The notes under the pieces: generated by a model | Databases searched by the model: none | Told to the model about the DNA's origin: nothing | Seen by the model: the letters and a program-made list of their open reading frames with translations, nothing else | Source of the DNA: Terriglobia bacterium | GTDB lineage: Bacteria > Acidobacteriota > Terriglobia > Terriglobales > Acidobacteriaceae | DNA length: 64,000 bases | Reading direction: 5' to 3' | Assembly (NCBI GenBank): GCA_020072645.1 | Contig: JAIQGK010000002.1 | Span: forward strand, 248,001-312,000 | Translations under genes and position numbers: made by a program | Shown here: piece by piece, positions 1 through 64,000 of the stretch | Layout of the letters: the number at the start of each line of letters is the position of its first letter | Numbering within the stretch: position 1 is the first letter of the stretch

Positions 1-383
1 GCACCGACTACATCTTTGCCGGTATCTGGTGGTCGAACAAGCTGCCTTATCCCCAGGCCAAGAAATTTGCCACAGACTACAAAGCTTTCACCGGTCATGA
101 CGTTGATTCCTGGTACGCCGCTCCGGCGTATGACGGTATGCGCATACTGGCCCAGGCAATCACGGCCGCCGGTTCGCTGGATAAGACTGCCATCCGCGAT
201 GCTCTCAAAAAAGCGCAGCTGAAGGATTCCGTGCTCCCAGGCCAGGTCTTGAAGTTTGGCGCCAACGGACAATCCGAATATCCCTTTGTGATCACGCAAA
301 ACAAGCCTGGCAACAAAGTAGATATCGTTTTCCCCAAAGACGCAGCAACGGGTGAACCAGTGGCGCCGTCGCCGAGCAAGTAA
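1..383 (+). CDS. ABC transporter substrate-binding protein, LivK type (C-terminal fragment)
   Basis: The gene is cut by the left edge; frame 3 is open from the first bases to the TAA at 381-383, about 126 codons. The visible part carries the aromatic WY..PAYDGM segment and the final DAL..A.....G..G...F...G....P lobe typical of periplasmic branched-chain amino acid binding proteins (Peripla_BP_6). It ends in a Pro/Ser/Lys tail. Its role would be to capture a ligand and deliver it to the permease pair encoded immediately downstream. The permease start is only 26 bp away, so this is the first visible gene of a liv operon. The true ligand could be another amide or short-chain compound, since the binding cleft lies outside the window. 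Confidence 0.85.
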   Translation, partial: TDYIFAGIWWSNKLPYPQAKKFATDYKAFTGHDVDSWYAAPAYDGMRILAQAITAAGSLDKTAIRDALKKAQLKDSVLPGQVLKFGANGQSEYPFVITQNKPGNKVDIVFPKDAATGEPVAPSPSK

Positions 384-409
384 GCAAGGAACGGGGACGA
401 ACCCAAATC

Positions 410-1342
410 ATGGATGCTGTCGAGTATCTCGACCTGCTGTTGAAATCCCTGCTGCTGGCCGGAGTGTATGCGGCGATGGCAGTAGGGATGACCGTGATCT
501 ACGGGGTCATGAAAATCGTGAACCTGGCGCATGCCGGGTTCCTGATGCTGGGAGCGTACTTTGCCCTGGAAATGTTTCAGCGCTTCCACGTTGATCCGAT
601 TCTTGGCTCAATAATCGCCCTGCCGGTTTTCTTTGTTTTTGGGATGGCGGTGCATTGGCTCCTGATCCGGTGGCTTCCCAAGTCGGATACCCCGACACTC
701 GCGTCGCTCCTGCTGATGTTTGGATTCTGGCTTGTCCTGCAAAATATTGCTTACCTGGTATGGGGCAATGAAGACCAATCGATTCTTACGCCGCTCACGC
801 TTTCTTCTGTGCAGATCGGCCAGATCTCAATTCCCAAGGTAAATCTGGTGGTATTTGCGGCGGCAGTTTTTTGCATGGCCGTCCTGCAGATTGTGTTTCA
901 CCGCAGCTGGTTTGGCAGGTCCATGCGCGCTCTGATTCAAAATCCATATGCCGCGCAGATCGTCGGCGTTGACGATCAAAAAACTGCGCGGCTTACCTTT
1001 GGCCTGGGAGCCGCCTTCGCAGGATTTGCAGGCGGGTTGCTTGGCATGCTTTTCTCATTTAGCCCCGACTTTGGCCGGCCTTTTCTCTTGCGGTCCTTTG
1101 TGATCATCGTCCTTGGCGGCCTGGAATCAGTTTCCGGGGTTGCGATGGGAGCAATCCTGCTGGCGATCCTGGAAACGTTTGGAATCAACGTGCCACTGCC
1201 GGTTTACTGGCACGGATGGTCTTTCCATTACCTGCCTCCAAGCTACCAGCAGGTAATCCCGTTCGCGTTATTGGTTGTGGTTCTGCTGATTTTGCCGAAA
1301 GGCCTCTCCAGCCTGTTCAGCCGGAAATGGAAAGCCGCATGA
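410..1342 (+). CDS. livH: Branched-chain amino acid ABC transporter permease LivH
   Basis: A 310-residue inner-membrane permease with about eight hydrophobic segments. The N-terminal GVYAAMAVGMTVIYGVMKI and NLAHAGFLMLGAY blocks are diagnostic of the LivH branch of BPD_transp_2. The LGGLESVSG block near residue 228 matches the conserved EAA-like loop that contacts the ATPases. The protein would form a heterodimer with LivM in the membrane. Start ATG at 410 follows the binding-protein stop by 26 bp. The stop TGA at 1340-1342 overlaps the next start (ATGA), indicating translational coupling. Length is normal for the family. Confidence 0.92.
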   Translation: MDAVEYLDLLLKSLLLAGVYAAMAVGMTVIYGVMKIVNLAHAGFLMLGAYFALEMFQRFHVDPILGSIIALPVFFVFGMAVHWLLIRWLPKSDTPTLASLLLMFGFWLVLQNIAYLVWGNEDQSILTPLTLSSVQIGQISIPKVNLVVFAAAVFCMAVLQIVFHRSWFGRSMRALIQNPYAAQIVGVDDQKTARLTFGLGAAFAGFAGGLLGMLFSFSPDFGRPFLLRSFVIIVLGGLESVSGVAMGAILLAILETFGINVPLPVYWHGWSFHYLPPSYQQVIPFALLVVVLLILPKGLSSLFSRKWKAA

Positions 1343-2355
1343 CGCGGCCTTCCGGGGTTCTTGGCTGGCTCAAAATTATTCTGCCGTGGCTGTTGCTGGC
1401 TTTCCTGCTGTTGCTGCCTAAAACCAATCCCAGCGACAATCTCATCCGGTTGTTGTTTATCACCGCGGTATGGACAACCACCAGCCTGGGTTGGAACCTG
1501 CTTGGCGGCATGGCGGGCCAGGTTTCGTTTGGATTTGCCGTCTTCTTTGGATTGGGCGCATACACCACGGCGCTGCTCATGCATGCCGGACACAGCCCGT
1601 ATTTCGGGTTCATTGGCGGCGCGGCCATTGCCATGCTGGCCTCGTTCCTGATTGGCCTGCCTACGTTCCGACTGCGCGGCCCTTATTTCGTCATCGCCAC
1701 CATTGGCGTGACTGAAGCTGTCCGCGTGATCATGAATAATCTGGATGTCACCGGAGGATCCAGCGGCTACCGCATTACGGAAAACCAGCCTTTCAGTCCG
1801 GACGAGCATTATTATTCCGCGATTGCGGCAGTGGCGCTGGCCGTGCTGGTTTCCACGGCCATCGCCAACAGCAAGTTTGGACTCGCGCTTCGCGCCATCA
1901 AGCAGGATGAAGATGCCGCCGCCGATCTTGGGGTGAATCCGTACACAACCAAGCTTTGGGTCCATGCGATTGCCGCAGGGCTAACCGGCATTGCTGGTGG
2001 CATCTACGCTCGGCGCGCAGCATTCTTTTATCCCGGAGACGTCTTCGCTTTCTCGACCGGCATTTCTATTCTGCTCATGCCGGTGATTGGCGGCATTGGC
2101 ACCGTCTGGGGGCCGGTGCTGGGCGGCGTAATATACGGCATGGTTGAAGAGCAGATATCAGTGAAATTTCCCAATCTTCACCTGCTGATTTATGGTTCAC
2201 TATTAATAGTGATCATCTTGCTGGAGCCTGATGGCCTGCTGGGTCTCTTGCGGCGTCTTTTCCGGCTGTTGAGGAGAAAAAGTGAAGATTCTGGAAGTCC
2301 AGGCGCTGACCAAGTACTTTGGGGGCGTGGCGGCGTTGAAGGACGTGAGCTTTGA
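1339..2355 (+). CDS. livM: Branched-chain amino acid ABC transporter permease LivM
   Basis: The second permease of the liv system, 338 residues from the ATG at 1339, which overlaps the livH stop as ATGA. An in-frame ATG at 1327 is an alternative start. The conserved SLGWNLLGGMAGQVSFG block near the N-terminus, the LRGPYFVIATIG block and the GGIGTVWGPVLGG loop identify the LivM branch. The expected hydrophobic C-terminus ends near FRLLRRKSED, but the frame stays open for about 20 further residues into livG, giving a 74-bp overlap. The tail looks unrelated to known LivM ends and may be fortuitous read-through with no function. Confidence 0.9.
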   Translation: MTRPSGVLGWLKIILPWLLLAFLLLLPKTNPSDNLIRLLFITAVWTTTSLGWNLLGGMAGQVSFGFAVFFGLGAYTTALLMHAGHSPYFGFIGGAAIAMLASFLIGLPTFRLRGPYFVIATIGVTEAVRVIMNNLDVTGGSSGYRITENQPFSPDEHYYSAIAAVALAVLVSTAIANSKFGLALRAIKQDEDAAADLGVNPYTTKLWVHAIAAGLTGIAGGIYARRAAFFYPGDVFAFSTGISILLMPVIGGIGTVWGPVLGGVIYGMVEEQISVKFPNLHLLIYGSLLIVIILLEPDGLLGLLRRLFRLLRRKSEDSGSPGADQVLWGRGGVEGREL

Positions 2356-3028
2356 TATCCCGGAAAAGCAGATATGTGGTTTCATCGGCCCCAATGGAGC
2401 GGGCAAGACAACGCTTTTCAGCCTGATTACCGGCGCGGTCCGTCCCTCCGGCGGCCAGATACATTTTCACGGCAAAGATGTCACCGGCATGGACGCAGCT
2501 TCCCTAGTGAAAAAGGGCGTGGCGCGGACCCATCAGGTGGTCCGTCCGTTCAAAGCGATGACAGTCCTTGAAAATGTGCAGTTGGCCGTGCACTATGGCC
2601 GCCTTGCGGTAACGCGAACTTCCATCGCCAAAGAACGCGCCATGGAAACCTTGAAACTGGTTGGGCTTGACCATAAGGCGCATATCCTTGCGTCCGCAAT
2701 CTCCCTGGGAGAACAAAAGCGGCTGGAAGTTGCGCGAGCGCTGGCCACAATGCCTGAACTGTTATTGCTGGATGAGATTTGCGGTGGCCTTACCGGCGCA
2801 GAAACCCGCGCCATGATGGGCTTAATTCAACGCTTACGCGAAAGCGGCACCACGATTATGTATGTGGAGCATGACATGAAAGCGATCATGTCCGTTTGCG
2901 ATCGCATCACCGTGCTGAATTTTGGCCGCAAGCTGGCCGAGGGCAAGCCGGAAGACATTCAGAACGATCCCTCAGTAATTGAAGCTTATCTGGGAAAAAC
3001 CGATTTCGGGGAAAATGCGCGTGGCTGA
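2282..3028 (+). CDS. livG: Branched-chain amino acid ABC transporter ATP-binding protein LivG
   Basis: A 248-residue ATPase. Walker A is GPNGAGKTT at residues 36-44, the signature is SLGEQKRLEVA in place of a strict LSGGQ, and Walker B is LLLLDEICGGL followed by an H-loop in YVEHDM. The SLGEQ signature and the PSVIEAYLG C-terminus are typical of LivG rather than LivF. The start is a GTG at 2282 behind a GAGGAG Shine-Dalgarno, inside the 3' end of livM. It powers transport together with LivF, and the reading frames overlap, so the stoichiometry is probably set by translational coupling. Confidence 0.92.
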   Translation: MKILEVQALTKYFGGVAALKDVSFDIPEKQICGFIGPNGAGKTTLFSLITGAVRPSGGQIHFHGKDVTGMDAASLVKKGVARTHQVVRPFKAMTVLENVQLAVHYGRLAVTRTSIAKERAMETLKLVGLDHKAHILASAISLGEQKRLEVARALATMPELLLLDEICGGLTGAETRAMMGLIQRLRESGTTIMYVEHDMKAIMSVCDRITVLNFGRKLAEGKPEDIQNDPSVIEAYLGKTDFGENARG

Positions 3029-3785
3029 GCCGCAGACTGACGTAAAACAAAGCGACCAGCTCCTGGTGGCCGAAGGCCTTGAAGTAAGCTATGGCACGAC
3101 CCAGGTACTGTGGGGCGTTTCATTTTCAGTGGCCAAGGGCAAGGTTACATGCATCATTGGATCCAATGGCGCTGGGAAGACGACTTCCCTGAATACCGTT
3201 GCCGGCATGCTTCGAACAAAAAAGGGCCGGCTGCTGCTCAATGGCGATGACATTACTTCTCTTTCTCCTCGTGATCGAGTCCGCCGCCACATCAGCCTGG
3301 TGCCTGAAGGCCGCCAGCTTTGGCCTGGAATGTCCGTAGAAGAAAATCTCCTGATGGGATGTTTCCTCCGCCAGTTCCGCCCCAAAGCGCATCCTGGTCT
3401 TGAGCGGATCTACGGACTTTTTCCCCGGCTGAAAGAACGCCGCCACCAGATGGCCGGCACGCTTTCCGGAGGCGAACAGCAGATGTGCGCCATCGGGCGC
3501 GGTCTGATGTCAGAGCCGCAACTACTCATGCTCGATGAGCCTTCGCTGGGATTAGCGCCCAAACTTGTCGACGAGATTTTTGAATTCATCACCAACATTG
3601 CGCACCAGGGCGTCACGATTCTTCTGGTGGGGCAAAACGTGAATTACACTCTGCAAATTTCACATTACGGCTATGTCATGGAAACCGGCCGCATTACATT
3701 GGAAGGTCCGACGGAAATGCTGATGAACAATGAATTCGTACGCCGCGCCTACCTCGGCATCGCGGAGGAAACTCCCTCCGCCTAG
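3015..3785 (+). CDS. livF: Branched-chain amino acid ABC transporter ATP-binding protein LivF
   Basis: The second ATPase of the system, 256 residues from the ATG at 3015, which overlaps the livG end by 14 bp. A GTG at 3021 has better spacing to the upstream GGGG and is an equally good start. Walker A is GSNGAGKT at residues 49-56, the signature is LSGGEQQM, and Walker B is LLMLDEPSLGLAPK. The usual LVEQN switch motif of LivF reads LVGQN here, a Glu to Gly change. It closes the operon; no strong terminator follows, and the next gene is convergent 99 bp away. Confidence 0.9.
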   Translation: MRVAEPQTDVKQSDQLLVAEGLEVSYGTTQVLWGVSFSVAKGKVTCIIGSNGAGKTTSLNTVAGMLRTKKGRLLLNGDDITSLSPRDRVRRHISLVPEGRQLWPGMSVEENLLMGCFLRQFRPKAHPGLERIYGLFPRLKERRHQMAGTLSGGEQQMCAIGRGLMSEPQLLMLDEPSLGLAPKLVDEIFEFITNIAHQGVTILLVGQNVNYTLQISHYGYVMETGRITLEGPTEMLMNNEFVRRAYLGIAEETPSA

Positions 3786-3884
3786 TCCGCTCTTGGGATC
3801 AGCAGCCACCACCGAAAGTTCAGGGCCGCGCAGACTTTGCGCAGCCCTTTCCTTTCCGCTCACAAAAGTTGCCGCAACAGCCAA

Positions 3885-5042
3885 TCAAAATTGGAACATG
3901 TCGTTGATGTCGCTGCCTAACTGGTTTCTTGCATTTAAAGGCGCCAGCCCAAAGGTGGCCTGGATGAAGCGCAGTATAGAAACATCATCCATCTGCACGT
4001 GTGAGATGTAATTTTTCTTGGCGAATGGAGAAATGACCAGCATCGGAACCCTTGGTCCAAAGCCCTGAGCATCCACCTGAGGTGGAGGCACGTGGTCCCA
4101 CCACCCGCCGCTCGTATCCCAAATCACGATGATCGCTGTATTCGCCCAGACCGGGCTTGCCTGTATCTGCTTAATGAACCCGTCAAGCCAGGTGATGCCA
4201 TTCGTCACAGGACCGCTGCCGGGATGCATGCTATGAGCCGGGGCAGGCTGTATGTATGAAACGGCGGGCAGATGTCCCGAACCTAGGTCGGTGGCGAAAG
4301 TGGAAAAATCTTTTATATTTGGCGAACTATGCGAGTCAGTGAAGAACTGGAACGGGTTCTCCTGAGGCACATAAAAACTGCAATTGTTCAAGTCTTCCGC
4401 GTACCAACTCCATGTGAGGCCTTTGGCTGCCAATTGATCTCCCACATGCTGGAAGGTATAGCCCGCGCTGGCTTTTACCTGAGTGTTACATGGCGGAAAG
4501 AACGGCTGAAGCGTACTCGGATCATTATTGTCGTCCGCCGCTACGAGGTAAAGCTGGTTGGAGGGTGCATCGCCCATGACTGACGGAAAGAAATTATCAG
4601 CCAGTGCAAATTGCTGGGCCCAACTCCATAGCGTGCCCACTCCGGGACTCGTGTTGTCATAATGTCCCATGGAAGTCACGCCGTTATAAAACGCGAATTT
4701 GTCCATTGCTCCCATGTCCCAGACACGCAGAAAATCACTGCGGGCATGCGGCAGGTCGGGGGTGGAGGTGCTCGTCAGCAGTTGTGGCGTAACTGTGGCT
4801 CCGGTGGAAGTTGTCTGCGTGAAGCCCGGAACTCCGGCCTTGATCCCGTTGGCGCCCGGGAAAGTGCCGAAAAGATTATCGAATGAACGGTTCTGCATGA
4901 TTACTACGACAACGTTCTTGATTGCCACCGCTTGGTTCACAGGACTTGGAGTAGGTGAAGGCGACGAACCTTTCACACCACCGCATCCAATTGTTAGGGC
5001 CAGAAGTAGAGGGCTGAAAAAAAACAAAAATGCTCGTCTCAA
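3885..5042 (-). CDS. Phosphoesterase-family lipoprotein (PF04185, AcpA/phospholipase C type)
   Basis: A 385-residue exported protein. The N-terminus is a lipoprotein signal ending in LTIGC, so it should be anchored in an envelope membrane. After a Ser/Pro linker the catalytic domain begins with [20 protein letters not shown] and closes with [13 protein letters not shown]. These correspond to the MQENRSFD and DE.GG.YDHV metal and phosphate motifs of acid phosphatase AcpA and non-specific phospholipases C. The Glu of the ENRSFD motif is absent here. The likely role is release of phosphate from an extracellular ester; the substrate cannot be told. A second family member lies at 52758-55067. It is transcribed divergently from the membrane protein at 5270. 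Confidence 0.85.
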
Positions 5043-5269
5043 GGGAACCGCACCTCTCAGAAGGCTTTGACTCAGCTCTGCTCTCTCTAGTTGGCTCGCG
5101 GTTCACGGTTTTTTTACAAATAGGCTAAGCCAAACTTAATCCCAAAGGACTAGGCAACCCCGCGCGCGCTATGCAGAGGTAAATCTTTGGTTTAAGCGGC
5201 TGAAAGTTCGGGAAGCAATTTGCTTGTGAAAGCCTTGGGCCAGATGTACTCTCCATACCACCAACACCC

Positions 5270-5983
5270 ATGCTGAGCATCTTGCGGGATTTTCTGCTTT
5301 CATTTTGTCCGGCGAAGGTACGCCAGACCTGGCGGCCCAGTTCCCAGCTCACAGTCCAGCGCGCTGCAATGTGGAGCGGGGCTGCGCAGTTTCTTCTAAT
5401 GGCGCTAGTTCTAAGCGCTCAGTTCAAGCATCATTTAATTGCACGATCGCAACAAATGGCTCCGCACATGGGTGCCGTGAATTCGACGGGAGAAGCCGTC
5501 GTCACTGTTCTTGTTGTGCTCGAATTCCTATTTCATCCGCTGTCATTCTTTCTTCTGTACGTTGCGCTGGAAGGTGCTCTCCGTTTTATTGGCAGCCTCG
5601 TTTCCGCTGAGATTGTCCCCAGCCTGCTGGTTTTTCTTTGCTTCAAAATATCTGACTCAATGTCGCGATCCGTCAGTCAGCGTCGTACCGGTCCGGCTGT
5701 GGCAGATGCCGTGGAACGGCTTCCGGACAACCGGATACGGATTTCTTCTGCTACTCCGAAGACCGGATGGAACTCCAGCGTCACTATTGGCATTGATGGT
5801 CAGTGGTTTGAGATAGAAAGCGAAGAGCATGCTGGGCCGCCCCGTCCGTATGTTTATGTTCTTCGGCCGGCGCCGCCGGGAAAGATTTTGCGCGGCTATC
5901 AGGAATATGACATCGCCGCCGCACTGAACACGACTTCTATCCAAGAACAACGGCTAGGTGCAGACATTCTTCAGCAAAAATGA
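5270..5983 (+). CDS. Uncharacterised membrane protein
   Basis: A 237-residue protein I do not recognise. The first 50 residues are basic and amphipathic. Hydrophobic segments follow at roughly 35-50, 75-100 and 105-130. A soluble C-terminal half contains GIDGQWFEIESEE and YVYVLRPAPPGKILRGY, which looks like a compact beta domain facing one side of the membrane. It lies between a divergent phosphoesterase gene and the Nudix gene 56 bp downstream, and may be co-transcribed with the latter. No catalytic motif is visible. The ATG at 5270 is the only strong start for the frame. Confidence 0.7.
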   Translation: MLSILRDFLLSFCPAKVRQTWRPSSQLTVQRAAMWSGAAQFLLMALVLSAQFKHHLIARSQQMAPHMGAVNSTGEAVVTVLVVLEFLFHPLSFFLLYVALEGALRFIGSLVSAEIVPSLLVFLCFKISDSMSRSVSQRRTGPAVADAVERLPDNRIRISSATPKTGWNSSVTIGIDGQWFEIESEEHAGPPRPYVYVLRPAPPGKILRGYQEYDIAAALNTTSIQEQRLGADILQQK

Positions 5984-6039
5984 CTCTTTCATTTCTGCTG
6001 ATACGGGTTACAATCCAAAATTAGAATTTCTCTCAAACT

Positions 6040-7374
6040 ATGGCGACATCGATTGCTCCGATTGCTCCGGTAGATCCGCCGGTTATCAAAGCCGCCGGCG
6101 GCATTCTGCAGCGCAGTACTCCTCGTGGCGATGAAGTGATGGTGGTTTACCGCAAGCGCCATCAGGATTGGACGCTTCCCCGCGGCAAAGTGAAAGATGG
6201 CGAGTCCTTTCAGGAAGCGGCCATGCGCGAAGTGGAGGATGAAACCGGCTGCTCCTGCCGCATCGGCAACTATCTGGGTACGATCAGCTATTCAGATAAT
6301 GGCGTGCCCAAGGTCGTGCTGTTCTGGAAAATGACGCTGGTGGAAGAAAAAGGTAGCAGGAACAATGAGCAAATTGGTGAAGCGCTGTGGCTCCCGGTTC
6401 CCGCCGCCATTGAACGGTTGACCCATGCTCAGGAAAAAGCGCTGCTCTCTCGCGTGGGAAGCATTCCGAAACAATCAGAAATACCAGCCGCGACTGCTGT
6501 GCCCGCGCAAAGCCATGTTGCAACAGCGGCGAGCCATGTAGCGGCCACAAGGCCCGAGATCGCCAAGAACCTCTCCGTGGAGACCCACCATGCGCATTCG
6601 CGTTTGCTGCGTGAATGCGAAGCTTTCCGCGTGGAACTTGGATTCCTTGAGCGCCGCAGCTTGCGCCCTGATAACTATTGGGCTATCGCAGCGCATGAAC
6701 AGCTCAATAACGTATTGCGCTGCCTTGAAAGCGACGACATTGAAGGCGGTTGGTTCGGCTTGCATGCGGCGCAGCGTTACGCCGTCTTTGGAATGAACCA
6801 GATCGAGCTTGCCAATCGCGCGCATGTTCTGCGCGAGGAATCTCTGAAAATCAACTCCTGGCGCGCCGCAGCCATGGAGGGATTACTCTCCGGTCCTGAA
6901 GATCAGCTTAGCGCCGAGAACGTGGCCGATGCCATTGCCCTACGTAATGAAGATTTCAGCGACCGCCACGTCAAAACCCGGATCATTGGCTACCGCCTTC
7001 GCATGCTCTTGATCGTCTGTGGATTAGTGGCGGTGGCGGCAGCTCCTTTCATCTTCCTTCCCGGACGCATGCCAATGGTTGCCGCCGTGCTGTTCTTCGG
7101 CCTGCTCGGTTCTGCGGTTTGCTCGGCACATTCGCTGATTGCCGGACGAAACGAGGCCGCGGCTTCCAATTTATTTATCACTCTTGCGCCAGTTCTGTTT
7201 GGCGCGCTCGCGGGACTGTGCGGCTACGCTATTTATGAATACATGCCTTCCATCACATTCCACTCCGGCGACCGCCACATCAGCGCCGTGATGGGCCTGG
7301 CTTTTCTTTTCGGCTGCCTGGGACAGCGCCTGCTCGCCCGTGTAGGTGGTGGACGCAAGCGCAAAATCGCCTAA
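6040..7374 (+). CDS. Nudix hydrolase fused to a C-terminal membrane domain
   Basis: A 444-residue two-part protein. Residues 15-145 are a Nudix domain with a complete Nudix box at 49-71: G-x5-E-x7-REVEDETGC, beginning at RGKVKDGESF. This domain hydrolyses a nucleoside diphosphate linked to another moiety, using Mg bound by the box. Residues about 180-300 are a helical region rich in charged residues. Residues about 318-440 contain four to five hydrophobic helices and end with a basic tail (GGGRKRK). The arrangement would tether the hydrolase to the cytoplasmic face of the inner membrane. Most Nudix enzymes are 130-200 residues, so the extra 300 residues are unusual. It is convergent with the lipoprotein gene, 13 bp apart. 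Confidence 0.85.
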   Translation: MATSIAPIAPVDPPVIKAAGGILQRSTPRGDEVMVVYRKRHQDWTLPRGKVKDGESFQEAAMREVEDETGCSCRIGNYLGTISYSDNGVPKVVLFWKMTLVEEKGSRNNEQIGEALWLPVPAAIERLTHAQEKALLSRVGSIPKQSEIPAATAVPAQSHVATAASHVAATRPEIAKNLSVETHHAHSRLLRECEAFRVELGFLERRSLRPDNYWAIAAHEQLNNVLRCLESDDIEGGWFGLHAAQRYAVFGMNQIELANRAHVLREESLKINSWRAAAMEGLLSGPEDQLSAENVADAIALRNEDFSDRHVKTRIIGYRLRMLLIVCGLVAVAAAPFIFLPGRMPMVAAVLFFGLLGSAVCSAHSLIAGRNEAAASNLFITLAPVLFGALAGLCGYAIYEYMPSITFHSGDRHISAVMGLAFLFGCLGQRLLARVGGGRKRKIA

Positions 7375-7387
7375 CGCAGAGCCACGA

Positions 7388-7984
7388 TTACGGCAACTGG
7401 CCAGCGATGCGGCGCGCAATCTCTTTCATCTTTTCCAGCGACGAGCGATACTGAAGCACCGCGGATTGCAACGCAAAATCTGCTTTTCCCTTGCGTGCCA
7501 GAATTCCGCCTATACTGACCTTGCCCTTCTCAGCGCTTCCATCGAACCAGGCTTCGTCGCCGATCCCACTCAGCTTGGTGATGTTCTTCTCTCCGGGTTT
7601 AAGCCGCCGTATGTCTTTCGTATTTTTCCATTCCTTATCTTCTTCATCCATGGATCTGGCAACGTTCACCATCAAAGAAATGCGCGCAGTATCCATGTTC
7701 GGCTTGGGCGATGTTTCCTCATACATGCAGACAATGTCGCCGTGCCCTGGCGAGAGTTTCATGGGCACGCCGGTGATTGTCTGCGCGTCCGCCGGGCTGA
7801 ACAGAGAGCATGGATCAATTTCAGCCTTGGGCGATTGGGGCTGAACGTCACTACTGCCGGAAGATGCCGATGCCGCTGGTGTCGGCGTTGTTGCGCTGGC
7901 TCCTCCGGTCTTTGACGAAGAACTGCCACACGAAACGGAAAGAAGGAAGAGTGCCAATGCGGCGAAGCAGAAAATCTTCTTCAT
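7388..7984 (-). CDS. Small exported lipoprotein, DUF3558-like
   Basis: A 198-residue protein with a lipoprotein signal peptide ending in LLSVSC, a Ser/Thr/Ala-rich linker (residues 20-48), and a folded domain starting at DPCSLFSPADAQTITG. That opening, followed by a second Cys in DIVCMYEE, resembles the DPC.LL...A....G...C.W layout of DUF3558 and related surface lipoproteins. The function is unknown. The gene is divergent from the amino acid permease 56 bp away and convergent with the Nudix gene. The start at 7984 follows a good AGGCC-rich leader but no perfect Shine-Dalgarno. Confidence 0.75.
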   Translation of the reverse strand: MKKIFCFAALALFLLSVSCGSSSSKTGGASATTPTPAASASSGSSDVQPQSPKAEIDPCSLFSPADAQTITGVPMKLSPGHGDIVCMYEETSPKPNMDTARISLMVNVARSMDEEDKEWKNTKDIRRLKPGEKNITKLSGIGDEAWFDGSAEKGKVSIGGILARKGKADFALQSAVLQYRSSLEKMKEIARRIAGQLP

Positions 7985-8040
7985 AAAAAGGCCTCCATAA
8001 TAAATTCCAGATTGTAAATGAATCGATTGGCAGTTTTGCT

Positions 8041-9429
8041 ATGCTTTCCCGTTCGCCTCGCTTAAGATTCGTTCGGGTCTCGGACAAATTGAACTCACCC
8101 ACTCCTCAGGCCAACTCGGGTTCGGCACAATCTCTGGCTCGCCGGCTCGGCTTGTTCGACGCCACCATGCTGGTGATGGGCGGCATCATTGGCACGGGAA
8201 TCTTCATGAATCCATATGTCGTCGCCCAGCGCGTTCACACGGCGGCTTTAGTTCTGGGCGCATGGCTGGTGGGCGGCTGCATTGCGCTCCTGGGAGGCTT
8301 CATCTGGGCGGAACTTGCGGACCGCATGCCCACCGCCGGCGGCCAATATGCTTATTTGCGCGATGCCTATCATCCTCTGGTCTCATTTCTCTATGGCTGG
8401 GTGTTGCTGCTGGTGATCCAGACCGGCGGAATGGCCGCCGTAACAGTAACCTTCTCGCGTTACTTTCTCGAACTCACCGGATGGCACGCCGGTGAATGGC
8501 AAATTGCCTTCGTCGCGCTAGCTCTGCTCACGGTAATCAACTGCATGGGCGTGCGCGCGGGCGGAACGGTCCAGAGCGGGCTCATGATCCTGAAGATTGC
8601 GGCCATTGCTTTGCTCGTATTTGCCGGAGCTTTCCTGGTCCATGGGCATGTCCAATGGAAACCTGTTCTGGACCAGCCCGTTTCTGGTGGATTGTTCTCG
8701 TCCTTTGGAGCGGCCATGGTCCCGGTGGTCTTTGCCTTTGGCGGATGGCACACAGCCACTTTTGCCTCGGCGGAAATGAAAGACCCGCGTCGTGATCTGC
8801 CTCGCGCTTTGATCATGGGCGTGATTGCGGTTGCGCTCCTCTACGTTTCAGTCAATTATGTCTGCGTGCACGCGCTCGGAGTGTTTACTCTGGCGAACAC
8901 GCCCGCGCCGGCCTCTGCTGTTATGCGGTTGGCGCTGGGACAACGCGGCGCAACCATCATCGCGCTCGCTATCGCAATTTCCACTCTGGGATTTCTCAGC
9001 CAGAGCGTTTTGACCGCGCCGCGCGTTTACTTTGCCATGGCCAATGACCGGCTCTTCTTTCGACAGCTGGCGTGGATCCATCCACGAACTCAAGCGCCGG
9101 TGGTGGCCATCGCAATACAAAGCGTCTGGACCATGGTGATCCTGCTGACCGGCAGCTATGACAAGATCCTGAATTACGTCACCTCCATGGACGTACTTTT
9201 CTGGGCGCTTACCGCCGGCTCTCTCTTCATTCTTCGCCAACGCAATCCAGCGCGATCAGCATTTTCCATGCCCGGACATCCCTTCACCACTGTGCTCTTC
9301 TGCGCGGTTTGCCTGGCCGTAGTCGGCAATACGCTGTACACGTACCCAGAAAATACATTGATCGGCGTGGCAATTCTGGTAGCCGGTGTCCCCATGTATT
9401 ACATTTGGAGACGGACCTTACGCGCATGA
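8041..9429 (+). CDS. APC-family amino acid permease
   Basis: A 462-residue secondary transporter with about twelve hydrophobic segments. The first membrane helix carries the family hallmark GGIIGTGIFMNP at about residues 43-54, the unwound substrate-binding stretch of APC/LAT transporters. A helix-5/6 region FAFGGWHTATFASAEMKDP is also typical. It probably imports or exchanges amino acids. The stop overlaps the start of the aminotransferase gene as ATGA, so transport and transamination of the same compound is a reasonable inference. The extra hydrophilic N-terminus (residues 1-35) may mean translation begins later. Confidence 0.9.
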   Translation: MLSRSPRLRFVRVSDKLNSPTPQANSGSAQSLARRLGLFDATMLVMGGIIGTGIFMNPYVVAQRVHTAALVLGAWLVGGCIALLGGFIWAELADRMPTAGGQYAYLRDAYHPLVSFLYGWVLLLVIQTGGMAAVTVTFSRYFLELTGWHAGEWQIAFVALALLTVINCMGVRAGGTVQSGLMILKIAAIALLVFAGAFLVHGHVQWKPVLDQPVSGGLFSSFGAAMVPVVFAFGGWHTATFASAEMKDPRRDLPRALIMGVIAVALLYVSVNYVCVHALGVFTLANTPAPASAVMRLALGQRGATIIALAIAISTLGFLSQSVLTAPRVYFAMANDRLFFRQLAWIHPRTQAPVVAIAIQSVWTMVILLTGSYDKILNYVTSMDVLFWALTAGSLFILRQRNPARSAFSMPGHPFTTVLFCAVCLAVVGNTLYTYPENTLIGVAILVAGVPMYYIWRRTLRA

Positions 9430-10538
9430 CATATTCCAGAAGCACAGCCCATTCTCCTTACATGGATTGGGCCAAACTGCATTCAGCGGCAAAATTCAAT
9501 CTTGCCACCAGCGGCGTGGCCAACTTTCTCTTAGCGAAACTTGGCGTGACCATTGACCAGTTGGAAATCAACGGCCCCTCGATCTATGGATACGAGCCGC
9601 TGCTTCAGGCGATCGCGCGCCGATATCGTATAGCCCAGGAATGCGTGGTCAGCGCCGTGGGAACGTCATTGGCAAATTACCTTGCGCTGGCCGCCACCAC
9701 TGAGCCCGGCGATGAAATCCTGGTCGAGCAGCCCACCTACGAACTGATTCTCAGCACCGCAAAATATCTGGGTCTTGCGATCAAGCGATTCCCGCGCCGC
9801 GCAGAAAATCATTTCGCCATCGATCCGGCCGACTTGGAACGCAATCTCACTCCGCGCACGCGCCTGATCGTCATCTGCAACCTTCACAATCCAACCGGCT
9901 CTCTTGTCCTCGACGACACGCTGCGCGAAATTGGAAACCTTGCTGCCAAAGTCGGCGCGCGCGTTCTGGTGGACGAGGTTTACCGCGAGATGTTGTTTGA
10001 ATCATCGCCTGCCAGCTCATTCCATATCAATCCTGAGCGCTTCATCGTTACCAACAGCCTCACCAAAGCCTACGGACTAAGCGGGCTGCGCTGCGGTTGG
10101 GTGCTGGCTTCACCAGAACTTGCCCGGCGCATGTTCCGCATCAATGATCTGCACGGCGCAACATTTGCTCATCCCGCTGAGCTGCTCAGCGTCATCGCTC
10201 TGCAAAAACTTCCACAAATCGCCGCCGAAATGAAATCCATGCTCGATACTAACCGTCGACTCTTGCATAGCTTCCTGCTCAAGCGCGACGATCTGGATTA
10301 CTTCTGGCCGGAATACGGGACCGTTGTCTTCCCTCGCCTGAAAAATGGGAATGTTGATTCCCTTTGCCAGTTACTGCGCAACGATTTTGAAACCAGCGTG
10401 GTTCCCGGCAGCTTCTTTGAGGATCCAAACCGGTTCAGAATGGGCGTCGGTATACCCACTGAATCTGTTCAGGCAGCCTTGCCGCAATTAGAGCGAGGTC
10501 TGAACAGCTACCGCGCGTCCTTACAAGTCAGCGCCTAG
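9426..10538 (+). CDS. Class I/II pyridoxal-phosphate aminotransferase
   Basis: A 370-residue fold-type I PLP enzyme starting at the ATG that overlaps the permease stop. Landmarks run in order: GYEPLLQAIARRY, the cofactor pocket AVGTSLANYLALAA, CNLHNPTGSL, VDEVYREML with the PLP-pyridine Asp, and the Schiff-base lysine in SLTKAYGLSGLRCGW. The C-terminal GVGIP block binds the substrate carboxylate. It resembles the aspartate/tyrosine/aromatic branch, but the exact amino acid cannot be read from sequence. Coupling to the permease suggests catabolism of an imported amino acid. It is convergent with doxX, only 5 bp apart. Confidence 0.88.
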   Translation: MTYSRSTAHSPYMDWAKLHSAAKFNLATSGVANFLLAKLGVTIDQLEINGPSIYGYEPLLQAIARRYRIAQECVVSAVGTSLANYLALAATTEPGDEILVEQPTYELILSTAKYLGLAIKRFPRRAENHFAIDPADLERNLTPRTRLIVICNLHNPTGSLVLDDTLREIGNLAAKVGARVLVDEVYREMLFESSPASSFHINPERFIVTNSLTKAYGLSGLRCGWVLASPELARRMFRINDLHGATFAHPAELLSVIALQKLPQIAAEMKSMLDTNRRLLHSFLLKRDDLDYFWPEYGTVVFPRLKNGNVDSLCQLLRNDFETSVVPGSFFEDPNRFRMGVGIPTESVQAALPQLERGLNSYRASLQVSA

Positions 10539-10543
10539 TAAGC

Positions 10544-10912
10544 TCAGCCTTTGTCCACTCCCCATTTGCCAGCGCCGCAGCAGGCGATAAACAGCGCGAC
10601 AAAGCAATAGATCACTGCCAGCTCGCCGCCATTTTTCAGCGGGGGAAAACCTCTTGGCTGGTGCACCATAAAATAAGCGACCGCCATTTCGCCGCTGGCC
10701 AGGAAAGCAGCCAGCGGTGTAAGTAATCCAATCAGGATGAGCAGTCCGCATACCAACTCAATCCCAGCGCCGGTCCAGCCCAGGACATCATTGGGTCTGT
10801 GGCCGCCAAACACGGTAAGCACTTTGCTTGCTCCGTGGCAGGCAAACAGGAATCCAAACACGATTCGTAGCGTGGCGTATGCAGTTGGTTCAAATTTCTT
10901 GAGAGCGTTCAT
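10544..10912 (-). CDS. DoxX-family membrane protein
   Basis: A 122-residue protein with four hydrophobic helices. The N-terminal helix contains RIVFGFLFACHGASKVL and is followed by a short loop and GAGIELVCGLLILIGLLTPLAAFLAS, the DoxX core pattern. The PRGFPPLKNGGELAVIYCF loop is also typical. Family members are linked to respiratory chain or redox functions, but a specific role cannot be assigned. It lies 36 bp downstream of metH on the same strand and could be expressed from the metH transcript. A second DoxX-like gene is at 46218. Confidence 0.85.
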   Translation of the reverse strand: MNALKKFEPTAYATLRIVFGFLFACHGASKVLTVFGGHRPNDVLGWTGAGIELVCGLLILIGLLTPLAAFLASGEMAVAYFMVHQPRGFPPLKNGGELAVIYCFVALFIACCGAGKWGVDKG

Positions 10913-10948
10913 CGCACTCCTTTAGTATGAATTGAAAATCAGAACCCA

Positions 10949-13900
10949 CTACACCACAAAATACTTTGCCTGCGGATGGTGCACGATAATCGCCGACGTC
11001 GATTGCTCCGGCTCCATGTGGAAACCGCTGGTCAGCCGAACGCCAATGTTTTCTTCCGGCTTCAGCAGCGCAAATAGCTTGGTCTGGTCTTCCAGGTTCG
11101 GGCACGCGGGATAGCCAAATGAATAGCGCGACCCGCGATACTTCTGGTGAAATAAATCACCGACTCGCGTCGCGTCTTCTCCGGCGATTCCCAGTTCTTC
11201 TCTCACCTGCTTGTGGAACAACTCCGCCAGCGCCTCTGCCGTCTCGACGCTCAGACCGTGCAGGTACAGATACTTGGTAAACTCGCCGGCGTCAAAGAGT
11301 TTTTTAGTCTCCTGTGAAGCACGGCTGCCGATCGTCACCACAGAAAGACCGATCACATCCAGCTTGCCCGAATCTTTGGGCTCAAAGAAATCAGCAATGG
11401 ACAGCTTCCGTCCTTCGCGCTGCCGCGGGAATGTAAACTTCGCAATCACGTTGCGCGTCTCTGGCGTATCGAAAAGCAGCACATCGTTGCCATCGGCGAC
11501 ACAGGCAAAGTAGCCATAGACGACCTTGGGTTCAAACCAGCCTTTCTCCGCCACTTCTTTCTGCAACTCTGACAGCACCGGAATATATTTTTCTTCCACA
11601 ATTCTCAGATAATCCGCCTGTGACGCGGTCTTCAGCTGCCACTGGTTCTTGAACAGCGCCGTGTGGTTGATGTACTGGAAGACTTCATTCAAGTCAAAGT
11701 TCCTGCGCACGCGCACGCCGTAAAACGGAGGCGCAGGAATATTTGGCGGCGGCGGCACCACCGCCGAGCGCTCCGTGCTGCTGGAGCCTTCTGCCCCGGC
11801 AATCATCGTAGTCTTGGCGAACTCCTTCACCGTGCGCCCTTCCTCCAAGCGTTTTTCCCGCGCCCCATTGCTTGAAGTCAGGTCATCCATCAGGTGCAAG
11901 CCTGTAAACGCGTCATCGGCGTAGAACACTGAGTTCGAGTATTCGCGCCGCAGATCGTCTTCCACGTATTTGCGCGTAAGCGCAGCGCCGCCGCAGATCA
12001 CTGGATAATCCAGCGCCTGCGCCTGCAAATCCTGGATCACATACTTCATTTCCAGCGTCGACTTCACCAGCAGTCCGCTCAACCCAATGGCATGCGCGCC
12101 ATGCTGCTTGGCCGCGGCTATGATCGAATCGGATGGCTGCTTAATCCCCAGGTTCACCACCTTGTAGCCGTTGTTGGTAAGAATAATGTCAACCAGGTTT
12201 TTGCCGATATCGTGGACATCGCCCTTCACCGTGGCCAGCACCAGCGTGCCTTTCTGGTTGCCTTCTTTCTTCTCCATCTTGGGCTCAAGATATGCCACGG
12301 CTTGCTTCATCACCCCGGCTGAATCCAGCACTGAAGGCAGCTGCATCTTGCGCGCGCCAAACAACTCGCCAACGGTCTTCATGCCGTCCAGCAGGACCGT
12401 GTTGATGATCTCCAGCGGCGAATACTTTTGCAGTGCATCGTCCAGTATCTGCTCCAGCGTCTGCTTCTGCGCGCCATCGCCCAGCGCCTTTTCGCCATTG
12501 ATAATGCAGCGCTTCAGCTTGTCTTCAACTGAAAGTGTTTCCAGCGGCGCGGCGTCCACCTGCGGCTGCTTGTCCAGGCCGGTAAAATGCTGCATGTAAA
12601 TCTGCAGCGGATCGCCCGCCGACTTGTCGTAATAAATCAGCTTCCGCGCCAGGTCCACTTCAACCTGCGGGATCTTATATAGAGGATAGATTTTGGCGTA
12701 GTTCACAATCGCCATATCTAGCCCATAATCCACCGCTTCTTTCATGAACACGCTGTTCAGCACGCGCCGCGCGTAAGTATTCAGCCCAAACGAAATATTG
12801 CTCACGCCCAGGATCGTCTTCACTTCCGGCAACTCTTGCTTGATGCCTTTGATCGCGTTCAGCGTCTCCATGCCCGCCGTGCGATAGTCGTCCTGGCCGG
12901 TTGAAATCGGCAGCGTCAGCGCGTCAAAGATCAGGTCGATCGGACGAATGCCATATTTCTCCGTGGCCAGCTTGAAAATCCTTTTGGCGACTGCGACTTT
13001 CTTCTCCGCCGTCAGCGCCATGCCGTCTTCGTCAATCGTCAGTGCGATCACCGCTGCGCCGTACTTCTTCGCCATTGGCAGCACTTTGGCCGTGCGTTTC
13101 TCGCCGTCTTCAAGATTAATGGAGTTGATAATCGCCTTGCCGGGAATGCGCTTCAGCGCTTCTTCAATCACGTCGGCTTCGGTGGAGTCCACCAGCACCG
13201 GTGCGGGCACGCGCGTGGCCACCTTCTCGAGGATCGAAGTCATATAGCCCTTTTCGTCCTCGCCCACAATGGCCGTGCACAGGTCCAGCATGTGCGAGCC
13301 TTCCGCCACCAGCTTTTTCGCTAGCGCCAGAATGTCATCATACTTGCCTTCGCGGACCATGTTCTTGAAGGCTTCCACCCGCGTGGTGGTATTCATCTCT
13401 TCGGCCACGATCAGCGGCTTGGGATCAAGGTCCAGCGGCATGGTGCTGTAGGCGCTTGATGCCGAAGGCGTCACTTGCACTTCGCGCTTCGCCGGCTCCA
13501 GGTTCGCGCAGAGATCAGCCACGGCTTTGATGTGCTGCGGATTAGTGCCGCAGCATCCGCCCACGATCCGGACACCATATTCGGTAATGAATTTCTTGTG
13601 CCATTCCGCAAGGCTCTGCGGCGTCAACCGGTAATGTGCCACGCCTCCTACGTTCTCCGGCAGGCCGGCGTTTGGCAGGATTGAGATTTCCTTCGGCGCG
13701 TTGTGCGCCAGATAGCGCACCGCGTCGTTCATTTCTTTGGGACCGGTCGCGCAGTTCAGGCCAATAATTTCACAATCAAAAGGCTCCAGCGCCGTCTCTG
13801 CCGCGCCAATTTCGGTGCCCAGCAGCATGGTGCCGGACTCCTGCAACGTCACCTGCGCCTGCACAGGAATGCGTTTGCCCCGCTGCTTCATCGCTTCAAA

Positions 13901-14416
13901 CGCCGCAGCCACGGAAACTTTGGTCTGCAGAATGTCCTGGCAGGTTTCAATCAGCAGAATGTCCACGCCGCCATCAATCAGCCCCAGGGATTGCTCCAGA
14001 TAGGCATTAAACATGTCGTCATAGCTGATCTGTCCCAGCGACGGAAGCTTGGTTCCCGGCCCAATCGATCCCGCAACGTACCGAGGCTTGCCATTGGCGG
14101 AAAAGTCATGCGCCACTTCGCGCGCCAGCTCGGCCGCGCGCTTGTTGATCTCATGGACTTTGTCGGCCAGGTCAAACTCGCCCAGCACAATGCGCGTGCC
14201 GCCAAACGTGTTGGTCTCAACCACGTCGGCCCCGGCCTTGAAATAAGCAGCGTGAATATCTTTGATTATGTCGGGCCGGCTCAGCACCAGCACTTCAGAG
14301 CAATTCTCCTTGCCCCAGAAGTCATCCATGGAAGGATGGCGCTCCTGAATCTCCGTGCCCATGGCGCCGTCATAGATAACAACGCGCTCGCGAACTGTCT
14401 CTAGAAATGATTTCAT
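10949..14416 (-). CDS. metH: Cobalamin-dependent methionine synthase
   Basis: A 1155-residue cytoplasmic enzyme that transfers a methyl group from methyltetrahydrofolate to homocysteine through methylcobalamin. All four modules are present. The homocysteine domain (DGAMGTEIQ, zinc cysteines in GLNCATG and GGCCGTNP) comes first. The pterin domain (DLIFDALTLPIS, NISFGLN) follows. The B12 cap and binding domain carries DVHDIGKNLV with the lower-ligand His. The C-terminal reactivation domain carries YSFGYPACPN for S-adenosylmethionine. I chose the ATG at 14416 because MKSFLETVRERVVIYDGAMG matches the family start; an ATG 39 bp upstream is less likely. No B12 or SAM riboswitch is recognisable in the long leader. 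Confidence 0.96.
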   Translation of the reverse strand: MKSFLETVRERVVIYDGAMGTEIQERHPSMDDFWGKENCSEVLVLSRPDIIKDIHAAYFKAGADVVETNTFGGTRIVLGEFDLADKVHEINKRAAELAREVAHDFSANGKPRYVAGSIGPGTKLPSLGQISYDDMFNAYLEQSLGLIDGGVDILLIETCQDILQTKVSVAAAFEAMKQRGKRIPVQAQVTLQESGTMLLGTEIGAAETALEPFDCEIIGLNCATGPKEMNDAVRYLAHNAPKEISILPNAGLPENVGGVAHYRLTPQSLAEWHKKFITEYGVRIVGGCCGTNPQHIKAVADLCANLEPAKREVQVTPSASSAYSTMPLDLDPKPLIVAEEMNTTTRVEAFKNMVREGKYDDILALAKKLVAEGSHMLDLCTAIVGEDEKGYMTSILEKVATRVPAPVLVDSTEADVIEEALKRIPGKAIINSINLEDGEKRTAKVLPMAKKYGAAVIALTIDEDGMALTAEKKVAVAKRIFKLATEKYGIRPIDLIFDALTLPISTGQDDYRTAGMETLNAIKGIKQELPEVKTILGVSNISFGLNTYARRVLNSVFMKEAVDYGLDMAIVNYAKIYPLYKIPQVEVDLARKLIYYDKSAGDPLQIYMQHFTGLDKQPQVDAAPLETLSVEDKLKRCIINGEKALGDGAQKQTLEQILDDALQKYSPLEIINTVLLDGMKTVGELFGARKMQLPSVLDSAGVMKQAVAYLEPKMEKKEGNQKGTLVLATVKGDVHDIGKNLVDIILTNNGYKVVNLGIKQPSDSIIAAAKQHGAHAIGLSGLLVKSTLEMKYVIQDLQAQALDYPVICGGAALTRKYVEDDLRREYSNSVFYADDAFTGLHLMDDLTSSNGAREKRLEEGRTVKEFAKTTMIAGAEGSSSTERSAVVPPPPNIPAPPFYGVRVRRNFDLNEVFQYINHTALFKNQWQLKTASQADYLRIVEEKYIPVLSELQKEVAEKGWFEPKVVYGYFACVADGNDVLLFDTPETRNVIAKFTFPRQREGRKLSIADFFEPKDSGKLDVIGLSVVTIGSRASQETKKLFDAGEFTKYLYLHGLSVETAEALAELFHKQVREELGIAGEDATRVGDLFHQKYRGSRYSFGYPACPNLEDQTKLFALLKPEENIGVRLTSGFHMEPEQSTSAIIVHHPQAKYFVV

Positions 14417-14602
14417 TTGTCTTAAATGTTGCGCCGCAAAATCGCGGCGCCTCAACTTGTCTTCGTGAGCGAGCGGCCCGGCCGTGGACCGAACGACCCA
14501 AACCAGGCGAAGCCTTCTCCTCAGTCAGGGTTCCCGCTTATTGTAAGGGTTACGATTCGGCCTTACCCTCTATCTCCCATTAGTCCTGTCGATTCCATTC
14601 CT

Positions 14603-14640
14603 GATCTGCGTATATCTGCGTTAATCTGCGGCGAGGTTCG
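14603..14640. repeat. Dispersed 'ATCTGCG' intergenic repeat copy
   Basis: Three tandem copies of a 10-bp unit of the type ATCTGCGTTA, then GGCGAGGTT. On the minus strand it reads AACCTCGCCGCAGATTAACG, the same family as the copies at 24069-24095 and 38677-38700. Confidence 0.65.
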
Positions 14641-14731
14641 GGGGTTTGAAACGGCGATCTTTACCTCCTGCCCCTCCCTTGGTATCCCACTGCATTCCAA
14701 GCCATCTCAGGATTGGCGTAGGTTTGTGAGG

Positions 14732-14767
14732 TGCACCCCCAGGGTCTCTGTCTCACTTTGGGGTGCA
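14732..14767. repeat. Inverted repeat TGCACCCC/GGGGTGCA
   Basis: A perfect 8-bp inverted repeat separated by 20 bp, with no T-run next to it, so it does not look like a terminator. It sits about 320 bp upstream of metH and could be a structured leader element or a repeat remnant. Confidence 0.45.
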
Positions 14768-15043
14768 GCACAAGGCCGCGCCCCATCCTCCCCCTCCACC
14801 TCAATTAGGATTCCAAAGCACTTAGCGCACATCATCCCAAGGGCATCCCAGACTCGAGATCACCACCACAAATGAGCCTAAACCACTGCAATTAAATGAG
14901 TTAATCTAGCATGAGGCACCACGAAAGTCAAGCGAAACGAGCACTGTTGGCAGGGAAAAGCAGGTCTCATCCCCCCTGCTCAGCTCACGTCTGATATCGC
15001 CACCCCATGCCCGGGCTGAATAAGAAATCATGAAATTTGCCCG

Positions 15044-15388
15044 TTATACCTTCAAGCGCCACAGAGGGACAATCTGCGCCCAGTGGCGCATCTCATGCAC
15101 CAGCACATGGACGATGATTTTCTTCGGCGTCACTCTCAGCACCGAATTCATCAGCTTGACCTCGAAAGGGACATCCCATTTCTCGACCGGAAACGCTTCA
15201 ACAAAACCTTTTAGCTCTCGCCGGGTTTCATCACCAAACTGGAAAAGCGCTTAAAGATTATCCACCGGCACGGAGCTTGTGTCGGTTAGGGATCGTCCCC
15301 CAGCCGCTCGACGTACCGGTAATCCGCGGAAAAATGTGCAATTCGCCTACGGTCGAAAAGCGACCGTCACCAAGATTGCTATGCCGCA
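15044..15388 (-). pseudogene. Decayed DinB-family gene
   Basis: No intact frame exists, but the minus strand holds a clear protein remnant. Codons 15250 to 15044 read through EAFPVEKWDVPFEVKLMNS and end HVLVHEMRHWAQIVPLWRLK, then TAA. The HE.RHWAQ block with its two histidines is the C-terminal metal-binding motif of DinB-fold proteins. Upstream, other frames give GRFSTVGELHIF and FSADYRYVERLGDDP, matching the middle of the same fold, interrupted by a stop and two frame changes. The N-terminal third is missing. This is a dead gene; no start codon serves the C-terminal piece. Confidence 0.6.
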
Positions 15389-15391
15389 TTT

Positions 15392-15470
15392 CTAATCAGT
15401 ATCATCCGTGTTCATCAAATGGTAAGGTTTCGGCTCTTCTCCGTGCCTCAGTGTCTGCGTGGCAGGTTTA
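15392..15470. repeat. Dispersed 'ATCCGTGTTCATC' and 'CCTCAGTGTCTGCG' repeat copies
   Basis: Two short modules lie side by side: ATCAGTATCATCCGTGTTCA followed by GGTAAGGTTT, and CTCCGTGCCTCAGTGTCTGC. Both belong to the direct-repeat families found in other spacers of this window. Confidence 0.5.
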
Positions 15471-15482
15471 CAATCTGTTGCC

Positions 15483-15977
15483 ATGAGATTCTTCCGTCGC
15501 TTACACCTGATTCTGTTCCTTGCCGCAGCAACGGCCGCCGGCTTTCTGGTCAATTCTGTTCACGCCGCCACACAGGCCTCGGTAGAGGCCCAAACCAAGG
15601 AAGCCCAGGCCGTCCTGGCTCCGATAACGGCAATGTTTGACGCCATGGCAAAACATGACGCGACGGCATTCAAGAAGCCGTTGCTGCCCGGCGGCGGCAT
15701 GGTGTTGATGCGCGACGGCAAGCCCACCCAATTGACCTTTGACGCTTTTGCCGACATCGTGGGCAAACCCGGAAAGGCACAGATTGAAGAGCGCATTCAC
15801 GATCCACTGGTGCGCATCGATAACGACCTGGCCGTGGTGTGGGCGCCGTTTGATTTCCTGGTGGACGGCAAGGTGGACCACTGCGGAACGGATTTGTTCA
15901 ATCTTGTCCGCACGGACGGCAAATGGGTGATTGCCAGCGTGGCAGATACTGGGCGGAAGGATTGTGTGGGCAAATAG
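15483..15977 (+). CDS. Secreted NTF2-like / lumazine-binding-like protein
   Basis: A 164-residue protein with a Sec signal peptide (MRFFRRLHLILFLAAATAAG, cleavage near VHAA). The mature part has the layout of the SnoaL/NTF2-like fold: an N-terminal helix with ITAMFDAMAKHDATAF, then strands with VRIDNDLAVVWAPFDFLVDG and a C-terminal DLFNLVRTDGKWVIASV. It resembles the 'putative lumazine-binding' family found in many soil bacteria, whose function is mostly unknown. Translation is better begun at 15483 than at the upstream in-frame codon 15459, because only the former gives a clean signal peptide. Confidence 0.8.
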   Translation: MRFFRRLHLILFLAAATAAGFLVNSVHAATQASVEAQTKEAQAVLAPITAMFDAMAKHDATAFKKPLLPGGGMVLMRDGKPTQLTFDAFADIVGKPGKAQIEERIHDPLVRIDNDLAVVWAPFDFLVDGKVDHCGTDLFNLVRTDGKWVIASVADTGRKDCVGK

Positions 15978-16039
15978 GAAGAGCGGAAGCGACCCTCGAT
16001 TGCAAGCCCGAAGGGCGAATATTCTAGCCCATGCATAAC

Positions 16040-16072
16040 CCCATCCTTTCGCAAAGAACACGAAAGGATGGG
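16040..16072. repeat. 12-bp perfect stem-loop
   Basis: CCCATCCTTTCG at 16040-16051 and CGAAAGGATGGG at 16061-16072 form a perfect hairpin with a 9-base loop. No T-run follows on either strand. It lies between convergent genes and may act in 3'-end formation or be a REP-like element. Confidence 0.6.
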
Positions 16073-16099
16073 TACTGGACAGGCGAATGCGTCCTCTCT

Positions 16100-16288
16100 T
16101 TAACGTAGGGATGGTGGTGGACTGGGACAGAAACAGGGGACTGGACTAGTTCCGTCGTAGCACTCTGGAGGACAACCAACAAATGTCTTCGTACCAGCCG
16201 ATAGCTGGGCCGGGAGCGTTGTTACAAGAATCACTGCCGCTAGGATGCAAAATCGAATTGCTTGAGCTGCCGTTCTCTTCTTTGGCAT
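16100..16288 (-). CDS. Small secreted Cys/Pro-rich protein
   Basis: A 62-codon frame with a credible Sec signal peptide (basic start MPKKRTAAQAIRF, hydrophobic CILAAVILVTTLPAQLSA) and a short mature part holding four cysteines in the pattern C-x3-C-x8-C-x-C and a Pro/Ser-rich end. AAAGGGA lies seven bases before the ATG, a fair ribosome-binding site. No family is recognised. The gene is too short for composition to be decisive, so it may be spurious, but the signal peptide and Shine-Dalgarno together favour a real gene. Confidence 0.5.
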   Translation of the reverse strand: MPKKRTAAQAIRFCILAAVILVTTLPAQLSAGTKTFVGCPPECYDGTSPVPCFCPSPPPSLR

Positions 16289-16580
16289 GGGTTCCCTTTC
16301 TGTTTTTCATTCAATGCAACTGATGCGTGTTCAAAATGAGCGTCAAAAGATCGCATTAGCGCATTCCAATCATCCTCGTTGAGGTATGTAGCTGTATCAA
16401 GAAAAAAACAGCTCTCACGCAGTATCAATTCCCAAAAGGGTATTCCTCATTTCGGTCGCTTCCTGCCAATAAGCCTTATGGCCTAAGCAAGGTTTCAAGT
16501 ATCGGAGCTGTGCGCAGGGCCTGCAACGAATTCATGACGTGCCCGGTTGAGCGTCGGCGTAGAATATTCACGAGTCTCCC

Positions 16581-18185
16581 ATGACCACCATTCCACAACC
16601 CGAACTTGCTCCAGCTCACCCAAACGCTCAGTCAGGCCAGCAATTTGCCGTTCAAAATCCGGCCACGCAGGAAATCATTGGCACGCTGCCGAACATGGCG
16701 GCGAACCAGATAGCTGAAGCTGTGGCCAAAGCAGCCGCTGCGCAAGTTCGCTGGGCTGCGACGCCTGTCCGGGATCGTATGCGCATTCTGGGGCGCTTTG
16801 CCGAGCTGCTATGCGACCAGAAAGATTCCGTCGCCGCCGTGATCAGCCGCGAGGCCGGAAAGCCCGAGACGGAAGCGATGTCCACGGAAGTAATGGTTGT
16901 GCTGGACACGGTGAAGTATCTCCAGAACCATGTGCCGGCGTTTCTAAAACCTGAGCCGGTGCCGCACGGAAATCCCGTGATGAAGCTCAAGGCCGGCACG
17001 CTGCTGCGCGAGCCTTACGGAGTTGTGGGCATCATCAGCCCGTGGAACTATCCGTTCAATCTGCCGTCGATTCAGACGCTGACAGCGCTGGCCACGGGCA
17101 ACGCCGTTGTGCTGAAGCCGTCAGAATTTACGCCGTACTCGTCGCTGGAGCTGGAAAAGCTATTGCGCGCGGCGGGCCTTGACCCCGACTTGCTTCAGGT
17201 GATCACCGGTGAGGGCGCCACCGGAGCAGCGCTGCTTGCGGCGAACGTACAGAAAATTGTCTTTACCGGAAGCGTGGCCACCGGCAAGCGCGTAGCCCAG
17301 GCCGCCGCAGCCCGGTTGCTGCCTGTGGTGCTGGAGTTGGGCGGCAAAGATCCGATGATCGTGCTGGAAGATGCCGACGTTGACGTGGCATCGAGTGCCG
17401 CGGTGTGGGGCGCGTTCATGAATGCAGGACAGACTTGTCTATCGGTCGAGCGCTGCTACGTGCAGGAAAAAATCTATCCCAAGTTTCTGGAGAAGTGCGT
17501 TGAGAAGACAAACAAACTCCGCATCGGTCCAGGTACGGATCCAAACATTGATGCCGGCCCCATGATCCATGAACGCCAGCTCGGCATCGTTCAATCGCAT
17601 GTGGAAGACGCTGTGGCCCACGGCGCGCGGCTGCTGGCCGGCGGCAAGCCGCTGGCACAGCTTGGTCCAAACTTTTTTGCGCCTACCATCCTGGCAGACG
17701 TGGACCACTCCATGAAGATCATGCGCGAAGAAACCTTTGGCCCGGTGCTGCCGGTGTGCAGTTTCAAGACAGAAGACGAAGCCGTGGCGCTGGCCAATGA
17801 TTCCGAATACGGCCTGGCGGCCTGCGTCTTTACCAACGACCGCAAACGTGGTGAGGCGCTGGCGCGGCGCGTACAGGCCGGCACCGTAATGGTGAACGAT
17901 GTGCTGACCTGCTTTGGCATCAGTGAAGCGCCGCACGGCGGCATCAAGGCCAGCGGGATTGGCCGCACGCACGGCCGGTTTGGCCTGGAAGAAATGGTTT
18001 GGCCCAAGTACGTGGATTCAGACCGTATGCCGCGCATGAAAAAGCTCTGGTGGTATGGATACGGCCCTGCCTTCGGGCAGCAGATGGGCGGGTTCATTGA
18101 ACTGCTGTTCGCAAAAGGATTAATAAAACGCCTGCGTGGAGGGGTGAAAAGCACAAAATCATATCTTCGTCGGCGACTTCTTTAG
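16581..18185 (+). CDS. NAD(P)-dependent aldehyde dehydrogenase
   Basis: A 534-residue member of the ALDH superfamily that oxidises an aldehyde to the acid. Visible active-site residues are Asn156 in SPWNYPF, Glu252 in LELGGKDP and the nucleophile Cys286 in NAGQTCLSVE; the cofactor loop is FTGSVATGKR. The C-terminus (residues about 485-534) extends past the usual end with a hydrophobic and basic tail, VYL-type membrane-proximal in character, similar to long-chain aldehyde dehydrogenases. The substrate is unknown. The LeuA/HMGL-like gene begins 40 bp downstream on the same strand, so the two may be co-expressed. Confidence 0.92.
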   Translation: MTTIPQPELAPAHPNAQSGQQFAVQNPATQEIIGTLPNMAANQIAEAVAKAAAAQVRWAATPVRDRMRILGRFAELLCDQKDSVAAVISREAGKPETEAMSTEVMVVLDTVKYLQNHVPAFLKPEPVPHGNPVMKLKAGTLLREPYGVVGIISPWNYPFNLPSIQTLTALATGNAVVLKPSEFTPYSSLELEKLLRAAGLDPDLLQVITGEGATGAALLAANVQKIVFTGSVATGKRVAQAAAARLLPVVLELGGKDPMIVLEDADVDVASSAAVWGAFMNAGQTCLSVERCYVQEKIYPKFLEKCVEKTNKLRIGPGTDPNIDAGPMIHERQLGIVQSHVEDAVAHGARLLAGGKPLAQLGPNFFAPTILADVDHSMKIMREETFGPVLPVCSFKTEDEAVALANDSEYGLAACVFTNDRKRGEALARRVQAGTVMVNDVLTCFGISEAPHGGIKASGIGRTHGRFGLEEMVWPKYVDSDRMPRMKKLWWYGYGPAFGQQMGGFIELLFAKGLIKRLRGGVKSTKSYLRRRLL

Positions 18186-18225
18186 GCGTAAAATCGGCTT
18201 TGAGGCAGCGGGGCCTAATAAAGTA

Positions 18226-19476
18226 ATGTTGAAACACTCTCATTTGATTTACGACTGGAATTCCCTTCCCGGAACCGAATCTGCGCCTAAACAACGTGTC
18301 ATGCTGGACGATGAGTCGCTGCGCGACGGCCTGCAGTCGCCTTCAGTCAAAGATCCGCACATCGACGAAAAAATCAAGATCCTGCACCTGATGGAAGACC
18401 TCGGTATTGACCTTGTCGATATCGGCTTGCCCGGCGCCGGTCCGCGCGCGGTGGCGGACGTGGAGCTGCTGGCGCGGGAAATCGCAAGCTGCCGGATGAA
18501 GATCAAGCCGAACTGCGCCGCCCGCACCCATGAGAACGACATTCGTCCGGTGGCGGAAATCTCTCAGCGCGCCGGCATACCGATTGAAGTTGCGTGCTTC
18601 CTGGGCTCCAGCCCCATCCGCCGGTTCACAGAAAACTGGACTGACGACTTCCTGTTCCGCACCACGGAAAAAGCCGTGACCTACGCAAAGTCTCTTGGCC
18701 TGGAAGTGATGTACGTAACGGAGGACACTTCCCGCTGCGATCCTGAGACGGTGAAGCGGCTCTACACGACGGCCATTAACAGCGGCGCGACGGCTATCGT
18801 AATTTGCGATACCGTGGGCCATGCGACGCCCAGCGGCGTGCAGGCGCTGATCCGCTTTGTGCTGGACGAAGTGGTGAAGCCTTCAGGACAGAAAATCCGT
18901 GTAGATTGGCATGGCCACTCTGATCGAGGGCTGGCTGTCGCCAACTCTCTGGCTGCGCTGGCGGCCGGCGCGGACTGCGTTCACGGCACGGCGCTTGGCA
19001 TCGGCGAACGCGTGGGGAATACGCAGATCGACCAGATGCTGGTGAACCTGAAGCTGATGGGCGTTTCACCCTGGGCAGAGCAGGACCTGACAAAGCTGAA
19101 GGAATACTGCATGACCGTCTCGGAAGCCACGGGCGTGCCGATCCCTCGCAATTATCCCGTGATGGGAGAAGATGCCTTTCGTACAGCGACGGGAGTACAT
19201 GCCGCGGCTGTTATTAAGGCATTCCGCAAAGGCGATATTGAGCTGGCTAATTCCGTCTACTCCGGTGTACCCTCTCATTACTTCGGCCTGGAACAAATCA
19301 TTGAGATTGGCCCCATGTCGGGCAAGTCAAACGTGATCTTCTGGCTGGAGCGCAAAGGTATCCCCGCCTCTGAGGAGCTGGTGGACCGCATCTTTCAGCG
19401 GGCCAAAGCTTCAGACCGCTGCCTTACGGAAGAGGAAATCCTGGCGTGCTGCCAAAAGGTTCCAGCCAATACTTAG
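18226..19476 (+). CDS. LeuA/HMGL-like family carbon-carbon lyase or synthase
   Basis: A 416-residue TIM-barrel enzyme of the pyruvate carboxyltransferase/HMG-CoA lyase superfamily (PF00682). The metal and substrate motif DDESLRDGLQSP is at about residues 27-38, and the second metal motif WHGHSDRGLAVANS with GTALGIGERVGN follows. These are shared by 2-isopropylmalate, homocitrate and citramalate synthases and HMG-CoA lyases. It lacks the LeuA C-terminal regulatory domain, since about 75 residues after the barrel are not enough. Which acid it makes or splits cannot be read. It follows the aldehyde dehydrogenase by 40 bp. Confidence 0.85.
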   Translation: MLKHSHLIYDWNSLPGTESAPKQRVMLDDESLRDGLQSPSVKDPHIDEKIKILHLMEDLGIDLVDIGLPGAGPRAVADVELLAREIASCRMKIKPNCAARTHENDIRPVAEISQRAGIPIEVACFLGSSPIRRFTENWTDDFLFRTTEKAVTYAKSLGLEVMYVTEDTSRCDPETVKRLYTTAINSGATAIVICDTVGHATPSGVQALIRFVLDEVVKPSGQKIRVDWHGHSDRGLAVANSLAALAAGADCVHGTALGIGERVGNTQIDQMLVNLKLMGVSPWAEQDLTKLKEYCMTVSEATGVPIPRNYPVMGEDAFRTATGVHAAAVIKAFRKGDIELANSVYSGVPSHYFGLEQIIEIGPMSGKSNVIFWLERKGIPASEELVDRIFQRAKASDRCLTEEEILACCQKVPANT

Positions 19477-19580
19477 CCGTGTTAGAGAGTGATTGGCGGC
19501 CCCATCGGCGCAACGCAACTATTTTCCGCGGCGCGGGTTTCTTGTAATAACACTCTGAACTTCCCTTTAAAGGAGAAAGA

Positions 19581-19811
19581 ATGAAGAAGCTATTCACAAT
19601 CGCGTGCACTCTGGTACTTGGCGGCGCTCTGGCCTTTGCTCAAACAGGCAGCACCACCAGCGGACAGACTCCATCTGGCGACCAGACAAAGAGCAGCACT
19701 TCGACCACCACCACCAAGAAGCATCACAAACATGGCGCCAAGAAGTCGAAAAAAGGAAAGAAATCTACTGAGGCAACTCCGGCTCCAGCAGCCAGCCCAT
19801 CACCGAAATAA
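19581..19811 (+). CDS. Small secreted Lys/His/Thr-rich protein (copy 1)
   Basis: A 76-residue protein with a strong Shine-Dalgarno (AAGGAGAAAG) and a clear signal peptide, MKKLFTIACTLVLGGALAFA, cleaved after Ala-20. The mature chain is about 55 residues, low in complexity: Thr/Ser-rich first, then KKHHKHGAKKSKKGKK, then Pro/Ala/Ser. It would be a strongly basic, probably disordered periplasmic peptide that could bind nucleic acid, phosphate-rich polymers or metals; none of this is shown. A paralogue follows 163 bp downstream. A perfect hairpin terminator closes the gene. Confidence 0.8.
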   Translation: MKKLFTIACTLVLGGALAFAQTGSTTSGQTPSGDQTKSSTSTTTTKKHHKHGAKKSKKGKKSTEATPAPAASPSPK

Positions 19812-19831
19812 ACTGTTATTCATCGTTACCC

Positions 19832-19860
19832 AAGCGGCCTCACGCAGGGGCCGCTTTTTT
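19832..19860 (+). terminator. Rho-independent terminator after copy 1
   Basis: AAGCGGCC and GGCCGCTT form an 8-bp stem around a 9-base loop, followed by a run of six T. It ends the 19581 transcript. Confidence 0.85.
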
Positions 19861-19974
19861 ACGCCTCACAAGAATGCTTTCCTTTTTCCAGCTTCTCTGC
19901 TTAAAATGTTGCGCAAACAATTCTTTACAGAGTTGAAGGATTTCAAAAAACTGATGTCCCTCTGAAGGAGACGA

Positions 19975-20175
19975 ATGAAGAAGCTACTTACAATCGCGTT
20001 TACACTGCTGCTCGGCGCTACCCTGTCGTTCGCACAGGCTGGTGGCGGGTCCACAGACAAACCGGCAGGCGACAAGACCGCAACGACCAAATCCGGCAAG
20101 AAAACGATGCACCACAAGGGCGGCAAGAAGTCCAAGAAAAAATCCGGCAGCACCACTACCCCGCCCCCGAAATAG
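19975..20175 (+). CDS. Small secreted Lys/His/Thr-rich protein (copy 2)
   Basis: A 66-residue paralogue of the preceding gene. The signal peptide MKKLLTIAFTLLLGATLSFA is nearly the same; the mature part is shorter, with HHKGGKKSKKKSG in the basic segment and a PPPK end. GAAGGAGACGA precedes the ATG. The upstream 110 bp differ from those of copy 1 apart from the Shine-Dalgarno region, so this is an old duplication with its own promoter rather than a recent copy. Its own terminator follows. The function is unknown. Confidence 0.8.
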   Translation: MKKLLTIAFTLLLGATLSFAQAGGGSTDKPAGDKTATTKSGKKTMHHKGGKKSKKKSGSTTTPPPK

Positions 20176-20199
20176 GCTTTCCTTGAAAGTTTGTAGATT

Positions 20200-20228
20200 A
20201 AAGCGGCCCAGTGCGGCCGCTTTGTTTT
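20200..20228 (+). terminator. Rho-independent terminator after copy 2
   Basis: AAAGCGGCC pairs with GGCCGCTTT (9 bp) around a 6-base loop, followed by a T-rich stretch. It uses the same GCGGCC core as the first terminator, suggesting the gene and terminator were duplicated together. Confidence 0.8.
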
Positions 20229-20318
20229 GGTTTGAATTGGCCTTGGCGCTCAAAGCCTGATATCGCAATACCAGCTTCATTTCAGGGCGCGGCGGGTTAT
20301 ATAGTTAAACATTAAGAG

Positions 20319-21563
20319 ATGGCCACCCGCCCACCGATCCCTGACACCTCGCGAATTTCCGCCCAGCGCGAGATCGCCCGCATCGCGGAGATGCGGAGCG
20401 TGCACGCCGCTTTTGCCTATCTCCACAATCAGGAACTCGAGTTTCGCCGCTGGCAGCGTGAGCTTACTGAAATCCCAGCTCCCCCGTTTGGCGAGGCTGC
20501 CCGCGCCGAATGGTTGCGGCAGAGATTTACCGCGCTCGGGCTTGAAAACATTCAGGTGGACAGACTCGGAAACGTATTGGGACTGCTCAATAGCGGGTTG
20601 GCTGCGCCACTGATCGGCATCAGCGCGCACCTCGATACCGTCTTTCCTCAGGGCACCGCGCTGCAAACGCGTGAAGAAGCCAACAGGCTTTATGGTCCCG
20701 GCATCAGTGACAATGCAGCCGGAGTAACGGCTCTTCTGGCTATCGCTCATGCGTTGAAACGAACACAGCTCAAACCGGCAACCAACATCGTTTTCATCGG
20801 CAACGTGGGGGAAGAAGGTGAAGGCAATCTTCGCGGCATGCGGCATCTCTTCGCGGCCTCTCCGTGGCGCGACTCTATACAATCACTGCTTGTGATCGAC
20901 GGCGCAGGCACTGATACATACGTCAATCAGGCGTTGGGAAGCCGGCGCTTTGAGATCACATTTCGCGGTCCGGGCGGCCATTCCTGGAGCGACTTCGGCG
21001 TCCCCAACCCTATCATTCTTCTCTCGCGCGCACTGGCCCGCTTTAGTGACGTGCAGGCGCCGGAATCTCCTCGCACTACATTCAATGTCGGCGTGATTTC
21101 GGGCGGGACATCGGTCAACTCAATTCCTGAATCGGCAACGGCGCGTGTTGATCTCCGCTCTGCATCCATGGAAGAGCTGCAAAAGCTTGAAGATCGTCTG
21201 CGCGAATGCATTGCTGAAGCCTGGCGGGAAGCGCCTTTGTCGCATCGTTCCGGCGAACTCAAGGTCACGCTGGCCATTGAGAGCATTGGCGACCGCCCTG
21301 CTGCCGAGCTGCCGCCTGATGCTCGCATCCTGCAGTTTGTCCGCGCCGCGGACAAGCATCTGCGGATTGAATCTTTTGCCCGGCTGGCTTCCACTGACGC
21401 CAACGTTCCTCTCGCGCTGGGGATTGAGGCGACCACAATCGGCGCCGGCGGTGACGGCGGCGGCGCGCACACGCTGCGCGAATGGTTCGATTGCAGCAAT
21501 CGTGACCTTGGACTCAAGCGCATTCTGTTAGTCTTGATGGCTCTTACCGGAGTGCAGGAATGA
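20319..21563 (+). CDS. M20-family zinc metallopeptidase (PepT/CPG2-like)
   Basis: A 414-residue di-zinc peptidase. Metal ligands are His104 in SAHLDTVF, the bridging Asp131 in GPGISDNAAG, and the Glu165/Glu166 pair in NVGEEGEGN that includes the catalytic base. The lid/dimerisation domain begins at FRGPGGHSWSDFG. No signal peptide is visible, so it acts in the cytoplasm, probably trimming short peptides or acylated amino acids. The stop overlaps the start of the amidohydrolase (ATGA), so the two are made together; a scavenging pair is a reasonable inference. Confidence 0.9.
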   Translation: MATRPPIPDTSRISAQREIARIAEMRSVHAAFAYLHNQELEFRRWQRELTEIPAPPFGEAARAEWLRQRFTALGLENIQVDRLGNVLGLLNSGLAAPLIGISAHLDTVFPQGTALQTREEANRLYGPGISDNAAGVTALLAIAHALKRTQLKPATNIVFIGNVGEEGEGNLRGMRHLFAASPWRDSIQSLLVIDGAGTDTYVNQALGSRRFEITFRGPGGHSWSDFGVPNPIILLSRALARFSDVQAPESPRTTFNVGVISGGTSVNSIPESATARVDLRSASMEELQKLEDRLRECIAEAWREAPLSHRSGELKVTLAIESIGDRPAAELPPDARILQFVRAADKHLRIESFARLASTDANVPLALGIEATTIGAGGDGGGAHTLREWFDCSNRDLGLKRILLVLMALTGVQE

Positions 21564-23257
21564 AAATTCTTTTAGCTGTCTTGATGGTGCTAACCATGGC
21601 AAGTTTGTCGTCTGCGCAACAAACGCAAACACCCGCCGATGTCATTTTCGTGAATGGCGATATCTACCGAACCGCTGCACAGGTGGCAAGCTTAACGGCA
21701 AGCGGTGCGCCGCAGGCCCCCTTCGCCCGGGTTCAGGCAGTGGCAGTTGCCGGCGGCGAGATCGTCGCCGTGGGTTCGAATGAAGAAGTCCAGAAGCTCA
21801 AAGGCCCTAATACCCAGGTTGTCGATCTTGGCGGGCACTTTGTGATGCCTGGCTTCAATGACGCGCACGTCCATCTCGGCTCGGGCGGATTTGAAAAGCT
21901 GAACGTAAACCTGGTCGGCTCCAAATCGCTCGACGAGATGAAGCAGCGGATCGCCGCCCGTGTGAAGACCGCCGCGCCGGGCGAATGGATCCAGGGCCGC
22001 GGCTGGGACCACACTCTCTGGGCGGAGCAGAAGACGCCTGTGCGCAGCGATATCGACTCCGTCACCGGCGACCATCCCGCCATTTTCAATCGCGTTGACG
22101 GACACATTGCCATTGCCAACAGCGTAGCGCTCAAAGCCGCAGGCATTACAGCGCAGACACCTGATCCACACGGCGGCAAGATTGATCGCGACGACAAAGG
22201 CGAGCCGACCGGCATTCTGCGTGAGACGGCCATGGGGTTGGTCGGCGACAAGATCCCGCCACCCACCGCTGCGCAGCGCCGCAAAGCCGCAGAACTTGCG
22301 CTTGAAGACGCCGCGCGCTCTGGCATCACCTCCGCCCAGGACAACTCTGACTGGGAAGACTTCCTCACCTATGAGCAGATGGAAAAAGAGGGTAAGCTGA
22401 CCCTCCGCATCTCGGAGTGGCTCCCCTTCGACGCGCCGGTGGAGCAGTTGATCAAGATGCGCCAGCACCATCCTAAGGAGGACCCCATGCTGCACACCAC
22501 CATGCTCAAGGGCTTTATGGATGGATCACTTGGCTCGCGCACCGCCGCCATGCTCGCGCCCTACACCGACGATCCAAAAAACTCCGGCATTCCCCGCTAT
22601 GAACAAGACAAGCTGGATGCCAAGGCCGCCGAGCGCGCCGGCGCCGGCTTTCAGATGGGATTCCACGCCATCGGCGACCGCGGCGCACGCATGGCCCTTG
22701 ATGCCTTTGCCTATGCGGAGCAAAAAAGCAACAACAAGAAACTCCGCTTCCGCATTGAGCACGATCAGGTCATCGCGCCGGAAGATTTTAAGAAATTCAA
22801 AGATCTCGGCGTGATTGCCTCCGTGCAACCCAACCATCTGCTCACAGACATGAATTGGGCTGAATCACACCTGGGAACAGAACGTGCCAAACACTCGTAT
22901 CCCTGGGCGGAATTTGAATCGAACGGAATTATCATGGCGTTCGGGACTGACTATCCCGTTGAGCCCATCACGCCCTTCCGCGGTCTGTACGCCGCTGTAA
23001 CCCGCAAGAATGAAGCCGGGACCAAAGAGTATTACCCGGAGCAGAAAATCAGCATGCAGCACGCCATCTTCGCTTATACCGTCGGCTCAGCAATAGCAGA
23101 GTTTGCCGAGCAGAAAAAAGGCCAGCTTCAACCCGGTATGTTGGCCGATTTCGTCGTGCTTGATCGCGACATCACAAAAATAGCGCCGCCGGAGATTTTG
23201 AAGACGCGCGTTCTGCGTACCGTGGTCGGCGGCAAGACGGTCTACGAAGCTAAGTAG
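21560..23257 (+). CDS. Exported amidohydrolase, YtcJ-like (PF07969)
   Basis: A 565-residue metal-dependent hydrolase with a signal peptide (MKILLAVLMVLTMASLSSAQ), so it is probably periplasmic. The HxH metal motif is in FNDAHVHLGSGG at about residues 95-106. Later metal ligands are in MGFHAIGDRG and AFGTDYPVEP, and the composite beta domain closes with GMLADFVVLDRDI. Members of this group hydrolyse amides or cyclic amides, and the exact substrate is unknown. It is coupled to the cytoplasmic M20 peptidase by a 4-bp overlap. Length is normal for YtcJ-type enzymes. Confidence 0.9.
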   Translation: MKILLAVLMVLTMASLSSAQQTQTPADVIFVNGDIYRTAAQVASLTASGAPQAPFARVQAVAVAGGEIVAVGSNEEVQKLKGPNTQVVDLGGHFVMPGFNDAHVHLGSGGFEKLNVNLVGSKSLDEMKQRIAARVKTAAPGEWIQGRGWDHTLWAEQKTPVRSDIDSVTGDHPAIFNRVDGHIAIANSVALKAAGITAQTPDPHGGKIDRDDKGEPTGILRETAMGLVGDKIPPPTAAQRRKAAELALEDAARSGITSAQDNSDWEDFLTYEQMEKEGKLTLRISEWLPFDAPVEQLIKMRQHHPKEDPMLHTTMLKGFMDGSLGSRTAAMLAPYTDDPKNSGIPRYEQDKLDAKAAERAGAGFQMGFHAIGDRGARMALDAFAYAEQKSNNKKLRFRIEHDQVIAPEDFKKFKDLGVIASVQPNHLLTDMNWAESHLGTERAKHSYPWAEFESNGIIMAFGTDYPVEPITPFRGLYAAVTRKNEAGTKEYYPEQKISMQHAIFAYTVGSAIAEFAEQKKGQLQPGMLADFVVLDRDITKIAPPEILKTRVLRTVVGGKTVYEAK

Positions 23258-23603
23258 ATATAGTATTGCTGTCGTCGATCCGGTGGAAGAGCGGGCCTTT
23301 CTGGTCTGAAGAGATGTGGCACAGACACTCTTGTCTGTGCTTGCATCCTTAACGTTTAACAGAGCACAGGCAGGAGTGCCTGTGCCACAAAATCAAGGAC
23401 ATGTTCTTTGAAACTGCTTTAGCCCTTGAAATCCCTACTTAACAATCTTCGCCCGCCATTTAACTTTATGCGTTTCTTCAAATTGCTTCGCTATTTTGTT
23501 GCGTCCACTTTCACCGTGCATCTATAACAAAGACGGGCCACGCCGGTGCTAGCACACCGAACGCAGCCCTAACCACAAATCACCTTCACAAGAAAGGCGA
23601 CCT
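23258..23603. other. Spacer with a double-palindrome repeat
   Basis: About 346 bp without a gene. Its main content is the long inverted repeat at 23315-23389. The rest shows only weak coding character in any frame. The last 20 bases supply the ribosome-binding site (AAAGGCGA) of the next gene. Confidence 0.6.
23315..23389. repeat. Long inverted repeat of two palindromes (TGTGGCACAG family)
   Basis: TGTGGCACAGACACTC at the left and GGAGTGCCTGTGCCACA at the right form arms of 26 bp with a 23-bp spacer. Each arm is also palindromic by itself (GCACAGACA/TGTCTGTGC and GCACAGGCA/TGCCTGTGC). The DNA could form a cruciform or a two-hairpin RNA. Confidence 0.75.
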
Positions 23604-23879
23604 ATGGCTGACACAGATTTTAGCAGCGCACCTAATTCCAGCAGCGTACCCAAACCCCACATCTACGATCTTCTCAACCGTCTCAACGCATCCTTCGCCC
23701 GCGTTCATCGCAACATGGAAGCATTGGAACAGGTCGGCATTTTCGATCCGCTCATGATGCAGTCCCTGAACCGCCAGTCTGAGCATCTTAGGGCAGGCGC
23801 CAATTACCATCTGCTCGGGGCGATGCGCCGCATTGAAGAACGTGACCGCGAGAAATTTTCGCAGCCACCCAAAGAGTGA
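23604..23879 (+). CDS. Hypothetical small helical protein
   Basis: A 91-residue cytoplasmic protein with no recognised family. After an acidic, Ser-rich N-terminus (residues 1-17) the rest is predicted as two helices: IYDLLNRLNASFARVHRNME and LMMQSLNRQSEHLRAG followed by MRRIEERDREKF. It looks like a small coiled-coil or helical-hairpin protein. AAAGGCGACCT before the ATG is a fair ribosome-binding site and a terminator-like hairpin follows 18 bp after the stop, both supporting a real, monocistronic gene. Confidence 0.65.
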   Translation: MADTDFSSAPNSSSVPKPHIYDLLNRLNASFARVHRNMEALEQVGIFDPLMMQSLNRQSEHLRAGANYHLLGAMRRIEERDREKFSQPPKE

Positions 23880-23897
23880 AGCCCACTGTTGAACGCA

Positions 23898-23926
23898 GGA
23901 CCCGCCGCTGCAAGGCGGGTCCCTTC
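23898..23926 (+). terminator. Terminator-like hairpin
   Basis: GGACCCGCC and GGCGGGTCC form a perfect 9-bp GC-rich stem with a 7-base loop just after the 23604 gene. The following CTTCACC is a poor T-tract, so termination may be partial. Confidence 0.6.
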
Positions 23927-23957
23927 ACCCAATGCCCTTAGCATTGGAAGAATTGCT

Positions 23958-24095
23958 TTGCACAAAAAAAATCTCATCACGGATAAACACGGATGACACA
24001 GATTTACAAATCAAAAATGGTCCTATTGAACTTTTGATCCGTGTAAATCAGTATTATCAGTGTCATCTGCGGTGAGGTTTGGGGATTTTGTGCAA
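23958..24095. repeat. 138-bp imperfect inverted repeat built of 'ACGGAT' units
   Basis: The left arm opens TTGCACAAAA and runs through ATCACGGATAAACACGGATG. The right arm, read in reverse, opens TTGCACAAAA and runs through CACCGCAGATGACACTGATA. The two arms would pair over about 60 bp with mismatches. It is the longest copy of the dispersed repeat family and lies between convergent genes. Confidence 0.7.
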
Positions 24096-24125
24096 GCTAT
24101 TTGCCAATTGCTATTTGCTATTTGC

Positions 24126-24665
24126 TCAAAGTCGTGTCGCAGGTTCCACCACCTCGCGAAGAGCGGCTTTATCTTGCTTTCTCTGCATGTGCAGGTCCCA
24201 CAATAGCCACGCCAGGTACGCCACAATCAAAACATTGGTGGCAAAAATGGCCCATTTGATCGGCGTGGCGCGGTGCGCCAGTTCATAGATTTCAATGGGA
24301 AGATACAAACAGCCGCTGATCAGCGCGAACCATTCCGCCCACTGCTTCTCCAGCCACAGCCCCGTGGCCTCCACAAAGCGAATGGTGGAATAAAGCAGCG
24401 TGCCGCCGATCCATAAATGAAGGTTTCCCGGGGTAACGTGTCGCGCTCCGCGAATGAGCTCGCGGGCCAGATGGCCATCAGGATTCAACCGAAAAATTTT
24501 GTGAAGAATACGCAGTAGATGCTCAGCCACATCTTGAATATCTTTGTGCAGCAGGCTCACCAGCCATATCGCCACCAATACGGCAAGCAGCCCCTTGGCC
24601 GCCTCAATCAGGGCAATTCCGCGCAGGCCAAGATGTTTTGCGAGCAGGCTCTTCTGGTTATTCAT
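24126..24665 (-). CDS. DUF2127 membrane protein
   Basis: A 179-residue integral membrane protein with four hydrophobic segments. The N-terminal LRGIALIEAAKGLLAVLVA helix, the LHLWIGGTLLYSTIRFVEA helix followed by GLWLEKQWAEWFALISG, and the YLPIEIYEL block are the recognised DUF2127 pattern. The function of the family is unknown. The C-terminus is charged and cytoplasmic. It is flanked by repeat-rich spacers and convergent with the 23604 gene, and is probably transcribed alone. Confidence 0.85.
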   Translation of the reverse strand: MNNQKSLLAKHLGLRGIALIEAAKGLLAVLVAIWLVSLLHKDIQDVAEHLLRILHKIFRLNPDGHLARELIRGARHVTPGNLHLWIGGTLLYSTIRFVEATGLWLEKQWAEWFALISGCLYLPIEIYELAHRATPIKWAIFATNVLIVAYLAWLLWDLHMQRKQDKAALREVVEPATRL

Positions 24666-24772
24666 TCGATTCAGGGATGAAGAACTATTCTATATGCACC
24701 TTTAGACGGAAACCGGAGAGGTTGCGTTGTTTGCACTAGTAGAGCGTGTGACCGATGTGACGATGACGCTTC

Positions 24773-25231
24773 TCAGCCAAAAAGCGCGCGAATCTTCTCT
24801 TTTCGGAAGGTAAATATTTCTTGCACGTCCGATTTGACCTTGATCTTGTATGCCATCTGCCCCAGAACGCCAAGCGGAAGCGCGAGAGTGATTGTGTCCG
24901 TGATCAGCGTCCCGCCATTTCCCGCTTCAAAACGATGCTCATGCCGCCACAGTTTGTACGGACCGCGCAATTGCAAATCAACAAAGCGGTGCGGCGGCTC
25001 CCATTCCACAATTTCACTCGTCCAGCGCAGCGGAATGCCATGCACGCGCAGGCTGTAATTGATCAGCGTCCCCTGTTGGACCGGCTGGGGCTTGACCTTA
25101 AGAATCTTGAAGTTCAGCCACGGAGGAGTAAGCGCTTCCAGGTTCTCTGCTCGCGAGAAAAACTCGAAAACTTCCGGCAGCGGACGGGCCACCTGCTGCA
25201 TGAAAGACAAAGTATAGGGTTCATCCGCCAT
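24773..25231 (-). CDS. SRPBCC-family ligand-binding protein
   Basis: A 152-residue START/Bet v1-like protein. The N-terminal ARPLPEVFEFFSRAENLEALTP stretch, the RWTSEIVEWEPPHRFVDLQL strand pair, and the DTITLALPLG strand followed by a long C-terminal helix are the family layout. Proteins of this group bind lipids or polyketide-like molecules, or act as coenzyme Q-binding chaperones. The WTSEI...P.RFVD.Q..GPY..W.H.H pattern is also seen in a subgroup often next to cell-division or epimerase genes. It is divergent from the yihY-like gene, 64 bp apart. Confidence 0.85.
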   Translation of the reverse strand: MADEPYTLSFMQQVARPLPEVFEFFSRAENLEALTPPWLNFKILKVKPQPVQQGTLINYSLRVHGIPLRWTSEIVEWEPPHRFVDLQLRGPYKLWRHEHRFEAGNGGTLITDTITLALPLGVLGQMAYKIKVKSDVQEIFTFRKEKIRALFG

Positions 25232-25295
25232 TCAACCGCCTTTCTTCCATTGGAACACACCGGACGCGCAAGCACCGAATGGCATCTAACCCATT

Positions 25296-26237
25296 GTGAG
25301 TAGCGTCGGCCCCATCTTTGCGAATGGAACCAGGATCAAAAGGCCTCGCAGGGTTCTTGGCAGAATTAAAGATGCTGTGTGGCGCACGGTCGAAGCAGTG
25401 CCGGCAAAGCACACGCTGCAAATGGCCGCGGCTCTTTCGTATTATTTTGTTATCTCGATGTTTCCGGCGTTTCTTCTTGTCTCTGCGATTGTCGCCTATT
25501 TGCCGGGAGCGCATCCTTTCGAACAGGTCTTATCGCTGATGTCGGGTTTCGTACCCCGCGAATCGATTGAGCTTCTGCGCAAGGTGCTTGCCACTGTGGT
25601 AACGCCCAACCGAAGCACGCTTCTTTCCTTCGGTATCCTGGGAACGCTGTGGACCGCATCCGGCGGTTTCGCAGCGGCGATTGAGGCTCTCGACATCGCT
25701 TACGAAGTTGAAGAAGCGCGTCCGTTCTGGGTAACAAGGCCGCTGGCCGTTGCCCTCACTCTCCTGGTGGGATTACTTCTTTTGGTCGCGCTCGTGGTGA
25801 TGATTGTGGGCCCGCAATTTGGGACCTGGCTGGCATTGCGGACGAGCCTCTCATGGCTGTTTGCGCAAGCCTGGCCATATATCCATTGGACAGTTGCAGT
25901 GGTGTTCACCGTTCTCGCCGTGGAATCTCTCTATTTTCTTGCGCCGAACGTGAGGCAGCGTTTCTGGGCCACGCTTCCTGGAGCTGTGTTGGCCGTGGGC
26001 TGCTGGATCGGTCTTTCCTACATTCTGGGTTATTACTTCCGCAGCTTTGCTCACTTCAACAAAACCTACGGCGCCATGGGCGCTGTGATCGCGCTGATGG
26101 TGTGGCTCTACTGGACAAGCTTCTTCATGCTGGTGGGAGCAGAGCTGAATTGCCAGTTGGCAAAAGAGACGAAAGAAGGAAAAATCAAGCAGGACGAAAA
26201 ACCGAGTGGGCTCACGGAACTGGACCTGACAGCGTAG
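25296..26237 (+). CDS. YihY/BrkB-family inner membrane protein
   Basis: A 313-residue protein with six predicted membrane helices. The conserved opening MAAALSYYFVISMFPAFLL at about residues 43-61, the LGTLWTASGGFAAAIEALD block, and the late SYILGYYFRSF..FNKTYGAMGAVIALMVWLYW pattern define the YihY/BrkB family. Once misnamed ribonuclease BN, the family is now regarded as membrane transport- or envelope-related with unknown substrate. A GTG at 25296 serves as start, and no better ATG is in frame. The C-terminal 35 residues are charged and cytoplasmic. Confidence 0.9.
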   Translation: MSSVGPIFANGTRIKRPRRVLGRIKDAVWRTVEAVPAKHTLQMAAALSYYFVISMFPAFLLVSAIVAYLPGAHPFEQVLSLMSGFVPRESIELLRKVLATVVTPNRSTLLSFGILGTLWTASGGFAAAIEALDIAYEVEEARPFWVTRPLAVALTLLVGLLLLVALVVMIVGPQFGTWLALRTSLSWLFAQAWPYIHWTVAVVFTVLAVESLYFLAPNVRQRFWATLPGAVLAVGCWIGLSYILGYYFRSFAHFNKTYGAMGAVIALMVWLYWTSFFMLVGAELNCQLAKETKEGKIKQDEKPSGLTELDLTA

Positions 26238-26300
26238 GAGCAATTAGCATTCAGCCGGTATCCCGCAGATTTCCGCTGGTAAACGCGAGAACGGAAACGT

Positions 26301-26374
26301 AGCCGCGAATTTCGCGAATAAACACGAATCACAATCTAAACATCATTCGCGTGTTTCGCGTTGATTCGCGGCCT
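26301..26374. repeat. Inverted repeat of 'CGCGAAT' units
   Basis: AGCCGCGAATTTCGCGAATA followed by AACACGAATCA pairs with TGATTCGCG..ATTCGCGGCC to the right, arms of about 30 bp around a 10-bp loop. It is a further variant of the dispersed repeats, in the spacer between convergent genes. Confidence 0.7.
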
Positions 26375-26420
26375 GATTTTTCTTTGGCTAGCGGCCAACG
26401 GCTAGTAGCCAGCGGCTTCT

Positions 26421-27200
26421 TTACCTTGCCGACTTAAACAATGAAAACACCGCGCCCTGCGGATCGGCAACAATGGACCATGTCCCCACGTTTTCCATCT
26501 GGCGCGCAGGCATCAGGATTTTTCCTCCCAGTTGTGCGGCCTTGGCTGTGGCTGCTTCAGCATCGGCCACCTGGAAGTAAACCAGCCAGTGCGGTGGAGT
26601 GTTGGGATTCCGGTGCTTGGCCGGAGGAATTCCGCCGATGAAATGTTCGCCGTTCTTAATGTGAATGTAACCGGAAGGATCTTTTTCATCTTTCATTAAC
26701 TGCCAGCCGAAGAGATCGCCATAAAATTTGCTTGCGCGTTCCGGATTCGCAGTGCTGAGATCAGCCCAGCAGACTGTGTTGTCGCCGGTGATGCCAATGC
26801 CACTGTGCTTTTTGGGCTGCCAAATGGAGAAAACCGCGCCCGTAGGGTCCTGGAGAACGGCCATACGGCCTATATCCATTACGTCAAACGCCGGAGCATG
26901 TACGGTGCCGCCGGCCTGGGCCGCTTTGGCGACGGACTGATCGGCATTTTCAACCGCAATATAAAGCATCCAGTTCGGAGGCACGCCTTGCGCGCGCTGC
27001 TCCTTGCGCATGGTGTAAGCGGCTCCGGTATTGCGACCGGAAAGTTTGAACATGGAATAAAAATCGTCCGGCCCCATGGGACTGTCTTCCACGGCCCAAC
27101 CGAAGAGCGATGTATAAAATTTTTTTGCGGCATTCTGGTCCGTGGTCGCCAACTCAACCCAGCAAAACGAACCTGCGGGATGCTTATCAATGTTTGCCAT
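26421..27200 (-). CDS. VOC-family protein with two tandem vicinal oxygen chelate modules
   Basis: A 259-residue protein made of two glyoxalase-like modules (residues about 9-125 and 137-255). Each begins with a strand ending in W.EL.T or WADLSTANPE and runs into FY..LFGW. Each also ends with ADPTGAVFS-like strands (QDPTGAVFSIWQP, ADPQGAVFSLF). Such proteins bind a metal ion and may act on glutathione- or hydroxylase-type substrates. This subgroup (PHB depolymerase-unrelated 'hydroxylase 27 kDa' type) is widespread without an assigned reaction. No signal peptide is present. It is monocistronic as far as visible. Confidence 0.88.
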   Translation of the reverse strand: MANIDKHPAGSFCWVELATTDQNAAKKFYTSLFGWAVEDSPMGPDDFYSMFKLSGRNTGAAYTMRKEQRAQGVPPNWMLYIAVENADQSVAKAAQAGGTVHAPAFDVMDIGRMAVLQDPTGAVFSIWQPKKHSGIGITGDNTVCWADLSTANPERASKFYGDLFGWQLMKDEKDPSGYIHIKNGEHFIGGIPPAKHRNPNTPPHWLVYFQVADAEAATAKAAQLGGKILMPARQMENVGTWSIVADPQGAVFSLFKSAR

Positions 27201-27282
27201 AGCCCAGAAAGTATACGCGAAGCATATTAGCTTGCGCTTTTCGGCGACTATCCAGGAATGCGCTACTTAGGAATGATCTACT

Positions 27283-27639
27283 TTAAGAATGATCGACTCT
27301 GGCAAACAGCACATCCCACTCCTGATGCCTTTGCGAAGGAACAGACCGGCTGCCGGGGAATGTTTCATCCAGCAATTCAAGGCTGGACATTCTCAGAACG
27401 GCAAACTTGCGCCAGTCAGGCAAACGGCTGCTGCTGCTTTCGCCGCCGGTCTGGTACGTAAAGAGGTTCACGACTCCTTTTTGAATGCCATAATCCTGCG
27501 GCTCCACGATTCGATGCTTACCGTGATAGGAAAAACGCAACAGGCGTCTCTCATGAATCGCCGTCAGGATGAGCTTGTGAACACCAGGATCCACGCCGGC
27601 AGGCGCAGGGTGCCGTATTACGTGAAGCGAGCCCCTCAT
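27283..27639 (-). CDS. WYL-domain-like protein without a DNA-binding domain
   Basis: A 118-residue protein. The block ILTAIHERRLLRFSYHGKHR with VEPQDYGI is the characteristic first half of WYL domains, and WRKFAVLRMSSLELLDETF matches the closing strand. WYL domains usually sense ligands, often nucleic acids, behind a winged-helix domain. None is present here, so this is a stand-alone WYL module. The start ATG at 27639 is followed by a short basic leader. It is divergent from the DUF763 gene with 89 bp between starts, so the two may share control. Confidence 0.75.
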   Translation of the reverse strand: MRGSLHVIRHPAPAGVDPGVHKLILTAIHERRLLRFSYHGKHRIVEPQDYGIQKGVVNLFTYQTGGESSSSRLPDWRKFAVLRMSSLELLDETFPGSRSVPSQRHQEWDVLFARVDHS

Positions 27640-27728
27640 CTTTCAATCATGAGCGAGCCTAAGCGTGTTAATCGCGCTACATCGCTTCTGTCCTGAATTT
27701 GTAAAACGGCTGGTAGATAATAGTAAGC

Positions 27729-28949
27729 ATGAAGCGCTCCGGGGTTGCCGATCTTCCTTTGCATGGCGGGCGTGTGCCTCCGTGGCTTGCCGAGCGCATG
27801 ACCATGTTGGGCACGGCGATTTCCGAGAGCGTGCTCTACCATTACGGCGCGCCGGAACTTCTCTCCCGCTTGAGCGATCCTTTCTGGTTCCAGGCCCTGG
27901 GTTGCGTGATGGGAATGGATTGGCACTCATCAGGAATCACAACGTCTGTCATGGGGGCCTTGAAGCGCGGGCTGAACCCGCGCGCGCATGAGCTGGGCAT
28001 CTACGTATGTGGCGGACGCGGGAAACATTCACGCAAGACCCCAGACGAGCTTTGCGCTGTGGCCGAGCGTGAGAGCCTGAATGGTGACGAACTGGCGCGC
28101 ACCAGCCGCCTCACCGCAAAGATCGATAACAACGCCATTGCCGATGGCTTTCAGCTATATCTACACAGTTTTGTGGTGAGCAGAGCCGGAGACTGGACCG
28201 TCGTTCAGCAAGGAATGAACGATGCCACAGGGCTAGCCCGCCGCTATCACTGGCATTCAGCAACCGTGCGGGATTTTATTTCCGAGCCGCACACAGCAAT
28301 CGTGGGCGAACGCGTTTATGCCGGCGCAATCATGAATCTCGTCGATAGCCGGGCCAAAGCCGCGCAAGCCGCTCTGCTGGAGATTACGCGGGAGAATCCC
28401 GAGCGCACATTGCGTGAAGTTCCACGGCTCGCCATGCCCGCACATCATGATGTCCGCGAAAAAGATATTGACGCAAAACGGCTGGGCGCGGTGCTGGCCG
28501 TCGCCTATGAGAAGCAGCTGCGCGATTTTGCCAATCTGCTGTTGCTGGAAAATCTGGGACCGCGCACATTGCAATCTCTGGCGCTGATTGCCGAGGTGGT
28601 GCACGGAACGCCGACGCGCTTTGCTGATCCGGCGCGCTTCTCCTTCGCGCATGGCGGAAAAGATGGCCATCCCTTCCCTGTCCCGCTAAAGACTTATGAC
28701 GAGTCGCTTTCAGTCTTGCGGCGCGCATTGCAGCAGGCCAAAGTGGGTCATACAGAAAAATTAAGCGGCTTCAGCCGGCTTGACCGCTTTACCCGCATGG
28801 TCGAGAGCAATGTTGAGCCACAAGTCGATTTCGAAGCGACTCTGGCTCATGAACGCCAGATTTCTCCATCACTCGACGGCAGAACGGTCTTCGATGATCG
28901 CAAGCCGAAGACAAGAAATAAAAACGAGAAGCAACTAAAACTGTTCTAG
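27729..28949 (+). CDS. DUF763 protein
   Basis: A 406-residue cytoplasmic protein of a family found in archaea and scattered bacteria. The N-terminal LPLHGGRVPPWLAERM with the GMDWHSSGITTSVMGALK block, the CGGRGKHSRKTP segment, and the middle WTVVQQGMNDATGLARRYHW block are highly conserved family features, with several His, Asp and Lys positions that could be catalytic. The activity is unknown; the abundance of basic and acidic motifs has led to ideas of nucleic acid processing, which I cannot confirm from sequence. It is divergent from a WYL-like gene. Confidence 0.88.
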   Translation: MKRSGVADLPLHGGRVPPWLAERMTMLGTAISESVLYHYGAPELLSRLSDPFWFQALGCVMGMDWHSSGITTSVMGALKRGLNPRAHELGIYVCGGRGKHSRKTPDELCAVAERESLNGDELARTSRLTAKIDNNAIADGFQLYLHSFVVSRAGDWTVVQQGMNDATGLARRYHWHSATVRDFISEPHTAIVGERVYAGAIMNLVDSRAKAAQAALLEITRENPERTLREVPRLAMPAHHDVREKDIDAKRLGAVLAVAYEKQLRDFANLLLLENLGPRTLQSLALIAEVVHGTPTRFADPARFSFAHGGKDGHPFPVPLKTYDESLSVLRRALQQAKVGHTEKLSGFSRLDRFTRMVESNVEPQVDFEATLAHERQISPSLDGRTVFDDRKPKTRNKNEKQLKLF

Positions 28950-29004
28950 CGTCCCGCGCTGGCGTTTGCTCCATTGCAACCCGTCTATGTACACTGCACA
29001 CGCC

Positions 29005-29931
29005 ATGATGAAACGATTTTTCCTGTCTTTAATTACCGCGCTTGCCTGCATTCCTGCCATGGCCCAATGCTGCCCAGAAAAACCCACCACAGAAAAACGT
29101 GAAGCGCTCTGGCAGAAACTTCAGGAAGAATTGAAAGCCATCGATAAAGGACTGGATGGCGTCATGGGTCTCGCTGTCAAAGACCTCGCCTCGGGAGAAA
29201 CTTTCTTCATTCATGGCGATGAAATCATGCCGCAGGCCAGTTCCATTAAGATCGCGGTGCTGGCAGAACTTTATCTTCAGGCGCAGCAGGGCAAGCTCAA
29301 GCTGACGGATGAATACGTGGTGCGCAGCCAGGACCTGGTTTCCGGCAGCGACATCATGCTGGGCCTGACGCCGGGAGTAACGCGCCTGACGCTCCGCGAC
29401 CTGGCCACGATGATGGTGGCAGTGAGCGATAACAGCGCGACCAACGTCCTGATCGGGCGCGTTGGCATGGAAAACGTTAACGCCATGCTGGATAGCCTGG
29501 GCTTGCACGCAACCCGGCTGCGGCGGCAGATGATGGACCTGAAAGCTGCCGGCGAAGGCCGCGAAAACGTTTCCACGCCGCGCGAGATGATGACGCTGCT
29601 GGAAACCGTTTATCGCGGCAAGCTGCTCAACAAAGAGATGACCGCCGATTTCATCAAAGTCCTGAGCACCCATAAAGAGAGCTCGCTCCTGCAAGGCCTG
29701 CCGGATGATGCCGTGGCAGCCAGCAAGCCCGGTGAACTGGAAGCCGTGCGAAATGACTCTGGAATTATTTTCGTGAAAAATCGCCCCTACATTTTGTGCG
29801 TAATGACCACATATCTAGAGGACGAAAAGGAAGGCTCCGCCGCCATCCGCAAGATTGCCGCCCTTACGTATAGTTACTTCGATCGAGTGTCCCGCGGATC
29901 TGAATATGGCCGCGTCGTGTCGCCCAAATAG
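29005..29931 (+). CDS. Class A beta-lactamase-like serine hydrolase
   Basis: A 308-residue exported protein (signal MMKRFFLSLITALACIPAMA). The SxxK nucleophile motif is S79-S-I-K82 in PQASSIKIAV and the second motif is SDN at 141-143. The third motif, normally KTG, is KPG at 241-243. In the omega-loop position the expected R-x-E reads R-R-Q (about 173-175), so the deacylating Glu166 equivalent is not evident. It may therefore be a penicillin-binding or peptidase-like relative rather than an efficient antibiotic hydrolase. Start 29005 or 29008 gives the signal peptide; 28966 does not. It lies 55 bp after DUF763. Confidence 0.82.
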   Translation: MMKRFFLSLITALACIPAMAQCCPEKPTTEKREALWQKLQEELKAIDKGLDGVMGLAVKDLASGETFFIHGDEIMPQASSIKIAVLAELYLQAQQGKLKLTDEYVVRSQDLVSGSDIMLGLTPGVTRLTLRDLATMMVAVSDNSATNVLIGRVGMENVNAMLDSLGLHATRLRRQMMDLKAAGEGRENVSTPREMMTLLETVYRGKLLNKEMTADFIKVLSTHKESSLLQGLPDDAVAASKPGELEAVRNDSGIIFVKNRPYILCVMTTYLEDEKEGSAAIRKIAALTYSYFDRVSRGSEYGRVVSPK

Positions 29932-29990
29932 AACGCGCTGTAAAGCAGCCTGCCGTTCCGCCTTGGCTTATGGACTAAAATGAAATCGTT

Positions 29991-30527
29991 ATGACCAATC
30001 GGTTTCTATGGACATTGATCGCCGCTATTCTTCTTACCGCGGTTTCGCCAGCACAGTTTAAACGCGTCCCATTACAGGCTCCGGCCAATCCGAATCCACA
30101 GTTGTACAAAGCAGACGCGAATGCCGCGCAGGACATCCGGAGGGCGCTGGCTTCCGCCGGCAAGCAGCACAAGAATGTATTGCTCGATTTTGGTGGCAAC
30201 TGGTGCATTGACTGCCATATCCTGGAAAATGCCTTTCATCAACCCAGGATCGCGCCATTGCTGAACAGCAATTACATTGTTGTGCATGTTGACGTGGGAA
30301 AGTACGAAAAGAATCTGGACTTGGCAAAGAAATACCACGTTGATCTGCAAAAAGGCGTGCCGTCGCTGGCGGTGCTGGATTCACTGGGTAAGGTACTCTA
30401 TGGCACCAGCGATTTTGAGCGCGCGCATTTGATGAGCGAAGATGATGTAATCCAGTTTTTATACAAATGGAAGCCATCTGCCGCGGGAAGTTCTTCTTCC
30501 GGAACTCCTGCTCATAGTAAGCGATAG
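29991..30527 (+). CDS. Exported thioredoxin-fold protein
   Basis: A 178-residue protein with an N-terminal signal (MTNRFLWTLIAAILLTAVSP) and a thioredoxin domain from about residue 45. The active site is CIDC in NVLLDFGGNWCIDCHILE, preceded by W. The later cis-proline is in KGVPSLAVLDSLG. The four Cys-flanking residues and VDVGKYEKNLDLAKKY insert resemble the C-terminal domain of DsbD and soluble thioredoxin_7 proteins. It probably reduces or isomerises disulfides in the periplasm. The C-terminus is a short Ser-rich tail. It is convergent with the receiver gene, with a 219-bp spacer. Confidence 0.88.
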   Translation: MTNRFLWTLIAAILLTAVSPAQFKRVPLQAPANPNPQLYKADANAAQDIRRALASAGKQHKNVLLDFGGNWCIDCHILENAFHQPRIAPLLNSNYIVVHVDVGKYEKNLDLAKKYHVDLQKGVPSLAVLDSLGKVLYGTSDFERAHLMSEDDVIQFLYKWKPSAAGSSSSGTPAHSKR

Positions 30528-30746
30528 GTAGATAAGCAATAGCTAAGAGCCCGCCCCTTAAGTTCGGGCTATACTGCCCGCTCCGGCAAAGCGCATTTTT
30601 CTGCGTTAAGCTATTGCAATTTCCCGCTTATGGAGAGAGAATCTCCTACCCCCAATAGTTAGTTCGTTCTACCCCCTTTAGTTACCCAACAAATATGATT
30701 ATCTTTTAGATAAGTAAGAGCGTATGTCAACAAAGGAGCAAGACAG

Positions 30747-31118
30747 CTAAGAAGCAGGCAGCAACCGTTCTACTTCTTCCACAAAGTGGTGCGGCCCTTC
30801 CTGCTTTGAAACCACCTTGTCCGGACAGGTTTCGCGACCGAGATAGATGTGCCCATCCACCTGCATAAGGATTTTCTGATGGGGATGCCGCTGCTTGATC
30901 TCTTCGCAGAATTCCAGGCCGGGATCGGCAAAGTGGCCCACGTCAACGATCACAAGATCGTACTGCGGAGCGGCTGAAATTACTGTGCGGGCGGCTTCCA
31001 GATCAACAGCGGTATCAACGTTATAGCCTCGCATCCGCAGCATCAGGGCCCGCAAATGCTGCACGGTGCTATTGCCATCAACAAGCAGAATACGGACTTT
31101 GCGTCTGGCTGGGGTCAT
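30747..31118 (-). CDS. Single-domain response regulator (atypical receiver)
   Basis: A 123-residue receiver domain without an output domain. The phosphoacceptor position is Asp59 in LVIVDVG. The usual acidic pair before it reads D14-G15 (ILLVDGNSTV), so one metal-binding carboxylate is missing. The Ser/Thr switch position is near ILMQVDGH with no Ser or Thr, while a Lys is kept in VSKQEGP. This mix suggests a pseudo-receiver or a receiver with altered switching. No histidine kinase is adjacent. It is transcribed towards the thioredoxin gene. Confidence 0.8.
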   Translation of the reverse strand: MTPARRKVRILLVDGNSTVQHLRALMLRMRGYNVDTAVDLEAARTVISAAPQYDLVIVDVGHFADPGLEFCEEIKQRHPHQKILMQVDGHIYLGRETCPDKVVSKQEGPHHFVEEVERLLPAS

Positions 31119-31239
31119 GGTAGGTATTCCCAGACTACACCAGTGTGAACACCTGCTTATGGCCCTATCACCGTAGTACCAATGAATTTATTTCAGAGCA
31201 GCAAAAAAGCAGAGACCCTGTTTATTTCTTGACAAATCA

Positions 31240-33246
31240 TTACTTCAGTTTCTGGTTGAACCATGCCGCCACGCGCTCAATCACGTCCCGCTGATGCGAG
31301 GGATCCACGAACATATGTCCTTCATGCTCATAGACAACCAGTTCTGTTTCCGTGCCAATTGTCTTGAGCGCATGCCAGAATTCATACGACTGTGGAGTCG
31401 GACATTCGCCGTCGCTATCGCCCACCAGAACCAGAGTCGGCGTTTTGGCATTTTTAATGAATGTGATAGGTGAGCTTTTGGCATAAACCTGAGGATCGTC
31501 ATAAACGGTCGCGCCGAAAAACGGGACCATCCATTTATCGATCTGGTTTTCGCCATAGTAGCTCTGGAAATTAGCTAAACCTGCCCCAGCCACCGCGGCG
31601 GCAAAGCGATTGGTCTGCGTAACCGCCCACATGGTCATGTAACCACCATAGCTCCAGCCGGTGATGCCAAGGCGATGCTCGTCGATAGGCGCTTGCTTGA
31701 TTGCCTGGTCAATGCCTGTCATGATGTCGCGAAAATCTCCATAGCCAAAATCCTTGACGTTGGCGCGCGTGAAAGCTTCACCCTGGCCAAAGCTGCCGCG
31801 TGGGTTAGGCATGAAAACGAAATAGCCGGTGGCCGAAAGCGCCACGCCAAAGCTGTGCGGGCCGGGCCACGCTGAATGCTGCATGGAACTGGGGCCGCCA
31901 TGCACTTGCAGCACCATGGGGTATTTTTTTGTCGCGTCGTTTTTTGTTGAATCAAAATTGGCCGGATAAAGCAGCCAGCCTTGCAAATTGAAACCGTCAT
32001 TCTGCCAATGGATGCTCTTCGCTTCTCCCCACGCGGGCTTAAGCGAAGCGTTACGCGAGGTGATCTGCTTCCATTCATTAATCACTCCGGCCCAGATTTC
32101 TGGAGGATGCGCCAGAGACTGCCGAATCACCGCCGCAGTTTTTCCGTCGGCGGCAAGAGAGACAGCCGTGCCCCAGCCATATGCATTGAGTTCGCCCGGT
32201 CCGCGAGTGAGGGTTGCAATATCACCAGAACTTGGTTCGACGGTGGCGACTCCGCTTTCGCCATCCACATCTTCACCGAAAAGAATCTTGCCGCCGCTAG
32301 TCCACGTAAGCCAACTGGCGGAAGCTTTCATGCCGGGCGTGATATTTTTAGCTGCACCGCCTTCAGCGGGAACGATAAAGATATCGCCACCAACAGCGGG
32401 CTCGTCACTCATAATGCCGGAGATGAAAGCGACCGTCTTGCCGTCCGGCGACCAGGCAGGCACTGCGATTTGCGAATCGATGGGCGGTGTGTAAATTGAT
32501 TTCCTCTCTCCGCCAACGGCAGGGATGGTATAGATTTGCGCGACGTACCAGTTGTCGTCACCATTGCCGTGGGCCGCTGTGGTCACAAAGTTCTTGCCGT
32601 CCGGCGACCATGCATACTCGTACACATACATATCGGCGGGCGAGATCTGGCGCAGCTTGCCACCTGCCGCATCGACGAGTGTAAGACGCTGCTCAGTGAC
32701 AGCTTCTTTAATCACTCCAGTCTGCGCTTTTTCCGCCACCAGAGGGCCAGCAGCACGCTCAGCGTTCTCAGTAAATAGGAATGCGAGGGTCTTGCCGTCA
32801 GGCGACCAGCCAGGCGAGGCGAGAAATCCTTTTACGTTGGTGAGCTTGCGCGGCGAGCCGGCGGCAGCGTTGGTAACATAGATCTGAGGCTGGTCGGGCT
32901 TGGCAGCGTCAGAGAGAAAAGCGATCTGCTTGCTGTCCGGCGACCATGCAACGGCGCTCTCGGATTGTCCACCGGCTGTAATGCGGCGTGGCGTACCGCC
33001 AGTCACTGCGGAAACAAAGATTGCCGATCCGTCTTTAGTGATCTCCACCCATGCGACTTGTTTGCCGTTGGGCGAGATGGCGGTCTGATCAAAATTTTTG
33101 CCGGCCCAGAGAGTGGCAATCACGTTGTCCATGGATGAAGAACTGGCCTTTGAGCGAGCGGAGGAAGCAGGCTGGGCAAGTACCGCAGGAGCCAGCAGCA
33201 GACAGGCAAAAATGATCGCCACTCTTGTTCTTACCACTTCAGGCAT
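31240..33246 (-). CDS. S9-family serine peptidase (acylaminoacyl peptidase/DPP-like)
   Basis: A 668-residue exported peptidase. I start it at the ATG at 33246, behind a GGAG site, because MPEVVRTRVAIIFACLLLAP is a clear signal peptide; the frame is open 99 bp further upstream. Residues about 40-400 form a beta-propeller with repeated WSPDGK motifs (PD40/WD40-like). The catalytic alpha/beta hydrolase domain follows, with Ser532 in GWSYGGYM, Asp610 in GDSDGECP and His644 in HEGHMF. It cleaves short peptides in the periplasm. It is divergent from the 33385 gene. Confidence 0.93.
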   Translation of the reverse strand: MPEVVRTRVAIIFACLLLAPAVLAQPASSARSKASSSSMDNVIATLWAGKNFDQTAISPNGKQVAWVEITKDGSAIFVSAVTGGTPRRITAGGQSESAVAWSPDSKQIAFLSDAAKPDQPQIYVTNAAAGSPRKLTNVKGFLASPGWSPDGKTLAFLFTENAERAAGPLVAEKAQTGVIKEAVTEQRLTLVDAAGGKLRQISPADMYVYEYAWSPDGKNFVTTAAHGNGDDNWYVAQIYTIPAVGGERKSIYTPPIDSQIAVPAWSPDGKTVAFISGIMSDEPAVGGDIFIVPAEGGAAKNITPGMKASASWLTWTSGGKILFGEDVDGESGVATVEPSSGDIATLTRGPGELNAYGWGTAVSLAADGKTAAVIRQSLAHPPEIWAGVINEWKQITSRNASLKPAWGEAKSIHWQNDGFNLQGWLLYPANFDSTKNDATKKYPMVLQVHGGPSSMQHSAWPGPHSFGVALSATGYFVFMPNPRGSFGQGEAFTRANVKDFGYGDFRDIMTGIDQAIKQAPIDEHRLGITGWSYGGYMTMWAVTQTNRFAAAVAGAGLANFQSYYGENQIDKWMVPFFGATVYDDPQVYAKSSPITFIKNAKTPTLVLVGDSDGECPTPQSYEFWHALKTIGTETELVVYEHEGHMFVDPSHQRDVIERVAAWFNQKLK

Positions 33247-33384
33247 TCCAGGATCTCCAAGGATTGATTTGTTGCCAAATATACAGGCTGCACATGAGGG
33301 TAGCAAACGCGGAGCATAGACCGCATTTTTCGCGGAGCGCCACATTTAGAGGCCAGCGCCGCTTATGGTATTCTCCAGTTCATC

Positions 33385-34203
33385 ATGCGACATACTTATC
33401 TTCTTATAGCAATTCTGGGCGTGTGCTTTGCAGCGGCTGGACAGGCCGCGAAACAGCAAAAGCCCAGACCGCCTGCGGCCGCCGCTACACCGGCAAAGCC
33501 CCAACAGCCATCCGATGAAGAACTGATGAAAAAGACAGCAGAGGCCACGATCGACTGGGACAAGAAGACGACACCAGGTGCAAAGGTGGATGTGCTATTG
33601 ATCAAAAAAGATCAGGTAAATGACAGACCGGTCATGCAGTATCACGTGAAGGTAACTGGCGCGCCAAAGAACAAGTTTTACACGCTCATGAGTTGGCCTA
33701 TTACCCTTGCCGCGCCTGTCATCATGGTAAACGGATTGGTGATCGCGGCGGATGGAACTGTTGGCTGCCCGCCTGATTCAACCAAGAGCTGCGCTCAAAG
33801 CATGAAGGGCGCGGAACTGAAGCTCACCTATACGCCGGGGATCGGTGAAATTTACCGGCATGCTTTGGTTTCCGAAGACCATACCACCAGGATTTTCTTT
33901 TCCATTGTCCCGGCGCCCATGGTGGAACATGACAAGGGGTGCAGCCTTGAGATCGTGCGCTTGAGCCCGCGATTTCAGTTAGCGCTGATTCGCGGCAAAG
34001 GCTTCACGCCTGGAGAGCAGATCAGCTTCCACACACAGTCTTACCAGGAAGCCCATGATTCGCAAACCAGGGTAAATCCGCAAGGAGAGTTCTGGGCAAC
34101 ACTCACGCCGTTTGTACAAGCCCGGACGATGGGTACAACGCAGGTGGTAGTGAAAAGCAAGAGCTGCGCCCCCACGCTCTCATTTGAATGGGGATCGGAA
34201 TAA
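33385..34203 (+). CDS. Secreted protein of unknown function
   Basis: A 272-residue protein with a signal peptide (MRHTYLLIAILGVCFAAAG), a Lys/Pro/Ala-rich linker (residues 20-45), and a C-terminal part with regularly spaced strands and no recognised motif. Three cysteines (CPPDSTKSC and KGCSLEI) may form disulfides. The closing half, IRGKGFTPGEQISFHTQSY, resembles a bacterial Ig-like or IPT-type strand pattern, an impression only. It starts 139 bp from the divergent S9 peptidase, so they may share a promoter region. panE follows 44 bp downstream. Confidence 0.65.
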   Translation: MRHTYLLIAILGVCFAAAGQAAKQQKPRPPAAAATPAKPQQPSDEELMKKTAEATIDWDKKTTPGAKVDVLLIKKDQVNDRPVMQYHVKVTGAPKNKFYTLMSWPITLAAPVIMVNGLVIAADGTVGCPPDSTKSCAQSMKGAELKLTYTPGIGEIYRHALVSEDHTTRIFFSIVPAPMVEHDKGCSLEIVRLSPRFQLALIRGKGFTPGEQISFHTQSYQEAHDSQTRVNPQGEFWATLTPFVQARTMGTTQVVVKSKSCAPTLSFEWGSE

Positions 34204-34247
34204 ATGGTCGAGAGGAATCTTAGCGTCTGCGGCTTAAAGGCCGAGCG

Positions 34248-35171
34248 ATGAAGTTTGCGATTTTGGGAGCGGGCGGCGTTGGCGGATATTACGGCGGCCT
34301 GCTGGCGAAAAACGGCCATGATGTGTGCGTTCTTGCGCGATCGTCCAACCTGGCTGCGCTACGGGAACGCGGTCTGGAAGTCCGGACGCCCGAAGGATCG
34401 TTCATTGTTCCAGTGCAGGCAAGCGATGACGTAAAAGATTTCAGCGCCGTGGACTGCGCATTGGTGGCCGTAAAGAATTATTCGCTGGCTGAGATTGCTC
34501 CGGCTGCGGCTTTTTTAGCCGGGCAAGGCGCACTGATTGTGCCACTGCTCAATGGCGTTGAAGTGGCGGACCGGTTGGTAGCCAACGGGGTTCCGCAAGC
34601 GCAGTTGGTGGGCGGACTCACTGCCATCAGCGTTGTGCGCACCGCGCCGGGCGTTTTTGAACGACGCAGCCCTTTCCAGCGCGTAGTGCTGGGAGAGTTG
34701 GGCCAACCACAGGCGGAACGCAAGCAGCGTATCGATGCCATCGCACGAGCTCTTCGCGACGCCGGGGTGGACGCAAGTGTTTCCCTGGACATCACCGCCG
34801 ACCTATGGAGAAAGTTTGCCTTCATCGCGTCCATGGCCGCCGCTTGCGGGCTGTCACGCACCGCCATTGGCCCGCTTCGCGCAACAAAGCTCGGCCATTT
34901 ACTGACCGAGCGCGCTGTGCGTGAAGTCATTAGCATCGCCCGCGCACGCAAGGTCGCGTTGGCGGATGATGAAGCAGAACGCACGATGAAGACCATCGAT
35001 GGTCTGCCGGATGCCATGAAACCAAGCCTGCTGATCGACCTTGAAGCTGGCCGTCCTACGGAAATTGAAGACCTCAGCGGCGCGGTGTCGCGGCTCGGCA
35101 AGTCATGCGGCGTGGAAACTCCGGTGCATGACACGGCCGCGGCGGCGATCGGGGTATCCGCCAAAAGATGA
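34248..35171 (+). CDS. panE: Ketopantoate reductase family protein
   Basis: A 307-residue NADPH-dependent 2-dehydropantoate 2-reductase-like enzyme of pantothenate/CoA synthesis. The N-terminal dinucleotide fold is FAILGAGGVGGYYGGLLA (GxGxxG). The catalytic Lys lies in the ITADLWRKFAFIASMAAACG block at about residues 184-203, followed by the helical C-terminal domain with REVISIARARKV and KPSLLIDLEAGRPTEIEDLSG. ApbA/PanE paralogues with other substrates exist, so the symbol is a family-level assignment. A terminator-like hairpin follows. Confidence 0.85.
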   Translation: MKFAILGAGGVGGYYGGLLAKNGHDVCVLARSSNLAALRERGLEVRTPEGSFIVPVQASDDVKDFSAVDCALVAVKNYSLAEIAPAAAFLAGQGALIVPLLNGVEVADRLVANGVPQAQLVGGLTAISVVRTAPGVFERRSPFQRVVLGELGQPQAERKQRIDAIARALRDAGVDASVSLDITADLWRKFAFIASMAAACGLSRTAIGPLRATKLGHLLTERAVREVISIARARKVALADDEAERTMKTIDGLPDAMKPSLLIDLEAGRPTEIEDLSGAVSRLGKSCGVETPVHDTAAAAIGVSAKR

Positions 35172-35181
35172 AATGAGCTGT

Positions 35182-35214
35182 GTGAGCCGTCGCGCCTGCG
35201 CGGTCTCACTTTTT
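35182..35214 (+). terminator. Probable Rho-independent terminator after panE
   Basis: GTGAG plus CCG pair with CGG and CTCAC (one bulged T) around an 11-base GC-rich loop, followed by five T. It lies 10 bp after the panE stop. Confidence 0.65.
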
Positions 35215-35284
35215 GCTCCTGCTGTCGTCTAAAACCTGCGGACTAAAAATTGGAAGACGCGCTCGTCATCTTTCCCGGAGGTTT

Positions 35285-36271
35285 ATGACTCGTTTCTGGC
35301 GAACCGCTCTCGTACTACTCCTGATCGTCTTCAGTAACATACTTTTTGCGGCCGAACTACCTAAACCGCTGCTTCTTGTACTGAACAAGCCCCAGGGAAA
35401 ACTCTTGCTGGTTGATCCAGCAGCAAAGAAAGTCATCGGTGAGGTAACAACAGGAAATGGGCCGCATGAGGTCACGGTTTCGGCGGATGGCAAGCTCGCG
35501 TTTGTCGCCAACTATGGCGACCAGATGCCGGGTGACAGCATTTCGGTCATCGACCTGGAAGCGAAGAAAGAATTGCGGCGGGTGAATCTAGGCGCATTGC
35601 GGCGTCCGCATGGGATTGTGGAGAGCAAGGGCAAGATTTATTTCACGGTAGAGATGAACAAAGCTATCGCCAGATACGACCCCGCGGCAGACCGCGTGGA
35701 CTGGCTTATGGGCACCGGCCAGGACCTGACGCACATGCTGGTGATCAACAAAGAGCAGAACAGGATTTTCACCGCGAATATCTTTTCGGACTCGGTGGGC
35801 GTGATGGAACCCATGGGCCAGGGAGGCAATTGGCATTACACCGTGATCCCCGTGGGCAAGCGCCCGGAAGCGATTGATCTGTCTCCTGACGGCAAGGAAG
35901 TCTGGACCGCGCACTCCCAGGATGGCGGCGTAAGCGTGATTGATACGGAAACAAAAAAGGTTGTTGCTACGATTCCGGCGCTTACAAAGCATTCCAACCG
36001 GCTGAAGTTTACTCCTGATGGCAAGCTCGTGCTGATCTCTGATGCAGAGTCAAGCCAGGTGCTGGTGATGGACGTGAAAACTCGAAAGCTGGTGCAAAAG
36101 ATCCAGGTAGGCGAGGCGCCGCTGGGAATCCAGATCGCTCCTGACGGCCAGCGCGCCTATGTGGCCTGCGCCCAGGCCGGACAAGTCGCAATCATCGATC
36201 TGGCTAAGCTAACGCCGATCGGCATGATTGATGTTGGGCCCGGGCCAGATGGGATGGCGTGGGTACCCTAA
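35285..36271 (+). CDS. YncE-like beta-propeller protein
   Basis: A 328-residue exported protein. The ATG at 35285 has a consensus GGAGG 7 bp upstream and begins a signal peptide (MTRFWRTALVLLLIVFSNIL). The rest is a seven-bladed propeller built from repeats such as VSADGKLAFVANYGD, LSPDGKEVWTAHSQDG, FTPDGKLVLISDAES and IAPDGQRAYVACAQAG, each followed by VIDL- or VMDV-type strands. The family (YncE, surface-layer and PQQ-like propellers) may bind DNA or small ligands; a role in the envelope cannot be specified. No metal motif is seen. Confidence 0.88.
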   Translation: MTRFWRTALVLLLIVFSNILFAAELPKPLLLVLNKPQGKLLLVDPAAKKVIGEVTTGNGPHEVTVSADGKLAFVANYGDQMPGDSISVIDLEAKKELRRVNLGALRRPHGIVESKGKIYFTVEMNKAIARYDPAADRVDWLMGTGQDLTHMLVINKEQNRIFTANIFSDSVGVMEPMGQGGNWHYTVIPVGKRPEAIDLSPDGKEVWTAHSQDGGVSVIDTETKKVVATIPALTKHSNRLKFTPDGKLVLISDAESSQVLVMDVKTRKLVQKIQVGEAPLGIQIAPDGQRAYVACAQAGQVAIIDLAKLTPIGMIDVGPGPDGMAWVP

Positions 36272-36275
36272 TAAA

Positions 36276-36360
36276 ATTGCCGGAACTGCCAATATTGCCA
36301 AAAATCGCCGGTACATGAGGAACAGCGCTGCAACTCTCCGCGTCTCCGCGGTGAGATTTT
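36276..36360. repeat. Dispersed repeats: 'AATTGCCGGAA..GCC' and 'CTCCGCGTCTCCGCGG'
   Basis: Two modules lie between the YncE-like and M28 genes: AAATTGCCGGAACTGCC with a second AATATTGCCAAAAATCGCC, and CTCCGCGTCTCCGCGGTGAG. The same modules occur at 51487-51515 and 57524-57545. Confidence 0.6.
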
Positions 36361-38619
36361 TTAGTGCCCAGCTTTCTCCAGATCCATTGCGGCTGAGTCA
36401 ATGACATCTGCGTAATCCTGTAACGCCTTTCCGACCCGGACGATTTCTTTGTCCGCTTCCTGATAGCGCTTTTCTTCGATTCCTTCACGCACTCCGGGAA
36501 GGGTCTTAGCGCCGTATCCTGTATAGAAGCCCGGTGCATAGATCAGGTGCTTGAACCACGGACGGCGCGGCAGGCCGTCTGGGTTGGTGAGTTTGCGCTC
36601 TGCCTGAATCAATTTGGCATTAAGTTCCTGCAGTTGCTGCGAGCCGCTGGCATTGTTGAATGTCTTCAGCGCTTTGGCGTAACGTTGCGCGCTGTGATCC
36701 AAAGCATTCTGCGCGTTATCAAGCGGGGCAAAGTTCAGGTATGGTGGGACCTCTTCCTTGGGCGGCGCGACAGTCGGCCTGCGCGGGTCGGAAACGGCGC
36801 TGTAAACGCCATCGTCTATGTCCTGGTTGCGATCGTGGATTTGCTCCTGCTTGTCCTTGAGCAGCTTCTTGAGTTCGTCATTGTATTTGTGGATGGTGTC
36901 GGCAAAATCGGCAAAGTCGTAAGGCAGCACATCGGAGTCGGCAAAGCGCAGCACCATGGTGCCAACGGTCTGGGAAAGAGCGCGCCCATAGACAAAGTCC
37001 TTATCGGAAAAATGGGTAAACCAATAGAAATCGTCGTAGATTGAGTGATAAATACCGCCGTCATCCTCGCCGCCAAAACCAACGTTGAGTGAAGCAACGC
37101 CGAGATGGTCGAGAAAGGTGGTGTAGTCACTGCCGGAACCAAGCGCGGCGATACGCAGATCGGGGCGGGTGCGCGCGTCCTTGCGATCTTCCGGGCGTCC
37201 CATGGTGAGGCGCGCTGCCTGTTCGCGCTTCCACACGGAAATGTTCTTTTCCGGATCGGTAATGTCACGGGCCACGGTGTTGACGAATTTTTCCAGTGAG
37301 TGCGAACCTTCCACGCCAAGAAAGCCGCGGCCATTGCCATCAGTATTGATGTAAAGAGCGGCGTGTTGCTTGAGTTCGTCGCCGTGGTACTCAGCCCATT
37401 CTGTCGATCCCAGCAGCATGGGCTCCTCGCCATCCCACGCGCAATAGACGATGGTGCGTTTGGGCTTCCAGCCCTGCTTGAGCAGCGTACCCAGTGCGCG
37501 CGCCTCTTCCAGCAATGCGATCTGGCCAGAGATGGGATCTTCCGCGCCGTTCACCCAGCCGTCATGGTGGTTGCCGCGCACAATCCACTGATCAGGAGAT
37601 TCCGAGCCTTGGATCTTGAAAACCACGTCATAGACCGGCTTGATGTCCCAGTTGAAAGCCACTTTCAGGTGGACCTTAGCCGGGCCGGGGCCTACGTGAT
37701 AGGTGATAGGAAGCGCGCCGCGAAAACTCTCCGGAGCTACCGGGCCTTTGATCGCCGCGAGTAGCGGCTTGGCATCACCATAAGAAATTGGCAGCGTAGG
37801 AATCTTGGTGAGCGTGGTGATGTCTTTGAGTGCCAGGCGTTTTACGTCGCCCTTGGAACCGACGCCGGGCGTGGTGGGATCGCCGGGATAGATGGGCATG
37901 TCCATGACGCTGCCGCGCTGCACGCCATTCTCATTGCGCATGGGGCCGTCAGGAAAAACATCGTCCTGGAAGTAGCCATCATCGCGGGGATCGGAATAAA
38001 TGATGCAGCCGATTGCGCCGTGCTCCGCAGCGATCTTGGGCTTGATGCCGCGCCATGAATTGCCATATCGGGCAATCACGATTGCGCCTTTTACGGAAAC
38101 GCCGAGACGGTCGAGCTCCTCGTAATCCCGCTGCAGGCCATAGTTGACGTAAACCAGCTTGCCGGTCACATCGCCGTCTATGGAGTAAGCGTTATACGTG
38201 GGCAGTTGCTCGCTCTGCTGATTTGACGTGGGGTCGCCAGCTACGGGCGGCTCCTGCAACTTGGCGGTGTAGCGCGTCGGCTCCGTCAGTTCCAGTACGC
38301 GCTCTTTAGGCGTAGGAAAAAGCACATCGAATTGTTCAATCTGCGCGTCGAGTCCCCAGGACTTGAATTGCGAGAGGATCCATTCAGCATTCTGCTTGTC
38401 ATAGGGCGAGCCCACGTGGTGGGGACGCGCACTAAGCTGCTGCATGTAGTCGCGAAGGTTTTTAGGGTCGGGGATGGCGCGAAACTTATTTTCCCAATCA
38501 CGCTCTGTGTGCGACGTGGCAGAGGTGAAGCCGAAGAGAGCATCGTCATCAAAGTTAGCGGCGGAAAGAGGCAGCAGGGCGATCAGGCAGATAAGGGCGA
38601 TGAACAGAACTCGGCGCAT
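36361..38619 (-). CDS. M28-family metallopeptidase, glutamate carboxypeptidase II type
   Basis: A 752-residue exported protease. The ATG at 38619 has a GGAG site 10 bp upstream and begins a signal peptide (MRRVLFIALICLIALLPLSA). Domains in order are as follows. A PA domain (about 120-320) carries VNYGLQRDYEELDRLGV and IVIARYGNSWRG. The di-zinc peptidase domain (about 330-580) has RGNHHDGWVNGAEDPISG, WDGEEPMLLGS and NTDGNGRG. A C-terminal helical TFR-like dimerisation domain closes the chain. This three-domain order is that of prostate-specific membrane antigen. It should trim acidic peptides or peptide ends in the periplasm. Confidence 0.92.
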   Translation of the reverse strand: MRRVLFIALICLIALLPLSAANFDDDALFGFTSATSHTERDWENKFRAIPDPKNLRDYMQQLSARPHHVGSPYDKQNAEWILSQFKSWGLDAQIEQFDVLFPTPKERVLELTEPTRYTAKLQEPPVAGDPTSNQQSEQLPTYNAYSIDGDVTGKLVYVNYGLQRDYEELDRLGVSVKGAIVIARYGNSWRGIKPKIAAEHGAIGCIIYSDPRDDGYFQDDVFPDGPMRNENGVQRGSVMDMPIYPGDPTTPGVGSKGDVKRLALKDITTLTKIPTLPISYGDAKPLLAAIKGPVAPESFRGALPITYHVGPGPAKVHLKVAFNWDIKPVYDVVFKIQGSESPDQWIVRGNHHDGWVNGAEDPISGQIALLEEARALGTLLKQGWKPKRTIVYCAWDGEEPMLLGSTEWAEYHGDELKQHAALYINTDGNGRGFLGVEGSHSLEKFVNTVARDITDPEKNISVWKREQAARLTMGRPEDRKDARTRPDLRIAALGSGSDYTTFLDHLGVASLNVGFGGEDDGGIYHSIYDDFYWFTHFSDKDFVYGRALSQTVGTMVLRFADSDVLPYDFADFADTIHKYNDELKKLLKDKQEQIHDRNQDIDDGVYSAVSDPRRPTVAPPKEEVPPYLNFAPLDNAQNALDHSAQRYAKALKTFNNASGSQQLQELNAKLIQAERKLTNPDGLPRRPWFKHLIYAPGFYTGYGAKTLPGVREGIEEKRYQEADKEIVRVGKALQDYADVIDSAAMDLEKAGH

Positions 38620-38676
38620 GCAGGAACTCCTATGAACAAGAACGGAATTGTATATCTTCGCAGCCATGACAAAAAG

Positions 38677-38700
38677 AATTTACCGCAGATTACGCAGATA
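38677..38700. repeat. Dispersed 'ACCGCAGATTACGCAGAT' copy
   Basis: TTTACCGCAGATTACGCAGA: two tandem units of ACCGCAGAT/ACGCAGAT, the same family as at 14603 and 51529. Confidence 0.65.
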
Positions 38701-38888
38701 AAGCCCTTATTGAAGAAGGATTCGTCTTCGAGGTTAGGAGCTTATTCCGATGTCAAACCCTTGAATAACCGGCTGCCCGATGGGAAACGGGCCAGTGACC
38801 GGCGTCACGGCAGGCAGGGTTACGGTGCGTGGATCATAGAAGCAGAGGATGAATCCTTTAGCCCCGCAGCCGGGACGGGAGGAATGCG

Positions 38889-39926
38889 ATGAATCTCACA
38901 ACAATCCACAAACAGCGGGCCATGATGCAACGCTCCAGCTTGATGAGCGAACGCCCGCACGAGCGCATTGGTCTCTGGTATCTTCTGATTGCGATTACGT
39001 TGTTGCTGCTCTTCTCGGAAACGGGCAGGCCACAGGAGCCAGGCAAAGCGCAGCCGCAAACGAGCTCCACGGCCGTTGTTCCGGTCACCGTGACCGTGTC
39101 AGTAGAAACGAAGCATGGGAAGGATTTTCCCGTGATTTACCGCGAGGATGTGCGGGTCTTTCAGGGAAAGGAACGGTTGAAAGTCACGCAGTGGGTCCCA
39201 GCGGAAAAAGACGGAGCCGGGCTGGAGTTGATGGTGGTGGTGGACGACGCCTGCGATACCCATGAGGTCGGGCAGCAGCTCAGGGACCTGCGCAAGTTCA
39301 TTCTGGCGCAGCCGCCAGAAATGGCCATCGGCGTGGGCTACATGAGCAACAGCAATGTGCGCATCCTGCAAAACCCGACGAAAGACCATGCGCGCGCAGC
39401 CAAATCCGTGCGGCTGCCCATGGGCCGGACCGCCGCGTATTCCAGCCCCTACCTGGCGATTACCGACCTGATCAAAGGCTGGCCGGACATTGGCGACCGC
39501 CGCGTTATTTTCATGGTGTCGCCGGGAATTGACGGCATGGAATCCGGCCCCACCAATCCTTATCTGGACAGTGCCGTGGAACGCGCGCAAAGGGCCAAAG
39601 TCTCCGTCTCTTCCATTTACTGTTCCGGCGCAGTCTTCAGCAATGGCATGCTGGACTTTGGCCAGAGCAATCTTCTGAAGATGGCGGACAGGACGGGCGG
39701 CGAGGCCTATTTTCAGGGATCGCACACGCCCTTGTCTTTCACCCCATATTTGCGGAAGTTCAGCGACCGTCTGGGACACCAGTACAAGCTGACGTTCCTG
39801 GCTTTTGCCGAAGAAAAGGACACGACACAGCATATACGGATTGAAACCGAGGTCCCCGGCGTGGAGCTGGAAGGGCCAGCTCGGGTGAGAATACCGGGCG
39901 TCAAGCGGGAAGATAGCGGCGATTAG
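38889..39926 (+). CDS. VWFA-related acidobacterial-domain protein (TIGR03436-like)
   Basis: A 345-residue exported protein. The N-terminus is long and polar before a hydrophobic stretch (RIGLWYLLIAITLLLLF, residues 27-43), so an internal start such as the ATG at 38922 is possible. The mature part begins with two beta-strands in the pattern VPVTVTVSVETKHGKDF, then a von Willebrand factor A-like domain, LMVVVDDACDTHEVG. The metal-ion site DxSxS of VWFA domains is degenerate here (DDACD). This layout matches a family named after Acidobacteria. Its partners are unknown; a role in surface assembly is likely. Confidence 0.82.
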   Translation: MNLTTIHKQRAMMQRSSLMSERPHERIGLWYLLIAITLLLLFSETGRPQEPGKAQPQTSSTAVVPVTVTVSVETKHGKDFPVIYREDVRVFQGKERLKVTQWVPAEKDGAGLELMVVVDDACDTHEVGQQLRDLRKFILAQPPEMAIGVGYMSNSNVRILQNPTKDHARAAKSVRLPMGRTAAYSSPYLAITDLIKGWPDIGDRRVIFMVSPGIDGMESGPTNPYLDSAVERAQRAKVSVSSIYCSGAVFSNGMLDFGQSNLLKMADRTGGEAYFQGSHTPLSFTPYLRKFSDRLGHQYKLTFLAFAEEKDTTQHIRIETEVPGVELEGPARVRIPGVKREDSGD

Positions 39927-39933
39927 AAACGAA

Positions 39934-39970
39934 GCCTACCACGGATTGACGCGGATTGACGCGGATCAAG
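39934..39970. repeat. Dispersed 'ACGGATTGACGCGGATTG' copy
   Basis: CCACGGATTGACGCGGATTG followed by ACGCGGATC: three tandem units of about 10 bp. It lies at the left edge of the AT-rich pseudogene region. Confidence 0.65.
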
Positions 39971-40164
39971 ATCGGGTGGTCTTGACTTGCAATGAGCCGA
40001 TCCGAGGCTTCGTCGGCAGAGTGTGCGGTGGGGCTGCAGCAGGAGAAGTAACGGGCGTATGCAGAAGCTCCTAAGCGGTTTCGGGGATGGCAAGGGAAAC
40101 AATTCCAAATTAACAAGCGTAAGCCTTAGAAGGCCAATGATTTATTTGGACATCCATGTACGCA

Positions 40165-41991
40165 TCAGGATGGGTCACGCCAAATCTGCCACCACCGCCG
40201 ATTTTGCGAGGTATTAGATTGTGGCAAATGATCATCCTTTGTTTCTTCAGGCGTAGCGACAGACGATTCATCGTCTGACAACGGACGGCTGGACGCCAAT
40301 GGTGAATACCCATTTTTCTTGAGTTGCTCGACCGCGAACTCAACAAATCTCTGCGATTGCCCTTGCTTTTCCGGTTGTTACTCCTTTCTATACTGCGACG
40401 ATCCATGCATCGCTTAATGTGCGCTGAAAGAGCACCGACATCGTGCGCTGAGGGATTTTGGCCCGTCAGTGCAATAAGATCAGCTGGTTGATAGTCTGTT
40501 GCTTTTAGCTTTTGGCACACATACAACAACGCAATATGAAACTTAAACGGTCTAAATCGTTTCCGCTTCCGCAGGAGTACATCGAGGGTCTTTGAGATCT
40601 CAACACACACGAGGTACACTCGCAAGTCCCACCCCTACATTGAAAATCTTTTGATACTCCAGATCTTCCCGCATCCAACGTGTTTTCTGTTTCAAAGCTG
40701 CGGCTGGGTCTCTCCACACTAGAGCTCGGACAGCCGACCCAACATACGAAATTGAAACGATTTTATCAGCTGGACACCTTGATTTTTGTAGTGATTTTTT
40801 CTCCTGTCGTAGTACCAGCCTTTGTCACCAAGAAAATGCTCGATATTCCTTTGAAGCGTGTCCGTAGCGCGTAACGACGCTATCTCGACGCCATTTTGAT
40901 AATTCGTAGTTTGATAATTTTGTCGCGAATTTCTTCGTCTTGCATAATGATTATCTTTATCAAAATCGCGCGTTGGTCGGTATCTATGCGGCTTTCTATG
41001 AAATATTTATGAATTGTTTCGGTCGGCTGTAGACCGTTAACTCTGCACATTTTCAAGATGAAGCTCTTTGCCTGTAATCAACGCAGTTGAAGCAAGCAAT
41101 GTAATACCATTATTTAGCCATCAAAAATCTGGTGCTGCTTGACGCTGCTGAAGGGTTGCCATAATGTCGCGATTTACCTGTACATCGCCAAGATAGTCGC
41201 GCACATTGGCTTCGAACAAATAACGACGGAGGCGTTTATCGTCGTCTGTAATAAACTTAAAATAAGAATCCAATGGGCTCAGGATTACATAGTTTGTCTT
41301 GTCCCTCGAAATGTTGTTCTCGACGAAACCCAACCTTAAGGAATAAGTACGCTCGCGCCTCGCCATCTTCAGCAATTCGGCCGCGCCTGAGAACTCAAAC
41401 TTACCCGTACGTTGCTGAACATTCCGCTCACTTGTTGCTCAAGTTGTTTCGCTCGCGATGTTATGTTGGGGTTTATTCGGGTTGTATCACCACGACTGGC
41501 ATAATTTACACGAATGTGAAGTGTGGGGCTTTTCGAAGCCGACCCGATGTAAGTAGATTTGAATAATTCGCGCGCCGTCTTATTATAATTGCATCAGCAA
41601 AGGGATAAGTGAGTTCGGCGCCTTCTTTGCGCAAGTCGAGGACATCCGGCAAAGAGCTAATCAGGTTGTTAATCGGCACCTGTTTGAATTGCTCTCCGTG
41701 TTTAGCCGTGATGATTGCTAATTCAAGATGAGGGGACCTACGAATCGACCCGAATTCGGGATCCTCTGTTACAACTTTACCATCCAGAAGCAAGTAAAAC
41801 CCGTCAATGCCACCGTCATCTCCGCTGTCGGTCCAGCCGTTGTCCAAGTCCTCATAGGACAACTCAGCATCCTTGAGTATCTGGTCAATCGTGAATAACT
41901 CGAAGTACTCCGAGGGTTCGTGCTCAGCTCCATATCAGCTGGAATTTTTAGCGATTAAGCTATCTAAAAGAACGACGTCGTTGATTGACAT
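40165..41991 (-). pseudogene. AIPR-family abortive-infection phage-resistance gene, multiply disrupted
   Basis: Read on the minus strand with frame changes, the region encodes an AIPR (PF10592) protein of normal length, about 609 codons. It starts at the ATG at 41991 (MSINDVVLLDSLIAKNSS). A TGA interrupts codon 19, then the frame continues through SYEDLDNGWTDSGDDGGIDG. Later fragments, each in another frame, give YASRGDTTRINPNITSRAKQ, FEFSGAAELLKMARRER, LFEANVRDYLG, VNRDIMATLQQ, a TGA in place of Trp before WLNNGITLL (41121-41123), VNGLQ, ASLRATDTLQRNIEHFLGDK, GWYYDRRKNHY and ALLYVCQKLKATDYQPADL. Frame breaks lie near 41507, 41402, 41041, 40910, 40772, 40630 and 40372. It is clearly inactive, and visibly AT-richer than its neighbours. 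Confidence 0.85.
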
Positions 41992-42018
41992 CTGTCCTTG
42001 TCTACCCGCCCAATATCT

Positions 42019-42066
42019 TTAGCTGCCATTTAGACGATCAAGTATTGCGGTAACAATTTTAAAGCT
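42019..42066 (-). other. Possible C-terminal remnant of a lost gene upstream of AIPR
   Basis: The minus strand reads ISFKIVTAILDRLNGS then a stop, just before the AIPR start, 27 bp away. The peptide looks like the end of a helical protein, and a stop codon lies directly upstream. It could be the last piece of an operon partner removed by deletion; 16 codons are too few to be sure. Confidence 0.25.
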
Positions 42067-42101
42067 TATCTACCGTTAGAAAAAGAACTTATCTTTGATT
42101 C

Positions 42102-42536
42102 TCAGATGCGCGAATAATCCGGACGCGAGTCCGTGATGGCTTTTTTGATGTCGGAGCGACTCAGTTTTTCATCGATCGCGCGCTGGAAGAGAGCGGGCAG
42201 TTCCGCGTCCGAGGCAAAGCGCAGCCCCACGATCTGCGAATCCGAGAGTTCTGCGATACGCGAGCGTAAAGGCTCGGGCAGGATGGCGGCCAGGCGAATA
42301 CGCTCTTCCATGCGAATCACACGGTCCTGAAGGTGCGTGGCCCAGTTGCGCAAGCGCGCGGCAAGTACAAATAAGGCCAGCGAGACAAGCAGCAGCCATA
42401 CACCGCCGATTCCGGGATGACCCAACAGAAGAAAGCCAACAACGAAAATGTTGATCAGCAGCACCGGCAGAACAAAAAAATGAAAAGCCGGATCGAACTT
42501 GGCATGGCTGGCATACGATTGCGGTTTATTGGACAT
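42102..42536 (-). CDS. DUF6526 membrane protein
   Basis: A 144-residue protein. I place the start at the ATG at 42536, behind GGAG (TAGGAGACCC), because MSNKPQSYASHAKFDPAFHF is the conserved family start; the frame is open 78 bp further. Two membrane helices follow (FFVLPVLLINIFVVGFLLL and GGVWLLLVSLALFVLAARL), then a cytoplasmic helical part with DRVIRMEERIRLAAILPE and SDSQIVGLRFASDAELP. The family is widespread in Acidobacteriota and Bacteroidota and has no known function. It marks the right border of the AT-rich region. Confidence 0.85.
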   Translation of the reverse strand: MSNKPQSYASHAKFDPAFHFFVLPVLLINIFVVGFLLLGHPGIGGVWLLLVSLALFVLAARLRNWATHLQDRVIRMEERIRLAAILPEPLRSRIAELSDSQIVGLRFASDAELPALFQRAIDEKLSRSDIKKAITDSRPDYSRI

Positions 42537-42684
42537 GGGTCTCCTATAGCAATATGAAGTGTACCGGAGTAGATGGATGCGCGCGGGGAAGCGATGCAGA
42601 AAAGAGAGAGTCAATGATCCGGCTTTGTCGAGGCGAACAAATTACGATATTATAATCTGCGCAAAAATGGATCCCAGGAATGAT

Positions 42685-42710
42685 TGTTAGAGGCGTCCGC
42701 GTTTCTAACA
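42685..42710. promoter_or_regulatory. Operator-like palindrome TGTTAGA-N12-TCTAACA
   Basis: A perfect 7-bp inverted repeat with a GC-rich centre, 260 bp upstream of the glpK start codon and 150 bp upstream of the divergent DUF6526 gene. Symmetry and spacing are those of a dimeric regulator site; the regulator is unknown. Confidence 0.4.
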
Positions 42711-42759
42711 TCCAGACGATATGGAGGTAGGAACAACCAGACCGATGGGGCAATATACC

Positions 42760-42866
42760 CTTTGTTTGCAATGCGGATGAACACGAATGGGGAGGCAATG
42801 GGGAGGAATTAGATAAACACTTTGTTTGCAACACCGGCTCGTGGGGACCAGTGGGGAGGAAACGTG
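42760..42866. repeat. Diverged 60-bp tandem duplication in the glpK leader
   Basis: CTTTGTTTGCAA occurs at 42760-42771 and again at 42820-42831, exactly 60 bp apart, and each is followed by GGGGAGG-rich sequence (GGGGAGGAA near 42800 and 42853). The units have drifted in between. Confidence 0.6.
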
Positions 42867-42969
42867 TAAGTCCTTTAGAAATGGGGATCGAGGGAGGGGT
42901 AGGGGTATCCTTACAAAGCGGTTCAGCCATGTCCAGCAGAGGAAAGGTCCAGCAGCGAGGGAAAGCAGC

Positions 42970-44472
42970 GTGACCAAATATATCGGCGCCATTGATCAGG
43001 GGACCACGAGCACGCGATTTATTGTGTTTGACGCCGCAGGGAAGGTTGTGGCCTGTGCGCAGAAAGAGCACCGCCAGATTTTTCCGCAGCCGGGATGGGT
43101 GGAGCACGACGCGGAAGAGATCTGGGCGCGGACGCAGGAAGTGATGGCCGACGCGATGGCGGAGGCACGGCTGAAGGCCAAGGACCTGGCGGCGATAGGG
43201 ATCACGAACCAGCGCGAAACAACGGTGCTATGGAACAAAAAGACAGGCAAGCCGCTGCACAACGCAATTGTGTGGCAGGACACACGCGTGGCCGACGCAG
43301 TGAGCAGGTTTGCCAAAGAGCCGGGCGATGAGTTTTTTCGCGGCCGCACAGGATTGCCAGTCTCAACATACTTTAGCGCGCTCAAACTGCGCTGGCTGCT
43401 GGAAAATATTCCCGGAGCACGACGCAAAGCCGAAGCCGGCGAGTTGTTGTTCGGCACTATTGATTCATTTCTATTGTGGAAGCTGACAGGGCCAGGGAAA
43501 AACCGCCTGCACGCAACGGACGTGACCAACGCAAGCCGCACGCAGTTGATGAACCTGAAAACATTGGAATGGGACAACAAGCTGCTGCGGACATTTTCCA
43601 TTCCGCGGCAGGTGCTGCCGGAGATCCGATCCAGCAGTGAAATTTACGGCCACATTGCGCGAGGGCCATTGAAAGGCGTGGCGATCGCCGGAATTCTGGG
43701 CGACCAGCAAGCCGCGCTGGTGGGGCAAACGTGCTTCAAGAGCGGTGAAGCCAAGAACACTTATGGCACGGGCTGCTTTCTGCTGATGAATACCGGCATG
43801 AAGCCGACCGAATCGAAACACGGGCTGCTGACGACCGTCGCTTATAAGTTAGGTGAGCAGCCGGCGCACTACGCGCTGGAAGGCAGCGTTGCCATTGGCG
43901 GAGCACTGGTGCAGTGGCTGCGCGATAACCTGGGCCTGATCAAGACAAGCGCAGAAGTAGAAAAACTGGCGTTGACGGTGGAAGACAATGGCGGCGTGTA
44001 CATGGTCCCGGCATTTTCCGGGCTATATGCGCCTTATTGGAAAGAGCATGCGCGCGGCGTGATTGTGGGCCTGACGCGGTTTGCCAACAAGGGACACATG
44101 GCGCGGGCGGTGCTGGAAGCGGTGGCATTCCAGACGCGCGAAGTGGTGGAAGCGATGGAGCAGGATTCCGGCATACGGCTGGAAGAGTTGCGCGTGGATG
44201 GCGGAATGGTAGCCAACGATTTGCTGATGCAGTTTCAAGCCGACATACTGGAGCGGCCTGTGGTGTTGCCATCGACAAAAGAGACCACAAGCCTGGGCGC
44301 GGCGTATGCGGCAGGACTGGCTGTGGGATTTTTCAGCAGCGTGGAAGAGCTATGCAGCCATTGGTCGGCGGAGAAGATATGGAAACCGGCGATGGAGCCA
44401 TCACACCGGGAAAGAATGTATCGGCACTGGAGGAAGGCGGTGACCAAAACGTTTGACTGGGTGGAAGCATAA
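42970..44472 (+). CDS. glpK: Glycerol kinase
   Basis: A 500-residue cytoplasmic enzyme that phosphorylates glycerol with ATP to sn-glycerol 3-phosphate. The frame is open upstream to 42826, but the GTG at 42970 is chosen because it has GAGGGAAA 6-9 bp upstream and gives the conserved N-terminus [18 protein letters not shown]. Other landmarks are [15 protein letters not shown], the NQRETTVLW loop, [26 protein letters not shown] and [16 protein letters not shown] of the FGGY fold. Length is normal. No glpF or glpD is adjacent, so regulation and uptake are encoded elsewhere. Confidence 0.96.
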
Positions 44473-44596
44473 TAACGACCGGCCTTCCTATCGCTTTAAT
44501 ACAGCAGGAAGAAGAACGAAGGAACATTCTGGCTGTTTATGGTGTCACTTAGTGCGATGAATGCCTGTGGCCATTAACAGATTTGCGGAGATCCCC

Positions 44597-46093
44597 ATGA
44601 CGAGTTGCTGCCTGATTCTTTTCGCGTTGTTATTCCCGGCACAGGGCCCTTTAGCAACTGTTTCCGGCCAGATACTGGACCGCGAAGGCAATCCGATGGT
44701 GGGCGCGCTGGTGACGTATACACAGATCGGCATAGTCGACAGAAATTACAAGGCGGGCGGCGCCACGCGGTCTGAGTCGCCCACGATGGTTGAAGGAAAA
44801 GGCCGCATCTACAAAATCAAGACTGACAAAAAGGGCGCTTTTGTCATGATCGGAATGGATTATGGGGTTTATCAGGTTGAAATCACGGGCCCGGATGGCA
44901 GCAATGTTTATTACGGAAAGAAAACGATTCTCGGCAACGATGAACCGAGCGCCCAAAATGTCCTGAATGTAGATTTGTCGTCGATTGAAGGTCCGGTGGT
45001 TCCGGGCGGCGGCATCAATCTTACAGCGGGCAAAAAAACTAAAGAGCAACTGGCGTTGATCCGGCAGGAAAATGCGCATGCGGCAAAGATCAACAAGCTG
45101 ATGGTGCAGTACCACATAGCGGTGGGAATAGAAGACTGGCTTAACGCAATCAGCCTGGTGAAGCAATTGATCGCGCTGGACCCGAATCGCTGGGAGTTCT
45201 ACCAGAACCTGGGAACGCTTCAATCCAACCAGATGCAATATGCGGAAGCGGCGCAGAGCTTTGCCAAAGGAGTGGAGGTGGCGCAAAAGACGTTGGCAAA
45301 TCCAGCGGACTCTGATCGTGCGCTGACGAATATTGGCGACATGCTGCTGGCGGAAGCCGATTGTTACGATCGCATGGAGAAAGTGGATGAAGCGGTGGTG
45401 CTTTATGAGAAGGCGGCTGCGACGTATCCGCATCCGTTCATGGCGAAATATCGGGCATGCAATGCGCTGACGAACGCCGGCAAATATGAGGCCGCGATAG
45501 AGAAATGCAACAACGCCAGCGCTGAAGATCCGACGCAGTGGGGGCCTTACCAGGTGCTGGGAGGTATTTATACGTCGCTCAATAAGCCGCAGGATGCGCT
45601 TGAGTCCTACCAAAAAGGAGTGGCCGCGGCGCAGAAAATGCTGGCTGGACAACCCGATCCACGCACCAAGATCGGTCTGGGGCAGATGCTGAATGCTGAA
45701 GGCCACCTGCTGGTGCAGCTTAAGAAATATGACGAAGCGATTGGAATTTTCTCCCAGGCGGCGGAGTCAGCCGCGTATCCGGCGATGCCCTACTTCAACC
45801 TGTGCGCCACATATTACAACCTGAAGCGCAGCCAGGATGCAGTAGCGGCCTGCGATCACGCCATAGCTTCTGATCCCACTCTGGCGGACGCGTATTACAT
45901 CAAGGGCTCAATCCTGTTTGGGCAAGGGCAACTGGAACGCGGGAAATATGCTGTCCCGCCGGGAACAACGGAAGCGCTGAACAAATATCTGGAATACGCG
46001 CCGTATGGAGATCACGCCATGACGGTGAAAGACATGATCAACCAGCTTGGCAAGGACATGGGAACTGTGTACCGGGCGCCAAAGAAGAAGTAA
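44597..46093 (+). CDS. Exported TPR protein with a carboxypeptidase-regulatory-like N-terminal domain
   Basis: A 498-residue protein. The ATG at 44597 (GGAG 6 bp upstream) begins a signal peptide, MTSCCLILFALLFPA. An N-terminal beta domain (about 20-115) with VSGQILDREGNPMVGALVTY and YQVEITGPDG is of the CarboxypepD_reg type. The rest (about 140-490) is a run of tetratricopeptide repeats: LVKQLIALDPNRWEFYQNLG, YAEAAQSFAKG, VDEAVVLYEKAAATYP, YEAAIEKCNNA, PQDALESYQKG and YDEAIGIFSQAAE. It is probably a periplasmic scaffold. No catalytic motif is visible. It is transcribed alone. Confidence 0.85.
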   Translation: MTSCCLILFALLFPAQGPLATVSGQILDREGNPMVGALVTYTQIGIVDRNYKAGGATRSESPTMVEGKGRIYKIKTDKKGAFVMIGMDYGVYQVEITGPDGSNVYYGKKTILGNDEPSAQNVLNVDLSSIEGPVVPGGGINLTAGKKTKEQLALIRQENAHAAKINKLMVQYHIAVGIEDWLNAISLVKQLIALDPNRWEFYQNLGTLQSNQMQYAEAAQSFAKGVEVAQKTLANPADSDRALTNIGDMLLAEADCYDRMEKVDEAVVLYEKAAATYPHPFMAKYRACNALTNAGKYEAAIEKCNNASAEDPTQWGPYQVLGGIYTSLNKPQDALESYQKGVAAAQKMLAGQPDPRTKIGLGQMLNAEGHLLVQLKKYDEAIGIFSQAAESAAYPAMPYFNLCATYYNLKRSQDAVAACDHAIASDPTLADAYYIKGSILFGQGQLERGKYAVPPGTTEALNKYLEYAPYGDHAMTVKDMINQLGKDMGTVYRAPKKK

Positions 46094-46217
46094 GCAGAGC
46101 AGCACGAATCGAGCAGCCTGGAAAAGTTCTTCGCTAACACGAGTAACGATCTGGCCACCCAGCTTTGAGAGATCGAATCCAAAACATGGTCACTTCAAAT
46201 GCACGGAGGTAAGTCCT

Positions 46218-46655
46218 ATGAAAGCAGCATTTCTCATTGGCCGTCTGGTGTTTGGCGGATTCTTTCTCTATAACGGCATCAATCATCTGAAACAGCGCAA
46301 GCAACTGGGGCAATATGCAGAATCAAAGAATGTGCCCATGGCTGAAGCGACCGTGGCGGCCACGGGTGTAGTTTTGATTGCCGGCGGCACCAGTATATTG
46401 CTGGGCGTAAAGCCCAAGCTAGGCACAGCCGCGATTGCTGGTTTCCTTGCGGGCGTTTCTCCTGTGATGCACAACTTCTGGAGCGTGCAGGAGCCGCAGC
46501 AGCGCATGAATGAGATGATCAACTTCAGCAAGAACATGGCCCTCCTGGGCAGCGCGCTGGCGCTCATGGGTGTGGATGAGCCGTGGCCCATAAGTGTTCC
46601 CATTAGCCAGGAAGAGATCGCAGCACGCGGCTATGAAGACCTGATTGCCGCATAG
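46218..46655 (+). CDS. DoxX-family membrane protein
   Basis: A 145-residue protein with four hydrophobic segments, started at the ATG at 46218 behind a consensus GGAGG. The opening FLIGRLVFGGFFLYNGINHL is the DoxX hallmark, followed by the GVVLIAGGTSILLGVKPKLG and GSALALMGVDEP helices. The C-terminal 20 residues are polar. Family members are redox- or stress-linked membrane proteins with little biochemistry. The aldo/keto reductase begins 10 bp downstream, so the two are almost certainly co-transcribed. Confidence 0.85.
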   Translation: MKAAFLIGRLVFGGFFLYNGINHLKQRKQLGQYAESKNVPMAEATVAATGVVLIAGGTSILLGVKPKLGTAAIAGFLAGVSPVMHNFWSVQEPQQRMNEMINFSKNMALLGSALALMGVDEPWPISVPISQEEIAARGYEDLIAA

Positions 46656-46664
46656 AAAGACACC

Positions 46665-47735
46665 ATGCGCAGAAGGGAGTTTCTAAGAAGCCTGGCCCTG
46701 GCAGGAATCGCAACGCGGGGCGCGCGAAGTCTGGCCAGCAGCTTAGCCGGCGGCGCGCAATCGAGTGCAGGCGGGAATAAGGAAGGAGGCTCGATGATCT
46801 ATCGCACACTGGGGCGGACCGGCGAGCGCGTTTCCGCCATTGGCATGGGCGGATTTCACATCGGGCAGCCCAAGCTTACAGACGATGACAGCATCAAGCT
46901 GATTCGCGCCGCGATCGACGGCGGAATCAACTTTATGGACAACTCATGGGACTACAACAAAGGGCAAAGCGAAGTCCGCATGGGGAAGGCGCTGAAGGAC
47001 GGCTACCGGCAAAAAGTTTTTCTGATGACGAAGCTCGATGGCCGCACCAAAGAAGAAGCGACCAAACAAATCAATGAATCGCTGCAGCGCTTGCAGACCG
47101 ATCACCTCGACCTGATCCAGCACCATGAGATTATCCGCTTTGACGATCCGGACAGAATCTTCGCGGAAAACGGCGCGCAGGAAGCCGTGCTGGAAGCGAA
47201 GAAGGCGGGCAAGGTGCGCTACATCGGATTTACCGGACACAAAGACCCGCACATCCATCTCTACATGCTGGAAGTGGCGGCGAAACGCAATTTCAATTTT
47301 GATACCGTGCAGATGCCGCTGAACGTGATGGACGCGCACTTCCGCAGCTTTGGCAAACTGGTGCTGCCCAAGCTGGTGGAGCAGAAGATTGGCGTGCTTG
47401 GGATGAAATCCATGGGCGACCAGATCATCTTGAAGAGCGGCTTGGTCAAACCTATAGAGTGCCTGCACTATGCGCTGAACCTGCCGACTTCAGTGGTGAT
47501 TACGGGAATCGACAGCCAGGAAATTTTGCAGCAGGCCTTTGAAGCAGCCAAAACATTTAAGCCCTTGAGCAAAGAAGAAGTCGCGGCGCTTTTGGCCAGG
47601 ACGCAAAAAGTTGCGGCGCAAGGCGAATATGAACTGTTTAAGACTTCAGCACACTTCGACTCGACGGCGCACCATCCAGAGTGGCTGGGCGGACAGTCGC
47701 CACATGTGGATAAGCTTGCTGGACCGCCGAGCTAA
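46665..47735 (+). CDS. Aldo/keto reductase with a twin-arginine-like leader
   Basis: A 356-residue enzyme. The start MRRREFLRSLALAGIATRGA resembles a twin-arginine (RRxFLR) signal, followed by a linker and the catalytic (beta/alpha)8 domain from MIYRTLGRTGERVSAIGMGG at about residue 44. The AKR tetrad is visible: Asp in INFMDNSWDY, Tyr in the same segment, Lys in LMTKLD, and His in LIQHHEI. NAD(P)H binding is expected near GIDSQEILQQAFEAA. It should reduce an aldehyde or ketone in the periplasm if the leader is functional, which would require a cofactor-loaded export. It is co-transcribed with DoxX, 10 bp upstream. Confidence 0.88.
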   Translation: MRRREFLRSLALAGIATRGARSLASSLAGGAQSSAGGNKEGGSMIYRTLGRTGERVSAIGMGGFHIGQPKLTDDDSIKLIRAAIDGGINFMDNSWDYNKGQSEVRMGKALKDGYRQKVFLMTKLDGRTKEEATKQINESLQRLQTDHLDLIQHHEIIRFDDPDRIFAENGAQEAVLEAKKAGKVRYIGFTGHKDPHIHLYMLEVAAKRNFNFDTVQMPLNVMDAHFRSFGKLVLPKLVEQKIGVLGMKSMGDQIILKSGLVKPIECLHYALNLPTSVVITGIDSQEILQQAFEAAKTFKPLSKEEVAALLARTQKVAAQGEYELFKTSAHFDSTAHHPEWLGGQSPHVDKLAGPPS

Positions 47736-47744
47736 CCGTAGGAG

Positions 47745-48677
47745 TTATGGTTCCGAATTGATTGAGACAAACTCAGTTTTTACGTTACCATTGGGACTGA
47801 TGGTGTGCATGGCAAAACCGAGTGGACTGCTCCATGGCAGAAGCCGACTGGTACTGGGCGCAACGTGCCAAACAATGCCGTCACGCTCAAAAATGTTTCC
47901 CACATGCCAGTGGCCCACGAGCATATGCCTCACGCCCATCCGGTGGAGCAGATTTAGTTCTCGCGAGCGATAAGGCTCATTTATTACCCAATAAGGCTTA
48001 GGATCGGGAGGCATATTGTCACCACGTTCGGCCGGGATGTGCTGGATGCCAATGACGATTCCGCCACGCCTGTCATCGTTGTCATCATCCTGGAAGCGCT
48101 GCGGCTCGCGACCGTGCCCAAAGCTCCACCAGTGACGGCGCCGATTATCGGCAGTGCGGCTCCCCGGCTGCTCGCCGAGCCAGGCAAGCATTTTCTCGCC
48201 TTCAGCCTGGGTCGCTACCGGCAGCGGCTGCGGCGACTGCGCGTCGAAGTTGTCGAAATTGCCGAGGAGTTGGGAATCAATCACCACGAACGTCACGCCC
48301 TTCACCTGAAAGCGATAGTAGTCGGGGCCAAAAACCTCGCGATAGCGCGCGACGTCATTGGTATGAACGTCATGGTTGCCCGGCGCGTAGTACACAGGCG
48401 CATGCAGCCACTTCAGGATGCCCCGGGCGAGCAGCCACTGGTCATAGTTTTCGCCGATATCGCCGCTGACGATGACTGCGTCGGGATGGCGGGCATTTAC
48501 CATGTCCACGGCGCGCCGAAGATTGTCAAACGCATGCGGGGAGTGGACCTCACCCAAGTGTGTGTCACTGATTTGGGCAATCACAACCTGCCCATTTGCG
48601 CGCACGGCGAAGACGAGCAGAAAGATGAAAATGAAATTGAGAAGCGCAACTTTCGTGCGCCAAAGCATTCCGCGCAT
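47745..48677 (-). CDS. Exported calcineurin-like metallophosphoesterase
   Basis: A 310-residue protein with an N-terminal signal or anchor (WRTKVALLNFIFIFLLVFAV) and all five metallophosphoesterase motifs: DxH in ISDTHLGE, GDxxE-type in SGDIGEN, GNHD in APGNHDVH, H in GIQHIP, and GHxH in VGHWHVGN. Two metal ions would be bound. Between GNHD and the next histidine there is a 45-residue insert rich in Arg and Asp (SRTADNRRRHWW, FQDDDNDDRRGG). The substrate is probably a phosphate ester or nucleotide. It is convergent with the AKR gene, 9 bp apart. Confidence 0.88.
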   Translation of the reverse strand: MRGMLWRTKVALLNFIFIFLLVFAVRANGQVVIAQISDTHLGEVHSPHAFDNLRRAVDMVNARHPDAVIVSGDIGENYDQWLLARGILKWLHAPVYYAPGNHDVHTNDVARYREVFGPDYYRFQVKGVTFVVIDSQLLGNFDNFDAQSPQPLPVATQAEGEKMLAWLGEQPGSRTADNRRRHWWSFGHGREPQRFQDDDNDDRRGGIVIGIQHIPAERGDNMPPDPKPYWVINEPYRSRELNLLHRMGVRHMLVGHWHVGNIFERDGIVWHVAPSTSRLLPWSSPLGFAMHTISPNGNVKTEFVSINSEP

Positions 48678-48804
48678 AAATTTCTTCCTAAGCTGAATCT
48701 TAATAAGAAGGCGTTTTGGCGTGGGGAGTTGTCAGCAGAACAGGCGTGTGAGTAAGCTGGATCTTGTAAATGGAACTTTTTCAACACAGAGCAATCAAAT
48801 ACTT

Positions 48805-49344
48805 ATGAATAATTTACAAACTGTAGTCCTGGGCGGCGGATGTTTCTGGTGCCTGGAAGCGGTGTTTGACCGCATGGAAGGCGTCACGTCAGTTGAATCT
48901 GGTTATATGGGCGGCCACGTGGACAAGCCGACCTACCGGCAGGTCTGCAACGGCGATACCGGCCACGTTGAGGTAGTGCGCGTTACATTCGATCCGGCAG
49001 TGGTCACCTTCCGAGAAATTCTGGACGTGTTTTTCTCCATCCATGATCCCACCACGCTCAACCGCCAGGGCAATGACATGGGCACGCAATATCGCTCAGC
49101 CATTTTTTATTCGACCGAAGAGCAGTATCGCGAGTCGAAAAAAGTGATCGACGAATTGAATGCTGCGAAGCACTGGCCAAATCCGATCGTGACGTCACTA
49201 GAGCCGGCGGCAAAATTCTTTGTGGCTGAGGATTATCACCAGGAATATTTCGCCAACAACGGGAACCAACCGTATTGCCAGTTTGTGGTAGCGCCCAAGG
49301 TGAAAAAGTTCGAGCAGAAATTTGCGCAAAAAGTTAAGGCCTGA
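48805..49344 (+). CDS. msrA: Peptide methionine sulfoxide reductase A
   Basis: A 179-residue enzyme that reduces methionine-S-sulfoxide in proteins and peptides with thioredoxin. The catalytic Cys is in VLGGGCFWCLEAVF (residues 8-21), preceded by the family-specific Gly-rich turn. GYMGGHVDKPTYRQVCNGDT, TGHVEV, HDPTTLNRQGND, GTQYRSAIFY and EDYHQEYFANN are the remaining conserved blocks. The ATG at 48805 is chosen because the frame is open upstream but the family starts here. The enzyme is cytoplasmic (no signal peptide). The preceding gene is divergent. Confidence 0.95.
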   Translation: MNNLQTVVLGGGCFWCLEAVFDRMEGVTSVESGYMGGHVDKPTYRQVCNGDTGHVEVVRVTFDPAVVTFREILDVFFSIHDPTTLNRQGNDMGTQYRSAIFYSTEEQYRESKKVIDELNAAKHWPNPIVTSLEPAAKFFVAEDYHQEYFANNGNQPYCQFVVAPKVKKFEQKFAQKVKA

Positions 49345-49471
49345 GCGCAACATTTTCCGTCCTCCGGTGTTGCGCTAAGCTATTTGTTTTTATAGGTATG
49401 GCAGCCCTCCTTCGGAGGGATGGATGCATCTCAAAATCGGTAGAAGGAATTTACCGACGCGAGGAGACCTT

Positions 49472-49861
49472 ATGAAACGCTTACTAACATTGTTGTTTGC
49501 ATTTGTGATCACTGCTTCCTTAAGCATGCTGGCGCAGGAACCTGCCGCCAATCCAGGAGGCGCTGACAAGAAGACCACCAAAGCCGAAAAGTCAGAAGCC
49601 AAGGCCGCGGAAAAAGGCAAGACCATGAGCCTGACCGGCTGGGTGAAAGACCAGGACGGAAAAACCATGTTTATCAACGACAAAGATAAACAGGCCTGGA
49701 ACATTGAGAACATGGATGCGGTGAAAGGCCATGAAGGCCATCACGTAAAGGTCAAAGCCAAGCTGAATGAGGCCGACCACTCCATGAACGTGGAAAAACT
49801 CACCATGATGCGCAAGGCCAAGCAGACTGCTGAAGAAAAGCAGAAGGAAGAAAAGAAATAG
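49472..49861 (+). CDS. Secreted DUF5818-like small protein
   Basis: A 129-residue exported protein. The ATG at 49472 follows GAGGAGACC and begins a signal peptide (MKRLLTLLFAFVITASLSML). After a Lys/Ala/Glu-rich segment (about 22-50) comes a compact beta domain: SLTGWVKDQDGKTMFINDKD and GHEGHHVKVKAKLNEADH with MNVEKLTMM. This looks like the DUF5818 type, an OB-like domain of unknown function found in Acidobacteriota. The C-terminus is Lys/Glu-rich. A strong terminator follows. Confidence 0.82.
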   Translation: MKRLLTLLFAFVITASLSMLAQEPAANPGGADKKTTKAEKSEAKAAEKGKTMSLTGWVKDQDGKTMFINDKDKQAWNIENMDAVKGHEGHHVKVKAKLNEADHSMNVEKLTMMRKAKQTAEEKQKEEKK

Positions 49862-49889
49862 CGGCGAGTAACAATCGCCAAGGAGCTAC

Positions 49890-49922
49890 GGGCGGAGCCA
49901 AGCGGCTCTGCCCTATTTTTTT
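49890..49922 (+). terminator. Rho-independent terminator
   Basis: GGGCGGAGCC pairs with GGCTCTGCCC (10 bp, one G-T pair) around a 4-base loop, followed by TATTTTTTT. It ends the DUF5818-like gene. Confidence 0.88.
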
Positions 49923-49938
49923 GCTATATGCTTTAAGA

Positions 49939-50565
49939 GTGCGCACTTCCCTGCCAAAGGCCGATCAGAAACTAGTCCAGATTGTGGACGCTGCGCTGGC
50001 TGAAACGGCGCGCAAGAGCGTCGACTGGCTGGTGTGCCGCAAAGGATGCACGCAATGCTGCTACGGTCCATTCGCCATCAGCCAGCTGGATGCCTTGCGA
50101 CTGCAAAAAGGCTTGGACGAACTGAAGTCGAGCGATCCGAAGCGCGCCGCACGAGTACGCCAACGCGCGCGGCAAGCAGTGAAGCGCTTGTCGGCTACTT
50201 TCCCTGGCGATCCCAAGACTGGTATTCTGCGCGAAGAGGAAGATTCCGAAGCCGCGTTCGCCGAGTTCGCTAATGACGAGCCTTGTCCCGCGCTTGATCC
50301 TGAAACGGGTGCCTGTGACTTATATGAGTGGCGTCCGATGACGTGCCGCACGTTTGGTCCGCCAGTGCGGTCAGGCGAAGAAGACAGCCTAGCTGTCTGT
50401 GAACTCTGTTATCAGGGCGCAACCGACCAACTGATTGCCGAGTGCGAGATGATTCCTGATCCCAACAATCTGGAAGAAAAGTTGATTCCGGAAGCGGAGA
50501 AGAAAACCGGGAAGCGCGGGAGCACAATTGTGGCATGGTGCCTGACAGGAGCAATTAGCAAATAG
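49939..50565 (+). CDS. YkgJ-family cysteine-cluster protein
   Basis: A protein of about 208 residues with the CxxxCTQCC cluster of YkgJ/Fe-S or zinc-binding proteins (VCRKGCTQCCYGPFAIS near residues 33-49). Later cysteine pairs are in CPALDPETGACDLYEWRPMTC and the ELCYQGA region. Members bind an iron-sulfur or zinc site and are found near modification enzymes. The start is uncertain: GTG at 49939 is preferred because a TTG upstream overlaps the terminator T-run, but no Shine-Dalgarno is obvious. The C-terminus is acidic, then basic. Confidence 0.8.
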   Translation: MRTSLPKADQKLVQIVDAALAETARKSVDWLVCRKGCTQCCYGPFAISQLDALRLQKGLDELKSSDPKRAARVRQRARQAVKRLSATFPGDPKTGILREEEDSEAAFAEFANDEPCPALDPETGACDLYEWRPMTCRTFGPPVRSGEEDSLAVCELCYQGATDQLIAECEMIPDPNNLEEKLIPEAEKKTGKRGSTIVAWCLTGAISK

Positions 50566-50621
50566 CACTTGGCAATTAGCCAAACCTGTATACCGCAAAG
50601 AAACACAAAGGGAAAGTCATG

Positions 50622-50680
50622 ACCGCAGAGAACGCAGGGTTCGCAGAAGATTGGAATGATTTCTCTGCGCGCTCTGCGGT
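50622..50680. repeat. Inverted repeat of 'ACCGCAGAG' units
   Basis: ACCGCAGAGAACGCAG on the left and CTGCGCGCTCTGCGGT on the right pair across a 27-base loop; the outer nine bases match perfectly. It lies in the spacer between convergent genes. Confidence 0.65.
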
Positions 50681-50684
50681 GAAT

Positions 50685-51404
50685 CTAGGCCCCGGCCGAC
50701 ACTGGCATGTCAGAGATCACACCTTCAGGAATATGGTAGCGCTGGCTACGCGGCAGCTTGCCAAGCAATCCCAGCGTGAAGAACGTTCCGGCAACAATCA
50801 AAAATGTTGCCAGACGAACGTTGCCCAGGCTCGTAGCCGAAAGATCAAAATATTTTCCCAGCCGCCACATGGCCCACCCGGCAAGCTGCGTGGGGACCAC
50901 AGTCCATACGGCAACGTAGAACCAGCCTTTTTCAGCGCCTTCATCGCGGGTGGAACGGGCGGCGCGCGGCGTAAAGTCCAGGACCGTCGCAAGCACAATG
51001 GCGGCCGCCAGCGGGTAGTAGAGTTTGTAAAAGAGATCGTTGATGATCCAGCGGCCAAAGACGAAGTTAATGACCAGGCCGATCAGATTGATGGTGAACG
51101 GCACCAGAAGGTCAATCCATGCGGCGGTATAGCAGATCACGCGATACCACAGATTCGGCTTGGGCTCGCCATAATGCGTAATGTAAGGGCGGGGCTCACC
51201 GCCAGGGAGTCGTCCCGCGAATCCGCGCCAGATGCAGACGGCGGTTACGATTGCCAGCCAGATCCAATGGCGGCGGTCCGGCCCATGCGCATAAAGATCA
51301 GCCGTGAGGTGGCCGGGCAGAATCCAGAAGACCCAAATCCATATGGGGACGTGGAGCACGCGGTAATAATTTTTGTTCTTTTCACGTTCAACGACTTTTT
51401 TCAT
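50685..51404 (-). CDS. Uncharacterised polytopic membrane protein
   Basis: A 239-residue protein with about six hydrophobic segments: WIWVFWILPGHL, IWLAIVTAVCIW, AAWIDLLVPFTINLIGLVIN, FYKLYYPLAAAIVLATVLDF, FYVAVWTVVPTQLAGWAMWR and LATFLIVAGTFFTLGLLG. It is Trp/Tyr-rich and I do not recognise the family. The conserved-looking GGEPRPYITHYGEPKPN loop is unusual and faces the opposite side from the basic N-terminus. The gene has no obvious partner; repeats fill both flanks. The start at 51404 is preceded by a usable GGAA-type site only. Confidence 0.7.
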   Translation of the reverse strand: MKKVVEREKNKNYYRVLHVPIWIWVFWILPGHLTADLYAHGPDRRHWIWLAIVTAVCIWRGFAGRLPGGEPRPYITHYGEPKPNLWYRVICYTAAWIDLLVPFTINLIGLVINFVFGRWIINDLFYKLYYPLAAAIVLATVLDFTPRAARSTRDEGAEKGWFYVAVWTVVPTQLAGWAMWRLGKYFDLSATSLGNVRLATFLIVAGTFFTLGLLGKLPRSQRYHIPEGVISDMPVSAGA

Positions 51405-51446
51405 GAATGATTGAGAGTTCCGAATTGCATTTTAATATGCAAAACC

Positions 51447-51580
51447 TTGAACCACAAAGGACACAAAGGAACATGGAGGGAAGATTGGCAGAATTGCCAA
51501 AGATCGGCGGAATTGAAAAAGCAAAACTACCGCGGATTCACACGGATGAACGCGGACCAGAAAAAACACATACGGAGAAC
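51447..51580. repeat. Cluster of three dispersed repeat families
   Basis: ACCACAAAGGACACAAAGG (51451-51469), TTGGCAGAATTGCC..GGCGG (51485-51515) and ACCGCGGATTCACACGGATG followed by AACGCGGACC (51529-51558) lie next to each other. Each is also seen in other spacers of this window. Confidence 0.7.
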
Positions 51581-51608
51581 ATAGAAACACTGACGAGATG
51601 CGTGGTAA

Positions 51609-52649
51609 TTATTTTCCATTGAAGTTCTCAATACTTTCCGCCTTCAGTTTTTCTGCTATATCGCACAGTGCTTCAACAATCAGCTCAGGCTGGTCAAGAT
51701 GGACCCAGTGCGCGCCTTTTTCAGCAATAAGATGTTTGCCACACAATGAATGCGTGGCGATGGCCTGATGCTCGGCCAGGAGCACGGGCGGCTGGTGCGC
51801 GCCGGAAATCACTGTGACAGGGATGTGCGCCGGAATCTGGAAGCGTGAAGCTTCAGCGGCGTTTTTCGGCAGCCTTTGGATATAACGGGACATGGTCAGA
51901 AAAAACCTTCCGTGGCTCCAGCGTTCGCGAATCATGCGAACGGTTTCCGGCGGAAGCTTGGCCAGTTCACCCACAATGCGCAGACCAGTCTCACTGGCTT
52001 TGCCGCCGAACAGGCCCAGCACGCGCTTAGGTACGCCGCTGTTGCCGCGCTGCTGCAGCAGCAGCCATAGGCAGAAGCGGACTACGCCAATACCGCCGAG
52101 TGCGGCGCCTGCCCGCGAAAACCACACACCACGCCACAATTGCCAGCGCTGGGCGCGATGCGGCTTGATCCACTCTTCAGGCGTTAGCGGATCGACAAGG
52201 ATGATGCCTGCCAGTTCTTCCGGGAAGCGCTGCGCATAGACACTCAGGATCAATGCGCCGAACGAATGTCCCACAAGAACATAGGGAGTTGTGATCTTGA
52301 GCGCCGTAACAACGGCATGAAGGTCGTCTGACATTTCCTGCAGTGTGCATTCCCGCGTGGACGGCGCACTCCAGCCGAAACCAGGGCGATCATAACTGTA
52401 AGTCGCGGCAAACTCCGCCAATTGAGGCTGCAGGATACTCCAGTTGAGCGACGAGGCTGCAATGCCAGCTTCCAAGACGAGCGGCGGATTGCCGCTGCCC
52501 ATTTGGCACACGTGCATGCTGCCGCGCGAGGTATTCACGATCACGCCGGGCGCGGGAAACTTGCGTGCATCCCGGCGAACGCAGAGGAACTGTGCCAGCG
52601 CTTGTAAAAATAGCGCCGCGACAATCGCCATGAGTAATGTCGTAACCAA
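51609..52649 (-). CDS. Alpha/beta hydrolase
   Basis: A 346-residue protein with an N-terminal membrane anchor (TTLLMAIVAALFLQALAQFL). The hydrolase fold carries the oxyanion region LVLEAGIAASSLNW, the nucleophile Ser in VGHSFGALIL at about residue 125, an Asp after the fold's strand 7 and His in GAHWVHLDQPELIV. The cap domain lies between about residues 170 and 260. It would be tethered to the inner membrane. The substrate is unknown; the closest general type is lipase/esterase or haloalkane dehalogenase-like. It is flanked by repeats. Confidence 0.85.
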   Translation of the reverse strand: MVTTLLMAIVAALFLQALAQFLCVRRDARKFPAPGVIVNTSRGSMHVCQMGSGNPPLVLEAGIAASSLNWSILQPQLAEFAATYSYDRPGFGWSAPSTRECTLQEMSDDLHAVVTALKITTPYVLVGHSFGALILSVYAQRFPEELAGIILVDPLTPEEWIKPHRAQRWQLWRGVWFSRAGAALGGIGVVRFCLWLLLQQRGNSGVPKRVLGLFGGKASETGLRIVGELAKLPPETVRMIRERWSHGRFFLTMSRYIQRLPKNAAEASRFQIPAHIPVTVISGAHQPPVLLAEHQAIATHSLCGKHLIAEKGAHWVHLDQPELIVEALCDIAEKLKAESIENFNGK

Positions 52650-52697
52650 AGGTAAAGCTCGCCTCTGCTCCTAATGCTAATAGAGAGGCCTGAGCGC

Positions 52698-52736
52698 AAA
52701 AAAATAAAAAGGCCGCAATGCAAAAATTGCGGCCCT
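52698..52736 (-). terminator. Rho-independent terminator for the 52758 gene
   Basis: On the minus strand GGGCCGCAA pairs with TTGCGGCC around an 8-base A/T-rich loop, followed by TTTTTATTTTTTT. It lies 21 bp past the phosphoesterase stop codon. Confidence 0.9.
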
Positions 52737-52757
52737 TACCGACAACGCAGCAAGTAG

Positions 52758-55067
52758 CTACTGCGGAGGAGCTTGCTTGGTGATATCGTCCAGGCCGGTT
52801 GTCGGCTGGGCGGGCAATGGTGGCGGCGTGAGAAACGCCGGCGGATTCACAAAATCAAAAAACTCCGTCATGTCGTCTGCAGCGGCATCGCGCGCAGTGA
52901 GCGGAGGCAGATTGAAGCGCGTTTCAACCAGCTTCAGGATCGAAGTGAGCTCGCGGTTGGTGTGAGAAACAAAGTGCGGTTTCACGAATGGCGAGACCAC
53001 GATGATCGGCACGCGGAAGCCGCTGAGCGTGAAGTCGCCAGGAAGATCGTTGGGTCCAAGCTGCGGCGGTGTGCTATCGGGCGGAACAACAGTGAACGGC
53101 GGCACGTGATCATAGAGTCCGCCGCCTTCGTCATACGCCAGGATGAAGATGGAGTCGTGCCATGCGGGGCTGTTCATCAACGCATCGATGATGGTTTTTA
53201 CGTAGGCCGCGCCCTGCTGGATATTGTTTTCCGGATGTTCGTCCAGTCCACTGCCGCCAAAACCGGCATCAATCCAGACAAAGGAAGGCAGGTCGTCATC
53301 CGCTGTCGGGCGCGCCAGGATATCGAAATAGTTTTGGATTGGAGCGGTCTTTTCCCGAATCGCAAGATTGTTCCAATCTGTAAAACCAGCCAGAAAGATT
53401 CCATCCTTATCGTAATAAGACCAGCGAACGCCGGCATTTTGCAGGCTGGAAAAGATAGTCGGACAAGTCCACTGCGGCGATCCTTGTGGCGACGGAAAAA
53501 TCCTTCCCTGGCTGGTGGCGCAGAACATGTACTGGCGATTGGGCACGGTGTTGGCCAGCAGCGACGAGTGGAAAGAATCGCTGGTAGCGAACTGAGTGGC
53601 CAGTTCATAGTAATAAGGAATATCGGTCTGGTCATATTGCCCCAGCGCCCGCAGTCCCTTGGGGTCGGTGGGCGCAGAAACTGAATGACTGGTCATTGCG
53701 AAGCGATCCATCTTGAATGTGCCGTCCGTCTGCTGGTCAATATCAAAATGGCTTTCATTCCACGCCGGAGACAGATTGTCCGTGCGGACAGTTGGCTCAT
53801 GGAACAGGTGTCCTGTAGTCCCATCAAAGAGCGGCAGAATGATGTTGGGATCGTAACCGGCATTAATCTGGTAGCCCGGGAATTTCGCAGAAGCATAGTC
53901 GCCAAGCTTGCTGAAGTAGCTATCGAATGAACGGTTCTCCTGCAGCATAACGATGATGTGCTTGATTCCCTGCAAGCCACCATTGGTTACAACATTTACC
54001 GTGGCTGCAGCCGTAGCTGTGTGGCCCTGCGCGTCCGTGGCGGTGATGGTGTAAATGGTATTTTGCGTCGGTGAAACAGAGACACTGCCGCTCGCGCCGC
54101 TAATCGGTGGAACACCCTGATCAATGCTGACGGATGCTGCGCCTGTAGAAGCCCACGTCAAAGTTGACTGGCTTCCCGGCGCGATATTTGCCGGACTGGC
54201 TTTCAAAGTCACAGCCAGCGGCGCGTTCACCGTTGCCGTGGCCGTGGCTGTGGCTGAGCCATTGGTCGCCGTGATCGTATAAATGGTGGTCGCAGCCGGT
54301 GAGACGCTCAGGCTCCCGCTGGGGCCATTCACCGCGCCAATTCCCTGATCAATGCTGAGAGTGGCAGCGTTGCTGCTTGTCCAACTCAACGCGGCGGTCT
54401 GCCCGGGACCAACCGTTGTTGGGCTAGCAACCAGCGTGACGCCAAGAATATTTATGGTCGCGGAGGCTGAGGCAGTTATGCCGCCTGCTCCGGTGGCCGT
54501 TGCCGTGTACGTGGTCGTAGCCGATGGAACAATCGCCGTGGAACCGGAAAGCGCAACCGAGGTCACGTCATCGCCCAGAACTGACGGACTTATTGTCACC
54601 GAGGTTGAGTTCGTGCTAGCCCATGTCAGCGTTGTGCTATGCCCCGCAGCCACAACGTTGGGAGAAACGCTCAGCGACATTGTGGGCGCGGAACCCTGCG
54701 GGACGACTGTAACGGTAACTGAATTTGTAGCCGTCTTCCCGTTCGCATCCGTCGCTGTGCCAACGTAAGTTGTAGTCTGCGACGGCGACACAGTGGCTGA
54801 TCCAATCATCGGAAGAGGATCGGGAGCTACCGCTGGTGAAATGGAAAATGACGCGGCGTTGGTGACTTTCCAGCTCAGCGTGGTGCTTTGCCCCTGCACA
54901 ATCGTGCTGGAGCCGGAGGCAAACGCGATCACCGCCTGTAATGGACCGTTGTCCACGGGAGGCGTTACTGCTCCACCGCCGCAGCCGATCAGAAAAATAA
55001 CTATTACAACGAAAGAAATCTTCAGGACATCCTGCAGAACTACTGACGAAGTTTTTGCGCGAACCAT
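52758..55067 (-). CDS. Phosphoesterase (phospholipase C-type) lipoprotein with four Ig-like repeats
   Basis: A 769-residue exported protein. The lipobox FLIGC is near residues 25-29. Four beta-sandwich repeats of 75-85 residues follow (about 42-122, 126-205, 207-282, 284-362), each with a VSPS.TT.Y..TAT.. core such as VSPAATTIYTITATNG. The PF04185 catalytic domain (about 370-745) has intact motifs: HIIVMLQENRSFDSYF, HFDIDQQTDG and YDEGGGLYDHVPPF. It probably cleaves a phosphodiester or phosphomonoester at the cell surface, with the repeats extending it from the membrane or binding a polymer. It is the intact relative of the 3885 protein. Confidence 0.9.
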   Translation of the reverse strand: MVRAKTSSVVLQDVLKISFVVIVIFLIGCGGGAVTPPVDNGPLQAVIAFASGSSTIVQGQSTTLSWKVTNAASFSISPAVAPDPLPMIGSATVSPSQTTTYVGTATDANGKTATNSVTVTVVPQGSAPTMSLSVSPNVVAAGHSTTLTWASTNSTSVTISPSVLGDDVTSVALSGSTAIVPSATTTYTATATGAGGITASASATINILGVTLVASPTTVGPGQTAALSWTSSNAATLSIDQGIGAVNGPSGSLSVSPAATTIYTITATNGSATATATATVNAPLAVTLKASPANIAPGSQSTLTWASTGAASVSIDQGVPPISGASGSVSVSPTQNTIYTITATDAQGHTATAAATVNVVTNGGLQGIKHIIVMLQENRSFDSYFSKLGDYASAKFPGYQINAGYDPNIILPLFDGTTGHLFHEPTVRTDNLSPAWNESHFDIDQQTDGTFKMDRFAMTSHSVSAPTDPKGLRALGQYDQTDIPYYYELATQFATSDSFHSSLLANTVPNRQYMFCATSQGRIFPSPQGSPQWTCPTIFSSLQNAGVRWSYYDKDGIFLAGFTDWNNLAIREKTAPIQNYFDILARPTADDDLPSFVWIDAGFGGSGLDEHPENNIQQGAAYVKTIIDALMNSPAWHDSIFILAYDEGGGLYDHVPPFTVVPPDSTPPQLGPNDLPGDFTLSGFRVPIIVVSPFVKPHFVSHTNRELTSILKLVETRFNLPPLTARDAAADDMTEFFDFVNPPAFLTPPPLPAQPTTGLDDITKQAPPQ

Positions 55068-55235
55068 GGCACACTCTCACCCAGGGGTAATGGCTGAGAT
55101 GTGCATCCAGCAGCTCAGGTTGCAAGCAGCTGGAAGCGCTCAAGAGCCGCCCGCGCTTTAACATGCTTTTAACAAAGCGGCCTGCCATCCAACCCAGTTG
55201 GCGGCAGGCCATGCTACTCAAGGATGCTTAATCCC

Positions 55236-55724
55236 TTACTTAATCGCGGCTGCTCCGGCCACAGCGCACTGGCCATCCTGGTCACTGTTAGCTCCGGAAA
55301 CGCCAATCGCGCCGATAATTTTGCCGTCCAAAAGAATCGGCACTCCGCCTTCCACCGGCACTGCGCCTTCCAGCGCCATCACGCGCACCCCGGCGCCGCC
55401 GCTGGCCAGCGCATCTTGAAACGCCTTGGTCGGACGTTTATACAAAGCCGCCGAACGCGCTTTGTTGATAGAGACATTGGCGCTGCCGATCTGCGTGTTG
55501 TCGCTTTTCTCGTAATAAACGAGCGTGCCGTTAGGATCGACAATGGCAACAGCCATGACCCAGTGGTTTTTTACGGCTTCCGCCAGCGCCGCAGCTGCGG
55601 CTTTCTTTGCGTTTTCCACGGTGATGGGTGGTCCGTAAGGATTAGGCAACATCTGGGCCTCCATTCCCAACGCGCAAACAGCCAGCGCCAGGACTGACAA
55701 GATTTTGATCGTGCGTGATGACAT
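55236..55724 (-). CDS. Exported GlcG/HbpS-like (DUF336) protein
   Basis: A 162-residue protein with a signal peptide (MSSRTIKILSVLALAVCALG) and a GlcG/HbpS fold: ITVENAKKAAAAALAEAVKN, VAIVDPNGTLVYYEKSDNTQ, SINKARSAALYKRPTKAFQD and GGVPILLDGKIIGAIGVSG are the conserved blocks. HbpS binds haem in Streptomyces, and GlcG belongs to the glycolate locus; here the role is open. It is exported, unlike GlcG. The protein lies 168 bp upstream of the phosphoesterase gene on the same strand. Confidence 0.88.
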   Translation of the reverse strand: MSSRTIKILSVLALAVCALGMEAQMLPNPYGPPITVENAKKAAAAALAEAVKNHWVMAVAIVDPNGTLVYYEKSDNTQIGSANVSINKARSAALYKRPTKAFQDALASGGAGVRVMALEGAVPVEGGVPILLDGKIIGAIGVSGANSDQDGQCAVAGAAAIK

Positions 55725-55939
55725 CGTACATTGCTCCTCTTTTTATCGCATGCGCGCGAAGTTTCATCAACAGGTGCATAAGGAAAAGAGACTCCAGAAA
55801 AATTTAGTTACTGCTTATGGTTAGTTATCGTCTGTAATCACCGCGATTGCGTGAGCAACGGAGTCTAAAGTCTGGGGAAAGCTTGTGTCAAGAAGCGCCG
55901 CCTACCAGTTAGAATGCTTGGTTACTCTCAACAACCACC

Positions 55940-56797
55940 ATGGAACCAATCTCGCACTTCTTTTATTCTGACCGGCTCAAACTCCAGTTCTGGGATTACG
56001 GCCAGGACGGCAAGCCCGCGCTGGTGCTCGTCCACGGCGGCCTTGACCACGCGCGCAACTGGGACTGGGTGGCCCGCTCCCTGCGCGAGCATTATCACGT
56101 CTATGCGCTCGACCTGCGCGGACACGGCAACAGCGCCTGGGCCCCCGGCGCCATGTACAGCGTCGCTGAGCATGTGCTCGATCTCTCCGCGCTGCTCGAT
56201 ATCATTGACGAGTTTCCTATCCGCCTCGTCGGACATTCGCTTGGTGGCATCATCGTGCTGCACTATGCCGGCATCTATCCCGCCAAAGTGAGCAAAGCCG
56301 TTTCCATTGAAGGCATCGGCTTTCCGCCCAGTCATCGCGTGCACGGCCCTGCTTCCAACCGGCTGCGCTACTGGCTTGAGGCCCGGCGAGACATTGAAAA
56401 GCGCAAGCGCAAACCTTATCCCACTTTGGACGCCGCCATGTCCCGCATGAAAGAAGCCAACCCGCACCTGAGTGACGAAGTCGCGCGCCATCTTACTCTG
56501 CACGGCACCAACTGGGATTCTGAAGGCTGCCTCACCTGGAAGTTCGATAATTATGCTCGCGCCATCGGACCCTTCGGCCACAACCTTGCCGACACGTCAG
56601 AAATCTACGGCCAGATCACCTCGCCCACTCTGCTCTTCTGGGGCTTGGAAAGCTTTGCTCCGGTGCCGGAAAACGATCCGCGCGTAAGCGCCATGCAAAA
56701 TTGTCGGCTGATCAAAGTCCCAAAGGCCGGGCACTGGGTGCATCATGACCAGTTGGATCTGTTTCTGAAAGAGACAACGGAATTTTTGGCGAGGTAA
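55940..56797 (+). CDS. Alpha/beta hydrolase
   Basis: A 285-residue cytoplasmic enzyme (no signal). Landmarks: the oxyanion-hole region ALVLVHGGLDHARNWDW at about residues 27-43, DLRGHGNS, the nucleophile Ser in LVGHSLGGIIVLHY (about 93-106), and the catalytic His in GHWVHHDQLDLFLK near the C-terminus. The cap region (about 130-210) is rich in basic residues. Such enzymes hydrolyse esters, C-C bonds or epoxides; none is favoured by the sequence. It is convergent with the 56816 membrane protein, 18 bp apart. Confidence 0.88.
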   Translation: MEPISHFFYSDRLKLQFWDYGQDGKPALVLVHGGLDHARNWDWVARSLREHYHVYALDLRGHGNSAWAPGAMYSVAEHVLDLSALLDIIDEFPIRLVGHSLGGIIVLHYAGIYPAKVSKAVSIEGIGFPPSHRVHGPASNRLRYWLEARRDIEKRKRKPYPTLDAAMSRMKEANPHLSDEVARHLTLHGTNWDSEGCLTWKFDNYARAIGPFGHNLADTSEIYGQITSPTLLFWGLESFAPVPENDPRVSAMQNCRLIKVPKAGHWVHHDQLDLFLKETTEFLAR

Positions 56798-56815
56798 ACG
56801 CGGACGAAGGGGCGT

Positions 56816-57322
56816 TTATCGTATCGCTTGCGCATCGCCTTCTTCGATTTTCCGCAGCTCTCTGGGATGCAAATAGAAGGGCGTGCTGGTCTTGCCTTTG
56901 CCGTTGGGAATCCAAAAGAATGCCAGTTTGAAGTGGGAACGCCACAAAGCTACAAAGCCGAAAAGCGCGAACAACATGGCATAGACGGACAGTGCAAAAT
57001 CCTGCCACTGAAGCTGCCGGGCCTGTTTCAGGCCGTCAAACATCACCACGGCCACAATCACCATCAGCAAAAACATAGGTATCAGGAGCTTGAAGACGAT
57101 CATAAGGCGTTCGAAAAAGTCTCGCCGCACCCGAACCATCTCTTCCGTCAAAAAGCTGTATTGGAAGCGGTTTCCGCGGTAGAACCCGACGCGGCCGCGC
57201 AGACACAGTACCGCTTGCCGCTTGCGACGCCGCATCTCATACCACACGGCCAGCGTTGCCAGCATGGTTGCGCCTAAACCAAAAAGCACAGTGTTCCGGG
57301 CAAGTTCAGGAATGTCGCGCAC
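56816..57322 (-). CDS. Uncharacterised membrane protein, possibly truncated at the N-terminus
   Basis: A 168-codon frame beginning at a GTG at 57322. Hydrophobic segments lie at about residues 10-28, 75-97 and 107-125. Directly upstream the same frame continues as LWLLCGLIWLFYLVV, a further membrane helix, up to an in-frame TGA about 17 codons before the GTG, without an ATG, GTG or TTG start. Either translation starts at a CTG behind GAGGA (57357-57371) or the original start has been lost. The function is unknown. Confidence 0.6.
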   Translation of the reverse strand: MRDIPELARNTVLFGLGATMLATLAVWYEMRRRKRQAVLCLRGRVGFYRGNRFQYSFLTEEMVRVRRDFFERLMIVFKLLIPMFLLMVIVAVVMFDGLKQARQLQWQDFALSVYAMLFALFGFVALWRSHFKLAFFWIPNGKGKTSTPFYLHPRELRKIEEGDAQAIR

Positions 57323-57523
57323 TACCAGGTAAAAGAGCCAAATCAGCCCGCAAAGCAGCCACAGCGCTTGCGGTCCTCAGGTGAACGATTCTCGCGCACA
57401 GCGGTTTTCTATCTCCGCCCGATCAAGCTGGGGAGGAAAGTCGGATGTGCGGACCGCCGGATGGGAATCCATGCGAACTAATATGCCATGAATTTAGTTT
57501 GAAAGGGCGGGGTGCCTCTTTTG

Positions 57524-57597
57524 CCTCCTCCGCGTCTCCGCGATAAATTTTGTTTTGTTCCAATCCGCGATCATCCCCGCGTTGATCCGCGGTAGAG
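57524..57597. repeat. Dispersed 'CTCCGCGTCTCCGCG' and 'AATCCGCGATCATCC' copies
   Basis: CTCCTCCGCGTCTCCGCGAT and then ATCCGCGATCATCCCCGCGT with TGATCCGCGGTAG: the same two modules as at 36333-36360 and, reversed, at 51529-51558. Confidence 0.65.
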
Positions 57598-57604
57598 TTT
57601 TTCC

Positions 57605-57690
57605 AGATCACCCGATCTCCGGGGCCCCCGACACGCGCGGGTTTTCGCGTGTTGGGGTGGGATCACGCGCGATCACCAGATCTCCCGATT
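57605..57690. repeat. GATCACC/GGTGATC repeat with CACGCG hairpin
   Basis: GATCACCCGATCTCC at 57607 recurs as GATCACCAGATCTCCCG at 57674. Between them, ACACGCG and CGCGTGT pair around GGGTTTT, and ATCACGCGCGAT is itself palindromic. It lies 40 bp upstream of pirin, so a regulatory role is possible. Confidence 0.45.
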
Positions 57691-57728
57691 GCCGCCCGTT
57701 GCGTTAAGATTCTCTATGGAGGCCCTCC

Positions 57729-58640
57729 ATGTCCATCCGTCCCGTGAAAAAAGTCATTAAGTCCAAGCCCACCATGGAAGGTGCTGGCGTGCATCTGCGG
57801 CGCGCATTCGGGTTCGGCAATACGTCTGATTATGATCCCTTTCTTCTGCTCGACGATTTCCGCAATGAGCTGCCGGAAGACTATCTCGCCGGATTTCCGT
57901 GGCATCCGCATCGCGGCATTGAGACCATCACGTACGTTCTCGCCGGAACGGTCGAGCATGGTGACAGCATGGGCAACCGCGGCGCCATCGCCGCCGGTGA
58001 CGTGCAGTGGATGACCGCCGGCAGCGGCATCATCCACCAGGAAATGCCCAAGGGCGATCCCACCGGACGCATGCATGGTTTCCAGCTCTGGGCCAATCTG
58101 CCGTCGGCGCTCAAGATGACTCCGCCGCGTTATCAGGAGGTAAAGACCGGAGAAATTCCCGAAATCACTGACGATGACGGCACGCATGTCCGCCTAGTCT
58201 GCGGAAATTTTTGGGGCAAGAAAGGCCCTGTGGAAGGCATCGCCGCCGATCCCACGTATATTGACGTCTCCGTCGCGCCCGGTCGCCGCAAGACATTGCC
58301 GGTGGAACACACACGCCATGCTTTTGCCTATGTCTTCGGTGGATCAGGCAAATTCTGCAACGCTTCCGGGCCGCTTGCCGTCCCGACGGAAAGCGTCAAC
58401 TGGCTCGACACTGCTCCGCCCTCGCACGCCGATAATCGTTCGCTCATCTTGTTTGACAGCGGCGACGAAGTTACCGTTCAGGCCGGCGAAGACGGCATCC
58501 GCTTCCTGCTGGTCTCCGGCAAACCGCTGCAGGAGCCGGTCGCATGGTACGGCCCAATCGTGATGAACACGCAGGAACAGTTGCGAGATGCGTTCCAGGA
58601 ACTGGAGAAGGGCACGTTTTTGAAGACAAAGAACGTCTAA
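57729..58640 (+). CDS. Pirin-family cupin
   Basis: A 303-residue bicupin. The metal motif HPHRGIETITYVLAG in the first cupin (about 59-73, two His and a later Glu in HGDSMG) and the block QWMTAGSGIIHQEMP are the pirin signature. The second cupin lacks metal residues, as is usual. Bacterial pirins are metal-dependent, and some act as quercetinases or bind partner enzymes in central metabolism. The ATG at 57729 gives the family start. GNAT follows 24 bp downstream on the same strand and is probably in the same transcript. Confidence 0.92.
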   Translation: MSIRPVKKVIKSKPTMEGAGVHLRRAFGFGNTSDYDPFLLLDDFRNELPEDYLAGFPWHPHRGIETITYVLAGTVEHGDSMGNRGAIAAGDVQWMTAGSGIIHQEMPKGDPTGRMHGFQLWANLPSALKMTPPRYQEVKTGEIPEITDDDGTHVRLVCGNFWGKKGPVEGIAADPTYIDVSVAPGRRKTLPVEHTRHAFAYVFGGSGKFCNASGPLAVPTESVNWLDTAPPSHADNRSLILFDSGDEVTVQAGEDGIRFLLVSGKPLQEPVAWYGPIVMNTQEQLRDAFQELEKGTFLKTKNV

Positions 58641-58664
58641 GGCGGATGCGATACACTCTAGCGC

Positions 58665-59360
58665 ATGCTCCCGCTCGATAATCCCATCTGGACAGCGCTC
58701 ACGACCAAACAAGCGCAGCACGCGCATACCTCGGCTTTGGCGCGGAGGTTTTCGCCAGAAATGACGCTGCTGGGAGCGCTCGCTGCCAATACAGCCATGG
58801 CGTTCGATTCGCTTGCCCAGCTCATCCAGCGCGACGCGGTAACGCTCTACTTCACTTCGCCACCGCAAATACCCGCTAGCTGGGAGATCGTCCGCGCCGT
58901 TGAACTGCACCAGATGGTGCAGGAAACAGAAACGCCGCCGCTGTCCGCACAGGCCAGCGTTACTCCTGCGGTCATCGAACTCACGCCTGCGGCCGTGCCT
59001 GAAATGAGCGTTGTATATACAGCCACCCGTCCCGGACGCACGCTCTGCCCGCGCATCCAGAAGCTGGGACAATTTCTCGGCATCCGCGAAGACAGCAAGC
59101 TGGTAGCCATGGGCGGACTGCGGCTGCATCTCCCCGGATATCGCGAGATCACTACCGTGGCCACTCTTCCCGAATATGAAGGCCACGGCTATGCGACTGC
59201 CATCGTGAGATCATTGATCGAGCGCATTCGCTCACGCGACGACCGGCCATTTCTCACCGTCCGCAGTGACAACACGCGAGCCATCGGAATCTACCATCGC
59301 CTGGGATTTAAAGAGCGCACGCTGCTTTATTCACAGACAATGCGGCGCGTGCAGCCGTAG
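58665..59360 (+). CDS. GNAT-family N-acetyltransferase
   Basis: A 231-residue protein. The C-terminal GNAT core carries the acetyl-CoA motif A: TTVATLPEYEGHGYATAIVR (about 164-183), followed by FLTVRSDNTRAIGIYHRLGF, where the Asn and Tyr are the typical motif B positions. The N-terminal 110 residues are not GNAT-like by eye and include ARRFSPEMTLLGALAANTAM; they may form a substrate domain as in FR47-like acetyltransferases. The acceptor is unknown. The gene is directly downstream of pirin, so co-transcription is likely. Confidence 0.87.
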   Translation: MLPLDNPIWTALTTKQAQHAHTSALARRFSPEMTLLGALAANTAMAFDSLAQLIQRDAVTLYFTSPPQIPASWEIVRAVELHQMVQETETPPLSAQASVTPAVIELTPAAVPEMSVVYTATRPGRTLCPRIQKLGQFLGIREDSKLVAMGGLRLHLPGYREITTVATLPEYEGHGYATAIVRSLIERIRSRDDRPFLTVRSDNTRAIGIYHRLGFKERTLLYSQTMRRVQP

Positions 59361-59407
59361 TAAGATTTGTCTGCTGAAGGGCCTCATTCCAGATTGAGGA
59401 GAAGCCA

Positions 59408-60000
59408 ATGCGCATACGTTTTGTGCATTACTCGCAACCGCTGTTTTCGTCGCCAACGTTCATTTGAATGCTCTGCAATCAAACGCCGCTCCGCCCAACT
59501 CGCCTCAGCCCAAATCCGCGCAAACCACGCCCGCGCCTGCTGTAGATTCGAAATCAGAAGATCCCACAAAAAAGCTCGGCGCTTTTGTCGGCAAGTGGGA
59601 AACAGAAGGCGCTTTTACCAGCGGACAGAAGACCCACACCACCCTGGAATGCCGCTGGTCGCCGCAAGGCTCGTATCTGGTCTGCGATCAACTGGTCAAC
59701 ATGGGCGGTGAACATCGGCAGTTCACCGTCTACTCCTATGACAGCAAGAGCGGCAAATACTCGTTCACCACGCTGGCCGATCCCGGCGCCAAGCCCACTA
59801 CTGGTGGAATCACGATCAAGGGCAATCTCTGGACTTATGACGATTCAAGCTTTGAATCCAATGGCAAGAAAACGGTAGTTCGAGTGACGAATGAATTTAC
59901 TGATGCAAAGACAGAGGTCTTTAAAGTTGTAACGTCAGAAGATAACGGAGCAACCTGGAAACCGATGCTGCAGGGCGTGGCTCGGAAGGTGGGAGATTGA
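59408..60000 (+). pseudogene. Exported DUF1579-like protein with a frameshift in the signal peptide
   Basis: An intact C-terminal frame (59410-60000) encodes a DUF1579-like domain: LGAFVGKWETEGAF, CRWSPQGSYLVCDQL, YSYDSKSGKYSFTTLAD and TWKPMLQGVARK. Its N-terminal part reads HTFCALLATAVFVANVH, an obvious signal peptide, but no start codon precedes it in that frame. The only good start, ATG at 59408 with GAGGAG 6 bp upstream, is one base out of frame and stops after 20 codons. Deleting one base in CGCATACG would join the two. This is either a recent frameshift, a sequencing error, or slippage. Confidence 0.65.
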
Positions 60001-60027
60001 GCCGCGAGTTCGTCTTTTTGGGCGGCG

Positions 60028-60033
60028 TATAAT
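60028..60033 (+). promoter_or_regulatory. Possible -10 element upstream of the 60049 gene
   Basis: A TATAAT hexamer lies 15 bp before the ATG at 60049. No good -35 is placed at 16-18 bp, so a promoter here would give a very short leader. Weak evidence. Confidence 0.25.
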
Positions 60034-60048
60034 CTGTTTCCAAACCAA

Positions 60049-60447
60049 ATGCCGGGCATCACAGAAAAAGAACTACTTCAATTTCTGGAAGCGATTGAAG
60101 AGGGAACAATCTCCCTGCATCCTGAATCCGTTCCTCAGGACATCTACGCGGGCAATGTGACCTATACAGCCACAAACGGCTGGCGGATTACGATTTTCAA
60201 TGATTGCAATGAATGGGATTATGTAGATAAGGCAATAACTCCGGATGGCCGATCCGTGGATTTTGATTCTATTGACAATGACATGCCCATCGCCCGGGAG
60301 TACGTGCCTGCGGACGAAATTGCCTGGCAGAGGTATGGCATCCCGGGTTACTGCCGCTTCCGGTGCGTCCACTGTGGCGCAGACCTGGCAGATTACAATT
60401 TGAGAAAGGTGCCCTTTCTATGCGGGCTCTGCAAGACGCTATCGTGA
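60049..60447 (+). CDS. Small protein with DUF7693-like domain and zinc ribbon
   Basis: A 132-residue cytoplasmic protein. The first 90 residues contain YTATNGWRITIFNDCNEWDY and IDNDMPIAREYVPADEIAWQ, which resemble a DUF7693-like small domain of unknown role. The C-terminus is a zinc ribbon: CRFRCVHCGADL with CGLCKTL (CxxC...CxxC, about residues 105-130). Such a combination suggests a protein- or nucleic-acid-binding adaptor. No neighbours explain it. The start ATG at 60049 has no strong Shine-Dalgarno. Confidence 0.75.
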   Translation: MPGITEKELLQFLEAIEEGTISLHPESVPQDIYAGNVTYTATNGWRITIFNDCNEWDYVDKAITPDGRSVDFDSIDNDMPIAREYVPADEIAWQRYGIPGYCRFRCVHCGADLADYNLRKVPFLCGLCKTLS

Positions 60448-60469
60448 AACAGGAATGTTACCGCAACAC

Positions 60470-61714
60470 TTATTCGTAGCGTAGCGCTTCAATCGGGTCC
60501 AGCCGAGATGCTTTAATCGCGGGTAACATGCCGCTGATCAGTCCTACCACAATCAAAATCCCCGTAGAGACCAGCAGATGTACCGGTGAAATAGCCAGAT
60601 GAATGTCTCCCGCATCGGCGTTTTTTGCCATCACGCTGTAAACGGGTATCGATCCGATAATCCATGAAATCACGTAAGCCACGGCCACGCCCAACAACCC
60701 GCCGGCAAAAGTAATCGCCATGGCTTCAGCCAGAAACTGCGTCAGGATGTCTCGCCGCCGCGCGCCCAGCGCTTTTTCCACGCCAATCTCGCGCGTGCGT
60801 TGCGTCACGGAAACCAGCATGATATTCATCAATCCCACGCCACCAATGCCCAGAGTGAGCGTGCCGATAATCGTCAGCAGCACCTGCAGCGCCAGGGTGA
60901 TGATCTGCCAGTTGTTCAGGTTCTTCATCGTGTTCCAGACAAAGACCGCGCGCGGGTCCTTGCCGTTGAAACCGTGCGACGCGCCCAGCACGCTGCGAAT
61001 ATCGCCCTCCACCTTGTCATATTCCATGCCGTCGTAATCCAGCCATATTCCGTCCAGGTACCGCGTATCACGGATATCGCCCATGGTGGAAAAAGGAATG
61101 TACACGATCGCGTTTACGTTGTCGTTCCCTTCTTCCTGCATCTTGGGCTCAAGCACGCCGATGACTTCAAAGCTTATGCCGGCAATGCGGACGCTTTCAC
61201 CCAGCGCCGGCTCGCCGGAAAAAAGTTTGTCCTTGGCGTCCGACCCCAGTACGGCCACGCGGGAACGCTGCATCTCGTCGGCGTCATTGTAGAATCGGCC
61301 TTCCTCCACCTTGAGTGCGCGCACCGGCACAATGGCCGGCGTAAATCCGCCTACGTTGAACTGCTTTGTCCGGTTTTCATGCTGGACGTTGGTTTGAAAT
61401 GACGCTTCCGGCGTGATATGCCGCACCACCGGAATCTGCTCCTGCAAATGCTGCACGTCGTCAATGGTGAAGCGCACCTGCACGCCCGCCTTGGCTCCGC
61501 CCGCCTGCAAAGAAGTTCGTCCGGGGAAAACTCCCATCATCTGCATGCCGAAGGTGGAGAAAATCGCCGTGATGGCCCGCCCAAATCCTGCGCCATAGGC
61601 CAGCAGGATTACTACGGTGGCAATGCCCCACGCCATCCCCAGCATCGTCAGCGCCGTGCGCCGGCGATTGTGCTTGATCGATGAGTACGCCTGTCCCAGT
61701 AAATCGTGGACCAT
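60470..61714 (-). CDS. MacB/FtsX-type ABC transporter permease (second of a tandem pair)
   Basis: A 414-residue inner membrane protein. The N-terminal helix (SIKHNRRRTALTMLGMAWGI) is followed by a periplasmic MacB_PCD domain (about 45-260) and three further helices with the FtsX block (MLVSVTQRTREIGVEKALGA, ILTQFLAEAMAITFAGGLLG), closing with LDPIEALRYE. It would pair with an ATPase to move a lipopeptide, lipoprotein or peptide, or act as a mechanotransducer. No ATPase gene is nearby in the window. It is co-directional with the upstream paralogue, 4 bp away, so they form one operon. Confidence 0.9.
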   Translation of the reverse strand: MVHDLLGQAYSSIKHNRRRTALTMLGMAWGIATVVILLAYGAGFGRAITAIFSTFGMQMMGVFPGRTSLQAGGAKAGVQVRFTIDDVQHLQEQIPVVRHITPEASFQTNVQHENRTKQFNVGGFTPAIVPVRALKVEEGRFYNDADEMQRSRVAVLGSDAKDKLFSGEPALGESVRIAGISFEVIGVLEPKMQEEGNDNVNAIVYIPFSTMGDIRDTRYLDGIWLDYDGMEYDKVEGDIRSVLGASHGFNGKDPRAVFVWNTMKNLNNWQIITLALQVLLTIIGTLTLGIGGVGLMNIMLVSVTQRTREIGVEKALGARRRDILTQFLAEAMAITFAGGLLGVAVAYVISWIIGSIPVYSVMAKNADAGDIHLAISPVHLLVSTGILIVVGLISGMLPAIKASRLDPIEALRYE

Positions 61715-61718
61715 CTGC

Positions 61719-62966
61719 CTATTCCCTTCTCAGCGCTTCCACCGGCTGCAACAGTGAAGCTTTCCTTGCCGGATACAGTCCCGCAACAATGCCCGCAATC
61801 GATAATGATCCCACGGCTAATGCTGCTGATGCCGGCACAATATGGGGCAAATCGAAGCCCGGAGGCGTTGGCAGCTTGGCCAGAATCGCCATCACCAGCG
61901 CCGTTATTGCAATGCCCGTGCCTCCGCTCAGTGCCGTAAGAAATGCGCCTTCCAGAAAAAATTGCATAAGGATCCGCCGGTTCGTTGCGCCCAGCGCTTT
62001 CATCAAGCCAATTTCGCGCGTCCGCTCCGTTACCGATACCAGCATGATGTTCACAATCCCAATCGCGCCCAGCACCAGCGTGACCATGCCAACGCCGCCC
62101 AGAAAAATGTCCATGCCGTCAAAAATCTTGCCGACCGTGTCTTGCGTCTGCACTGTGTCCCAGCCCTGGAAAGCGTCTTTGTTGCTGGGATCAAAGCCGT
62201 GATTGCGCGCGATGATCCTGTGTATCTGCTCTACCGCGCCCGCGTGCTTGTCCCGGCTCACGGGCTTTAAGATCAGGTTGCCGATGTCGTCCGGCGTGTG
62301 CTCATTCTTCATCGGGAAGTACTGGTGCATCGTCGCAAAGGGAATATAGAGACGCACATTGTTCAGGTTATTTTCCTGCCGCCCGATGTTGGCCAGCACG
62401 CCAACCACTTCAAAGCGGATCCCATTCAGCAAAACGGTGCTGCCAATGGCCGGCCTGCCGGGAAACAAATTGCGCATCATCTGGAATCCGAGCACGCAGA
62501 CCTGGCGTTTCTGCTCTTCGTCGCTCTCATTCAGCCAGCGCCCTTCGCCTTGCGGCAAAAAACGTATGTGATTAAAGTTCGGCGTGCTTCCACTCACAAA
62601 TCCGCTGGCCGAAGCAAAATCGCTCACGGCGCGGATATCGCTCCTGCCAATCACTGGGGCCACGTCGCCCACCAGCGTGGCTTCATGCTTGATGTCCAGA
62701 TAATCCTGATAAGTCAGGTAATAACCGCGCTGGTCTTGCGTCTGGCCGGCGACCACCGGAATCTGCCCGCCCCAGGCAAAAATGACGTCCTCGCCAATCG
62801 TCGCCATGTTCTTGCGCTGCCCTGACCTGAACCCTTCACCCACGCCCACCAGAAACAGCAACGATCCCACGCCCCAGGCAATGCCAAACATGGTGAGAAA
62901 TGACCGCAGCTTGTGCGCCCACAAAATGCTCAGCACCTGCCCGATCGTGTCCAACGCCATTCTCAT
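61719..62966 (-). CDS. MacB/FtsX-type ABC transporter permease (first of a tandem pair)
   Basis: A 415-residue paralogue of the following gene: N-terminal helix near HKLRSFLTMFGIAWGV, periplasmic MacB_PCD domain, then FtsX helices with VSVTERTREIGLMKALGAT and QFFLEGAFLTALSGGTGI. It ends in LQPVEALRRE, the same closing motif as its partner. The two would form a heterodimeric permease with one transmembrane/extracellular unit each, probably served by an ATPase encoded elsewhere. Together they look like one half of a macrolide-type or lipoprotein-type export system. Confidence 0.9.
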   Translation of the reverse strand: MRMALDTIGQVLSILWAHKLRSFLTMFGIAWGVGSLLFLVGVGEGFRSGQRKNMATIGEDVIFAWGGQIPVVAGQTQDQRGYYLTYQDYLDIKHEATLVGDVAPVIGRSDIRAVSDFASASGFVSGSTPNFNHIRFLPQGEGRWLNESDEEQKRQVCVLGFQMMRNLFPGRPAIGSTVLLNGIRFEVVGVLANIGRQENNLNNVRLYIPFATMHQYFPMKNEHTPDDIGNLILKPVSRDKHAGAVEQIHRIIARNHGFDPSNKDAFQGWDTVQTQDTVGKIFDGMDIFLGGVGMVTLVLGAIGIVNIMLVSVTERTREIGLMKALGATNRRILMQFFLEGAFLTALSGGTGIAITALVMAILAKLPTPPGFDLPHIVPASAALAVGSLSIAGIVAGLYPARKASLLQPVEALRRE

Positions 62967-63226
62967 CTGCGCTCAGCTTCTTTCATCTCCTCAATTCTTT
63001 TCTAGCGATTTTTAACGATCTCTGAGTTCGAAAATTGAGGCTTCAATCCACGTAATTTTGGCACTTTCGACGGTACTGGCAATCTTCCTTCAATTACTCT
63101 TCAGTAATACGGCTGGAAAGCCACTGTGGTTCCAAGCTTTTAGACGGCCAAAAGGCCGAATTGTCCCCTCGACAAGCTCGATAATTAAGGTATCTTTTCG
63201 CCCTGATAGAGAACGCTTGATTCCTG

Positions 63227-63556
63227 CTATCTTTGCGGAAGACCCTGCTGGTACTGCTCGATAATGTTGCGGATCGCCACCGCGTCTGCTTTGCTGTGAC
63301 CGTGGCTCAGGATGGGATTGCTGCCGCCGGTGGAATCAATGCGGATATCCGACCAGAGCATTCCCGTGCTGATCAAAACCGAGGCGACCTTGGTGATGGG
63401 AATGCTTTCCTCTGAGCTGCCAAAGAACCGCGGCTTGATTCGCAACACCCGTTCCGGACTCACTTCAATACGAGTGGGAAAGAGTAAGTTACCGCGAGTC
63501 CAGCGGCTGGCCTTGAATACTCTGCTTGAAGTGGATGTAAGCGGCGCGGTCGACAT
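63227..63556 (-). CDS. Small PH-like protein
   Basis: A 109-residue protein with strands FPTRIEVSPERVLRIKPRF and SIPITKVASVLISTG, then IRIDSTGGSNPILSHGHSKA and a final amphipathic helix (ADAVAIRNIIEQYQQGL). This strand-strand-helix order resembles bacterial PH (bPH_2-like) domains, which bind lipids or proteins. No signal or membrane helix is seen. It lies 36 bp downstream of pgsA on the same strand, so they may be one transcript, which would fit a lipid-related role. Moderate confidence in the family only. Confidence 0.7.
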   Translation of the reverse strand: MSTAPLTSTSSRVFKASRWTRGNLLFPTRIEVSPERVLRIKPRFFGSSEESIPITKVASVLISTGMLWSDIRIDSTGGSNPILSHGHSKADAVAIRNIIEQYQQGLPQR

Positions 63557-63592
63557 GACTTTATTTTATCTTGAACTGCCGGAATCGCGGTC

Positions 63593-64000
63593 TTAATGCG
63601 CTTTAGCTGGATTATTCGCTTCGGCTTCCTGCATCGCCTTCTTCTTGCGCCGACTCAGGATAAACGGACGCCGCCGGCGCCGCTCCACCCTTTTATCAAT
63701 CTTCTTCCAGAAGCCCCAGAAGTAATCCACAGCCGAAATCAATGACACGGCCACCATGAACCATATGGCCATGCGCGCTACCAGGTCCACGTCTAGCACA
63801 AACGAGAATACCCGCAGGTTGAAATACCACGTGTCCCAGCGCAGGGCCAGTATAGTCGCCACTACTGAGACAATCTGCACCACCATTTTGAGCTTGCCCA
63901 GTTCGCTGGCTTCAATGGTAAAGCCTTCTGATGCCGCAATCGACCGCAGGCCGCTGATCAGGAATTCCCTGCCGATAATCAGCACCACCACCCATATATT
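63593..64000 (-). CDS. pgsA: CDP-diacylglycerol-glycerol-3-phosphate 3-phosphatidyltransferase (C-terminal part)
   Basis: Cut by the right edge; about 135 codons are visible. REFLISGLRSIAASEGFTI is the conserved block of PgsA that follows the catalytic CDP-alcohol phosphotransferase motif, which lies outside the window. Three hydrophobic segments follow, then a basic tail (KKIDKRVERRRRRPFILSRR). The enzyme makes phosphatidylglycerophosphate from CDP-diacylglycerol and glycerol-3-phosphate in the inner membrane, the first step to phosphatidylglycerol and cardiolipin. The PH-like gene follows 36 bp downstream. Confidence 0.88.
   Translation of the reverse strand, partial: NIWVVVLIIGREFLISGLRSIAASEGFTIEASELGKLKMVVQIVSVVATILALRWDTWYFNLRVFSFVLDVDLVARMAIWFMVAVSLISAVDYFWGFWKKIDKRVERRRRRPFILSRRKKKAMQEAEANNPAKAH

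Follow-up and report, generated by a model that had tools for sequence, protein, structure and literature searches.

An interrupted abiU gene in an Acidobacteriaceae genome and its empty site in same-genus relatives

A close known system for the gene described here is presumably AbiU1 of Lactococcus lactis, which was reportedly described in 2001. AbiU interferes with RNA transcription according to the figure legend of a review (PMC9952470), and in passages of a 2012 paper AIPR proteins are stated to carry an N-terminal HEPN domain and AIPR/AbiU to be frequently associated with restriction-modification; AbiU2 is listed in a passage of a 2013 HEPN survey. Defence genes are gained and lost faster than average, as a passage of PMC5379612 puts it, and for other defence systems pseudogenes have already been published (a passage of PMC8791490), therefore the abiU locus presented here illustrates a known process and opens no new one. 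A literature search returned no title on an AbiU pseudogene among the matches listed.

The locus lies on contig C2 of a genome of 6.4 Mb, within an analyzed stretch of DNA of 64,000 nucleotides which is called the window in the following; its features are listed in Table 1. It is a genuine but ordinary AbiU pseudogene, AbiU being a known single-gene defence against phages. We are highly confident in the reading that an abiU gene arrived with a segment of about 3.3 kb gained by transfer and was then inactivated fairly recently; its ancestor may have been a nuclease under ParB-like control. With an empty site in relatives, approximate bounds of the insert and conserved residues in place, the locus represents a clean case of gain and loss.

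Table 1. Features of the abiU locus and its surroundings (positions in the window)
Feature	Position	Strand	Remark
AbiU (AIPR-family) pseudogene, full length	40165..41991	-	two in-frame stops and seven frame changes
AbiU reading bounds	ATG at 41991, stop at 40167-40165	-	three-frame translation
In-frame stop codon 1	41935..41937	-	three-frame translation
In-frame stop codon 2	41121..41123	-	falls in conserved FWWLNNG block
AbiU profile 1-176	41440..41982	-	native-frame piece, E 7.6e-29
AbiU profile 166-301	41043..41462	-	native-frame piece, E 1.2e-42
AbiU profile 303-341	40910..41041	-	native-frame piece, E 1.2e-8
AbiU profile 342-522	40362..40910	-	native-frame piece, E 1.7e-26
Stretch equivalent to predicted PD-(D/E)XK-like domain	41340..41991	-	approximate, inferred; alignment and fold of intact relative
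Segment absent at same site in five same-genus genomes	38778..42101	.	approximate bounds
Left junction copy	38753..38777	.	matches ~25 bp at DUF6526 gene end in G539
Right junction copy	42102..42127	.	end of DUF6526 gene
VWFA-domain gene, open, inside inserted segment	38889..39926	+	TIGR03436, 41 bits, below cut-off 81
Right flank gene, DUF6526 (PF20136), open	42102..42614	-	ORF and Pfam
Left flank gene, M28 peptidase, open	36361..38667	-	ORF and Pfam

Identity of the gene and state of its reading frame

By three-frame translation a single protein was found scattered across three minus-strand frames, with seven switches of the best frame, which together with the two in-frame stops amounts to nine breaks in the copy. 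The original prediction of a full-length AIPR gene on the minus strand, with its motifs in order, two nonsense codons and about seven frameshifts, agrees with this result: the motifs were recovered in the same order, both stops stand in frame and seven changes of the best frame were counted. Against the AbiU profile of PADLOC-DB (PDLC02357, 537 positions) four collinear native-frame matches spanning positions 1-522 were obtained without joining, and their E values of 1e-8 to 1e-42 exclude chance. The search across frames against Pfam AIPR (PF10592) that had been proposed as a check yielded two native-frame pieces above the cut-off (E 9.7e-9 and 9.7e-6), besides the four pieces given in order by the AbiU profile.

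For a read-through of the whole copy the frames were joined with X at the breaks. The read-through scored 502.9 bits against the AbiU profile over positions 1-514, a score that is not independent because the frames were joined by us; it falls within the 409-568 bits of the 11 family copies of AbiU that are uninterrupted. Distant AIPR relatives in the family score 136 bits or less against this profile and, where they appeared among the profile matches, were left out of the AbiU counts. Against PF10592 the read-through reached 114.1 bits, well over the cut-off of 25, the domain spanning only residues 257-466. As judged by its full-length match to the PADLOC model, the locus can be named more precisely than AIPR, namely AbiU. 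The copy in the window differs from the PADLOC-DB model in its stops and frame changes and from PF10592 in the lack of a single open frame, and its identity to the uninterrupted AbiU of its own family amounts to 20-30% for 10 of the 11 and to 39% for L180. Profile searches of the host genome at E 0.001 gave no second AIPR or AbiU match. When four open pieces or neighbours of the region were scanned singly, just one reached AIPR, below the cut-off; for annotators it follows that remnants of defence genes can be missed if only open frames are scanned.

A working gene was taken to consist of one ORF of roughly 560-660 codons, and no such frame is present in the copy. The minus-strand open pieces found within the region (84, 118 and 171 aa) and the almost unchanged conserved residues would suit fragments that still function as separate peptides or through recoding. 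We regard this as scarcely conceivable, as the 11 uninterrupted copies of the family all use one frame and as, to our knowledge, no known recoding goes as far as two stops together with seven shifts of frame that run in both directions.

The conservation of the pseudogene was measured by comparing the read-through with 26 uninterrupted relatives, leaving out the columns with X. The read-through departs in a single invariant column (34 of 35 kept) and in five near-invariant ones (73 of 78 kept), and the intact relatives themselves depart, in a leave-one-out comparison, in 1.0 and 3.5 columns on average and in 5 and 12 at maximum. Because so few substitutions occur at conserved places, the inactivation looks recent as far as the sequence can tell.

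Residues conserved as in a working gene are also what indel errors would leave, and sequencing error can yield the same combination of many indels with little amino-acid damage. That the breaks are errors of assembly or sequencing within an intact gene is nevertheless very improbable in our view, since seven frame changes in 1.8 kb would require an error confined to this spot. Open frames are preserved in the neighbours, namely the M28 peptidase (768 aa), DUF6526 (170 aa), a glycerol-kinase-like gene (548 aa) and a gene named TPR-like by eye (510 aa), and four flanking coding stretches were compared with the same-genus genomes G539 or G508, four of the five comparisons being without a frame-changing gap. 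Two one-base gaps of the M28 gene against the DNA of G539 resulted from misset bounds; the protein match is gapless over 1-768. With the flanks open and in frame, an error rate that broke abiU seven times would therefore have to be local. Homopolymer runs of 5-6 bases number five in the pseudogene, fewer than the breaks, and the two stops are not frame changes at all. Stretches of more than 1 kb without a kept ORF of at least 150 aa also occur elsewhere in the window, at 9430-10948, 14456-15500 and 62967-64000.

Predicted fold and putative mechanism

The fold was predicted for an intact relative, L233, of which two AlphaFold models were used, one of all 560 residues (mean pLDDT 83.8) and one of the first 216 residues (91.6), and both were compared with solved structures by VIA-align 2 and Foldseek. 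With VIA-align 2 the N-terminal model found FokI at the top (Z 9.4, 152 residues, rmsd 3.8 Å), followed by Avs4, MspJI, N.BspD6I, AspBHI and HamA with Z 6.2-7.8, most Z values lying in the range in which the program warns of common arrangements; with plain Foldseek neither of the two models reached a significant match. Unrelated proteins are present in the lists as well (RNA polymerase subunits with Z up to 5.7, CD38 with about 4), therefore only the top rows carry weight. The first ~213 residues of the L233 model account for the likeness to PD-(D/E)XK endonucleases (FokI, MspJI, the nuclease part of Avs4 and others), and all three residues of the presumed catalytic site (D, D and K) are retained in the read-through. 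This likeness is set against an identity of only about 11%, the missing Foldseek match and the loss of the K in some intact relatives: this residue is absent in two of the 26, one of them L242, and also in L176, L177, L179, L186 and L194. Two positions before the K, the copy in the window and 11 of the 26 relatives have T, and the other 15 have Q. The N-terminal model is mixed alpha-beta; the cited passage of the 2012 paper names a HEPN domain at the N-terminus.

Residues 227-369 of L233 align with ParB-like domains (PadC, ParB, SspE) over up to 98 residues, with Z values of 4.4-6.2 that may mean only a common arrangement. On the basis of these models, intact AbiU may combine a nuclease-like effector part with a ParB-like domain that regulates it. 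The ancestral AbiU would accordingly have been a nuclease with a PD-(D/E)XK-like domain, controlled by the ParB-like, possibly nucleotide-binding, AIPR domain; upon phage infection it would act on nucleic acid and halt phage growth, perhaps with the cell being sacrificed.

Inserted segment and empty site

The M28 gene was searched in the host genome and in eight others of the genus. Three of these eight could not be used, as no DUF6526 gene was seen beside M28 in G485 and G551 and the contig of G576 ends within the site. In all five genomes in which M28 and DUF6526 are adjacent the site is without abiU, the spacing being about 110 bases in G539, 247 in G508, 115 in G257, 76 in G524 and 53 in G564, so that there is no room for abiU or for the VWFA gene that accompanies it. 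The comparison with related genomes that had been recommended for this locus thus brought up five empty sites, and together with a copy broken nine times they favour the earlier claim of a gene acquired and then lost.

In G539, the nearest same-genus genome with an empty site (about 85% DNA identity), the alignments of the left and of the right side of the window share ~25 bases where the DUF6526 gene ends. None of about 20,000 random 28-mers of the window fits this empty site as well as the left junction copy does. Compared with each other, the left and right copies of the window give a match that is equalled by 811 of about 20,000 random 28-mers; because the two copies no longer match each other significantly, the case for the junction rests on the left copy and the empty site of G539. 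These alignments are most simply explained if about 3.3 kb was inserted, in a single step or in several, and the junction was duplicated. No pair of inverted repeats was seen at the ends of the insert, and no tRNA was found in the 64-kb window.

An ancestral abiU at this site, lost from the relatives rather than gained in the host, would be compatible with the uninterrupted genes in 11 of 398 family genomes, which make an old presence somewhere in the family possible. We judge such a course highly unlikely, given that all five usable same-genus sites have short junctions of 53-247 bp, that both ends of the insert match one stretch of ~25 bp in G539, the pattern expected after an insertion, and that the other genus members searched hold no AbiU-grade match (136 bits or less). 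In the preferred reading, gain in the host, horizontal transfer would have brought the segment between the DUF6526 and M28 peptidase genes with a functional abiU, which would then have been inactivated fairly recently on the host branch, so that no full protein would be made now.

The AT-richness stated earlier was confirmed, with a GC content of 46.0% in the pseudogene vs 56.2% and 56.9% in the two flanking stretches and 55.1% in the window. AT-richness alone does not demonstrate transfer: each of 16 AbiU genes compared, of which 12 come from Acidobacteriota loci and three from plasmids and one is truncated, was GC-poorer than its own flanks, the difference ranging from 3 to 18.5 points, so that low GC, on these compositions, is a trait of the AbiU family and only weak evidence of transfer. 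Gain is better supported by the empty site.

As the loss, whether by drift or by selection against the gene, would have followed the gain, it would postdate the split from G539. An attempt to date it from the stops was abandoned, as two stops correspond to about 51 substitutions in the gene with a range of 6-186, which is too wide. In a nucleotide search of 120 family genomes no close relative of the pseudogene was found among the matches listed; the non-self matches among these cover about 18-116 bases at E 0.005 or worse, two of them falling inside the AbiU genes of G419 and G416.

Within the genus, the best relative of the insert's VWFA gene is found in G564 (53% identical), and matches at E 1e-30 or better occur in 70 of 150 family genomes, the host included. 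G257 has a relative of this gene that is divided into two adjoining parts, each in an open frame of its own (G257:C23:24459-25069). An interspersed repeat of the form CGCRGATTNACGCRGAT has one of its copies at 39940-39966, in the interval that separates the pseudogene from the VWFA gene; it is also found at 14604-14630 and 51531-51547. The repeat has five matches in the window with up to two mismatches vs 0.21 expected, and ten exact matches genome-wide vs none for the reversed pattern.

AbiU in the family and on plasmids

AbiU profile matches at E ≤0.001 were detected in 52 of the 398 family genomes, and the 11 uninterrupted genes consist of single open frames of 570-663 codons; an AbiU-bearing contig is also present in family genome G681. 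Split or truncated AbiU away from contig ends was found in at least five genomes: besides the host these are G464 (split over two frames), G233 (C-terminal part only), and G492 and G084, in which about 130 and 95 residues are left. Fragments in G482, G533, G073 and G439 touch or lie near contig ends and were not counted as broken, and the one in G073 (contig C25) also has a frame change. These observations may tentatively be read as a boom-and-bust of AbiU in the family, the gene being gained singly at scattered sites and inactivated time and again owing to the cost of a nuclease-like effector that stands idle, an idea which we consider rather doubtful.

From the search of genome contigs the best 80 of 394 relatives, ranked by likeness to L180, were kept. 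The closest among these 80 are L242 (Bryobacterales) and L233, both uninterrupted, both from Acidobacteriota MAGs and both about 47% identical to the copy in the window; given this ranking, a closer relative may exist. Relatives were found in 53 of 72,556 plasmid records, which fits a transfer on mobile elements, and a search of viral contigs with six peptide patterns found none.

A conserved partner gene was considered and dismissed, no neighbour family occurring in more than three of 20 AbiU loci, several of which are short or cut by contig ends; none of the 20 holds a relative of the insert's VWFA gene. The earlier remark that the pseudogene has no intact partner says little, since with such neighbourhoods a fixed partner is not expected. 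A DNA methyltransferase near the AIPR gene was seen in two of four plasmid neighbourhoods viewed (L106 and L107, from Azospirillum and Arthrobacter, with a cytosine methyltransferase few genes away).

Genes of one family of ~320 aa adjoin three uninterrupted AbiU (L176, 8931-9908; L182, 6073-7053; L194, 8551-9513). By eye we take them to be IS1595-type transposases, and they may be carriers of AbiU. L192, L193 and L195, which hold AbiU remnants or AbiU cut by contig ends, have neighbour genes in common pairwise (clusters 11-13), and a common insertion region is possible for these three.
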